IMG/VR virus record: IMGVR_UViG_3300006176_000008
Coordinates: 1-34,302 of that record
Strand: one strand, 5' to 3'
Length of the DNA stretch: 34,302 nt
Origin: a virus
Within the stretch, counting starts at the first letter, position 1; each line of letters begins with the position of its first letter. Made by a program: the position numbers and the translations under genes. This document shows, piece by piece, positions 1-34,302 of the stretch. Under the pieces are notes generated by a model that saw only the letters and a program-made list of their open reading frames with translations, had not been told where the DNA came from and searched no databases.

Positions 1-121
1 AATGTGGGATATCCCTGATCTGGAAATCCGAAACCATTACCTTAGAACCTCTATCGATTTACTAGACTAACATGAATACTTGGCCCTGTCAAGTAAAGCG
101 CAAGTATAGCCAGCCTATAGG

Positions 122-244
122 CTAAGTAATAAAAAGCCGTTTCCAGCCTATTAAAACCGCCTCAGACCGGCCTAGGACGGCAGGGATTTTTTTCCAGGGA
201 CTAAGTAATACCTGGAATTTTTAGGAAGCCGTAAAAACCGCCTC
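122..244. repeat. Imperfect direct repeats (CTAAGTAATA ... AAAACCGCCTC)
   Basis: CTAAGTAATA occurs at 122-131 and again at 201-210. Each copy is followed about 20-25 nt later by AAAACCGCCTC (153-163 and 234-244), with CCGT between them. A third partial copy lies at 864-879, where the 16-mer GCCGTAAAAACCGCCT repeats exactly the sequence at 228-243. The copies lie in non-coding DNA about 80 and 630 nt apart. They could be iteron-like or regulator-binding repeats; their function is not known from the sequence. Confidence 0.5.
192..222 (+). terminator. Probable rho-independent terminator for transcripts entering from the left
   Basis: TTCCAGG (192-198) pairs with CCTGGAA (211-217) across a 12-nt loop and is followed by TTTTT (218-222). 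The stem is short and AT-closed, so this is a moderate rather than strong terminator. No plus-strand gene lies upstream inside the window, so it would end a gene located before position 1. Confidence 0.4.
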
Positions 245-311
245 TCTGCCGATTTAAATAGCCTTCCTGAAGGCGTGGTTTTGTTCATGGTTTGTTCGGC
301 GACCCCACAAA

Positions 312-336
312 AAAGGGAGCGCAATGCGCTCCCTTC
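312..336 (-). terminator. Rho-independent terminator of the 355-591 gene
   Basis: GGGAGCGC (315-322) and GCGCTCCC (326-333) form a perfect 8-bp GC-rich stem with a 3-nt loop, extendable by A-T pairs. Read on the minus strand the stem is followed by a run of six T. It lies 19 nt beyond the stop codon of the minus-strand gene at 355-591 and is a textbook intrinsic terminator for it. Confidence 0.85.
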
Positions 337-354
337 TTATTGTTCTGGAATTCC

Positions 355-591
355 TTATTCTGCGTCGAAATTTACGAAACAGGAAAGTCCTCTCGATTGA
401 TAGATGACCTCTCCCTCTTCGCTAATCGCAATCGTGTCTGCCTGTGAGTCCTGAACAATTGAGATATACAAATCCCGCTTGACGTGTCCCATCATTCCTT
501 TTTCAGCATAGTCAAATTGATGCAGCCAATATCCCTGATCGATCAAATTGGCATGCACGTCTGAGTTGTAGAGGTCGCGAGTGAGTTGCAT
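355..591 (-). CDS. Small hypothetical protein (78 aa)
   Basis: I do not recognise this 78-residue acidic protein. It has no Cys pairs, no signal peptide and no membrane segment; the composition suggests a small soluble alpha/beta protein. The ATG start is supported by an AGGA-type Shine-Dalgarno (minus strand AGGACTTAGGAAA just before ATG). It is a single-gene transcription unit: a sigma70-like promoter lies at 639-668 and a strong terminator at 312-336. Two GTTGC-type dyads upstream of the promoter suggest regulated, possibly early or lysogenic, expression. Its independence from the neighbouring operons makes it a candidate accessory (moron-like) gene, but the function is unknown. Confidence 0.75.
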   Translation of the reverse strand: MQLTRDLYNSDVHANLIDQGYWLHQFDYAEKGMMGHVKRDLYISIVQDSQADTIAISEEGEVIYQSRGLSCFVNFDAE

Positions 592-638
592 TTTCCTAAG
601 TCCTCATTTCGTGTTTCACTCCTCAGATACTAGCGCAA

Positions 639-668
639 TTTGTATTCCTTTGCAACAGGAATTTTCAA
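639..668 (-). promoter_or_regulatory. Sigma70-like promoter for the 355-591 gene
   Basis: On the minus strand TTGAAA (668-663) and TACAAA (644-639) are separated by 18 nt. A transcript would begin near 632, giving a leader of about 40 nt before the ATG at 591. The -10 box matches consensus at four of six positions, so this is a moderate prediction supported by its position. Confidence 0.45.
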
Positions 669-695
669 CTTTTTTATCCTTTTTTCCTTTTCCTG

Positions 696-725
696 GCAAC
701 TGTTGCTATCCTGCAACATGTTGCA
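696..725. promoter_or_regulatory. Pair of GCAAC/GTTGC dyads (putative operator)
   Basis: GCAACTGTTGC (696-706) and the 14-bp perfect palindrome TGCAACATGTTGCA (712-725) share the half-site GCAAC. A further half-site TGCAACA sits at 651-657, inside the spacer of the 639-668 promoter. Repeated half-sites of the same sequence around a promoter are what a dimeric repressor operator looks like. The cognate regulator is not identified; the HTH protein at 9615-10079 is one candidate by inference only. Confidence 0.5.
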
Positions 726-906
726 TGGATGACACGGTTTTGGCTCTCACAGCTCATAAATTCGGAAAACCAGATTTCAGAAGATATACCTTTTCGGTTT
801 CTGAAATACCAGAAAACCGAGGGTTTGGGTCTCAGGGTATCAACACACCGCGAAACGGAGATCGCCGTAAAAACCGCCTTAGAACCAATCGTGAGGCGTT
901 CTGGCG

Positions 907-929
907 ATCCATCACCTCCTGTGATGGAT
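907..929. other. Hairpin whose loop contains CTCCT / AGGAG
   Basis: ATCCATCAC (907-915) and GTGATGGAT (921-929) form a perfect 9-bp stem with a 5-nt loop CTCCT. The plus strand reads ATCACCTCCT, identical to the conserved anti-Shine-Dalgarno tail of 16S rRNA. The minus strand reads AGGAGGTGATGG, a full Shine-Dalgarno running into an ATG at 912-910 with only 2 nt spacing, which opens a 26-codon frame. Whether either strand is transcribed is not known. Confidence 0.35.
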
Positions 930-1115
930 GAGGCAGGTGATTACACGCTGGTTAGTATTCTACGCGAGCCATCTAGTAATTAGATGCGGCCTATCTAAAT
1001 TTAATATCCACTTTCATGTCGTTTTTTGTTGCGTTGGAGCTCAGAGGCCGCTAGTGTTTTTACGTCGGCGAGCGATTTTGCTCTGCCGCTCATACTGTGA
1101 AGAAAGCAAACCACT

Positions 1116-1622
1116 ATGACAAAGACCTCCTCCAAGTCTGCTGCTCGCAATGCGCGCAAGTCTGCTGCTGCGCCTGTCGCGACAAAGCCTGCTGAGCAGG
1201 CCCTGCTCAACGTCATTACGAATGACGTGCCAGCAGTCGTTGAGACTGCGCCTGTTGAGACTGCGCCTGTTGCGCCTGTCGAAACTGCGCCTGTTGCTGC
1301 GCCTGTTGAGAAAGTCATATGGGCCGACGTTATGAAGAAAGCGAAGGCCTCCTTCGCGAAGACGCAAGCTTTTCGCGAAGGCACAAATCGCTTCGTGCTT
1401 TACCCCCTGCTTTGTCGCGATGAAGGCATGTCCCTCAACGAAGCAGTCGAAGCTATCGCGAAGGCTGGACGCGTTCGCAAGTTGAATACAGTCCAGACTG
1501 ACCTGCACGATATCGCTGCGATCACAGATCGCAAGCTTGTGCGCTGCGACAAGGGGGACCAGAAGCGATACAAGCTTGCGCCTGTTGCGCCTGCGCCTGT
1601 CGCTGAAACGCCTGTCGCGTAA
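1116..1622 (+). CDS. Hypothetical DNA-binding-like protein with Ala/Pro/Val/Thr linkers (168 aa)
   Basis: The protein starts with a basic Ser/Ala/Lys-rich tail (residues 1-25). A low-complexity linker of repeated VETAPV units follows at about residues 41-66. A compact, mixed-charge C-terminal domain (about residues 68-155) has helix-rich stretches ending in RKLVRCDKGDQKRYKLAP, reminiscent of the beta wing of a winged helix. The tail returns to Pro/Ala/Val repeats. The layout of flexible linker plus small wing-like domain also describes the 7694-8236 protein. The Shine-Dalgarno (GAAGAAAG) is weak. A strong terminator follows immediately. The codons are visibly GC-richer than in the minus-strand neighbours. 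DNA binding is an inference from shape only. Confidence 0.7.
   Translation: MTKTSSKSAARNARKSAAAPVATKPAEQALLNVITNDVPAVVETAPVETAPVAPVETAPVAAPVEKVIWADVMKKAKASFAKTQAFREGTNRFVLYPLLCRDEGMSLNEAVEAIAKAGRVRKLNTVQTDLHDIAAITDRKLVRCDKGDQKRYKLAPVAPAPVAETPVA
1239..1309 (+). repeat. Tandem 15-nt repeats encoding VETAP
   Basis: GTTGAGACTGCGCCT is repeated exactly at 1239-1253 and 1254-1268, followed by truncated and variant copies (GTCGAAACTGCGCCT at 1278-1292). They lie inside the 1116-1622 gene and encode the flexible Pro-rich linker. They are prone to copy-number slippage. Confidence 0.8.
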
Positions 1623-1630
1623 CAACTGTA

Positions 1631-1661
1631 GGGGCGCGCGATATGCGCGCCCCTCTTTTTT
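1631..1661 (+). terminator. Rho-independent terminator after the 1116-1622 gene
   Basis: GGGGCGCGC (1631-1639) pairs perfectly with GCGCGCCCC (1645-1653) across a 5-nt loop and is followed by TCTTTTTT. It lies 9 nt beyond the stop codon. The next plus gene begins only 26 nt later without room for an obvious promoter, so it may be an attenuating terminator with read-through. Confidence 0.85.
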
Positions 1662-1686
1662 CATTCATCAAACTGGAGTCCCTCTC

Positions 1687-1914
1687 ATGACCAAGTCCCT
1701 CTTCATCCGTGACCGCCGCCTCGAGCCCACCACCGCCCTCGCCCTCATTGTCGCCCTTGCCCTTTGCTGCTTTGCCTATGCCTATATGCCAGCCGCTCAG
1801 GCAGCAGGCGAGCCGACGCCTTCCCTGCCCGTAGTGGTCGAGGTCCACGTGGTGCAGGTCGCACCAGCGCCTGTGCACCACGCCCATCACGCCCACCACT
1901 GCACCTGCCATTAA
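1687..1914 (+). CDS. Small secreted or membrane-anchored His-rich protein (75 aa)
   Basis: A basic N-terminus (RDRR) is followed by a hydrophobic segment at about residues 15-34 and AQA near residue 40. This fits a signal peptide or a single signal anchor. The rest is short, Pro/Val-rich and ends in a His-rich tail (HHAHHAHHCTCH) that could bind metal. The ATG at 1687 is preceded by GGAG at good spacing; longer readings of the same frame run back into the previous gene and terminator and are rejected. It sits between two other small plus genes in the GC-rich islet. Function is unknown; an envelope-associated accessory peptide is the best description. Confidence 0.6.
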   Translation: MTKSLFIRDRRLEPTTALALIVALALCCFAYAYMPAAQAAGEPTPSLPVVVEVHVVQVAPAPVHHAHHAHHCTCH

Positions 1915-1937
1915 CTGACCACACAGGAACCACGTCC

Positions 1938-2297
1938 ATGACCAGCCGCTTCTTTCCCTATGCCGTCAAGACCACCTACCTTCGCAACCAGTGGGGCCGC
2001 CCCATGCATACGCGGGAGGTGCTGGCGGCACTTGGCTTACCGCCCACTTCGCCGATCCCCCCAACGTACATGGACGCCCGCCGCATCGGCGAGGTTCTGG
2101 TCCTGGTATTGCCCCAGCATCGGAAAGGTAAGGACGGGATGCCTAATCGCCGCGTGGTGGCAGAATGCCCAGACTGCAAGGGCCTGGTATGCGCGGGCCA
2201 CCTCCATCAGCATGTGGGCACCCGCGCTTGCGTCTCAGGCGTCATCCGTCGCCGCCAGGTCCATCACAACTGGGACCTCCCAGGTGGTGCCCAATGA
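1938..2297 (+). CDS. Hypothetical protein with C-terminal Cys/His cluster (119 aa)
   Basis: The ATG at 1938 follows AGGAA at suitable spacing. The N-terminal two thirds are mixed and unrecognised. Residues around 77-100 contain CPDCKGLVCAGH followed by LHQHVGTRAC, a Cys/His arrangement typical of a small zinc-binding module. The gene lies 23 nt after the previous one and its stop overlaps the start of the next (ATGA), so the three are probably co-translated. I do not recognise a family; a structural zinc site is inferred from the Cys spacing. Confidence 0.65.
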   Translation: MTSRFFPYAVKTTYLRNQWGRPMHTREVLAALGLPPTSPIPPTYMDARRIGEVLVLVLPQHRKGKDGMPNRRVVAECPDCKGLVCAGHLHQHVGTRACVSGVIRRRQVHHNWDLPGGAQ

Positions 2298-2413
2298 CTC
2301 CGCATTACGGGACCAGACAATCGTCATTTGCCTGGCGAAAAATGGATCCCACCCCACTTTGGTTTGTGGTGTGGTGTTTCATCTGCCTGGCATTAGTGTT
2401 GGTGCCTGTCTGA
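2294..2413 (+). CDS. Very small membrane protein (39 aa)
   Basis: The start codon overlaps the previous stop in an ATGA junction, the usual sign of coupled translation. Residues about 22-39 (LWFVVWCFICLALVLVPV) form one hydrophobic segment that runs to the C-terminus, after a short polar basic N-terminus. It could be a single-span membrane peptide; a holin or lysis role is possible but nothing specific supports it. It is the last gene of the plus-strand islet and a terminator follows at 2442-2478. Confidence 0.5.
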   Translation: MTPHYGTRQSSFAWRKMDPTPLWFVVWCFICLALVLVPV

Positions 2414-2441
2414 TCATTGCCAGGCAGACTATCGCATATCC

Positions 2442-2478
2442 AGCCCTGTTGAGCCAGCTGCCAGCAGGGCTTTTCTTT
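2442..2478 (+). terminator. Rho-independent terminator of the plus-strand islet
   Basis: AGCCCTGTTG (2442-2451) pairs with CAGCAGGGCT (2462-2471), one G-T wobble in ten pairs, across a 10-nt loop and is followed by TTTTCTTT. It lies 28 nt after the stop of the small membrane-protein gene and separates it from the convergent minus-strand operon. Confidence 0.8.
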
Positions 2479-2688
2479 ACCTGGATTGCTATGGGCGTGG
2501 GTGCGGTGCCAGGCAGTCGCCTTGGGATACCCCGAAAAAGTATACAGGAACCGTGGTTTTGGCGAAGAGGGGGATTAGCACCGTCCCAACCCCACCAGAT
2601 TTTTCCTAATATACAGCCTCAGCATGTATAATGCCTCAGCCTACACATCCCCCTTGTGCATTAACCCCTACCAATGCACCTCACCACT
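2479..2688. other. Convergent intergenic region with short direct repeats
   Basis: No gene is seen in these 210 nt between converging transcription units. GCCTCAGC occurs twice (2616-2623 and 2633-2640) flanking TATAAT. The inverted repeat GTGCATT (2656-2662) / AATGCAC (2673-2679) could form a weak hairpin just beyond the last minus-strand gene, but it lacks a T-run. Confidence 0.4.
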
Positions 2689-2871
2689 TCATTCATCACC
2701 TCCATCCCTTCCCCTCCATCCCCTCTTCCACCCAACCTTAGTCCCTTTGGGACCATGCCACCTTCTTATATTCCATAAACGCGAGGCACACGGTTGACAA
2801 ATATCGTGATGCCTATACCTCTCCTTAATAGTCCGCTCTTTTCCACATCGAGGACAGGTTATAGTGATCAC
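2689..2871 (-). CDS. Small zinc-ribbon-like protein (60 aa)
   Basis: The sequence opens with ITCPRCG and has ICQPC about 19 residues later, a two-CxxC arrangement that is diagnostic of small treble-clef or zinc-ribbon modules. A basic Trp/Gly/Arg-rich tail follows, which could contact nucleic acid. The start is a GTG at 2871, 8 nt after the stop of the gene before it, with AGG upstream; an out-of-frame ATG nearby is rejected. It is the last gene of the minus-strand operon. Binding partner and role are unknown. Confidence 0.7.
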   Translation of the reverse strand: MITITCPRCGKERTIKERYRHHDICQPCASRLWNIRRWHGPKGTKVGWKRGWRGRDGGDE

Positions 2872-2879
2872 GCATCAAC

Positions 2880-3173
2880 CTAAGAGTTTAGGTTATCCAT
2901 CAACTGCCACTTTGTCATAAGCTCGCATATAAATTCCACAAAATCATCGTCCCCCATTTCAATAATGGCTGTTCCAATAACACCAATAACAGTGCTACTT
3001 ACCGATGATTTTACAACAGCCCTAATCCTATCATAGGCTTCGGGTTCTAGGTTTAATTCCTTTAGAACCTTATCTATTCTCCCGAAAATACCCTCATTGA
3101 CCATCTTGGTCATAGCCGCACAAACCTTCTCCTGTCGCTCCTTGTTCAGTTCAGGCATGTCCCTAATGGTCAT
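2880..3173 (-). CDS. Hypothetical helical protein (97 aa)
   Basis: The protein appears mostly alpha-helical, with acidic and basic residues alternating, an Ala/Val/Ile-rich segment around residues 58-72 and an acidic C-terminal part. I do not recognise it. The start chosen is the ATG at 3173 because AAGGAG lies 7 nt before it; the longer reading to 3197 has no ribosome binding site and overlaps the upstream gene more. It overlaps the end of the 3163-3294 gene by 11 nt, indicating coupled translation. Confidence 0.65.
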   Translation of the reverse strand: MTIRDMPELNKERQEKVCAAMTKMVNEGIFGRIDKVLKELNLEPEAYDRIRAVVKSSVSSTVIGVIGTAIIEMGDDDFVEFICELMTKWQLMDNLNS

Positions 3174-3294
3174 CGCCAGGCTCCTTATCCATCGCATCCA
3201 TCCATTCTTTCAACCGAATCGCTGGATCCCACTTACACGGCAGGCACACGCAAACGAGCGCCACCACACCTAAGCCTAAGCCAATCCAATTCAT
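3163..3294 (-). CDS. Very small membrane or lipoprotein-like peptide (43 aa)
   Basis: This short frame begins with ATG at 3294 preceded by a perfect AGGAGG at 5 nt spacing. Residues 1-20 (MNWIGLGLGVVALVCVCLPC) are hydrophobic and end in Cys residues. This is consistent with a signal anchor or a short lipoprotein-type leader, although a canonical lipobox is not evident because the N-terminus lacks Lys/Arg. The remaining 23 residues are amphipathic. Its 3' end overlaps the next gene by 11 nt. It is easily missed by length cut-offs. Confidence 0.6.
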   Translation of the reverse strand: MNWIGLGLGVVALVCVCLPCKWDPAIRLKEWMDAMDKEPGDDH

Positions 3295-3306
3295 CACCGC
3301 CTCCTA

Positions 3307-3543
3307 TCACCACCTCTTCACACGCTGGGGGTTGTTCTGCGCGTCCCTAAGCATAACAACCAATTCCATAATCTTCGCCAATACCGAATCCAGATCCTGG
3401 TTATGATCGTGGACCATCGCTTTCACAAACCCCTGCAATTCATAGGCAAAATCCAGTTGTGCCTCCATATACACCAAGACCTTATACTTCTCGCGCACGG
3501 CCTCACTCCGCTTTGCGACCTCAGCATTGCTCGGGGCTCTCAC
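3307..3543 (-). CDS. Small helical hypothetical protein (78 aa)
   Basis: The 78 residues are rich in Ala, Glu, Val, Met and Lys with a heptad-like pattern, suggesting a helical bundle or coiled coil. I do not recognise it. Translation starts at GTG 3543, with GGAGG six bases upstream, and the start overlaps the stop of the preceding gene as GTGA. It is part of the closely packed minus-strand series. Confidence 0.65.
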   Translation of the reverse strand: MRAPSNAEVAKRSEAVREKYKVLVYMEAQLDFAYELQGFVKAMVHDHNQDLDSVLAKIMELVVMLRDAQNNPQRVKRW

Positions 3544-3836
3544 CTAACGCCTCCATCATCAGGAATAGCGGGACCACCAATCCCTATCACACCAACCCTA
3601 CCAGCTTCGCTGCTGGGGGTTGGCCGGGCAACTCTCCCCACACCAACGAGGCCATCTCGTCGGACCACCTTGACGGCGGCAAGGATATTCTCGAAGGATT
3701 CATTCTCGACCGTATATTCGTAGGCCATCAGGTCGCCCGCGAGATCCTCATCGGAATGTCCACTCATGTCATAGTCATTATCCTTCGCTGCTTGGATGGC
3801 ATCGCGAACCAATTTGACTAGAGCAAATTTAACCAC
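3540..3836 (-). CDS. Hypothetical protein (98 aa)
   Basis: An N-terminal helical, charged region (about residues 1-65) is followed by a Gly/Pro/Val-rich C-terminus. I do not recognise it. I place the start at GTG 3836 because GGAGGA lies four to five bases upstream; a TTG at 3848 would add four residues but has the GGAGG inside its own coding sequence. The 3' end overlaps the next gene by four bases (GTGA). Confidence 0.6.
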   Translation of the reverse strand: MVKFALVKLVRDAIQAAKDNDYDMSGHSDEDLAGDLMAYEYTVENESFENILAAVKVVRRDGLVGVGRVARPTPSSEAGRVGVIGIGGPAIPDDGGVR

Positions 3837-3865
3837 CGATTCCTCCAAGATCCTTCGGATCCAGT

Positions 3866-4105
3866 TTATATATCCTCACCACCACCCGAACTCACCTCCC
3901 CCTCACTACCAATCGTCTTGATGATTTTCTCACTGCCTTCCGTAGCGACCCCTGTGTATTTAGGTAGGTCAAATTTGCAGAAATCCTCGATCACGGTTTG
4001 GATCTGTTGGGCGAGGGCATCGGTGGCTTCTTTTCTTTTCTCACCCAAGTTCTCGTCGGTTAGGAAATACTCGGCAAGGTTCCAGCATTCGCTATCATAG
4101 GCCAT
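3866..4105 (-). CDS. Small acidic hypothetical protein (79 aa)
   Basis: The protein is acidic and helical (NLAEYFLTDENLGEKRKEA and on), ending in a Gly/Ser/Glu-rich tail. I do not recognise it. ATG 4105 is preceded by AGGAGG at 5 nt, a very strong ribosome binding site. It is the first gene after the promoter at 4147-4175, with an approximately 35-nt leader that can form a small GCATC/GATGC stem-loop, so it heads the 4105-2689 transcription unit. Confidence 0.7.
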   Translation of the reverse strand: MAYDSECWNLAEYFLTDENLGEKRKEATDALAQQIQTVIEDFCKFDLPKYTGVATEGSEKIIKTIGSEGEVSSGGGEDI

Positions 4106-4146
4106 GACATCCTCCTACCACCCGATAGCATCTTCGATGCCATCTC

Positions 4147-4175
4147 ACTATAGCATACATTCGCCCCCTACACAA
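4147..4175 (-). promoter_or_regulatory. Sigma70-like promoter with extended -10
   Basis: On the minus strand TTGTGT (4175-4170) and TATAGT (4152-4147) are 17 nt apart and the spacer ends in TATGC, giving an extended TGC -10. The same TATGC ending is found in the promoters at 8376-8404 and 10111-10139. It lies in the only sizeable gap of this gene run (4106-4220) and should drive the genes from 4105 down to 2689. Confidence 0.65.
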
Positions 4176-4220
4176 GTCAGGGAAGGCCAGAACCTACATT
4201 CTGACATTCAGCTTGATGGA

Positions 4221-4445
4221 TTAGCGCGCCGATTCCCCATCAAGGCGTTTGGCAATCTCATCCTTACGAATGAGACCTTCCCTAACAGGAGTAGCGGTCA
4301 TTATCCGAATCTCGGCAATCTCTGCCTCTGTCAAGTCAGGCATAGATCGAATCCACGCGCAAACAAGGCAACAGGTCGCTTCGTCATCACACCAGCTATA
4401 GACATGAACTCCACAGTCCTCGCAATCAAATTCCTTAGGATCCAT
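4221..4445 (-). CDS. Small zinc-binding-like protein (74 aa)
   Basis: Residues 8-30 contain CEDCGVHVYSWC and CCLVC, two Cys pairs about 15 residues apart, as in compact zinc-finger or zinc-ribbon folds. An amphipathic helical C-terminus follows (LTEAEIAEIRIM and on, then RKDEIAKRLDG). The ATG at 4445 follows directly on the stop of the previous gene (TAAATG), so the two are translationally coupled. Function unknown; nucleic-acid or protein binding is the usual role of such modules, by inference. Confidence 0.7.
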   Translation of the reverse strand: MDPKEFDCEDCGVHVYSWCDDEATCCLVCAWIRSMPDLTEAEIAEIRIMTATPVREGLIRKDEIAKRLDGESAR

Positions 4446-4706
4446 TTATCCCTGCCATCCCTCATCATTAAAGAAAGCCACAGCTCCCATAACATCGGAT
4501 ACGTACCGACACATCGGAACCTTAATGCACAGGACCAAACAGGGTACTGAATGATATAGGTTAAACAATACTTCCGCTTGATGAGCATTCCACACAATAC
4601 CAATGACCGTTACATTTACTCCATCCACATGTGTCGTGATCGCAGGCTCTGGGACGAGCGAAGCTCCGCGGATTGGTTTCAATACAGGTTCATCGCTCAC
4701 GGGCAT
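4446..4706 (-). CDS. Hypothetical protein (86 aa)
   Basis: I do not recognise this small beta-rich protein. It has a Val/Ile-rich centre (VNVTVIGIVW) and three Cys residues (VPCLVLC and CRY) in the second half. The ATG at 4706 is preceded by AAAGGAGG at 6 nt, one of the best ribosome binding sites in the window. It overlaps the end of the 4690-4854 gene by 17 nt and abuts the start of the 4221-4445 gene. Confidence 0.65.
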   Translation of the reverse strand: MPVSDEPVLKPIRGASLVPEPAITTHVDGVNVTVIGIVWNAHQAEVLFNLYHSVPCLVLCIKVPMCRYVSDVMGAVAFFNDEGWQG

Positions 4707-4854
4707 TTAAAGCCTCCTTTATCGCCTTTATCAATTCAGGATTGGGTTTATTACGGCTATAGTTCGTTTCATCCCACCATCGTTGCCGGAGCTTCAAAGG
4801 CAATTTATACCAATCCTTTTCTGAGCAAGGAGCATACCTAACCTTAGTTGCCAT
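4690..4854 (-). CDS. Small basic hypothetical protein (54 aa)
   Basis: A 54-residue basic protein rich in Lys, Arg, Trp and Asn (KDWYKLPLKLRQRWWDETNY), possibly a small helical nucleic-acid-binding peptide; I do not recognise it. The ATG at 4854 lies within the last 11 nt of the preceding gene and its own end overlaps the following gene by 17 nt. This is the coupled style of the whole operon. GAGG lies nine bases upstream of the start. It is below usual length cut-offs but has good coding character. Confidence 0.55.
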   Translation of the reverse strand: MATKVRYAPCSEKDWYKLPLKLRQRWWDETNYSRNKPNPELIKAIKEALNARER

Positions 4855-5098
4855 TCTCCCTTTCCTCTTTTAATACCTTTTCTATGTCGGCAATTTGCTC
4901 AAGTGTTATCGGACTGATATCCTCAACCTCGTCCCAAGGAATGCAGGACATACACATATAGACCATATCGTCAAAGACTGGGGTGCTCAGGGCTATGTGA
5001 ATGGGAAAGGTACACTTTGAGCAATAACCCAAGCGTGAAGGAACTTTGGGATTATGCCGCAGATCGGTAATCTTAAGGCAGCCAACAACATGGGTCAC
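4844..5098 (-). CDS. Zinc-binding-like hypothetical protein (84 aa)
   Basis: The protein contains CSKC and CMSC pairs about 27 residues apart, with an acidic helical C-terminus. I choose GTG 5098 as start because GAGGAGG lies five bases before it and the GTG overlaps the previous stop as GTGA. A longer reading from a TTG at 5200 would run over 100 nt into the upstream gene and has no well-placed Shine-Dalgarno. A structural zinc site is inferred; function unknown. Confidence 0.65.
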   Translation of the reverse strand: MTHVVGCLKITDLRHNPKVPSRLGYCSKCTFPIHIALSTPVFDDMVYMCMSCIPWDEVEDISPITLEQIADIEKVLKEERENGN

Positions 5099-5595
5099 TC
5101 GTCCCTCCTCGCCCTTGCTCGTCTTACAATATTGGCCCCAGCCGTGTCCGCAGCTTCCCAAGCGGTAGTTGGGGTGACGGTGCCAGATTCGCCTCTCCAA
5201 TTCCTCTGGCTATCTTGCCATTTGTCCCAGTCGCCGCTCTCTTTCTCCTTCGCAATCAGAAAGGCCATGTCGGCTTTGGCAAGTTCGAGTTCCACCTCGG
5301 TCATGGGACGCACGACCTTTGGACCCTCCGGTCCGCGCTTAATTCCTGGTCGTTCACTGGGATTATTCACTGGAGCCACAGTTAACTCCACCGTTATGAT
5401 ATTCGACGCTGGGGGACGGGATGAGATACGGAGTAGACAGGCACAGACGAAGCGAGGCTTATCATGTTCCTCACACCACCCACACTGGTAATGACCCATC
5501 GTTCCAGCGGCGGTGCAATTGACGCGACCCATATCATCGTCGCTGGGTTTACGGCCCGTTGCTTCCTTAAACTTTTTCTTGGTGATATTTCTCAT
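5095..5595 (-). CDS. Hypothetical protein with N-terminal Cys/His zinc module (166 aa)
   Basis: After a basic start (MRNITKKKFKEATGRKP), residues 22-55 carry GRVNC, YQCGWC, EEHDK and FVCAC, a dense Cys/His cluster that looks like a zinc-binding module. The middle is beta-rich and the C-terminal third is charged and helical with WDKWQDSQRNWRGE. The start is ATG 5595 because GGGAGG lies 7 nt upstream. Extending to 5820 would overlap the 5618-5941 gene by 200 nt in another frame without a ribosome binding site. It ends in a GTGA overlap with the next gene. Confidence 0.65.
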   Translation of the reverse strand: MRNITKKKFKEATGRKPSDDDMGRVNCTAAGTMGHYQCGWCEEHDKPRFVCACLLRISSRPPASNIITVELTVAPVNNPSERPGIKRGPEGPKVVRPMTEVELELAKADMAFLIAKEKESGDWDKWQDSQRNWRGESGTVTPTTAWEAADTAGANIVRRARARRDE

Positions 5596-5617
5596 TTTGA
5601 ACCTCCCGATTAACCTC

Positions 5618-5941
5618 TTAATAGTCCCCTGTTGCACCGCCGCCCCCGCTAGTACCCCCACCTGGATCGATAGTGCTAGGGTTAGGATCGATTGCGGGAG
5701 GGGCTGGATCCCACGTAGGAACAACGTTAGGCATACTAATAATTCCGTCATCATCGCGACGAGGAGGAGTCGTTGCATCCTCCGAATGACGGGATCGCTG
5801 GCGTCGTGCTGAATCCTCATGTTCGTGTCTCCGGCGCTCCTCCCTCTGCCTCCGTACGATTACAGCCTCAGCGGCTTCACGCGCCTTGATCCTCTGCCAT
5901 CGCTCTAGGCACGTTTCATCGTAAAGTCGGTGGATGGTCAT
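5618..5941 (-). CDS. Arg-rich hypothetical protein with Pro/Gly tail (107 aa)
   Basis: The N-terminal half is a strongly charged, Arg/Glu-rich helix (about residues 15-60, resembling a coiled coil). The C-terminal half is Pro/Asp/Gly-rich and probably disordered. No recognised domain. ATG 5941 lies 8 nt after the previous stop with AGGTG upstream; the next gene begins 22 nt after its stop. The opposing same-strand reading 5595-5820 competes for part of this sequence, but it lacks a ribosome binding site. Confidence 0.5.
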   Translation of the reverse strand: MTIHRLYDETCLERWQRIKAREAAEAVIVRRQREERRRHEHEDSARRQRSRHSEDATTPPRRDDDGIISMPNVVPTWDPAPPAIDPNPSTIDPGGGTSGGGGATGDY

Positions 5942-5949
5942 GTGTACAC

Positions 5950-6609
5950 CTATGCTGCGGGAAGATATTGCAATGCGGTTTCGTGCATTTGCTTCAACAT
6001 CCCCACAGCCTCTAAACCCTCTTTCTCTGCCTCAGCCATCAACAAAGGTAATCCAGTGTCGATGGATTCCTCGATTTCGGCTCGGGTTGCTTTGCGGCCT
6101 CTCGCGTACCAATCGATACGAATGGGTTTTCCCAGATGAAATAACACACCATCCCCTGCTTGAAAAGGCTTTGCTTTTGAAGTTTGGTAAAGAGCGACGG
6201 CGCCGGGATTCCTTTGAATTGCATTCCCAGCTGTTACTGGATGCTCGATCATGTCCTTGTAATCCCGTTTTTGGCGCGGATTAGTCAGGAACGGGCAAGC
6301 CTTAGCGGCGAACTCCGCGCACTCGCGATGGTTGGGCGGTTCTGAGGTGACGCGGTTAATCACACACATGGGTCCAATGACAAAGATCCGTGAAGATCCA
6401 ATCAGGGATCGTCCACAGATCCAACATCGGCTTTCGTTATAGGCTTGAGTCAATTTGCCGGGACCAATAATCCGAAAGTCAGGCTCGCCCCTCCCTGGGG
6501 GACAGGGTTCACCTCCTTTCAGCCATGCAACGAACCAGGGAACTGGATAACCGCGGCTATCTTTATGTAGATTGGCGATACGGGCTGGTATTTCTGGTAA
6601 GTTGATCAT
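5950..6609 (-). CDS. Conserved phage zinc-binding-like protein, paralog of 9040-9618 (219 aa)
   Basis: The protein opens with LPEIPARIANLHKDSRGYPVPW, continues to CWICGRSL (about residues 65-72), then IGPMCVINR, EPPNHRECAEFA and KACPFL. The Cys/His spacing suggests one or two zinc sites. The gene at 9040-9618 encodes the same series of motifs in the same order. The family is familiar from phage genomes as conserved hypothetical proteins; its role is not established. The start is ATG 6609, overlapping the stop of 6606-6776 as ATGA; a reading extended to 6690 would overlap that gene further. The C-terminal third is helical and charged and is not shared with the paralog. Confidence 0.75.
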   Translation of the reverse strand: MINLPEIPARIANLHKDSRGYPVPWFVAWLKGGEPCPPGRGEPDFRIIGPGKLTQAYNESRCWICGRSLIGSSRIFVIGPMCVINRVTSEPPNHRECAEFAAKACPFLTNPRQKRDYKDMIEHPVTAGNAIQRNPGAVALYQTSKAKPFQAGDGVLFHLGKPIRIDWYARGRKATRAEIEESIDTGLPLLMAEAEKEGLEAVGMLKQMHETALQYLPAA

Positions 6610-6776
6610 CTTGTCTCCCAGTAGGCTTTGAAAATTCCCCAAAAAATCATAGCACCGCCGGGAATGAAAAAAGCATAAAACCCATACCAATTATAGGTTA
6701 ATTCCCACATGAATAGACCCAAACACAGGACAAATAACCCCATAACTATGGTAGAAACGCCTGGAATTGAAAACAT
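6606..6776 (-). CDS. Small two-span membrane protein (56 aa)
   Basis: Two hydrophobic segments (about residues 8-24, IVMGLFVLCLGLFMWEL, and 29-50 including FYAFFIPGGAMIFWGI) are separated by a short polar turn, with a basic or polar C-terminus (KAYWETR). Size and topology are those of small phage membrane proteins, including some class II holins, but there is no lysis gene next to it to support that. ATG 6776 follows AGGGGA at 7 nt; the longer reading to 6824 lacks a ribosome binding site. It is coupled to the next gene through ATGA. Confidence 0.6.
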   Translation of the reverse strand: MFSIPGVSTIVMGLFVLCLGLFMWELTYNWYGFYAFFIPGGAMIFWGIFKAYWETR

Positions 6777-6799
6777 GGGTTTTCCCCTAAAATAAGGGT

Positions 6800-6835
6800 G
6801 GGATCGAGGCAGCGGGGGGCGCACGCCTCGATCCC
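6800..6835. terminator. Strong hairpin downstream of the PEP-CTERM gene
   Basis: GGGATCGAGGC (6800-6810) and GCCTCGATCCC (6825-6835) form a perfect 11-bp stem with a 14-nt G-rich loop. It lies between the PEP-CTERM gene and the next minus-strand gene. On the minus strand it is followed by CACCCTTATTTTAGG, which is only partly T-rich, so it may be a weak terminator or an mRNA-stabilising structure. Confidence 0.45.
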
Positions 6836-6894
6836 AATCGCAACCCTGTTGTGTGCGACGAATAGGGGGAACTACCGTCTACAGGGCCACGATA

Positions 6895-6944
6895 TCAGTG
6901 GAAGAGTCTGCGGAGGATTGCGGTGCTCCATGACCTTCCACTGA
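6895..6944. repeat. Inverted repeat just beyond the PEP-CTERM stop codon
   Basis: TCAGTGGAAG (6895-6904) and CTTCCACTGA (6935-6944) are perfect 10-bp inverted repeats, 30 nt apart, starting six bases beyond the stop of the PEP-CTERM gene. They could form a 3' end hairpin or mark the edge of an inserted cassette. No T-run follows. Confidence 0.5.
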
Positions 6945-6949
6945 ATTGT

Positions 6950-7597
6950 TCAGACGGCGTATCGTGCCGTCCGGTTACGCTTGTATCCCATGAACGCAAG
7001 CAGACCGAATCCAGCGACCAACATCGCCCAAGTCGAGGGCTCGGGAACATTGGTCGTCAACTGGATTGATCCGCCGAACGATTGCCGCGGCGCCGTGAAA
7101 TCCACAGCGAATTGGGTTTCATCCGAAGTGAACGGTCCAGTTGCCGATGAGACCGGTCCAAAGGAACCGTCGAGCAATGCGGCAGGGAACGTGTGCGTGG
7201 CGAGTAGCCCACCATTCGCAAACGTGCTCTCGGTTGTTGGGCCGGGATCGTTGGTCAAGCCGTTGACCGTAAAGGTCGAGAGCGTGTTTCCGAGCCCGGT
7301 GATTGCGCTTTGGAGAACATCGATGGTCAGTTCGTGCGCGCCAGTAAAGCCTACTGCCGCTGTGGCGTCGAGTGTGACGCTTGACAGATCGGCATTGGGC
7401 AGAATAGGCGAGCCCTGAGCATTGATCGTGATATTGGCGAAATTGGCATCGTTGGCTGTAAGCGAAGCCGCTCCCGTCGTGACCCCTGTGATGTTGTCGA
7501 TCAACGTTCCGTTATCGAACACCTCGATTTGCAGCGTGGCGTTGGCAGCACTTGCGAACCCTACAAGTGCCGTAGTGAGGAGGATAGTTTTTAACAT
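6950..7597 (-). CDS. PEP-CTERM sorting-domain surface protein (215 aa)
   Basis: The N-terminus MLKTILLTTALVGFASAANA is a classical Sec signal peptide with ANA cleavage site. The mature part (about residues 21-180) is Thr/Asn/Ala/Gly-rich and beta-rich, without Cys. The C-terminus (about residues 184-215) is a canonical PEP-CTERM tripartite signal: VPEPSTWAML, hydrophobic helix VAGFGLLAFMG, then basic YKRNR. In bacteria such proteins are recognised by the membrane protease exosortase (EpsH/Xrt) and sorted to the envelope or exopolysaccharide. No exosortase gene is in the window, so a host enzyme would be needed. The PEPSTWAML variant resembles alphaproteobacterial proteins. AAGG precedes the ATG at 7 nt. 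Visibly GC-richer than flanking genes and with its own regulatory region, it looks like a host-derived moron. Confidence 0.9.
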   Translation of the reverse strand: MLKTILLTTALVGFASAANATLQIEVFDNGTLIDNITGVTTGAASLTANDANFANITINAQGSPILPNADLSSVTLDATAAVGFTGAHELTIDVLQSAITGLGNTLSTFTVNGLTNDPGPTTESTFANGGLLATHTFPAALLDGSFGPVSSATGPFTSDETQFAVDFTAPRQSFGGSIQLTTNVPEPSTWAMLVAGFGLLAFMGYKRNRTARYAV

Positions 7598-7643
7598 AGT
7601 AAACCTTTCACCGCCTGAGAAGCAGAAACCTGCTCCATCAACA

Positions 7644-7674
7644 GAACATTAACATAATTTAATGTTCCAGTCAA
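7644..7674 (-). promoter_or_regulatory. Promoter-like site with embedded operator dyad for the PEP-CTERM gene
   Basis: On the minus strand TTGACT (7674-7669) and TAATGT (7651-7646) are 17 nt apart. The -10 box is weak. The perfect inverted repeat GAACATTA (7644-7651) / TAATGTTC (7660-7667) spans the -10 and spacer, and a third half-site GAACAT lies at 7675-7680. A dimeric repressor bound here would block RNA polymerase. The regulator is unknown. Confidence 0.5.
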
Positions 7675-7693
7675 GAACATATTTTTGTCATAT

Positions 7694-8236
7694 TTATCCT
7701 ACTTGCCCGCTGTGTTCCTCACGCCTCACCCTCTCTTTTCCTTTATCCGTTAGAGCGTAGCCACGAGGATGAACCTTGATTGCCTCTCCCCGAGCGACCA
7801 TCTTAGTGATAGCTCCCATAGCGGTTCCTGGCTCAAATCCCTCAACCTTGAGCATCCGTTTCAATTCGGCAAGGCCCATTGGGCCCCCATTGTCAGATAG
7901 AAACTGGGCAAGGAAGTGGTGAGCCGGTTTGCCGGAAGGGTGATAGAAACGATCGGCGAATGGAATTCTATTGCCTTTTGGCTTTGGTTTTGCCTTTGGC
8001 TTTTTCTCGGCTGATTTCGCCTCCTTCATCCGCTTAGCCATAGATGGCATTTCTGCCTCAATCACTGGGGGACGATTAGTGGCGATTTTTTGAACATCAA
8101 CCAGTTCGACGCCAGGAATCTTTAGGAGTTCTTGGAGTACCGAACTGTTTAGCGTGTTAATTGTTACTTGGTATGTTGGAAATTCCCAGTGATGCATATC
8201 ACCCTTATTGAGGGTATCAAGGAACGTCTTAGGCAT
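7694..8236 (-). CDS. Probable winged-helix DNA-binding protein (180 aa)
   Basis: The N-terminal domain (about residues 1-60) is small and mixed (FPTYQVTINTLNSSVLQELL). A Lys/Pro/Ala-rich linker (about 68-90) follows. The C-terminal domain (about 95-175) has the helix-helix-helix-wing pattern of a winged helix: HHFLAQFLSDNGGPMGLAELKRML, then TAMGAITKMVARGEAIK and the wing HPRGYALTDKGKERV. DNA binding is inferred from this pattern. ATG 8236 is preceded by GAGGAG at 8 nt and lies 4 nt after the small gene at 8241-8369. The promoter at 8376-8404 should drive both. A role as phage transcriptional regulator is plausible but unproven. Confidence 0.7.
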   Translation of the reverse strand: MPKTFLDTLNKGDMHHWEFPTYQVTINTLNSSVLQELLKIPGVELVDVQKIATNRPPVIEAEMPSMAKRMKEAKSAEKKPKAKPKPKGNRIPFADRFYHPSGKPAHHFLAQFLSDNGGPMGLAELKRMLKVEGFEPGTAMGAITKMVARGEAIKVHPRGYALTDKGKERVRREEHSGQVG

Positions 8237-8240
8237 TGTG

Positions 8241-8369
8241 CTATCTCCTCATTTTTTGACATGCACGGCACCATGCATGAGGGTTACTGGGCCAGAGTTC
8301 TTTGCATATAAATGGCCGACCTTTAAGCCACAGATAGCATCGTCTTTTTTGAGCCAGTAAATATTTCAT
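8241..8369 (-). CDS. Very small Cys-rich basic protein, apparently leaderless (42 aa)
   Basis: The frame encodes a basic 42-residue peptide with four Cys (C11, C22, C34, C37), including CRAC near the end, and many Arg, Trp and Lys. This fits a mini zinc finger. Its ATG at 8369 has no Shine-Dalgarno, but it lies exactly where transcription from the 8376-8404 promoter should start, so the mRNA would be leaderless. The stop lies 4 nt before the 7694-8236 gene and the ribosome binding site of that gene is inside this frame. Function unknown. Confidence 0.45.
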   Translation of the reverse strand: MKYLLAQKRRCYLWLKGRPFICKELWPSNPHAWCRACQKMRR

Positions 8370-8375
8370 GGAGAT

Positions 8376-8404
8376 AGTATAGCATACAGAGATTATCCTG
8401 TCAA
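8376..8404 (-). promoter_or_regulatory. Strong sigma70 promoter with extended -10
   Basis: On the minus strand TTGACA (8404-8399, perfect) and TATACT (8381-8376, five of six) are 17 nt apart and the spacer ends in TATGC, giving the extended TGC motif. Transcription should begin at about 8369-8370. It sits directly behind the nuclease gene and drives the 8241-8369 and 7694-8236 genes. Confidence 0.85.
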
Positions 8405-8406
8405 AT

Positions 8407-8958
8407 TCAGTCGCCCCGAATCTGGCTCATTTTCGCCCCTTCCTCGTCATCATGGCTGATAACGAGGTCTTTAACCCATCTTTTTCGTTCCACCTCCTCT
8501 ACATGTGTCTGCATGGCTTTAATACGTTGTTCCTCAGTCTCTGTTATTAAACCCGCTTCTGCACGGGTTCCGTCTCCAAGAGCCCATTCTGGGTTGACTT
8601 TGGCTGAAAATCTTGGAGCCATCTGATATCGTAGCACTCGGTAATGCTTTCGGAGCGTTCCCCCAAAGAACAAACCCCATTCTTGACGGGACAAGCAAAA
8701 GACTAGGACTCGGCCTTTAGCTCCACCTAGTGAAGCTTCATCCAAGGTTTTGGCTTGATGTTCCTCTAAACCGATAATATCTCGGGGATCATCAACGCAT
8801 TTCACCTCCGCCAGTCCCGACCCCACGCTGGGGTGGGATATTAGGAAGTCGGGCACTCCCTTGACATTCGGGTTGGTTAGCCTGAGGATATAACCGCCAA
8901 CAGCAGACCAATCCCTTTTGAGACGGGGGTAGGCTCGATTGAGTTCTTGCGTTCCCAT
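8407..8958 (-). CDS. PD-(D/E)XK nuclease, VRR-NUC/resolvase-like (183 aa)
   Basis: Residues about 24-54 contain GGYILRLTNPNVKGVPDFLI and, after a short loop, GLAEVKCV. This is the PD-(D/E)XK core: GxPD supplies the first Asp and ExK (AEVK) the second acidic residue and Lys. Folds with this spacing include VRR-NUC and Holliday-junction-resolvase-like phage nucleases, so a Mg-dependent DNA nuclease acting on replication or recombination intermediates is likely. The C-terminal third is a charged helical extension. ATG 8958 has GGAGA at 6 nt. The gene lies downstream of SNF2 helicase, HTH and zinc-protein genes in the same direction and overlaps the 8792-9043 frame. Confidence 0.8.
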   Translation of the reverse strand: MGTQELNRAYPRLKRDWSAVGGYILRLTNPNVKGVPDFLISHPSVGSGLAEVKCVDDPRDIIGLEEHQAKTLDEASLGGAKGRVLVFCLSRQEWGLFFGGTLRKHYRVLRYQMAPRFSAKVNPEWALGDGTRAEAGLITETEEQRIKAMQTHVEEVERKRWVKDLVISHDDEEGAKMSQIRGD

Positions 8959-9043
8959 TTAAATCTCCACAGCAGCCACAGCATTCATGGTAGTGTTTAC
9001 AGCAAGGAAAGGGGCATTCAAAGAAGGGGCGAGCGGATTTCAT
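8792..9043 (-). CDS. Cys-rich small protein overlapping the nuclease gene (83 aa)
   Basis: The ATG at 9043 overlaps the previous stop (ATGA) and has a perfect AAGGAG at 6 nt, so translation very probably begins here. The first 27 residues are extraordinarily rich in Cys and His (ECPFPCCKHYHECCGCCGDL), suggesting metal binding. The frame then runs 167 nt into the nuclease gene in another frame, giving a Pro/Gly-rich tail ending at 8792. Either two genes truly overlap, or this is mainly a coupling leader for the nuclease. The start is well supported; the biological role is not. Confidence 0.45.
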   Translation of the reverse strand: MKSARPFFECPFPCCKHYHECCGCCGDLNGNARTQSSLPPSQKGLVCCWRLYPQANQPECQGSARLPNIPPQRGVGTGGGEMR

Positions 9044-9618
9044 TGGTAGCTCCTTATATCTGGCATTCCCCCTGCAATTTGTTTGGCATCAAATTCTCCT
9101 AATAATACTCCATCTTTCCAGAATTCCATTCTACGATAGGGTCGTTTGGGCACTAAATAGCCATTGGGTGTTTCATTCTGTCCAATAGCCATTACTGCTA
9201 TGAATAATTTGGGTCGAGTGGGATCCAGTGTTGGATCAAGAAATGCCACGACTCCTTTGGCTTTTGCAGGGTCTAATGTCCCGCTATCAATGCGTTTGGT
9301 GTATTTGGCACTGATTAAATAGGGACAAGTACATACCGCAAATGTCATACATTCGTGGTGAAGAGGGGGATCAATATAAGCTCCATTTGGATGAATTGCA
9401 GAGCCAGGACCGCCAACAAACCACCGCCCTCTCAGGAGTTTGAAGCCACAGATCGCGCACAAATCCTCACTCTTGCACCGCATTACCTTCAATGTGTCAT
9501 TAATGGTGAAATGGGGCTTGTTGTCATTATCCCGAAATACAGTCCAGGGAATTGGATATCCCCTGTGATCCTTCTCCAAATGTTTCATGCGATCGGGGAT
9601 TCTTGGTAATGGCATCAT
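9040..9618 (-). CDS. Conserved phage zinc-binding-like protein, paralog of 5950-6609 (192 aa)
   Basis: The sequence LPRIPDRMKHLEKDHRGYPIPW at the start, then CAICGFKL, FVGGPGSAI, DPPLHHECMTFA and CTCPYL, follows the 5950-6609 protein motif for motif. The shared CxxCG, HHEC and CPYL/CPFL elements suggest a structural zinc site. The C-terminal part (from about residue 110) differs from the paralog. Starts at 9618 (two consecutive ATG codons) overlapping the stop of the HTH gene as ATGA, and ends in ATGA with the Cys-rich frame. The family is widespread in phages as hypothetical proteins; its function is unknown to me. Confidence 0.75.
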   Translation of the reverse strand: MMPLPRIPDRMKHLEKDHRGYPIPWTVFRDNDNKPHFTINDTLKVMRCKSEDLCAICGFKLLRGRWFVGGPGSAIHPNGAYIDPPLHHECMTFAVCTCPYLISAKYTKRIDSGTLDPAKAKGVVAFLDPTLDPTRPKLFIAVMAIGQNETPNGYLVPKRPYRRMEFWKDGVLLGEFDAKQIAGGMPDIRSYQ

Positions 9619-10079
9619 TTCTTTGTCCCGATCGGTGGAATAGATTGAACAATTCGGGGAACAATTTTCCCTTTGACATTGACGGGATCAGGTGATATAG
9701 GTTTAGTTGATGATGGTCTTCCATAGATTGAAGCCCAGCTTGGATCTTTGTTCTTAGCCTCAAGCCGGTGCATAATATTTCGGGGTGTTTGCTCTTTCGC
9801 TGGGGTAGTATGATAGGGAGTGGGTCTAATTTCTTCTGGATAATTTAATGGTACAGGGGCCAGTTTATAGCCTATACAGCGTAATACCGCATTAATTGTT
9901 GCGGCTTGTGGTTTCTTAGTCTTGCCACTAAACCAATTCCTTAGAGTCCAGGCTGTGACCCCTGATCGTGCTTCAATCTCTTTGTAGGTAATGCCACTTT
10001 CTTCTACAATTGTGCGGATATAATCAATAATGGGATCTTTATCGATGAAGCTGTAGGACTTATAGGTGAATCCTGGCAT
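9615..10079 (-). CDS. HTH (XRE/Cro-CI type) transcriptional regulator (154 aa)
   Basis: Residues about 15-72 form a lambda-repressor-like helix-turn-helix: DYIRTIVEESGITYKEIEAR, SGVTAWTLRNWFSGKTKKPQ, then TINAVLRCIGYKL. The recognition helix would be VTAWTLRNWF. The C-terminal half is Pro-rich, basic and apparently unstructured, with no peptidase domain, so it is not a LexA/CI-type cleavable repressor. It is transcribed from a perfect consensus promoter at 10111-10139 and overlaps the next gene by ATGA. A role in controlling the early region or its own promoter is likely, by inference. Confidence 0.8.
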   Translation of the reverse strand: MPGFTYKSYSFIDKDPIIDYIRTIVEESGITYKEIEARSGVTAWTLRNWFSGKTKKPQAATINAVLRCIGYKLAPVPLNYPEEIRPTPYHTTPAKEQTPRNIMHRLEAKNKDPSWASIYGRPSSTKPISPDPVNVKGKIVPRIVQSIPPIGTKK

Positions 10080-10110
10080 GTGTGTCTTTCTTCACTGGTG
10101 TTATCCATTT

Positions 10111-10139
10111 ATTATAGCATAGTCGTGGCCCCTTGTCAA
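10111..10139 (-). promoter_or_regulatory. Perfect consensus sigma70 promoter with extended -10
   Basis: On the minus strand TTGACA (10139-10134) and TATAAT (10116-10111) are exactly 17 nt apart and the spacer ends in TATGC. All twelve consensus bases match. Transcription should start near 10104, giving a 25-nt leader to the HTH gene. It begins right at the end of the SNF2 gene, so the HTH-nuclease group can be transcribed independently. Confidence 0.92.
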
Positions 10140-10143
10140 ATTC

Positions 10144-11889
10144 CTATATTTCATCTACCAGTTTCGCCATATCAGTAGCGAGTTTTAATTGGGCTGCTAA
10201 ATCCCGTTTATCGATCAGGTTCTTCCAAATCAAGCGGTCAATTGGGAATCCGAAGATATCGAAGTAATAGCAGGTTTGTTCTTGACCTGCTCTCCATGTT
10301 CGTCGGGTCGATTGAATCCGATGACCATAATTATATGAATTGGAATAATAGATGGTTCGGTTAGCGATTTGGAGATTAAGGGCTTCTCCACCCGATCCTG
10401 TTGTCGCAACCAAGGTGTGGGGGCTTGAAATATCCTCACTTTGGAAAGCCAGCTTATTAAGTTCGCATTGTTTATCCGATAGTCTTCCAGAGAACTCAAC
10501 CGCATTGAATCCCATTACCTTTGCTGTCTCCATGAGCATGTTGATATCCTCATGGAAACGGCAATAGATGATGGTTTTCTGGTGCTTGCTAACTAATTCC
10601 TCTAAAACGTATTCAGGACGTTCCATTGATAGGCGTTGAACGTTTCGTGGCGCCCCCTCTTCTGCTCCAGGCATTAGGTCAGAGTAGAAGAATCCGTTTG
10701 ATATTTGGGCTAGAACGGTGAATTTGCTGGCAGCATTGGCACAAGTACGTCGGACAGTTTCATAATCGCCACTTTCTAAGGCGATCTGGAGTTCGGCGAC
10801 TAACTCTCTTTTCACTCGCGCGTATTGGTCTCTCTGGAGATCATTGGGCTCAAATCGGCGTTCTTCCCAGATTTGAGGTGGCATATCCATTACATCGGTG
10901 ATTTTGATATACCGACAGTGAGGAGCAATACGTGAGGTTAACTCCTCAATGTTCTTGTAATCCACAATCTCCTTGATCTGGTAGCCACCCATCACGCAAT
11001 ACTGATTGGTGAAGGATTGCATCGTATTATGACCGATGATATTGGGATCAAGAATCCAGAACTGTGCGAGCAGATCCTCAAAGCCTTTGGGCTGAGGTTC
11101 ACCGGAGAACAAGAATTTCTTGACCATGCATTCTCCGGCACGATCAATGACTAGGGATAGATTGGTAAATCTCTCTGCTCCCCAGCCCTTGAAATTTTGG
11201 CTTTCGTCAACAAAGAGGGCGCATCGCCCCCGTCCACTTCCTCCTGTAACGAACTCCAAAATTTGAGCGGTTTGTCGTTTTGATTGGAAAGCTCCTGGAG
11301 TCGAGAACCCAATCATTATCTTTTCATCGGGATATTTCATTTCCCGCTTTTTAGCGGTAGCAGGCATTTCACCCTTCAGATATTTGATGGAAGGAGGCAT
11401 CCACTTAGGAAGCTCCTCATTCATGAACTGGGGGCGACCACGTTTAGTGGTTATAACAAGTGCCCTATCTATAAGCTTGCGCGCAAAGAACTCCGCTATC
11501 AGGTAGCATATGGTGCTGGATTTAGCTGTTCCCATATCATCCCAGAAAGCATAATAGGGACGAGATAGTCCTATATCAACAGCCTCATCCTGATGCTTGA
11601 AAGGTTGTTTTTTGTCTGGATCCTGAGGAGCTAGTCGGGTATGTTTCTCAACAACAGGTACAACTATTTTGATCCGTGCGATAGTGCCATCAGCATCATG
11701 GATGGGATCGTTTGGAAATAGTCTTTCATAGGCCTCAATTGAGTGCCGAGTTGCCTCGAATATAAGGCCCCCTGTATCCAGGAACTTGTGATAAGAGGGG
11801 AGACTAGAAGCAAATCGGAACAAAGCAGGTGAAGCATGACCCACTGTTACTTGTCCACGTCTTGCTACAGGTTGGTTGTTATCGGTCAT
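10144..11889 (-). CDS. SNF2/DEAD-like superfamily 2 helicase-ATPase (581 aa)
   Basis: Two RecA-like domains are present. Domain 1 has a KHQ Q-motif at residue 98, Walker A WDDMGTAKSS (about 116-125; GTAKS in place of the usual GxGKT), Walker B FVDES (about 226-230, SNF2-type DEx[SH]) and motif III FSGEP (about 261). Domain 2 has TIIYCRFHEDIN, motif V ATTGSGGEALNLQ and motif VI QSTRRTWRAGQ (about 526-536) with both arginine fingers. Phage enzymes of this type translocate on or remodel DNA during replication or recombination. There are no extra methylase or nuclease domains. The start overlaps the preceding stop as ATGA. The nuclease gene nearby suggests a joint role in DNA processing, as an inference. 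Confidence 0.9.
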   Translation of the reverse strand: MTDNNQPVARRGQVTVGHASPALFRFASSLPSYHKFLDTGGLIFEATRHSIEAYERLFPNDPIHDADGTIARIKIVVPVVEKHTRLAPQDPDKKQPFKHQDEAVDIGLSRPYYAFWDDMGTAKSSTICYLIAEFFARKLIDRALVITTKRGRPQFMNEELPKWMPPSIKYLKGEMPATAKKREMKYPDEKIMIGFSTPGAFQSKRQTAQILEFVTGGSGRGRCALFVDESQNFKGWGAERFTNLSLVIDRAGECMVKKFLFSGEPQPKGFEDLLAQFWILDPNIIGHNTMQSFTNQYCVMGGYQIKEIVDYKNIEELTSRIAPHCRYIKITDVMDMPPQIWEERRFEPNDLQRDQYARVKRELVAELQIALESGDYETVRRTCANAASKFTVLAQISNGFFYSDLMPGAEEGAPRNVQRLSMERPEYVLEELVSKHQKTIIYCRFHEDINMLMETAKVMGFNAVEFSGRLSDKQCELNKLAFQSEDISSPHTLVATTGSGGEALNLQIANRTIYYSNSYNYGHRIQSTRRTWRAGQEQTCYYFDIFGFPIDRLIWKNLIDKRDLAAQLKLATDMAKLVDEI

Positions 11890-12038
11890 TTTGGATTCTC
11901 TTTGGTGACAATCTTAACTTTGAATCCTTTTTTGGTATACCAATCAGCAGCTTCTTTAGCCAGTTTCTTATTAGGAAATGTCTTACCTTCCTGTAAGATA
12001 CGTCCATTGCTTAATATCCTATGGATAACGTATGGCAT
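11886..12038 (-). CDS. Small basic hypothetical protein (50 aa)
   Basis: A basic 50-residue protein (YVIHRILSNGRILQEGKTFP, then NKKLAKEAADWYTKKGFKVKI) with a beta-beta-alpha-beta look, as in small Arc-like or DUF-type nucleic-acid-binding or SPOR-like folds. I do not recognise it for certain. ATG 12038 is chosen because AAGGAA lies 7 nt upstream and a promoter-like site at 12070-12098 would start transcription about 25 nt before it. A longer in-frame reading exists but has no Shine-Dalgarno. It is coupled by ATGA to the SNF2 gene and heads that operon. Confidence 0.65.
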   Translation of the reverse strand: MPYVIHRILSNGRILQEGKTFPNKKLAKEAADWYTKKGFKVKIVTKENPK

Positions 12039-12069
12039 ACCGATTCCTTGCTTTCTTCTGGCTCTACTA

Positions 12070-12098
12070 TTAGTAGCACATTTTTTTATCCCACACAA
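12070..12098 (-). promoter_or_regulatory. Weak promoter-like site for the SNF2 operon
   Basis: On the minus strand TTGTGT (12098-12093), identical to the -35 at 4175-4170, is 17 nt from TACTAA (12075-12070) with the spacer ending in TGTGC. The -10 is poor (three of six) but geometry and the TGC element match the other three minus promoters, and the distance to the ATG (about 25 nt from the predicted start) equals that of the HTH gene. Confidence 0.4.
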
Positions 12099-12184
12099 CA
12101 AAAATATGCATTTGTGGGCTAATACCCTATTGACAAGTCGATTCCTTGCGTTCATGCTAATCATGAGGGGTATAGGGTAAGTTA

Positions 12185-12511
12185 ATGTCGGCGGGCTATA
12201 ATGGGCCAGGAAACTATGGACCACCGTCGCGATTTCCGCTTCCGGGGGCCATTGTACCTTTCCCTCAATCGAATTATCAATATGGTGGTCGTCCACCTCC
12301 ACCGCAAATCGATCCTGATGCAGAACCGCTTGATTTCCTTATGGCAGTCATGCGTGATCCGGGTCAGCCGATGGATCGACGTATGGATGCGGCGAAGGCA
12401 GCAATGCCTTATCGCCACACTCGTTTGGCTCCTGCAAACATTACCGATGAAACTGGCATCAAGATTAACATCACTGGGGGATTACCTCAGGATGAGAAAG
12501 TGCCGGGATGA
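12185..12511 (+). CDS. Putative terminase small subunit (108 aa)
   Basis: The N-terminus (about residues 1-45) is Gly/Pro/Tyr-rich and unstructured. Residues about 48-84 read PLDFLMAVMRDPGQPMDRRMDAAKAAMPYRHTRL, a motif typical of small terminase-like proteins encoded just before the large terminase in many alphaproteobacterial phages (LEFLL-VMRDP, AAKAAAPYVHPRL pattern). The C-terminus is short. Such proteins recognise the packaging site on DNA. The position two genes before the large terminase supports this. The Shine-Dalgarno is AGGG before TAAGTTA and ATG. It is the first gene of the plus-strand late operon; no strong promoter was found upstream. Confidence 0.6.
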   Translation: MSAGYNGPGNYGPPSRFPLPGAIVPFPQSNYQYGGRPPPPQIDPDAEPLDFLMAVMRDPGQPMDRRMDAAKAAMPYRHTRLAPANITDETGIKINITGGLPQDEKVPG

Positions 12512-12600
12512 TTGCTCTTACTCCTTTTAGGTTATTGGGGCGCTACGCGCTTAAAGAACCTTTGACCACAACCAGAAAACTTAACTGAGGAGTGAAATAT

Positions 12601-13287
12601 ATGCCTAGAGTTACCGGTTTCCTCCGAATTCTACCGTCGCGTGATCGTTGGGGTCGTCCTGTTGACCCCGACTATGGTGTGGATGAAGGTGAATTGCCGG
12701 AAGTCGAACCGCCGGAAGGTGAATATCCCGATCAAGGTCTCCCTGGTCGTCCTCCAGGTTTCTGGGGCGGTGAACGTCCCAGTTGGCCTGCACGACCTGG
12801 TCAAGGTTTGCCTCGACCGCCTCGTCCAGGCCGGCCGATCGATCCTGATTGGGGTTGGGGTGGTAGTGAACATCCTGACCAAGGACTTCCTTCGCGTCCG
12901 CGTCCTCCGCATGTATGGCCACGACCTCCAGGCGGCGGACTCCCCGTTGATCCGAGTTGGGGTGTCGGCGGTGGTCGTCCGGGTGGTACTCCTCCTGATC
13001 GTCCCGATCATGGATTGCCGATCTGGCCGTCTATTCCCGGCAAGCCTGACAACAGTCTACCCCCAGTTGAAGGTGTTGACCCGCCTCCAACTGATCCGCC
13101 TCCGGGCACAATTTGGCCGCCGTTGCCGCCAAACATTCCCCCAGGCAAAGCTATCGCACTTGTGGCGATCTCGGGCGTCGGCTATCGTTATGCTGTGATC
13201 ACGATTCCGACACCGCCGGCAGGCGGTGCAGGTGGAACGCCGCCTGCTCGTCCAGGACCGACACCTCCCCCGACACCAAAAGCCTAA
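12601..13287 (+). CDS. Pro/Gly-rich repetitive protein with conserved C-terminal domain (228 aa)
   Basis: Residues about 15-170 are built of degenerate repeats such as PVDPDYGV, YPDQGLPGRP, PIDPDWGWG, HPDQGLPSRP, PVDPSWGVGG and PDHGLPIWP. The sequence is then PP-rich up to WPPLPPNIPPGKAIALVAISG, followed by a hydrophobic beta segment VGYRYAVITIP and a Pro/Gly tail. ATG 12601 follows GAGGAG at 8 nt; the GTG at 12592 is too close to that site. Proteins of this kind sit between the terminase subunits or near head genes of related phages, but I know of no assigned function. An extended, disordered structural or host-binding protein is a reasonable guess only. Confidence 0.7.
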   Translation: MPRVTGFLRILPSRDRWGRPVDPDYGVDEGELPEVEPPEGEYPDQGLPGRPPGFWGGERPSWPARPGQGLPRPPRPGRPIDPDWGWGGSEHPDQGLPSRPRPPHVWPRPPGGGLPVDPSWGVGGGRPGGTPPDRPDHGLPIWPSIPGKPDNSLPPVEGVDPPPTDPPPGTIWPPLPPNIPPGKAIALVAISGVGYRYAVITIPTPPAGGAGGTPPARPGPTPPPTPKA

Positions 13288-13290
13288 GCG

Positions 13291-13306
13291 TTTTAGTATA
13301 CTAAAA
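13291..13306. promoter_or_regulatory. 16-bp perfect palindrome upstream of terL
   Basis: TTTTAGTATACTAAAA is a perfect 16-bp palindrome four bases after the stop of the Pro/Gly-rich gene. It resembles a dimeric regulator operator or a short cruciform. It may also act together with the hairpin at 13319-13355 as a structured intergenic segment. No binding protein is known; the GerE-type regulator encoded just downstream is one candidate by inference. Confidence 0.5.
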
Positions 13307-13318
13307 ACTTACGAGTCA

Positions 13319-13355
13319 GGGATGTCCTTTTTTAGTAATGATAAAAGGGCATCCC
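13319..13355 (+). other. Long intergenic hairpin before the large terminase gene
   Basis: GGGATGTCCTTTT (13319-13331) pairs with AAAAGGGCATCCC (13343-13355), 13 pairs with a single G-T wobble and an 11-nt loop. No T-run follows, so it is not a classical terminator; it could stabilise or process the mRNA. An ATG inside it (13322) opens a 45-codon frame overlapping terL, but that frame lacks a ribosome binding site. Confidence 0.5.
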
Positions 13356-13406
13356 AACTCAACTTCGCGAACAAAATAAGAACGTGGTCAAAACAAGAAC
13401 AGAACG

Positions 13407-14693
13407 GTGAACGCACCTTTTCAAATAAATATGCCAGAGCTACACCCGGGGCAGGTTGAAGCTTTCAAAATGCCAGGCCGATTTAGGGCTGGACGTTGTG
13501 GACGTCGCTTTGGTAAAACAGCATTGGCAGAAACCATCATTGAAGATGGAACTGTTAGAGGAAGGTCGATTGGTTATTTCGCTCCGTCTTATAAGCTTTT
13601 ATCCGAAGTCTTTGTTTCCGTACGCCATGTTTTACAGCCATTAATCGAAGTATCCAATCAAACATCTGGAGTTATTCGCCTTATAACTGGTGGACGAGCA
13701 GATTTCTGGAGCTTAGAGAATAAGGCAGCAGGTCGGTCGAGGAAGTATCATACCGTCATTATCGATGAGGCGGCATTCACTCCCGATTATATGTTGCAAA
13801 CGTGGGAAGGTGCTATTCGCCCCACACTCCTAGATTATCGAGGCAATGCGTGGGTCTTTTCGACCCCAAATGGAATAGATACCGACAATTTCTTCTGGCG
13901 CGTCTGCAACGACCCAAAATATGAGTTTAACTCCTTTCATGCTCCAACATGGAAGAATCCATACATTCCCCCAGATGAAATAGAGGCTTTGCGTCGTAGC
14001 CTTCATCCTCTGTTCTTTCGCCAAGAAATTGAAGCCGAGTTTATTGATTGGCGCGGTGTTGCCTTCTTCACTCTTGCCAATCTCTTGGTCGATGATAAAC
14101 CTGTCGATTATCCCTTCCTGTGTGACCTTGTCTATGCGGTCATTGATACGGGGATGAAATCAGGTAAAGAGCATGATGGAACGGCAGTTACCTATTATGC
14201 TTCCTCCTTGATGCTGGGGGTCGGGCATCCATTGGTCATTCTCGATTGGGATATCCTGTCGATTGATGGAGCTATGCTTGAGGGATGGCTTCCTTCTGTT
14301 TTTGAGAGACTGGGGGAATTATCCGCAAAATGTGGAGCGATGAACAGGAAAGTTGCAGTCTTTATAGAGGATAAAGGCTCTGGAACAGTGCTTATTCAGC
14401 AAGCACAGAATGCTGGGCTGCCTGCTCACCCCATCGAAGGAAAGTTGACCGCGATTGGTAAAGATGAACGGGCGATGAATGTTTCGGGGTACGTCTGGTC
14501 CAATAAGGTGAAAATCAGCGAGTATGCCTTCATAAAGGAGACTCAATATAAGGATCAGTTCCAAAACCATCTTATCCATCAAGTAACAGGATTCCGGGTA
14601 GGGGACAAGGACGCAAAGGATCGGGCCGATGACCTCTTGGATACCTTTACTTACGGAGTTAGCATTGGATGTGGAAACACAGAAGGCTTCTGA
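13407..14693 (+). CDS. terL: Terminase large subunit (428 aa)
   Basis: The N-terminal ATPase has LHPGQ (about 12-16), a terminase-type Walker A RCGRRFGKT (30-38), Walker B VIIDEA (117-122) and the coupling motif FSTPNG (151-156). The C-terminal RNase-H-like nuclease has Asp247 in VIDTGM, Glu321-Asp322 in FIEDKGSGT and Asp408/409/412 in RADDLLDTF. The protein cuts concatemeric DNA and drives it through the portal. Length is typical. The start may be GTG 13407 or the in-frame ATG 13431; neither has a strong Shine-Dalgarno. Its end overlaps the GerE-type regulator gene. Confidence 0.95.
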   Translation: MNAPFQINMPELHPGQVEAFKMPGRFRAGRCGRRFGKTALAETIIEDGTVRGRSIGYFAPSYKLLSEVFVSVRHVLQPLIEVSNQTSGVIRLITGGRADFWSLENKAAGRSRKYHTVIIDEAAFTPDYMLQTWEGAIRPTLLDYRGNAWVFSTPNGIDTDNFFWRVCNDPKYEFNSFHAPTWKNPYIPPDEIEALRRSLHPLFFRQEIEAEFIDWRGVAFFTLANLLVDDKPVDYPFLCDLVYAVIDTGMKSGKEHDGTAVTYYASSLMLGVGHPLVILDWDILSIDGAMLEGWLPSVFERLGELSAKCGAMNRKVAVFIEDKGSGTVLIQQAQNAGLPAHPIEGKLTAIGKDERAMNVSGYVWSNKVKISEYAFIKETQYKDQFQNHLIHQVTGFRVGDKDAKDRADDLLDTFTYGVSIGCGNTEGF

Positions 14694-14985
14694 ACGCGGG
14701 GTAATAAGGAAACTTTCGCGTAGAGAAGTGGAATGTTTAGCGTGGGCAGCACAAGGTAAAACGTATCAGGAAATTAGCACTATGTTAGGTATATCGTTTG
14801 GATCAGTAAAAACTCACCTTGATACGGCGCGATTTAAGTTGGGTGCTGTTAATGTAACCCATGCAGTGGCTCTGGGTATTATTTATGGTAAAATATTTAT
14901 GTCGGAGGAAGAGATGGTTACTCGGGAAAAAAAGACTAGGGAAGATGCCGAGCGAATGATTGGTGAAATGGGTGTAATAAGATAG
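14629..14985 (+). CDS. Stand-alone LuxR/GerE-type HTH protein overlapping terL (118 aa)
   Basis: Residues about 27-88 are a canonical GerE/LuxR DNA-binding domain: KLSRREVECLAWAAQGKTYQ, EISTMLGISFGSVKTHLDTA, then RFKLGAVNVTHAVALGI. No receiver or autoinducer domain is attached. The short C-terminus is charged and helical. With ATG 14629 the gene overlaps terL by 65 nt; a TTG at 14665 with GGAG six bases upstream is an alternative start. Being inside the late operon just after the terminase, it could regulate late genes or act on the host. Such single-domain HTH proteins are common at this place in alphaproteobacterial phages. Confidence 0.85.
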   Translation: MTSWIPLLTELALDVETQKASERGVIRKLSRREVECLAWAAQGKTYQEISTMLGISFGSVKTHLDTARFKLGAVNVTHAVALGIIYGKIFMSEEEMVTREKKTREDAERMIGEMGVIR

Positions 14986-14994
14986 GAGTGCCAA

Positions 14995-15189
14995 ATGTTA
15001 GGTTCACCAATAGTCCTCATCCTTATCGTTATCCTTATCATTGTTCTGCTTGGAGGTGTGGCTGGACCTACGATTAATCCCAATTGGCGTTATGGCTACG
15101 GCTATGGTCATACGGGCATTGGTTTAGTTGGCATTATCCTTATCATATTGGTTGTTTGGCTCTTGCTTGGTGGTGGATATCTGAGGTGA
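14995..15189 (+). CDS. Small hydrophobic membrane protein, DUF3309-like (64 aa)
   Basis: Two long hydrophobic segments (about residues 5-22, PIVLILIVILIIVLLGGV, and 42-59, GLVGIILIILVVWLLLGG) flank a Gly/Tyr/Trp loop (NWRYGYGYGHTG). This pattern matches the small DUF3309-type proteins (LLIxLxLLLLG, WGYGPSG, second helix). ATG 14995 is preceded by AGGAG at 6 nt. It overlaps the next gene by GTGA. In bacteria these are membrane proteins of unknown role; in a phage late operon a holin-like role cannot be excluded, though no endolysin is adjacent. Confidence 0.7.
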   Translation: MLGSPIVLILIVILIIVLLGGVAGPTINPNWRYGYGYGHTGIGLVGIILIILVVWLLLGGGYLR

Positions 15190-16289
15190 CTTCTTATCCA
15201 AATGACCGCAACAATCCGGCTGGAGCCATTCCAGTCTACATTGTTGCGGGTCCAGGCGGAAAAGCAATACCTGTCAACTTCCTCGCTGGGGGAGCAACAG
15301 GCGGATCCAACAGTGGTCCTATACCAGTTTATGTAGTGGCGGGTGCTGGAGCTCCTCCATTTGGGAGTGATCAAGGGAACCCGAATAACGCTATTCCTGT
15401 TTATATCTCAGGTGCTCCTAATGCGATGCCGGTATGGGACACAGCGCCTGCTCCGCCGCCAATTCCTGTCAATACGACACCTCCATCCATTACTCCAACT
15501 GGGACAATAAATTCTGGTATACCATTGAGTGCGAATCCAGGTATCTGGACGAATAATCCTATAGGATTTGATTATCAATGGACTCGAAATGGTAATCCTA
15601 TTGTAGGTGCGAATGCAGTTGTGTATGTACCAACTGTTGTAGATAGGAATAATACTGTTGGTGTTACTGTAGCTGCGGACAACGAGGGTGGAAAGAGTTT
15701 ACCTGAACCATCTAGTAATACGGTAGCTATTGCTGGACCCCCAGTCAATGTTGTTGCGCCATCGATTAATCCTATCGGTCCTGTTGATTTTGGTACAACA
15801 TTATCTATGAGCACTGGAGCCTGGACTAATAATCCAACTAGCTATTATTATGGTTGGATGCGAAATGGTACCACTATCTCAGGTGCAAATACCAATCAAT
15901 ATACGACGGTACAGGATGATGCCAACACAGTAATTACTGGAGTTGCTCAAGCCATGAATGCTGTTGGTGGCGGCATTGCTGTTGCTACATCTAATCAGGT
16001 TTCTATAAATCCACCTGAGCCAGTTATTACTCCAGCAGTATTCAATGTTTCTCTTCCAGTAACACAGGGTCAAATTATTGGTACATGTGTTGCGACAGGT
16101 AGTCCGAATGCTTGGGCTATAGTTGCAACCGGTAGCACTCCTGATGGAGCGTTTGGTATAAATGGTTCGGGGCAAGTTCAAGTGGCAAATGAGGCGAGTG
16201 TGGTAGCGGGTACCTATACCTATACTCTGTATGCCCAGAGTGATATAGGCATAGGTGAACCAAGCACTTGCACCATCAATGTGACATAG
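15186..16289 (+). CDS. Ig-like repeat structural/decoration protein (367 aa)
   Basis: The N-terminal region has three related IPVY segments (AIPVYIVAGPGGKAIPVNFL, PIPVYVVAGAGAPP, AIPVYISGAPNAMPVW). Two Ig-like modules follow at about residues 95-180 and 187-275, each with GxW, a YxW core (FDYQWTRNG, YYYGWMRNG), IxGAN and a closing V-A-N-GG strand. The C-terminal module (about 280-367) is cadherin-like (GTYTYTLYAQSDIG). Domains of this kind on phage particles usually decorate the capsid or tail and bind weakly to cell-surface sugars. The GTG start at 15186 overlaps the previous stop (GTGA). The longer reading through 15084 lies inside the membrane-protein gene. Confidence 0.75.
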   Translation: MTSYPNDRNNPAGAIPVYIVAGPGGKAIPVNFLAGGATGGSNSGPIPVYVVAGAGAPPFGSDQGNPNNAIPVYISGAPNAMPVWDTAPAPPPIPVNTTPPSITPTGTINSGIPLSANPGIWTNNPIGFDYQWTRNGNPIVGANAVVYVPTVVDRNNTVGVTVAADNEGGKSLPEPSSNTVAIAGPPVNVVAPSINPIGPVDFGTTLSMSTGAWTNNPTSYYYGWMRNGTTISGANTNQYTTVQDDANTVITGVAQAMNAVGGGIAVATSNQVSINPPEPVITPAVFNVSLPVTQGQIIGTCVATGSPNAWAIVATGSTPDGAFGINGSGQVQVANEASVVAGTYTYTLYAQSDIGIGEPSTCTINVT

Positions 16290-16298
16290 GAGATCCAA

Positions 16299-16670
16299 GT
16301 GCCACAATACCCATTGGTTATGAGCCCTGAGAGAGCAGCCAAGCTTTATGGCATCGAAGTCATGGAACCGCCTCCAACTGTTCCGCCAGTTAATGTAGAT
16401 GTTCCGCATGTATCGCTGACCAATGGACCAGGAGGTGTTGGAAGCACTTATATTTGCACAAAAGGCACTTGGGAAAACATGGGTGATTTAGTTGACACCT
16501 ATGCCTATAGATGGCAGCGCAACGGTGCACCTATTACAATAGGTGCAAATCTGGAGGAGTATACTGCCGTCGCTGCTGATAGTGGCACTGCTTTGGGCTG
16601 TATTGTCACGGCTACGAATACGATTGGGAGTACGGCGGCGCCCTTGTCGAATACCATAAACCTTCCATAA
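16299..16670 (+). CDS. Single Ig-like domain protein (123 aa)
   Basis: After a 35-residue leader (SPERAAKLYGIEVMEPPPTVPP), one Ig-like module resembles those of the preceding protein: TYICTKGTWENMG, DTYAYRWQRNGAPITIGANL, EEYTAVAADSGTALGCIVTA and NTIGSTA. GTG 16299 has AGGAG six bases upstream. It probably supplies a further decoration or adhesion subunit. The start MPQYPLVMSPERAAKLYG resembles the start of the next protein (MPQNLQKVSAAYAKSYYG), suggesting a shared anchoring segment or duplication. Confidence 0.7.
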   Translation: MPQYPLVMSPERAAKLYGIEVMEPPPTVPPVNVDVPHVSLTNGPGGVGSTYICTKGTWENMGDLVDTYAYRWQRNGAPITIGANLEEYTAVAADSGTALGCIVTATNTIGSTAAPLSNTINLP

Positions 16671-16679
16671 GGAGATACA

Positions 16680-17024
16680 ATGCCCCAGAACCTGCAGAAA
16701 GTGAGTGCGGCATACGCCAAATCTTACTATGGTGTGGTTATTGGTTCCACAAACCCGTTGGAAGGAGAACCTCCCACACTTATGCCCTCTGCAAGAGTGA
16801 AAACCCAACTCCAGGAGCTTACCGAGAATCCAGACCAAGTTGTCATTGAACCATCACCTGACCCCAATATCATGGTGGATTTGGATCCTATTCCTGATCC
16901 CAACGAGCCTACGGTTGAACAAGATCCTCTTCTTGGACAAGTGGAGATAATCCGTACAGGTGGAAATATACCTCCTGTATTCCCTGAAATACAGCCTGAA
17001 AATCAGGGGAATGTAGTTGGCTGA
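16680..17024 (+). CDS. Acidic Pro-rich hypothetical protein (114 aa)
   Basis: The N-terminus is helical and similar in pattern to the preceding protein. The rest is acidic and Pro/Asp/Glu-rich (PDPNIMVDLDPIPDPNEPTV), probably extended or disordered. I do not recognise it. AAGGAG lies six bases before ATG 16680 and the end overlaps the TTG start of the portal gene by eight bases. Its place between Ig-like proteins and portal suggests a minor structural protein. Confidence 0.6.
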   Translation: MPQNLQKVSAAYAKSYYGVVIGSTNPLEGEPPTLMPSARVKTQLQELTENPDQVVIEPSPDPNIMVDLDPIPDPNEPTVEQDPLLGQVEIIRTGGNIPPVFPEIQPENQGNVVG

Positions 17025-18633
17025 TATTATTGTCAATGCCCCTGCTACGGGCACGTTTTTAGGGCGTATCATTAACTCCGAGGATATTCAACCCGGGGAT
17101 GACTCGTCCTATGAAATGTGCAAACTCATATACCTTTACCACCCTTTAGGTGCTAGGGTAGCTGAGAACCCTATTACATTGGCTCAGTCCCAACCCCGAG
17201 AGATTAAGGTCCGAGCGTGCCAGAATGATGACGTTGCGGATCAATTTATTTCGGAATGGGAGTCTCTGAACGCCGATAAAATCATTCATGCTGCCAAAAC
17301 CATTTCACGAGTCTATGGAATTTCCACGCTGGGGTTACTTGCTCAAGGTGTTCCACCCAATCGCCCGATTGACTATAAGACCATTAAAGACCTGAAAATT
17401 GGCTTTAACGTATTCGATCCTTTGAATACATCGGGCTCCTTGTCAATGGACCAGGATCCCAATTCTATTCGATTCCAGAAACCAATTGATGACTCTGTTC
17501 GGGTTGCAGGGACGGAATATCATCCCTCACGTACAGTTGTGACCTTAAATGAACAACCCATTTATATTGCTTGGACGACTTCTGCTTATGGTTATGTGGG
17601 CCGTTCCTGTTATCAAAGGTCTCTTTATCCGCTCAAAAGCTATATTGATACCTTAAAGATGGATGCAATGATTGCCCGTAAAGCGGGCGTCATTATTGCC
17701 AAGCTCAAGATTATTGGTCCCATTGTCAATAATGCTATGGCGATTATGGCCGGTTTGAAACGGGCTATGTTGCGGGAGGCTTCTACCGATAACGTTATTT
17801 CCATTTCTGTGGATGAAGCAATTGAGAGCCTGAATCTCCAAAATCTTGAGGGTCCAGCCGAAATGGCTCGGAATCATATTTTGGAGAATATTGCTTCTGC
17901 CGCAGATATGCCCTCCAAGCTGCTCAATTCTTTACCCTTCGCTGGGGGCTTCGCTGAGGGTAAAGAAGATGCTAAAGCCATTGCTAAGTATGTTGATGGT
18001 GTCCGAAAAGACATGAATCCGCTTTACGAGTTTATGGATCGAGTTTGTATGTACAGGGCTTGGACCCCTGAGTTCTTTGAGGCCCAAAGAAAGAAATATC
18101 CCGAAGCCTACAAGAATATGACCTTCACAAAGGCTTTCTATGATTGGAAGAATAGTTTTGTTGCCACGTGGCCCTCACTTCTTGTTGAGCCAGAATCCGA
18201 GAAGATCAAGATATCGGACACGAAGCTAAAGGCTATTATTGCCATTCTTCAAGTCCTCCTGCCAGTTATCGATCCCGAAAATCGCATGGAGCTTATCAAG
18301 TGGGCTGTCGATGCGATCACCGAAGATACCAAGATGTTTTCCAACGGCATCAAGCTCGATTGGAAAGTTTTGGCTGAATACGTGCCCCCAGAAGCAATGG
18401 CTGTGTTGGCAGGTCAACAAGGTCTTGAACAGGGAGAGGGAACGAAGGGCGGAGCACAAACGAAAGGTGGTGCGGGTGCTAAACCTGGTGTTCCTGCCAA
18501 GTCAGGAGCCCTTCCCCCAGGTGTTGAGAAAGGACCTCAGGGAACTCCTGGACGAGCAAAGGTGAAACTATCGACCGCAGATGCATTGGAATTGTTTGAG
18601 AACATAGTGGAGTTAAATCGTGCCTCTTCGTAG
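17017..18633 (+). CDS. Portal protein, DUF1073/SPP1-gp6-like (538 aa)
   Basis: The sequence matches the DUF1073 portal family: an N-terminal wing with HPLGARVAENPITLAQSQPR and SRVYGISTLGLLAQ, a central beta region, a long helix region (YPLKSYIDTLKMDAMIARKA), then SADMPSKLLN-type clip and stem segments (SAADMPSKLLNSLPFAGGFAEG). A Gly/Lys-rich linker (about 465-510) and a short C-terminal tail end the protein. Twelve copies form the vertex through which DNA enters. Start is TTG 17017 with AGGGGA upstream, overlapping the previous gene. The end overlaps the next gene by 14 nt. Confidence 0.9.
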   Translation: MADIIVNAPATGTFLGRIINSEDIQPGDDSSYEMCKLIYLYHPLGARVAENPITLAQSQPREIKVRACQNDDVADQFISEWESLNADKIIHAAKTISRVYGISTLGLLAQGVPPNRPIDYKTIKDLKIGFNVFDPLNTSGSLSMDQDPNSIRFQKPIDDSVRVAGTEYHPSRTVVTLNEQPIYIAWTTSAYGYVGRSCYQRSLYPLKSYIDTLKMDAMIARKAGVIIAKLKIIGPIVNNAMAIMAGLKRAMLREASTDNVISISVDEAIESLNLQNLEGPAEMARNHILENIASAADMPSKLLNSLPFAGGFAEGKEDAKAIAKYVDGVRKDMNPLYEFMDRVCMYRAWTPEFFEAQRKKYPEAYKNMTFTKAFYDWKNSFVATWPSLLVEPESEKIKISDTKLKAIIAILQVLLPVIDPENRMELIKWAVDAITEDTKMFSNGIKLDWKVLAEYVPPEAMAVLAGQQGLEQGEGTKGGAQTKGGAGAKPGVPAKSGALPPGVEKGPQGTPGRAKVKLSTADALELFENIVELNRASS

Positions 18634-20632
18634 TGGATCATCTAAGAAGGTGATCCAAAGAAACATAGAGACCGAAATACACGCGGGGAAGGATCCCAAG
18701 CAGGCTGCGGCTATTGCTTATGCAAAGGCGCGTGGAGATGATGCTGAGGTGAAAGCTGCTGGGATTTTATTCAGGAGTCCAGATGACAAGTTCCTATTTA
18801 TGCTCCGCTCTGATAAAGGAGATATGGGTGGATATTGGGGAATACCTGGCGGTAAATTAAAGGATGGCGAGACCGCTGAAATTGGTGCTGTTCGAGAGGC
18901 TGTTGAAGAAACAGGGTTCAATCCTGGAACTTTGGACGGTGAGCTATGCCGCTACGTCGCTGACAATGTGGATTTTACCACATTCGTCAAGGAGGTCGAT
19001 GATGAATTCCGATGCAAACTTGATGACGAACATACCTCTTATGGATGGTTCACAGCCGATGAAGCCCAGTCAATCAATCTCCATCCCGGCGTTGCTAAGG
19101 CGCTTCGTCGTCCTAGAATGGATGAGATGGAAATCTCCAAGTCGATGGCACATGAAGGATTAAGTTCTCCCCAGAGGGTTGAGAATGCTACCTTCTATGT
19201 TATGCGTGCGACAGGGACGGGGTTTTCGCATCGTCCCTCATTAGATGAATATGTCTACCGAGATCCACAAATTTGGTTGACTCCTGGTCTCGTAGAACGC
19301 ATGTCCGGAATACCTGTGATTTGGTGGCATCCGCCAGATGCCACTTTGAATAGTGAGGAGCATAGAAAACGGGTAGTTGGAACTACCGGTTACTCATGGA
19401 TTGAGGGAGATCAGATTAATGTTGTGGCACGGATTTATGACGATGAGGCCAATGAACGTTTAGCCGATCATACCTTATCTACGTCACCCACTGTGGTGTT
19501 TGGTGATCCAACCGAGAATACGACCTTAAAGCTTTCGGACGGATCCACTTTATTGATTGAAGGTAAACCCACGTATGTGGATCATTTAGCAGTTTGTAAA
19601 ACGGGTGTTTGGGACAAAGGCGGACCACCAGAAGGAATCCGAGCAGATATGGTTAGAGCGGATTCAACCGAAGAATCTGAGGGCGTTCCAGAGCGAATAC
19701 CCACAGGAGTGTCAACATCGAAAGGAGTCACGGATATGGCCGAAGAGAAAAAAGAAGAGAAGAAAGAGGACGCGGCGATCAAGGACGATGCGAAAAAGGA
19801 CGATGCTGCGAAGGCAGACACTCGTTCCGATTCCGAGAAGATTATGGACGCGGTAGGCGCTATTGCCAAGTCCTGCGACGCTCTTTCCAAGCGCATGGAT
19901 GCTTGGGAGGAGGAGAAGGAAGAGAAGAAAAAGGCTGACGCTACGGCAGCAGACGCCAAGAAAGACGATGCGAAAAAGGACGATGCGAAGAAGGACGACG
20001 GCGATCTTCACCTCCTTCACAAGAAGGATGATGACGCGAAGAAGGACGATGCGAAGAAGGACGACGCGAAGAAGGATGATGCTGCGGTGGCCGATGCTGC
20101 CAAAGCTGATGCCGCTCGCGCCGACGCAACCGCGGCGGAACTCGTAGCGACCAAGAAGCGCCTTGCTGAATTGGAAGCTGCATTGCCTCAGATCAAGGCG
20201 ATGATTCCAAAGCAGTTGTCCGATGAGGACTTCAACGCGATGGCAGAAATTCAATCCAAAGCGGATTCTGTTTATCAAGGCTTCAATAAAAAGGCCTCAC
20301 GTCCGCTCGACGGCGAAACCAAGCTCAACTATCGCCGCCGTCTTGCCAACGGGTTGAAGGAATTCAGCGCCGATATCAAGGACGCCGACCTCTCTATCAT
20401 TCCCGAGGGCGCCTTCTTCGATAGCATCGAGCGGCGTATATATGCCGATGCTACCGAAGCCTCTATGCATCCTCAGGATCTGGAGGACAACGAAATCCGT
20501 GCCGTCTCCAAGCGGGACGAAGCGGGTCGCAACATCACCACCTTCCATGGCAAAAAGACGTTTATCCACCAGATGGCTCGTCCCCGTCAGGTCGTGAGTC
20601 GCCTTGGAGTGCCCCACCGCAACCAGCACTGA
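18620..20632 (+). CDS. Nudix - DUF2213 head protease - scaffold fusion protein (670 aa)
   Basis: Residues 1-40 hold a short phage motif (SSKKVIQRNIETEI, KDPKQAAAIAYAKARG). Residues about 45-165 form a Nudix domain with a complete box at 78-100 (GKLKDGE, REAVEETGF; all catalytic Glu residues present), which would hydrolyse nucleoside diphosphate-linked substrates. Residues about 180-345 match DUF2213, a head maturation protease-type domain (GIPVIWWHPPD, SPTVVFGDP, YVDHLAVCKTGVWDKGGPPEG). The remainder is a highly charged scaffold-like part with DDAKK repeats (about 390-490) and a compact C-terminal end. GTG 18620 follows GGAG. The protein would act inside the assembling prohead. An internal start at 19736 probably also makes the scaffold alone. 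Confidence 0.85.
   Translation: MPLRSGSSKKVIQRNIETEIHAGKDPKQAAAIAYAKARGDDAEVKAAGILFRSPDDKFLFMLRSDKGDMGGYWGIPGGKLKDGETAEIGAVREAVEETGFNPGTLDGELCRYVADNVDFTTFVKEVDDEFRCKLDDEHTSYGWFTADEAQSINLHPGVAKALRRPRMDEMEISKSMAHEGLSSPQRVENATFYVMRATGTGFSHRPSLDEYVYRDPQIWLTPGLVERMSGIPVIWWHPPDATLNSEEHRKRVVGTTGYSWIEGDQINVVARIYDDEANERLADHTLSTSPTVVFGDPTENTTLKLSDGSTLLIEGKPTYVDHLAVCKTGVWDKGGPPEGIRADMVRADSTEESEGVPERIPTGVSTSKGVTDMAEEKKEEKKEDAAIKDDAKKDDAAKADTRSDSEKIMDAVGAIAKSCDALSKRMDAWEEEKEEKKKADATAADAKKDDAKKDDAKKDDGDLHLLHKKDDDAKKDDAKKDDAKKDDAAVADAAKADAARADATAAELVATKKRLAELEAALPQIKAMIPKQLSDEDFNAMAEIQSKADSVYQGFNKKASRPLDGETKLNYRRRLANGLKEFSADIKDADLSIIPEGAFFDSIERRIYADATEASMHPQDLEDNEIRAVSKRDEAGRNITTFHGKKTFIHQMARPRQVVSRLGVPHRNQH
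19736..20632 (+). CDS. Nested in-frame scaffold protein (298 aa)
   Basis: Within the protease gene, AAAGGAG (19721-19727) stands 8 nt before an in-frame ATG at 19736 that opens MAEEKKEEKK. From this Met (residue 373 of the full protein) to the end only the scaffold part is made. This matches the long-known arrangement of lambda C and Nu3, in which the scaffold is translated from inside the protease gene. The product is Lys/Asp/Ala-rich with a predicted long helix and a globular C-terminus (SFYQGF- and YADATEASMH-like segments). Separate expression is inferred from the ribosome binding site. Confidence 0.7.
   Translation: MAEEKKEEKKEDAAIKDDAKKDDAAKADTRSDSEKIMDAVGAIAKSCDALSKRMDAWEEEKEEKKKADATAADAKKDDAKKDDAKKDDGDLHLLHKKDDDAKKDDAKKDDAKKDDAAVADAAKADAARADATAAELVATKKRLAELEAALPQIKAMIPKQLSDEDFNAMAEIQSKADSVYQGFNKKASRPLDGETKLNYRRRLANGLKEFSADIKDADLSIIPEGAFFDSIERRIYADATEASMHPQDLEDNEIRAVSKRDEAGRNITTFHGKKTFIHQMARPRQVVSRLGVPHRNQH
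19952..20080 (+). repeat. Repeats encoding DDAKK units in the scaffold
   Basis: Units of the form GACGATGCGAAGAAG recur in tandem, giving AKKDDAKKDD. The array is split by a short insertion (20001-20021) encoding GDLHLLH. The repeats explain the highly charged helix and are a likely place for copy-number variation. Confidence 0.8.
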
Positions 20633-20638
20633 TCCCAC

Positions 20639-20662
20639 CACGTTCGCATAAATGCGAACGTG
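20639..20662 (+). other. Intergenic hairpin after the scaffold gene
   Basis: CACGTTCGCA (20639-20648) and TGCGAACGTG (20653-20662) form a perfect 10-bp stem with loop TAAA, seven bases after the stop codon. No T-run follows. It may be an mRNA processing or stabilising element, separating the scaffold message from the abundant shell-protein message. Confidence 0.55.
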
Positions 20663-20692
20663 TCGGTCATTTAAATTAGGAAAGGCAAAGCG

Positions 20693-21289
20693 ATGACTAT
20701 CCCTTTTAATCCCAACGTTGTCACCAATGCTGGCGGTGGGTTCGTTCTTGAATCCACAGGCTATATCGCAGGGTTTGCTCTCGATGACCCCCATATTCGG
20801 AACTCATTGAGAGGCGGACCTCTTGGCCCTGCTGAAACGCTTCCCATGTGGGGCGGCATTCCTGTCGTCGTATCGATCCCGCCGCCTACTCCTGACAGCC
20901 AGGATAGTCTTGGCAATGTCATTACGCGAGCGGCGTCGGCTGCAACAATCTTGGGATGGTCGGTCTTCAATCAAGACCATTCCATGATCAGTTCGACCTC
21001 ATCTCCTGTGCCTCAGGCGGCGCCTGGAATGATGGTTGCTTACTATCTTATCGGTAGCGGCGCCCGAATTGTTCTACCCTGCGATCCTGCTCTCGCAAGT
21101 CTTGTAGGATCGCCAATCAGTGCCGCGGTTGCTTGGGACTTTGCCAACAACCAGTTGATTGCTGGTACTGGTCTCGGTGTTGAAATCCTGCACTTCAATA
21201 TCGGGAACAGCATGGTTCCAGTTTATACTTCGGCAACCGGAGCATTGACCTGGAATCGCCAGGGTAGTGTCGCCGTCGTCAAAATCTAA
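20693..21289 (+). CDS. Putative capsid decoration/cement protein (198 aa)
   Basis: A 198-residue Gly/Ala/Ser/Pro-rich, beta-rich protein without Cys pairs or membrane segments, placed between scaffold and major capsid gene. It has an internal segment ATILGWSVFNQDHSMI, and ends with AAVAWDFANNQLIAGTGLG and VYTSATGALTWNRQGSVAVVKI. Genes in this position usually encode a capsid cement or decoration protein (DUF2190/gp24-like). The similarity is one of place and composition, so the function is inferred. AGGAAAGG precedes ATG 20693. Confidence 0.65.
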   Translation: MTIPFNPNVVTNAGGGFVLESTGYIAGFALDDPHIRNSLRGGPLGPAETLPMWGGIPVVVSIPPPTPDSQDSLGNVITRAASAATILGWSVFNQDHSMISSTSSPVPQAAPGMMVAYYLIGSGARIVLPCDPALASLVGSPISAAVAWDFANNQLIAGTGLGVEILHFNIGNSMVPVYTSATGALTWNRQGSVAVVKI

Positions 21290-21347
21290 GAAGGACCCAA
21301 ACTCAGGAACACGCCGGCATAACCGGCTCACGTAAAGGAGAACTTCA

Positions 21348-22370
21348 ATGCCAGTTATTAGTCCGGCTTTTATTCAGGCTCATCCCTCGTTTGTCGAGCC
21401 TGGAATTATCCTCCAGTATTCACAGGCATCCAATGCCTTCGATCTGCTTCCCTCGGGTGGTCCGATGCCGAAGCTGGGAGAGGGCGATCTGTGGGTCTAT
21501 GCGAAGAGAGCCGATATTCGCACGAAGGTTGCGGCGGGTCAATCCGCTTACAACCAACTTCCCTCTGTCGAGATTGCCATGTCGCAAATCTCGATTCCAA
21601 CCTATTTGCTTCGGGTAAGAGGCGAATTTGATCACCATGATACGGCTGCTCTCGCTCGCTGGGGGATGCCGATGATGGAGGCTCAACGCCTCGGAATGCG
21701 TCAAGGCCATTTCCAACTCGCTCGCAACGGGTTGCTCTATGGCTTCAACCCCCAGAATGGTGAGGGGTTGCTCAATACGAACGGCGCCACAGCGACCACA
21801 TTGCCGCCAGATTCCAATGGCAATACCACAATGGTCACTTACGATAACGGTGAGCTTGCGGTTTTCTTTCTTACCATTATGGCGGCGATTAAGACCCGAA
21901 CATATCAATTCGGTATTGGTCGAAAATTTACCATCATTGGCCCACAGCGCGATTTGGGCATGATGGAGATGGTGAACATCGTTCAGCTGGTTCAGTTCCA
22001 ACGTACAGGCGCCGGCTCTGCAACCTCTGCAGGGATGGTGAAGGCCGTTATGGAAATGAACGGCGACACCATTGATTGGGGATATGACGATACCCTGATC
22101 GGCAAGGGACAGGGCGGCACTGACGCCATTGTCTTTGTTATGACAGAGGTCGAGAAGCCTACCTCGTCGAAGTGGAATACGAATATCTGGGCAACGATCG
22201 CTCCTGGCCTCGAGGCCTGCACCGCGATGTATTGCGACAAAGCGGCGCCGACTGAGATTCCAACTCCGCTTCCTGGTGGTGCAACTGACATTTTGTCGGA
22301 GTTCAGGATCTCGCCTGGCTGGGGCATTCGTCCCGAAGCCATTACAATCCTGAGCGTTCAGAACTCGTAA
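21348..22370 (+). CDS. Major capsid protein, DUF2184-like (340 aa)
   Basis: The sequence fits the DUF2184 capsid family that accompanies DUF1073 portals and DUF2213 proteases. An N-arm is followed by an E-loop-like segment (WVYAKRADIRTKVAAGQSAY, SISIPTYLLRVRGEFD-type strand). A spine-helix region MEAQRLGMRQGHFQLARNGLLYG, a P-domain and A-domain follow (GRKFTIIGPQRDLGMM). The C-terminus is GWGIRPEAITILS. The GC content and codon use are noticeably higher than in the tail genes, as expected for a highly expressed product. AAGGAG lies before ATG 21348. The fold is inferred to be HK97-like. Confidence 0.88.
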   Translation: MPVISPAFIQAHPSFVEPGIILQYSQASNAFDLLPSGGPMPKLGEGDLWVYAKRADIRTKVAAGQSAYNQLPSVEIAMSQISIPTYLLRVRGEFDHHDTAALARWGMPMMEAQRLGMRQGHFQLARNGLLYGFNPQNGEGLLNTNGATATTLPPDSNGNTTMVTYDNGELAVFFLTIMAAIKTRTYQFGIGRKFTIIGPQRDLGMMEMVNIVQLVQFQRTGAGSATSAGMVKAVMEMNGDTIDWGYDDTLIGKGQGGTDAIVFVMTEVEKPTSSKWNTNIWATIAPGLEACTAMYCDKAAPTEIPTPLPGGATDILSEFRISPGWGIRPEAITILSVQNS

Positions 22371-22405
22371 TTCCGCACGGGGCCTCCTCAAGACTTGGGC
22401 GGATA

Positions 22406-22460
22406 GGGCAGTCTAGTATAGGTTAAGGGTGCCTCCCACCTTCACCATGCTAGGCTGCCC
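22406..22460 (+). other. Large stem-loop after the major capsid gene
   Basis: GGGCAGTCTAG (22406-22416) pairs with CTAGGCTGCCC (22450-22460) with one G-T wobble. Inside, GGTG and CACC can pair again. No T-run follows. A weak promoter-like pair (TTGGGC, then TATAGG 16 nt later) overlaps its left arm. It probably stabilises the capsid mRNA or attenuates transcription into the neck genes. Confidence 0.5.
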
Positions 22461-22481
22461 GCATCATAAAAAGGGAGAATT

Positions 22482-23021
22482 ATGATGGCAAATATGTACG
22501 TGGCAAATGCCATGAAACAAAACTACACGTTCCTTTATCGGGCATCAGGACGAGCAACTCCAACGGCTCAAGAGATTCCGATTGGAACTCAGATCAAAAT
22601 ATCGGGTGATTTGACGCCGGATGATATTGAGGGTATCATCCTTCAGCATGAACCTTATGGGTTTATGAAAGCGGAAGACTTTGATAAGCCCAGTTTTGGT
22701 GGAGTTATTTATTGTGTTGGAACTCCTATATCCGAAGCTAAGATAAAAAAGGCTATTGAAAAATACCAAGAATTGGTGGATGACAGAGGCAAAGTCATTC
22801 GGAAGGATAGCGCAGTCGCTGCCTCCAATACAATCGAGAAGGAGATCATTGGCGAGGATAACAACGCCATGCGACTTACCAATTTGGAAATGTCTGTCGA
22901 GGAGGATCCTCCAAAAGAGGGATCACGAGAAGGGCATCCAGACCTGTTCTCAGAAGGCATTCAGGTCCTTCGAGTTCCTCCAACTGAGGGCTCGAATGTA
23001 AGAGGGTTGAGGAGTCGGTAG
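22482..23021 (+). CDS. Hypothetical head/neck-region protein (179 aa)
   Basis: The first 100 residues form a small mixed domain (FLYRASGRATPTAQEIPIGT, GDLTPDDIEGIILQHEPYGF); a charged acidic tail follows (from about residue 100). I do not recognise the family; the position directly after the major capsid suggests a head or neck accessory. GGGAG stands seven bases before the second of two consecutive ATG codons (22485), so the product may be one residue shorter. The stop overlaps the next start by one base. Confidence 0.6.
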   Translation: MMANMYVANAMKQNYTFLYRASGRATPTAQEIPIGTQIKISGDLTPDDIEGIILQHEPYGFMKAEDFDKPSFGGVIYCVGTPISEAKIKKAIEKYQELVDDRGKVIRKDSAVAASNTIEKEIIGEDNNAMRLTNLEMSVEEDPPKEGSREGHPDLFSEGIQVLRVPPTEGSNVRGLRSR

Positions 23022-23497
23022 TGACTGACGATCCAACATTCACAGGATATCAGACGTTCCTGACTAATATCGTAGGTGTTCCTGCGGATCAGATACCTGT
23101 GGATGTTGATCCCAATGCTGTCCAATTCTCTTACGATTTCTCCTTAAACATGGCTTATTGGGGATTGATGTTGGTCCCCTCTCAAGTCACTTCTGCCTCT
23201 ATTTATGCGACCGCTGTCTATTCTTTAGGGGCAGATACCCTCATCAACTATGCTCCTGACATACCAACTGCTGGAGATCCAACCTATTGGTCTGATCTTC
23301 GTGCCACCTTTAATATCAACAATTTTGTTGGAGGAGTGATTAATTTCTCCTCCGACCAGAGCACGTCTCAAGGTATTGCAGTTTCGGATTTCTTGAAGAA
23401 TTTGACCTTAGCTGATCTCCAGAATTTAAAAACGCCTTGGGGTCGAATGTATCTATCCCTCGCACAGAACATTGGCACACTGTGGGGGATATCATAA
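23021..23497 (+). CDS. Probable neck/head-completion protein, DUF4054-like (158 aa)
   Basis: Mostly helical 158 residues with VQFSYDFSLNMAYWGLMLVP, ASIYATAVYSLGADTLINYA and a C-terminal TPWGRMYLSLAQNIGTLWGIS. The ending resembles that of DUF4054-type head completion proteins, and the gene stands between capsid and tail genes where adaptor proteins are found. GAGGAG lies six bases before GTG 23021. The role is inferred from position and shape. Confidence 0.6.
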   Translation: MTDDPTFTGYQTFLTNIVGVPADQIPVDVDPNAVQFSYDFSLNMAYWGLMLVPSQVTSASIYATAVYSLGADTLINYAPDIPTAGDPTYWSDLRATFNINNFVGGVINFSSDQSTSQGIAVSDFLKNLTLADLQNLKTPWGRMYLSLAQNIGTLWGIS

Positions 23498-24003
23498 TGG
23501 CAGACTCCATTTCCCTGAAAATGGGCTTTATCAATACCCCTTATACTGCGGAATCGATTGCTCGCCCAGCAACCGCCGCAAGAGCGGAATCTCGGCGTCA
23601 GCGTCGCCGCAGTTTTTCTAAAACCATAACGGCGGAAGATGTTGCTGCGATCCTTGAAGCCAAATATCAAGTCTTGGATGAATTTACCAAGCTTCATGCA
23701 GCGGAGATCCAACTTGCTATCCTAAGTCAATTTGAAAGGGTGGCAGGAGACGTTACGTCGGGTGCCCGACGAAGTTCTAATCTGGGTAATTTACTCAAGC
23801 CTGCGACCAAAGAAATAGAGGCTATGTTCAAAAAGTTTCTGGATACGGAAGAGATGAATGGTCGTGTTCCTGGTGTTCCAACGAAGGCTGCTTTGACTGG
23901 GGTGCGTCATGGTCGAGGCTCGAAAACGATGCAAGGGACTCCTCGACCCTCATTCATTGATACAGGCATATATCGAGCTTCCTTTAGAGCGTGGGTGGAT
24001 TAA
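23497..24003 (+). CDS. Probable neck/tail-completion protein, HK97 gp10-like in shape (168 aa)
   Basis: An N-terminal helical, basic segment (RRQRRRSFSKTITAEDVAAI) is followed by a long amphipathic region and a short basic C-terminus ending RPSFIDTGIYRASFRAWVD. This ending matches in form the IDTGxLxxS pattern of HK97-gp10-type proteins. ATG 23497 overlaps the previous stop (TAATG); a longer reading begins inside the previous gene. The gene lies between the neck gene and the sheath. A head-tail joining function is inferred. Confidence 0.55.
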   Translation: MADSISLKMGFINTPYTAESIARPATAARAESRRQRRRSFSKTITAEDVAAILEAKYQVLDEFTKLHAAEIQLAILSQFERVAGDVTSGARRSSNLGNLLKPATKEIEAMFKKFLDTEEMNGRVPGVPTKAALTGVRHGRGSKTMQGTPRPSFIDTGIYRASFRAWVD

Positions 24004-25035
24004 ATGACCACAATTGGAGAAGCCGCCGCTACTGCTAAAACACCTCTCGCTTCGAGCCTCGCAGCGGGTGTTAATAATATATCCTATAATCAGACGATTA
24101 CTTTTACCCTATATCAGAAAAAAATTCTTCCAGCTGATGGGTTCGTTTTTTGGATCAATGGAAATTTGATTACTCCCACACCGATTGATTCCGCTACCGT
24201 GAACATTCAAGGATCGCTTCACTACTCCACCGAAGTTGGGCAACATGAGGATGCTACCGTCTCTTATAATACCATTGTCTTTACCTCATTATCGGAAGTT
24301 GATATCTTTCAGGATATTGATCCCCAGACTATATATCTGGCGGATTTTGAGGGAATTCGGTTTTCTTTTAGTAGTAGAGGTAAGTTTTACGAACAAGCCG
24401 GATTGTATCATTATATGGGCACTGCCGTATCGTCGGTTATGGAAACCCAGATTATTGATACTCAGGCGGACCTCGATGCGCTGGAGCCAATAGTTTCAAA
24501 TTCCCTTCCTATTTGGCTCGCGATGCCGTCTTATGTGCCTCCATATCCTGGGTTTACATGTCCGATTCCTTTGTACCCATCGTTCTTGGTACCTGATAAT
24601 GAGCCGCCCCCCTATGGTGCTGTTCATATTGAGGATACCCGTTCATTGGTGGATGCAGCGTCCTTTGGACCAACATTAACCAGCGAACAATTGGCAGCCG
24701 AGACTGTTCGGATAACAACATATGGTGTGAACAATGACACCATAATAACTTTCCTTAATTTTGTTCTCCAGTATTCATATGATTGGAATTTTATCGGAAT
24801 GATGAATATGCCAATCATCGTGGATGAGAAAAGAACTCAACCTGAACTCAGGGTTATTGCCCAAAAGAAGGTGATCGAGTTCAAGGTTTCTTATCTTCAA
24901 ACGAGTGTCCGAAATGTGGCTCGTCAGTTCATAAAAGGATTTGTGGTTCAGAATGAGGCTAAGATAGAGCCTCCATACATCAGTGGCAATGTCATAGCCC
25001 CCAGAACCCGTACAACGGTAGGAGCAGGAACATGA
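24004..25035 (+). CDS. Conserved structural protein of unknown function (343 aa)
   Basis: A beta-rich protein (FTLYQKKILPADGFVFWINGN, VNIQGSLHYSTEVGQHEDAT and so on) with a Pro-rich centre (about residues 170-205) and a C-terminal part ending VRNVARQFIKGFVVQNE. I do not recognise it by name. Placed between neck and sheath genes, it could be the tail terminator or a neck fibre-like subunit; both are guesses. It is immediately adjacent to the previous stop and ends as ATGA with the sheath gene. Confidence 0.65.
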   Translation: MTTIGEAAATAKTPLASSLAAGVNNISYNQTITFTLYQKKILPADGFVFWINGNLITPTPIDSATVNIQGSLHYSTEVGQHEDATVSYNTIVFTSLSEVDIFQDIDPQTIYLADFEGIRFSFSSRGKFYEQAGLYHYMGTAVSSVMETQIIDTQADLDALEPIVSNSLPIWLAMPSYVPPYPGFTCPIPLYPSFLVPDNEPPPYGAVHIEDTRSLVDAASFGPTLTSEQLAAETVRITTYGVNNDTIITFLNFVLQYSYDWNFIGMMNMPIIVDEKRTQPELRVIAQKKVIEFKVSYLQTSVRNVARQFIKGFVVQNEAKIEPPYISGNVIAPRTRTTVGAGT

Positions 25036-26477
25036 GTGTTTACCAAGATCCCAACGCTATCGTCACCGTACAAGTCACAACCATTCTTGCACCTGCTCCT
25101 CAGAACTTTCAGCAGTCTGGGGTGCTGGTGTCGTTTGGTGGTTCAACAATTGAGCCCAATACGGTATCATTGTTGACCCAGTTTGCTGATTTGAAGCCCC
25201 TTCTTCAACCTTCTGGTTCTATTACCAGTATTGCATGGGCAACAGGGGTCGCTACAGTCACGACCACTAATCCTTTGCCTGTCAACATCACGACAGGTTC
25301 TGTTGTTCAAATGGTGATCACAGGGGCTGTTCCCACTGTCTATAATGGTGCTTTCACTTGCACTGTCACAGGACCCAATGAGTTTACCTATCCGCTGACT
25401 GCTGATCCAGGAGGTCCTGCAGCAATAGGTTCATACCAATTATATTCTTCTTCCCAACTCAATGCTCAGGCATCCACTTTCTTTCGACAAGGAAGTGGGA
25501 CTACTGTCCGTGTTCTGGAGTTGGGTTATCAACCGCTATTTGCGGGTGAGATTTCAGCTATGGAAAATTGGCTCAATCTCAATCCGCTATCGTACTATGG
25601 ATATTTGATGCCTGACTATTGGGGCTTGGTTGCGAATATTCCTGCTACCTTAACCCTATATGAGCAGTTTGAAAATCCAGAAGCTATGACTTATTTCTGG
25701 GTCACAATTGAACTCGCGGCAGTTGGATTGATTCCAAATACCGTGAAGTCCGTTGTCCAGATGATCGAAGCTCCCAGTGTTCAAGCTGCAAGAAATGCCG
25801 CGAATCCTGGAAACTACGCCGAGTTTACTTTGGCGTCTATGTTCTTCTGGGCAATGCAATACCAAGCAACCTCAGTGACCCCAGTGTCGCCGATGTGCTT
25901 CAAATATGTCTATGGTGTTACAGCATACCCCTCACAGGGTAATGGACCTCGCCTTGTTTCCTTCAAGACCAATTTTGTTAATTACATCCAGACTGGAGCG
26001 GAGGGTGGCATCGCGTTCACCAACGTCTATCAGGGTGTGACAGCGGATGGTATGGACTACTTCAATTGGTGGTGGACTATCGATTGGGTCCAACTTCAGG
26101 TCAACATTGACCTAACCAATGCTATCATTAATGGTAGCAATAATCCGCTTGCTCCTTTGTACTACAACCAGCCAGGTATCAACTATCTGGAATCTGTGCT
26201 TGCAGGCACGATGACAAAAGCAGGTGGATTTGGTCTTGTGAACGGTTTGGTGGTTCAGACCGAACTAACCTCACAACAGTTGCAAGCCCAGATCAGCGCA
26301 GGGGCTTACACAGGTCAATGCAACGTGAATGCGGTTCCATTCATCCCCTACTCTCAACAAAACCCCAGTCACTACGGAGAGGGTGAATACGATGGACTAT
26401 CGACCTTGTTCATCCCCTCTCGAGGGTTCGTCCACATTCTCGTGGTCGTTGTGGCCACAGATATTGTGACACTGTGA
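25032..26477 (+). CDS. Contractile tail sheath protein, DUF3383-like (481 aa)
   Basis: The order and motifs match the DUF3383 tail-sheath family: N-terminal VTVQVTTILAPAPQNFQQSG, ATFFRQGSGTTVRVLELG, a central domain and the C-terminal subdomain with VNIDLTNAI and GFVHILVVVVAT. An inserted beta-rich, Ig-like or BIG-like module is seen at about residues 63-140 (TTNPLPVNITTGSVVQMVI, YNGAFTCTVTGPNEFTYPL). ATG 25032 overlaps the previous stop. The sheath contracts around the tube during injection. Confidence 0.88.
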   Translation: MSVYQDPNAIVTVQVTTILAPAPQNFQQSGVLVSFGGSTIEPNTVSLLTQFADLKPLLQPSGSITSIAWATGVATVTTTNPLPVNITTGSVVQMVITGAVPTVYNGAFTCTVTGPNEFTYPLTADPGGPAAIGSYQLYSSSQLNAQASTFFRQGSGTTVRVLELGYQPLFAGEISAMENWLNLNPLSYYGYLMPDYWGLVANIPATLTLYEQFENPEAMTYFWVTIELAAVGLIPNTVKSVVQMIEAPSVQAARNAANPGNYAEFTLASMFFWAMQYQATSVTPVSPMCFKYVYGVTAYPSQGNGPRLVSFKTNFVNYIQTGAEGGIAFTNVYQGVTADGMDYFNWWWTIDWVQLQVNIDLTNAIINGSNNPLAPLYYNQPGINYLESVLAGTMTKAGGFGLVNGLVVQTELTSQQLQAQISAGAYTGQCNVNAVPFIPYSQQNPSHYGEGEYDGLSTLFIPSRGFVHILVVVVATDIVTL

Positions 26478-26502
26478 CCTGAACGATAAAGGAGTTTAAA
26501 CA

Positions 26503-26946
26503 ATGCCTACAAGCCCGCTGGTAGATCAAGGTTCGTTGAACCGCATTCGTGCGAGTGTGGTTTGGCCGGACAATCCTCAACTCAACCTTACCTCTGGCTA
26601 TCTTGCAAAAGAGGGTCTGAGGCTCGCATTGGAAGGTAATGCGTCCGATTATCTTCCGACGATGACAGGGGCAGTCCCTTCGCCTGCACCCTATCAGATT
26701 GTGACCTTGACAATGGCTCTTGTCAAGTCACAGCCTTTGGCTGCCGTATATAAGGCACAATTCGAGAGTAACTGTGTTGTGGGAGACGCCACTGTTCGTC
26801 CTGATTCCACAACACTGGGGCTCTATAGCCTGAACAATCTGGTCCTTGAAAGCGTCCGTGAAATGTCATTCGCTGGCGAGGATCCCTCTTGGGTTGTTAC
26901 GGCGAAAGGTTACTACCTGGTCAATTCGTTCCTGTTCAATACCTAA
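26503..26946 (+). CDS. Tail tube protein, DUF3277-like (147 aa)
   Basis: Length, position directly after the sheath, and motifs (SLNRIRASVVWPDNPQLNLT, GYLAKEGLRLALEGNASDYL, GAVPSPAPYQIVTLTMAL, ALVKSQPLAAVYKAQFESN, then GLYSLNNLVLESVREMSFAG) fit the DUF3277 tube family. Hexamer rings stack to form the tube that carries DNA. AGGAG precedes ATG 26503 at suitable spacing. Confidence 0.85.
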   Translation: MPTSPLVDQGSLNRIRASVVWPDNPQLNLTSGYLAKEGLRLALEGNASDYLPTMTGAVPSPAPYQIVTLTMALVKSQPLAAVYKAQFESNCVVGDATVRPDSTTLGLYSLNNLVLESVREMSFAGEDPSWVVTAKGYYLVNSFLFNT

Positions 26947-26966
26947 GCCATCACTGGGAGGTGATC

Positions 26967-27572
26967 ATGGCTATTGTTGTGTCCATAAATAAGAAACTCA
27001 ATCTGGCAGTTCCTCTGGAAACAGATATGGGTAAAGTTTGGGTTCATTCTGTTCCTTTATCAAAGGAGGTATTCGAGGCGAACTATCTAATCCTAACCAA
27101 AACACTATCAGCCATTTATGTAAATGGTCTTGGACCAGCTATGGCTCCACGTGTCGCTGCCATGATGCTAAAAGATACCGCCAAAGAAATGGAAATCGAT
27201 GAGGTGGTTCAAAACAATTTAATCCAAGAAATTTATCGTCTTTCCAACGTCCTGTTGCCTCAACCCACTGGGGGATGGCAAACGGTGCCGTTTGCTGAGG
27301 CAAAGATGAAAAAGATGGTTGATGAGGAATCATTGGCGGAGGCGGAAAATGCCCTCGTTTATTTTATTGTGGCCTCGGCGGTACATATCAAGAAGGAACT
27401 GCCGATGGCATACCAAGGTTTGAAGCAAATTTGGAGCGCGCAAATTACACCATTGAACGTTACGGCATTCAGCAATTCTTTAGCGACCTTGACTGGGGAA
27501 GGGAATACTGGAGAGAAGCCTCTGGAGACCCCCAAGGTAATGGTTCCGAAAGTATCATCTGTACCATCTTAA
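26967..27572 (+). CDS. Tail assembly chaperone, gpG-like (201 aa)
   Basis: A helical protein (about residues 1-170) that in size and place, directly after the tube and before the tape measure, matches gpG-type tail chaperones, which hold the tape measure protein before tube assembly. GGGAGG lies six bases before ATG 26967. A second open frame in the -1 register (T frame) overlaps the last 80 codons and ends exactly at the tape-measure start, so a small part of translation is expected to shift and make a GT fusion. Confidence 0.78.
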   Translation: MAIVVSINKKLNLAVPLETDMGKVWVHSVPLSKEVFEANYLILTKTLSAIYVNGLGPAMAPRVAAMMLKDTAKEMEIDEVVQNNLIQEIYRLSNVLLPQPTGGWQTVPFAEAKMKKMVDEESLAEAENALVYFIVASAVHIKKELPMAYQGLKQIWSAQITPLNVTAFSNSLATLTGEGNTGEKPLETPKVMVPKVSSVPS

Positions 27573-27685
27573 CATGGGCATCAGGAGAAGGATTCGAGGA
27601 GTTTTATTCTCAGGTAGGTAACAGAAGGTACTCGTCTGCGTTGGAATGGCGTCAGCGCCACATAATTAATCTCTGGAGAACATGA
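27530..27685 (+). CDS. T frame of the tail assembly chaperone (-1 frameshift extension, 50 aa)
   Basis: From 27326 to 27685 the -1 register relative to the G gene is open. It has no start codon with a ribosome binding site. It encodes TILTWASGEGFEEFYSQVGN, then RRYSSALEWRQRHIINLWRT, the kind of sequence at the end of phage T extensions (WxxGxGFEEFY...RxxxALEW). The C-run at 27529-27533 (ACC CCC AAG in the G frame) is the best slip site, because Pro-tRNA can re-pair with CCC in the -1 frame. Its stop overlaps the tape-measure start as ATGA. The fusion would be about 239 residues; the slip itself is inferred. Confidence 0.6.
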   Translation, partial: PQGNGSESIICTILTWASGEGFEEFYSQVGNRRYSSALEWRQRHIINLWRT

Positions 27686-29715
27686 TGGCTGAGGGTGATG
27701 GCGCTGCCCAAGTATTCAAAGAAGTTAAAATCTCCTTTGATGAGTTTGCGGCATCTTTCAACCAATACGCTGATAAGTTAAAAGAGACCGAAGGCGTTTG
27801 GCGCGCAAAAATGGATATTTGGAAGAATATGTCTGGCGGAATGAGCCAGATGGAATCTTCCGTAGCCAAGTTACGAACTTCCACTAAAGGGTGGGCAGGA
27901 GAACTTGAGAACGTTGCCAAAAATTTAACCTCTATTAGTGGTAATTGGCAGAATTTACAAAAGCTTATGAGGACTGGATCTTCCGCTCTATATAAGACCG
28001 GCAGTTCGATGGTGGCTGGAGAGGAAGTTGGCGCTCTAGCTATGGCTGCGGGAACTGCTGCCAAAGCATTTGGAGTTGCTGGATTTGCAGTTGTTGGGCT
28101 TGCAACTGCTGCCGTTGCTGCTGCAACTGGTCTTTTAGCATTGGCTAGAGAAGGAGCAGGTCGAGGACGACGTGCTGCGGGCTTTGGCGCTAATATTGGC
28201 TCAATGACTGCCAATGAAACATGGTTAGATCGTTGGGTTAATCCTGACGCTGCTATGGCTGCTGCGGCTCAGGGTCGATACGATATCACGTCACCCCAGT
28301 ATGTTGCGATGCGTGCTGGGCTTGGAATGAAAGGGAGTTTTGAGGGTCGAGAAACTGGCGCTCTATCGAGGGAAATGATCCAAAGAGCCGCTGCCCAGAT
28401 GCATCAAGGCTCCGATCGAACTGCTTTGTCCATAGCTCATGCGAGAGGACTTGGTAGTCTATTCTCAGATGAGGAGTTAATTAAACTTCGGAATGCTGAT
28501 GAGAAACAATTGGCAGCTTATATCAAGGAAGCAGAAAGCAGGAAAAGTCAGTATGATTTAACTAAGGATCAAATTGAAAAGGAAGAAGCACTTATCCATG
28601 CAATGCAGAGCCTTGAAACAACCTTCATTACCGAACTACAAAAATTGAGCGCGGATTTCTTACCTTTACTTACGCGCGTGGCTGAGGGACTGGAGAAACT
28701 TGTTGCTGCTATCGACGGATGGATACCAAAGGTAAAGGACTGGTTACATGCTCCAGCCTTCCCTGAGGATGAAGGTGACGGTAAAGGTGATGGAAAAGAT
28801 GACAGTACGTTTGGGGATCCATTAGGTAAAGCTTGGGAATGGCTCAAGAAACATGCGGGAGACCTTTCTCCTGTAAGCTCTGCTCAAGCAGGCGAGCTTC
28901 CTCAAGGTACTGCTGGAAATCCAATCATTGTCAATGATAAGATATTGACGGACCTTCTTAACCAACAAAAACTTGACGCTGCTGGAGATATAACGACGGC
29001 AGCTTTAGGTGGACTTTCGGGTGGAACTTCCCGAGCCTCTGTTGGCGTGCATACAGGAGGTCGTGGGGGAGGGGGCGGTGGCAACGCCGAGAAGATTGGT
29101 CCCATTGATCTTGGTGATCCAGAAGCAAAAGTTGGATCTTATCCCGATGCTATGCGGGTGATGATGAAGGCGGGTCTTACGCGAAATGAGGCTGCTGGAC
29201 TTGCAGGTGAGTTTACTGCCGAAACGCAACTTGGAACCATGTTTGGAGGTAAAGTTCTAGGTGTAGGTACTGGAGACTCTGGTGCAGCATCAGGTATGGC
29301 TCAATGGCATTCAGATCGTTGGAATAGACAAGTTGCTTGGGCGAAGTCTCAGGGACTTGATCCAGCCAAACCTTCTACTCAATATAAGATGGCAGCCCAT
29401 GAGTACATAACTGAATGGCGCAAGAAACTTGGAGCAAGGATTAATGCTGCAACGACACCTGAGGGCATTGAAGCAGCTACCGAGCCCTTTGAGGGAAGTG
29501 CTTATGGCCCAGGTCGAGGTGCAGCCGTTAGTGGAACAAGGAGAGCTTTAAGAGAAGGAGCCACAGGTCCTCAAAGCATGAATGACCTGAATATGTATCA
29601 AGGTGCTCATCCCTCCCACTTTGTCAAGCTGAATGTGAACAATCAGGCTGGGGCCAATGTCATAGTGCAGGGTGGAATGTTAGGTGCTGGATCTGGTCAA
29701 TATCAAGTCGCATAG
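27682..29715 (+). CDS. Tape measure protein with C-terminal tail-lysozyme domain (677 aa)
   Basis: The N-terminal part (about residues 1-110) is helical and polar. A hydrophobic Ala/Gly-rich segment (about 113-152) resembles the membrane-insertion part of tape measures. Residues about 475-640 form a phage tail lysozyme-type domain (VMMKAGLTRNEAAGLAGEF, SGMAQWHSDRWNRQV, AAHEYITEWRKKLGARINA), which would degrade peptidoglycan during injection. At about 1.5 angstrom per residue the length would suit a tail of about 100 nm. GGAG lies three bases before the first and six before the second of two ATG codons, so 27685 is also possible. Confidence 0.85.
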   Translation: MMAEGDGAAQVFKEVKISFDEFAASFNQYADKLKETEGVWRAKMDIWKNMSGGMSQMESSVAKLRTSTKGWAGELENVAKNLTSISGNWQNLQKLMRTGSSALYKTGSSMVAGEEVGALAMAAGTAAKAFGVAGFAVVGLATAAVAAATGLLALAREGAGRGRRAAGFGANIGSMTANETWLDRWVNPDAAMAAAAQGRYDITSPQYVAMRAGLGMKGSFEGRETGALSREMIQRAAAQMHQGSDRTALSIAHARGLGSLFSDEELIKLRNADEKQLAAYIKEAESRKSQYDLTKDQIEKEEALIHAMQSLETTFITELQKLSADFLPLLTRVAEGLEKLVAAIDGWIPKVKDWLHAPAFPEDEGDGKGDGKDDSTFGDPLGKAWEWLKKHAGDLSPVSSAQAGELPQGTAGNPIIVNDKILTDLLNQQKLDAAGDITTAALGGLSGGTSRASVGVHTGGRGGGGGGNAEKIGPIDLGDPEAKVGSYPDAMRVMMKAGLTRNEAAGLAGEFTAETQLGTMFGGKVLGVGTGDSGAASGMAQWHSDRWNRQVAWAKSQGLDPAKPSTQYKMAAHEYITEWRKKLGARINAATTPEGIEAATEPFEGSAYGPGRGAAVSGTRRALREGATGPQSMNDLNMYQGAHPSHFVKLNVNNQAGANVIVQGGMLGAGSGQYQVA

Positions 29716-29724
29716 GAGAATGAC

Positions 29725-29943
29725 ATGGCAGTAATTACCACACAACAACGAATGATCCTGAATAGATTGAGAGCAGGACCTCTTCATTTGCCCCCTGGTG
29801 TGGTCAGTGATGCAGGGCCGTTTGGAGGTGCACCTGGAGTAGCAAAAGGAACGACTTGGTCAGGACCTGTTGGAGTTAAAGTTCCTATATTAAATAGAAC
29901 TCCACGATCTGTTCGTATTCCAGTTAGGATCAAGTTTGGGTAA
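29725..29943 (+). CDS. Small basic hypothetical tail protein (72 aa)
   Basis: A small Pro/Gly-rich basic protein (PGVVSDAGPFGGAPG, ending SVRIPVRIKFG). I do not recognise it. AGGAG lies six bases before ATG 29725 and the stop overlaps the next start (TAATG). Being between tape measure and hub it may be a tail-tip accessory. Confidence 0.6.
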   Translation: MAVITTQQRMILNRLRAGPLHLPPGVVSDAGPFGGAPGVAKGTTWSGPVGVKVPILNRTPRSVRIPVRIKFG

Positions 29944-31469
29944 TGAGGTATTACGCCATTAAAATATCGGCGGGTTCATCTACTGGTAACGCTGGTAATA
30001 CCAGTGGTTCAGCAGGATTGCCTGTGGCTTCAAATGGTCGGGTAGCTGGTCCTGTTTTAGCTCAACTGGCTGCTGCTAAGAAAAAACGCCTTGGATTCCG
30101 AGTTGTTGATCCTAATGATATTCCACCATTACCTTCACAAAGGGATTATGTTGCTGCAAATCCGCAGCCGTTTATATATGGTGGAATGGATCCCGAAATT
30201 GTTGCTCGTAGTAACCCTGATTTTCATCAACCCAATGTTCCAGCTACAGTTCAACCCCCTTCAACGACTGTAGCAGCTCCAGTTGGTGGATCAGGAGTTG
30301 CGACAACAACCGCATCAGGAACAGGAACCGGTTCAACTAGTGGAACTAGCGGAACTGGAACTGGAGCCAGTAGCGCAACTCAAGGGTCTCAAGGAGCCCA
30401 ATTCATTTCAGTTGTGAATGGTCAAAATGATCCAGGAGCCCTGGATATTGAATTTGATATCAGTCTTCCGATTGGTGACTCTGGAGCTCCAAATACTGGT
30501 TGGTTAAAAATACGAGGTATTCCATTCAGCATGGTTACTCAATCTTCCCAATTTAACCATTGCAAATTGCAAATGTGGGCTGGTTATACAAATGGATTAC
30601 CTTTAGCCAATCTTCAAGTCCCCCATCAGGGATTGATACTGGACGGTGAAATTTTTCCCGCTCTAGGTAACTGGATTTATAACGATCTATCTCTAGAATT
30701 TTTCGTCGTCCCAGGCTCTGCTGGGGGAGTGGGCGGACCAACTAATCCCAAGAACATTGTCCATAATGTTCCGGCAAATCAACCCTTTGCTACAGCCATT
30801 AAGAATACGCTCCAGACAGCGTTTCCACAATCCACAATCAATGTTGATATAAGCCAGAATATTAAGTTAGCCTATAATGATTATGGATTTTATCAGAGCA
30901 TAGAACAATATTCCTCTTATCTAAAGTCCTTGAGCCATGATCTATTGGGAACTCCGCAAAGCACAGGATATCAAGGAGTACGGATTTATACTCAAGGAAA
31001 TACCATATCAGTTAAGGATGATAGCACAGGGGCGGGTGGTCCTATTGCTCTCCAGTATACAGACTTTGTTGGTCAACCCACATGGATTAGTGCGAATAAG
31101 ATTTCCATTAAAACATTGTTGCGAGGAGATATAAGCCCACCATCCGGCGGTACGGTTCAAGTAACACTTCCAGCTAATACATTGGCAACGGTCAGTAGCC
31201 CTGATCAAGCTAAGATTGGTCAAAATAACAATATCCTAACATTCCAAGGATCTTGGACTGTGACGGCTGTTCGTCACATAGGGAAATTTCGATCCCCTTC
31301 TATGGACTCTTGGGTTACGATCATTGAAGCGGTTCCAGGATCTGGAGGCGGCGGAGGAACGAATACTAGTGATGCTCCAGGAGGACCTGCCAACGATAGT
31401 GGTAATCAAACATTTAACCCACCTTCTGGTGCTGCTCCAGGATCGAGCGGTGGAATTGGGCGTGCATAA
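29943..31469 (+). CDS. Probable baseplate hub protein (508 aa)
   Basis: The N-terminal 150 residues are low-complexity, Ser/Thr/Gly-rich with a TSGTSGTGTGASS stretch. From about residue 160 a beta-rich domain is found (IEFDISLPIGDSGAPNTGWL, KIRGIPFSMVTQSSQFNHCK, LQMWAGYTNGLPL) and then a helical-beta part (FATAIKNTLQTAFPQSTINV, VRIYTQGNTISVKD) followed by GSWTVTAVRHIGKFRSPSMD. This arrangement is typical of gp27/VgrG-like hub proteins of minimal contractile tails. The C-terminus is Gly/Pro-rich again. TAATG overlap with the previous gene. Role inferred from place and shape. Confidence 0.68.
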   Translation: MRYYAIKISAGSSTGNAGNTSGSAGLPVASNGRVAGPVLAQLAAAKKKRLGFRVVDPNDIPPLPSQRDYVAANPQPFIYGGMDPEIVARSNPDFHQPNVPATVQPPSTTVAAPVGGSGVATTTASGTGTGSTSGTSGTGTGASSATQGSQGAQFISVVNGQNDPGALDIEFDISLPIGDSGAPNTGWLKIRGIPFSMVTQSSQFNHCKLQMWAGYTNGLPLANLQVPHQGLILDGEIFPALGNWIYNDLSLEFFVVPGSAGGVGGPTNPKNIVHNVPANQPFATAIKNTLQTAFPQSTINVDISQNIKLAYNDYGFYQSIEQYSSYLKSLSHDLLGTPQSTGYQGVRIYTQGNTISVKDDSTGAGGPIALQYTDFVGQPTWISANKISIKTLLRGDISPPSGGTVQVTLPANTLATVSSPDQAKIGQNNNILTFQGSWTVTAVRHIGKFRSPSMDSWVTIIEAVPGSGGGGGTNTSDAPGGPANDSGNQTFNPPSGAAPGSSGGIGRA

Positions 31470-32255
31470 ATGTCCCTGACCCAACAACAACTCACGTTCC
31501 AAATCTCACCGATTACTTTGACAGGTGGGATTGCAAGCACTATTACGGGTGGATTACTGCCTCTTATAGCGTTAACAAATCCAAATGCCTTTTCCCAAAA
31601 TCTGCTAACAGGCAATTCTGATTTTCAATTGGAAGATGCTTTCGGTATATTCTCCCCTGTAGCTGGTGGAACTCTGGTTGAACAACAACCTGCAGAATAT
31701 CCTTTTGCCAATTTATCAGTAGCCGCCAACGCTATCATCAGGAATCCGATTAACGTTTCCCTGATCATGATTACACCCATGAAACAACAATCGGCATGGT
31801 CAGTCAAACTTCAGACTATGCAGGCGCTTAAAGCAACCCTAGACGCCCACAATAACGCTGGGGGGACATATACGGTTTACACTCCCGCTTATACTTATAC
31901 CAACATGCTTATGGTTAACTTAACCGATGTTTCTGGTCCCGGTTCCCCCATTCCGCAGAATGCATGGAAATGGGATTTCACACGACCTTTGGTCTCATTG
32001 GAAGACGCATCAGGAGCATTGAGTAACCTTATGAACCAGATCAACTCAGGAGTTCCATCAAGCGGTGATACGACAAGTGTGCCAACAGCAGCAGGTAATC
32101 CACCCAGCACAACGAATACTGGACCAGGAGCCGGAGCTTCATCGCCTATGATCAGTCAGACTCCGTTTACCACAACATCAGGTCCCACCAGCATTGCTAC
32201 GTTTGATCCTATAACCAATCAACCCACTGTTGGAGGTGTTGGTACGTTCCAATGA
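31470..32255 (+). CDS. Baseplate/tail protein of unknown detailed function (261 aa)
   Basis: The central part (about residues 70-190) contains NPINVSLIMITPMKQQSAWS, LKATLDAHNNAGGTYTVYTP and WDFTRPLVSLEDASGALSN, a pattern I associate with a conserved tail protein lying between hub and plug genes in myophages of this type. The C-terminus is a Ser/Thr/Pro-rich flexible tail. It starts immediately after the hub stop and ends as ATGA with the plug gene. The exact role is not known to me. Confidence 0.65.
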   Translation: MSLTQQQLTFQISPITLTGGIASTITGGLLPLIALTNPNAFSQNLLTGNSDFQLEDAFGIFSPVAGGTLVEQQPAEYPFANLSVAANAIIRNPINVSLIMITPMKQQSAWSVKLQTMQALKATLDAHNNAGGTYTVYTPAYTYTNMLMVNLTDVSGPGSPIPQNAWKWDFTRPLVSLEDASGALSNLMNQINSGVPSSGDTTSVPTAAGNPPSTTNTGPGAGASSPMISQTPFTTTSGPTSIATFDPITNQPTVGGVGTFQ

Positions 32256-32740
32256 CAACTTATTACCAATTTATTCCCTCCAGAGTGAGTGCTCCAGTAT
32301 TCACTCCCACTTTGGATGGTAACCAATACACCGTTAGTGTTACTTGGAATACATCGGCTCGTCGGTATTATATCAATGTGATCACGATGAGTGGTATATT
32401 AATTGCCTCTGTTCCTTTGATTGAAAGTCCAGCATCTATGGCTGTATCGAATGCGATATGGGATCCGCAAAATATGCGGGTTGTGTTAACGACAGTAAAT
32501 CCACATCCATTTATAATTGGTGCTCCAGCAAAAGCATTCATTAACGGTATGAGCCCAGATAATTATAATGGATCAGGATTTATATTACCTCTTAGTAAAA
32601 CCGAGCTTTGTTATCCTCTTCCCTCAGACCCTGGTAGTATTACAACTTTGGGAGTTGTTGATTACCTTATCAATTTGGTTGCTCCATATTTTCAGTCAAC
32701 CTTGGTATTTAGGAATATGATGTTTGAGGTATCGCCCTAA
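32252..32740 (+). CDS. Baseplate plug protein, Pam3 gp18-like (162 aa)
   Basis: The N-terminal 90 residues follow the pattern of the phage plug domain known from cyanophage Pam3 (FIPSRVSAPVFTPTLDGNQY, TVSVTWNTSARRYYINVITM, SGILIASVPLI). This domain closes the tube at the baseplate. The C-terminal part is unassigned. ATGA overlap on the left and TAATG on the right show tight coupling with the hub-spike genes. Confidence 0.65.
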   Translation: MTTYYQFIPSRVSAPVFTPTLDGNQYTVSVTWNTSARRYYINVITMSGILIASVPLIESPASMAVSNAIWDPQNMRVVLTTVNPHPFIIGAPAKAFINGMSPDNYNGSGFILPLSKTELCYPLPSDPGSITTLGVVDYLINLVAPYFQSTLVFRNMMFEVSP

Positions 32741-33663
32741 TGGATGAAACTCAAAAGATTAGTTTTACCAATAATGTCACCGCGTTTGTGAAAACGCAGG
32801 CGCAGAACCATGACCATATTCAACCAAAGAAGATGCCTTGCCACGTTTCGGCGATTAAAGAAAACGATATGATCGAATTAACCTTTGACGTAACAGGTCC
32901 ATATACTTTACCCAAGATTATTGTTCCACAAAGCTTCTCCAAGTATCACAGGGAACCCACGCAAATCGGTGACCCAGGTTTTGTGGTTATGGGTGATTTC
33001 TCTTTGGCAGGACCCAGTGCTGCTGGCTCAAATGGTGCTGCTCCAGTAGCCTCTTTGCATATTAGGGGCAATCTTGCAAACGGAGTATTTCAACCCATCA
33101 GCAATACAAAATGGCCGAAAAAAGATCCCAACATGTTCCTCGTGACTGGGGGTCCAAGTGGCCATACCACTCAATCGGCAGACACGAAAACGTCCCAGGT
33201 AATTGATGCCTTAAACAATATCCTTCATACATCTTCCTCTAGTATTATCCATCAAGCTGAACAAGCCATAGCTCATATTGCTGGGCAAACCCTGACCAAT
33301 GCTGCCAGTCAAATTAACCACGTTGCCCAGAATTTTTCTTTTGGAGCACCAAGCACAGCCATTGCCATAACGGCTGCAGGTTCTGATATTCCAACTATTC
33401 CAACTCCAGTGGAAAAGACTGTAGTTCAGATTATCGGGGATTTACATGCGACTGGCATGATAACGACTCCATTAGGATCAGTCGGACCTGGGGGATCAGC
33501 GGGACCACAAGGTCCAGCGGGGCCTCAAGGACCACCTGGCGCTCCTATACAAGGTACTTTACCTCAGATCGTGACTGGAGCGAAAGGTGGTAATACGGCC
33601 TTGGCTTCATTATTAACCGCCTTACATAATATGGGTCTAATCACGGATAATACAACGGCATGA
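32740..33663 (+). CDS. Baseplate central spike protein, gp138-like, with collagen-like stretch (307 aa)
   Basis: The first 95 residues form an OB-fold-like domain as in phi92 gp138 spikes (MPCHVSAIKENDMIELTFDV, GPYTLPKIIVPQSF, QIGDPGFVVMGDFSL). The middle is helical-repetitive with an amphipathic region (about 155-200). At about residues 248-272 there is a collagen-like GXY run (GPGGSAGPQGPAGPQGPPG). The C-terminus may form a small tip. The trimeric spike pierces the outer membrane. TAATG overlap at the start and ATGA at the end. Confidence 0.75.
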   Translation: MDETQKISFTNNVTAFVKTQAQNHDHIQPKKMPCHVSAIKENDMIELTFDVTGPYTLPKIIVPQSFSKYHREPTQIGDPGFVVMGDFSLAGPSAAGSNGAAPVASLHIRGNLANGVFQPISNTKWPKKDPNMFLVTGGPSGHTTQSADTKTSQVIDALNNILHTSSSSIIHQAEQAIAHIAGQTLTNAASQINHVAQNFSFGAPSTAIAITAAGSDIPTIPTPVEKTVVQIIGDLHATGMITTPLGSVGPGGSAGPQGPAGPQGPPGAPIQGTLPQIVTGAKGGNTALASLLTALHNMGLITDNTTA

Positions 33664-34034
33664 GAACGTATGGTCGTATAGTTCCTGATCCACTTTACCC
33701 CGACGTAAAGCAATGGGTTGAAGTGGAAACAGATGAGAATGGGTTTGATGACATGGTCTGGTTGACCACTGTCATTCAAACCATTAAACTTAATTTGGGA
33801 GAAAGTCCCTTCTATGCGAATTATGGAATACCTGCTCATGCGTCGGTTATGTCACAGATTGCTCCTGATTCCTATATGTCAAGAATCCAACAACAATTTG
33901 CCCAATACTTTTTATCCTTAATTATTTCAAGACAGCCCAATGCTTTGGATGAACGTGGAATTCCTTCTCCATGCTATTTAGTATCCTGTATAACTAAATA
34001 TGGTGCATTTCTCTCGGCTAAGGTTCCCTATTAG
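33660..34034 (+). CDS. Baseplate wedge protein, gp25/LysM-associated type (124 aa)
   Basis: Residues about 30-95 match the gp25/W-like pattern: WLTTVIQTIKLNLGESPFYA, NYGIPAHASVMSQI, then SRIQQQFAQYFLSLIISRQP. These proteins build the wedge and sheath-start platform of contractile tails, and the gene precedes a J-like wedge gene as expected. The start overlaps the previous stop as ATGA. The gene ends before a possible promoter at 34038-34066. Confidence 0.8.
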   Translation: MRTYGRIVPDPLYPDVKQWVEVETDENGFDDMVWLTTVIQTIKLNLGESPFYANYGIPAHASVMSQIAPDSYMSRIQQQFAQYFLSLIISRQPNALDERGIPSPCYLVSCITKYGAFLSAKVPY

Positions 34035-34037
34035 TTC

Positions 34038-34066
34038 TTGCGTATGCGTCTCGATCATGTTAGAAT
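34038..34066 (+). promoter_or_regulatory. Possible promoter before the last gene
   Basis: TTGCGT (34038-34043) and TAGAAT (34061-34066, five of six) are 17 nt apart, with TG one base before the -10 (ATGT-TAGAAT), giving an extended -10. The -35 matches at only three positions. It would start a transcript just before the gene at 34088. It may be incidental in an operon that needs no internal promoter. Confidence 0.35.
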
Positions 34067-34087
34067 AAGGCTTATAGGAAGTATGTA

Positions 34088-34302
34088 ATGGCTCAGTTGC
34101 CAATTATAATGGGTCCGTCAGGCCCAATACCGACACCCCCAGCAACACTGAGGCAGCAATTGCTTACCTTAGTGGCATCAACTAATCAGGGATATACAGC
34201 CAATCTTCCCTCTTCTCTGATTGAGGATATATCGTCAACGGATGTTGGTGCATTAATTATATCCAACCAATTCTTTATTGACCTTATCAATTCAGTTTCT
34301 CC
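34088..34302 (+). CDS. Baseplate J-like wedge protein, N-terminal fragment
   Basis: Only the first 71 codons are present; the window ends in the gene. The N-terminus has PTPPATLRQQLLTLVASTNQ, GYTANLPSSLIEDISSTDVG and ALIISNQFFIDLINSVS, a pattern typical for the start of baseplate J/Mu gp47-like wedge proteins. AGGA lies eight bases before ATG 34088. Together with the gp25-like gene it forms the baseplate wedge. Confidence 0.8.
   Translation, partial: MAQLPIIMGPSGPIPTPPATLRQQLLTLVASTNQGYTANLPSSLIEDISSTDVGALIISNQFFIDLINSVS

Follow-up and report, generated by a model that had tools for sequence, protein, structure and literature searches.

Phages of several lineages encode a likely exosortase substrate, a PEP-CTERM protein whose core is exchanged at fixed loci

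The closest described relative of the gene considered here is the PEP-CTERM/exosortase (EpsH) system of Gram-negative bacteria (PF07589, TIGR02595), whose substrates combine a signal peptide, a divergent, beta-rich middle and a C-terminus made up of Pro-Glu-Pro, a hydrophobic helix and a basic end. PEP-CTERM proteins tie exopolysaccharide (EPS) to the cell surface (PMC12188702). The phage protein shares this plan but, unlike the bacterial system, it is phage-encoded without an exosortase gene, it occupies one slot per lineage and its middle is swapped between conserved signal sequences. The PEP-CTERM proteins in PMC12642866 are host genes, and no phage-encoded one was found in the literature that we searched, at the level of titles and abstracts and with subscription papers mostly outside the search; to that extent the initial annotation was right that PEP-CTERM proteins have no established phage role. 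Among NCBIfam models the FxDxF family (NF038126) is the best match by E-value for the proteins of two types described below (types 1 and 2), with E-values down to 9e-12 for a diverged form, type 1b. However, all of the phage proteins stay below its 50-bit cut-off and the type 1 core alone is not matched.

There is precedent for virulent phages expressing surface exclusion proteins, T5 Llp being an example (PMC9586334). Like the T5 lipoprotein Llp and Cor of T1-like phages, the protein studied here would be a small exported product of a virulent phage acting at the host surface. This is a functional analogy only, as in our protein an exosortase tag takes the place of the lipoprotein anchor, and the core, a beta sandwich, is larger. 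It also recalls phage morons and lysogenic conversion genes in being a separate cargo gene with its own upstream region (in the window) and a history of horizontal exchange, but differs from them in that there is no evidence of lysogeny and that the position is fixed while the core is replaced. The sorting system and phage exclusion proteins are thus both known; judged against the literature visible to us by title and abstract, their combination and the exchange of cores within a gene appear to be new.

The gene lies in a 34,302-base stretch of viral DNA (IMG/VR record IMGVR_UViG_3300006176_000008), hereafter the window. Because the window encodes terminase, portal, tail sheath, tape measure and baseplate hub families, we take it to be a fragment of a contractile-tailed phage. 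Other loci are cited by their L numbers. The features that matter are as follows.

6950..7597, minus strand: coding sequence for the 215-aa PEP-CTERM protein, which is of type 1
7538..7597, minus strand: part predicted from sequence to encode the signal peptide, residues 1-20; L023/L200 DNA identity stops at the equivalent point
7049..7537, minus strand: part encoding the core, residues 21-183, a beta sandwich in the model; swapped between phages
6953..7048, minus strand: part encoding the PEP-CTERM tail, residues 184-215, with PF07589 at residues 184-206 and a modeled helix at 189-214; similar in L272
7644..7667, minus strand: operator-like dyad GAACATTAA-N6-TTAATGTTC, upstream of the gene and conserved in L272
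7669..7674, minus strand: TTGACT, possible -35 element beside the dyad; conserved in L272, TTGACA in L010 and L034
6895..6944, no strand: inverted repeat beyond the 3' end of the gene; its arms span 6895-6904 and 6935-6944
7694..8236, minus strand: gene bordering the slot upstream; homologue in the same place in L271/L272 (61%)
6606..6824, minus strand: gene bordering the slot downstream; homologue in the same place in L271/L272 (53%)

The reading frame runs from an ATG at 7597 to a stop at 6950-6952 on the minus strand; the coordinates and length originally assigned to it were exact. The N-terminus, MLKTILLTTALVGFASAANA, reads as a Sec-type signal peptide and is helical in the structure model. 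The proposed PEP-CTERM C-terminus was borne out by profile comparison, as the protein scores 30.2 bits against PF07589 (Pfam cut-off 20.7) and 22.7 bits against TIGR02595 (TIGRFAM cut-off 16); it falls short of the cut-offs of NF035944 (29.5 vs 35) and of the FxDxF family (40.5 vs 50 bits). An AlphaFold2 model (pLDDT 71, pTM 0.65) places a helix at residues 2-14, a beta sandwich at 21-181 and a C-terminal helix at 189-214, the last corresponding to the expected hydrophobic helix with its basic end (KRNRTAR terminus). From these sequence features the product is likely to be an exosortase substrate. At L058:1339-1995 a type 1 core has a different C-terminus, VVPGPVVGAGLPGVIVGCGFLVLLAMTRRKARGLVV, which matches nothing in NCBIfam and is possibly another sorting signal.

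The gene had been described as standing alone with a promoter-like/operator region and flanking inverted repeats, a description that survives in part. It does have its own upstream region, but it sits within a block of minus-strand genes and so is not isolated. The dyad occurs once in the window, where 0.02 occurrences would be expected, and the stretch TTGACTGGAACATTAAATTATGTTAATGTT is carried identically by L272, giving at least 30 identical bases across TTGACT and the dyad. The operator part of the description therefore stands. A strict sigma-70 scan called no promoter at the gene, TTGACT included, and the promoter assignment accordingly relies on the conservation of the upstream stretch. 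Downstream, inverted repeats are indeed present, a second one having its arms at 6800-6810 and 6825-6835, but no terminator-like site was found downstream of the type 1 gene.

Several other window genes have counterparts among the phages that carry this family. A LuxR-type helix-turn-helix (HTH) protein (14629-14985) has relatives in other carrier lineages, and the small two-helix membrane protein beside it (14995-15189) resembles, by eye, small membrane proteins encoded there. Relatives of a Gly/Pro-rich protein with a PVDPDYG motif (12592-13287) occur in 19 loci and in other lineages are often encoded immediately upstream of the PEP-CTERM gene. A single 670-aa protein (18620-20632) joins a NUDIX domain to a region resembling a head maturation protease.

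Relatives of the type 1 protein are encoded at 65 IMG/VR loci, and a profile rescan of the viral contigs returned the same contigs. These loci encode 55 distinct proteins, part of them truncated at contig ends, and PF07589 was detected in 40 of 42 carrier records. Contig IMGVR_UViG_3300027855_000003 encodes a protein identical to that of the window; since relatives are found at 64 further loci as well, we rejected a chimeric join or host contamination as the source of the gene. When type 1 itself is excluded, shared proteins sort the carrier contigs into seven groups plus two single contigs, which we refer to as about eight lineages. Carrier genomes range from 0.39 to 0.65 in G+C and the neighbors of the gene vary by lineage. 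Group B, which gave a terminase match and a weak portal match, has almost nothing in common with the other groups. In L032 and L040 a second, unrelated PEP-CTERM protein is encoded about 2 kb downstream of type 1 (L032:11810-12568, L040:11839-12597).

Outside these contigs we found little. No type 1 relative was present among 50,697 deposited phage genomes or in PHROGs, and type 2 likewise gave no match in the phage collection; nor did a type 5 protein, for which the query was a shortened sequence joined from two ends and the result is only indicative. Among 398 Pseudomonadota genomes, a profile of the type 1 core found no match, which does not prove absence, and the type 2 core was not matched in the same 398 genomes. 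Two peptide patterns from the type 1 core matched no bacterial genome contig, an empty answer that shows little in the absence of a positive genome. Eight other genomes produced one weak fragment (E 2.7e-4), and a plasmid match to the type 1 protein was confined to its C-terminal part. Searching the PDB by sequence with the window protein gave no match.

Evidence on how the gene evolves comes from loci where the flanking genes are matched and the core is not. For group B we used a portal query to collect 80 loci and counted the 65 that had both borders of the slot, that is, the stretch from the portal to a scaffold-like gene. The slot held type 1 in 11 loci, type 1b in 3, type 2 in 10, type 3 in 6 and no PEP-CTERM gene in 35; types 2 and 3 are unrelated to type 1. 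A PEP-CTERM-type protein was present at 29 of the 33 loci with portal identity of at least 79%, vs 1 of 32 below 75%. L199 and L200 have portals that are each 96% identical to the query, yet their slot types differ. The tails of the slot proteins read PEPSTWAM, PELSTWAM, PEASTWAM and similar. At L220, L229, L256 and L247, where the PEP-CTERM gene is absent, HNH-endonuclease-like reading frames were seen by eye in or beside the slot.

Pairwise DNA alignments, from which the clear cases of tail conservation come, locate the exchange within the gene. L023 (type 1) and L200 (type 2) share 89.4% identity from upstream of the gene to nt 668; with the gene starting at nt 609, only its first 60 nt, coding for the signal peptide, are covered. 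No match was seen in the cores, and 89.3% identity resumes at nt 1161 (codon 185) and continues through the tail and past it. L023 and L211 show the same pattern (81% and 87%). In the nearest relatives of the window, L271 and L272 (terminase 89%, helicase 85%), a type 2 protein (L272:12865-13452) replaces type 1 between homologues of the two border genes; window and L272 DNA are 71.6% identical up to the start codon, without identity in the core and 77.8% identical over codons 184-207, after which the match extends into the downstream region. We interpret this loss of identity in the core, with its return at the tail, as intragenic recombination in the interval flanked by the signal-peptide and sorting-tail sequences. 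Breakpoints were mapped to the domain borders in lineages B and E; the other lineages show replacement at the same locus only.

Similar core replacements were found in six lineages. With matched flanks, type 1 gives way to type 4 in F (L291) and C (L293), to type 2 in the L016 subgroup of A, A16 (L276), and to another core in G (L309). Type 2 also occurs in an F-like contig with a different gene order (L281), and viral contigs L292 and L296-L308, not all of which have been shown to be phage, encode PEP-CTERM proteins with yet other cores. Homology among the cores of types 1-4 was undetectable (hhalign probability at most 1.3%). Within each lineage, then, the gene stays at one position and what varies is the core, for which there are several interchangeable, non-homologous alternatives. 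We also asked whether tails invariably remain in their lineage, which is not so in general (same lineage with other core 0.45, other lineage with same core 0.48); signal peptides do tend to remain (0.59 vs 0.45).

The core itself is under strong purifying selection. Mean pairwise identity of residues 21-183 is 88% in protein and 80% in DNA, with signal peptides at 55% and tails at 51%; mean pS is 0.50 and mean pN 0.09 (1,176 pairs), and the 162 gapless columns of the core alignment have a mean identity of 92%. The gene is GC-richer than its surroundings, as the initial annotation had it (0.57-0.58 vs 0.48 for the window). We considered whether this excess reflects recent import from a host and found no support, because core GC3 tracks the G+C of each phage (r = 0.87), which argues for long residence in these phages. 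On the core tree, a short alignment with many weak branches, there are 17 changes of lineage label (minimum 7, shuffled mean 28.8), and we therefore consider the core to be partly inherited within lineages and repeatedly exchanged between them.

As to lifestyle, neither a tyrosine integrase (PF00589) nor an exosortase (PF09721) was detected in the 42 carrier records, all of which are fragments. PF00239 recombinases were found in 4 of 36 records, all of group C, with open frames of 243-315 aa, which is short for a large serine integrase. Because neither enzyme was found, the carriers look like virulent phages that use a host exosortase; absence from fragmentary records is suggestive in this respect, and processing of the tag would have to rest on the host enzyme. 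The earlier proposal that the protein keeps a lysogen in a biofilm finds no support in the same integrase and recombinase data. Host leads are diffuse: (i) an endolysin shared by carriers has matches of about 50% in Beta- and Gammaproteobacteria; (ii) the nearest relative of the group-F terminase is from an Ochrobactrum phage (52%); (iii) the LuxR-like protein of the window weakly matches Rhizobium and Aeromonas phages and (iv) no tRNA was found in the window or in 17 loci scanned. Negatives from a phrog_2 search were discarded because it overlooked the terminase known to be present in L272. The endolysin, phrog_894, is found in L009, L011, L020, L026, L036, L043 and L059, which are otherwise different phages; five other aligned copies are 79-92% identical to the L011 copy, and it is often a few genes from the PEP-CTERM gene.

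The model of the type 1 core is a jelly-roll sandwich. Its best structural match is the Epf adhesin (Z 9.6), followed by rotavirus VP6 (Z 9.2), which matches as well as carbohydrate binders do, Bd1399 (8.8), SGBP-B (8.3), CBM51 (8.2) and CBM4 (7.9); against CBM4, CBM51, CBM61 and a surface glycan-binding protein the pLDDT 71 model gives Z 7.3-8.3, middling values in a range where Z under 8 can mean a mere common arrangement. The modeled fold is near adhesin and carbohydrate-binding domains and fits glycan or surface binding. The type 2 model (pLDDT 62) is usable only as 'beta-rich'.

We favor the possibility that virulent-type phages carry this gene as cargo at a fixed, lineage-specific position and would produce from it a Sec-exported precursor. 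A host exosortase would recognize the PEP-CTERM tail and cleave it, and the beta-sandwich core would then be handed on to the cell surface or the EPS. The core would be the working part, swapped by recombination between the coding sequences for signal peptide and tail, so that each phage may display one of several cores. There it would cover or alter a surface glycan or receptor, and further phages would fail to adsorb to the infected cell; the same exclusion would spare released progeny from loss on debris. T5 Llp achieves this through a different mechanism. The idea that the protein alters the host surface and blocks superinfection, already raised from the sequence, is therefore plausible. 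Surface exclusion, whether of re-adsorption or of competing phages, is our preferred function by analogy and because of the modeled carbohydrate-binding-like fold, the selection on the core and an exchange that resembles that of specificity modules. Counting against this, conservation of the type 1 core across phages with presumably differing receptor-binding proteins suggests a common host target and not the particular receptor of each phage. We are highly confident of the genetic description alone, that is, a phage gene family with a tag and core exchange; the whole explanation, with surface exclusion as the most likely function, we hold tentatively, at somewhat below an even chance.

Exclusion proteins are as a rule expressed early, whereas the position of the gene among morphogenesis genes in groups B and F fits late expression better and counts against exclusion. 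The same position favors a role in release, in which the displayed core would bind or loosen host EPS or capsule late in infection and free progeny from the matrix after lysis. The gene is near endolysin and holin-like genes in several lineages (L043, L036, L009 and L026), the modeled fold is carbohydrate-binding-like, and a link to EPS has been described for PEP-CTERM proteins (PMC12188702). However, no lysis cassette adjoins the gene in the window or its relatives, where it belongs to a minus-strand helicase/HTH block; in addition, no enzyme motif was found and the position of the gene varies between lineages. We regard a release role as unlikely, though worth keeping in view. A benefit to the host in a carrier or pseudolysogenic state (a stickier surface, retention in biofilm, protection from predators), a broader form of the earlier lysogeny proposal, would accord with the action of PEP-CTERM proteins in flocculation and biofilm (PMC12188702, PMC9850573), with repressor-like PHROG matches of the window HTH protein and with the gene having its own upstream region and dyad. 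Set against this are the integrase and recombinase results above and the presence of the phages' own replication genes (DNA polymerase, primase/helicase) in several lineages, and we consider it less probable again. We rank surface exclusion ahead of both.

Two further scenarios leave the core without a function. If the tag served as a decoy that saturates or blocks host exosortase and EPS export, a constant tag on non-homologous cores at one locus would be permitted. However, conservation is much higher in the core than in the tail (88% vs 51% identity, with pS 0.50 and pN 0.09 for the core), which argues that the core does something itself and makes a decoy improbable. The scenario to which we give the least credence, and very little of it, is an ordinary protein of host origin that was spread by chance or that represents host DNA contaminating viral contigs. 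PEP-CTERM proteins are typical of bacteria and type 2 resembles the bacterial FxDxF family, but this scenario has to contend with purifying selection on the core, 65 viral loci across about eight lineages, fixed positions between phage genes and bacterial genomes searched without finding a relative.

Returning to surface exclusion, we can envisage virulent phages that are unrelated but probably infect a single host group and draw on a common pool of exosortase-tagged surface proteins. Constant signal peptides and tails would serve as addresses, the cores would be interchangeable units of specificity, and core type would define exclusion groups independently of phage phylogeny; this more specific proposal is possible, if more doubtful than the explanation as a whole. 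Our results suggest that many different, apparently virulent soil phages share a stock of surface proteins that would serve to control the surface of the infected cell. If this is correct, virulent phages would have recruited a poorly understood surface-sorting pathway of their hosts, providing a new handle on that pathway, and core types would predict which phages exclude which.
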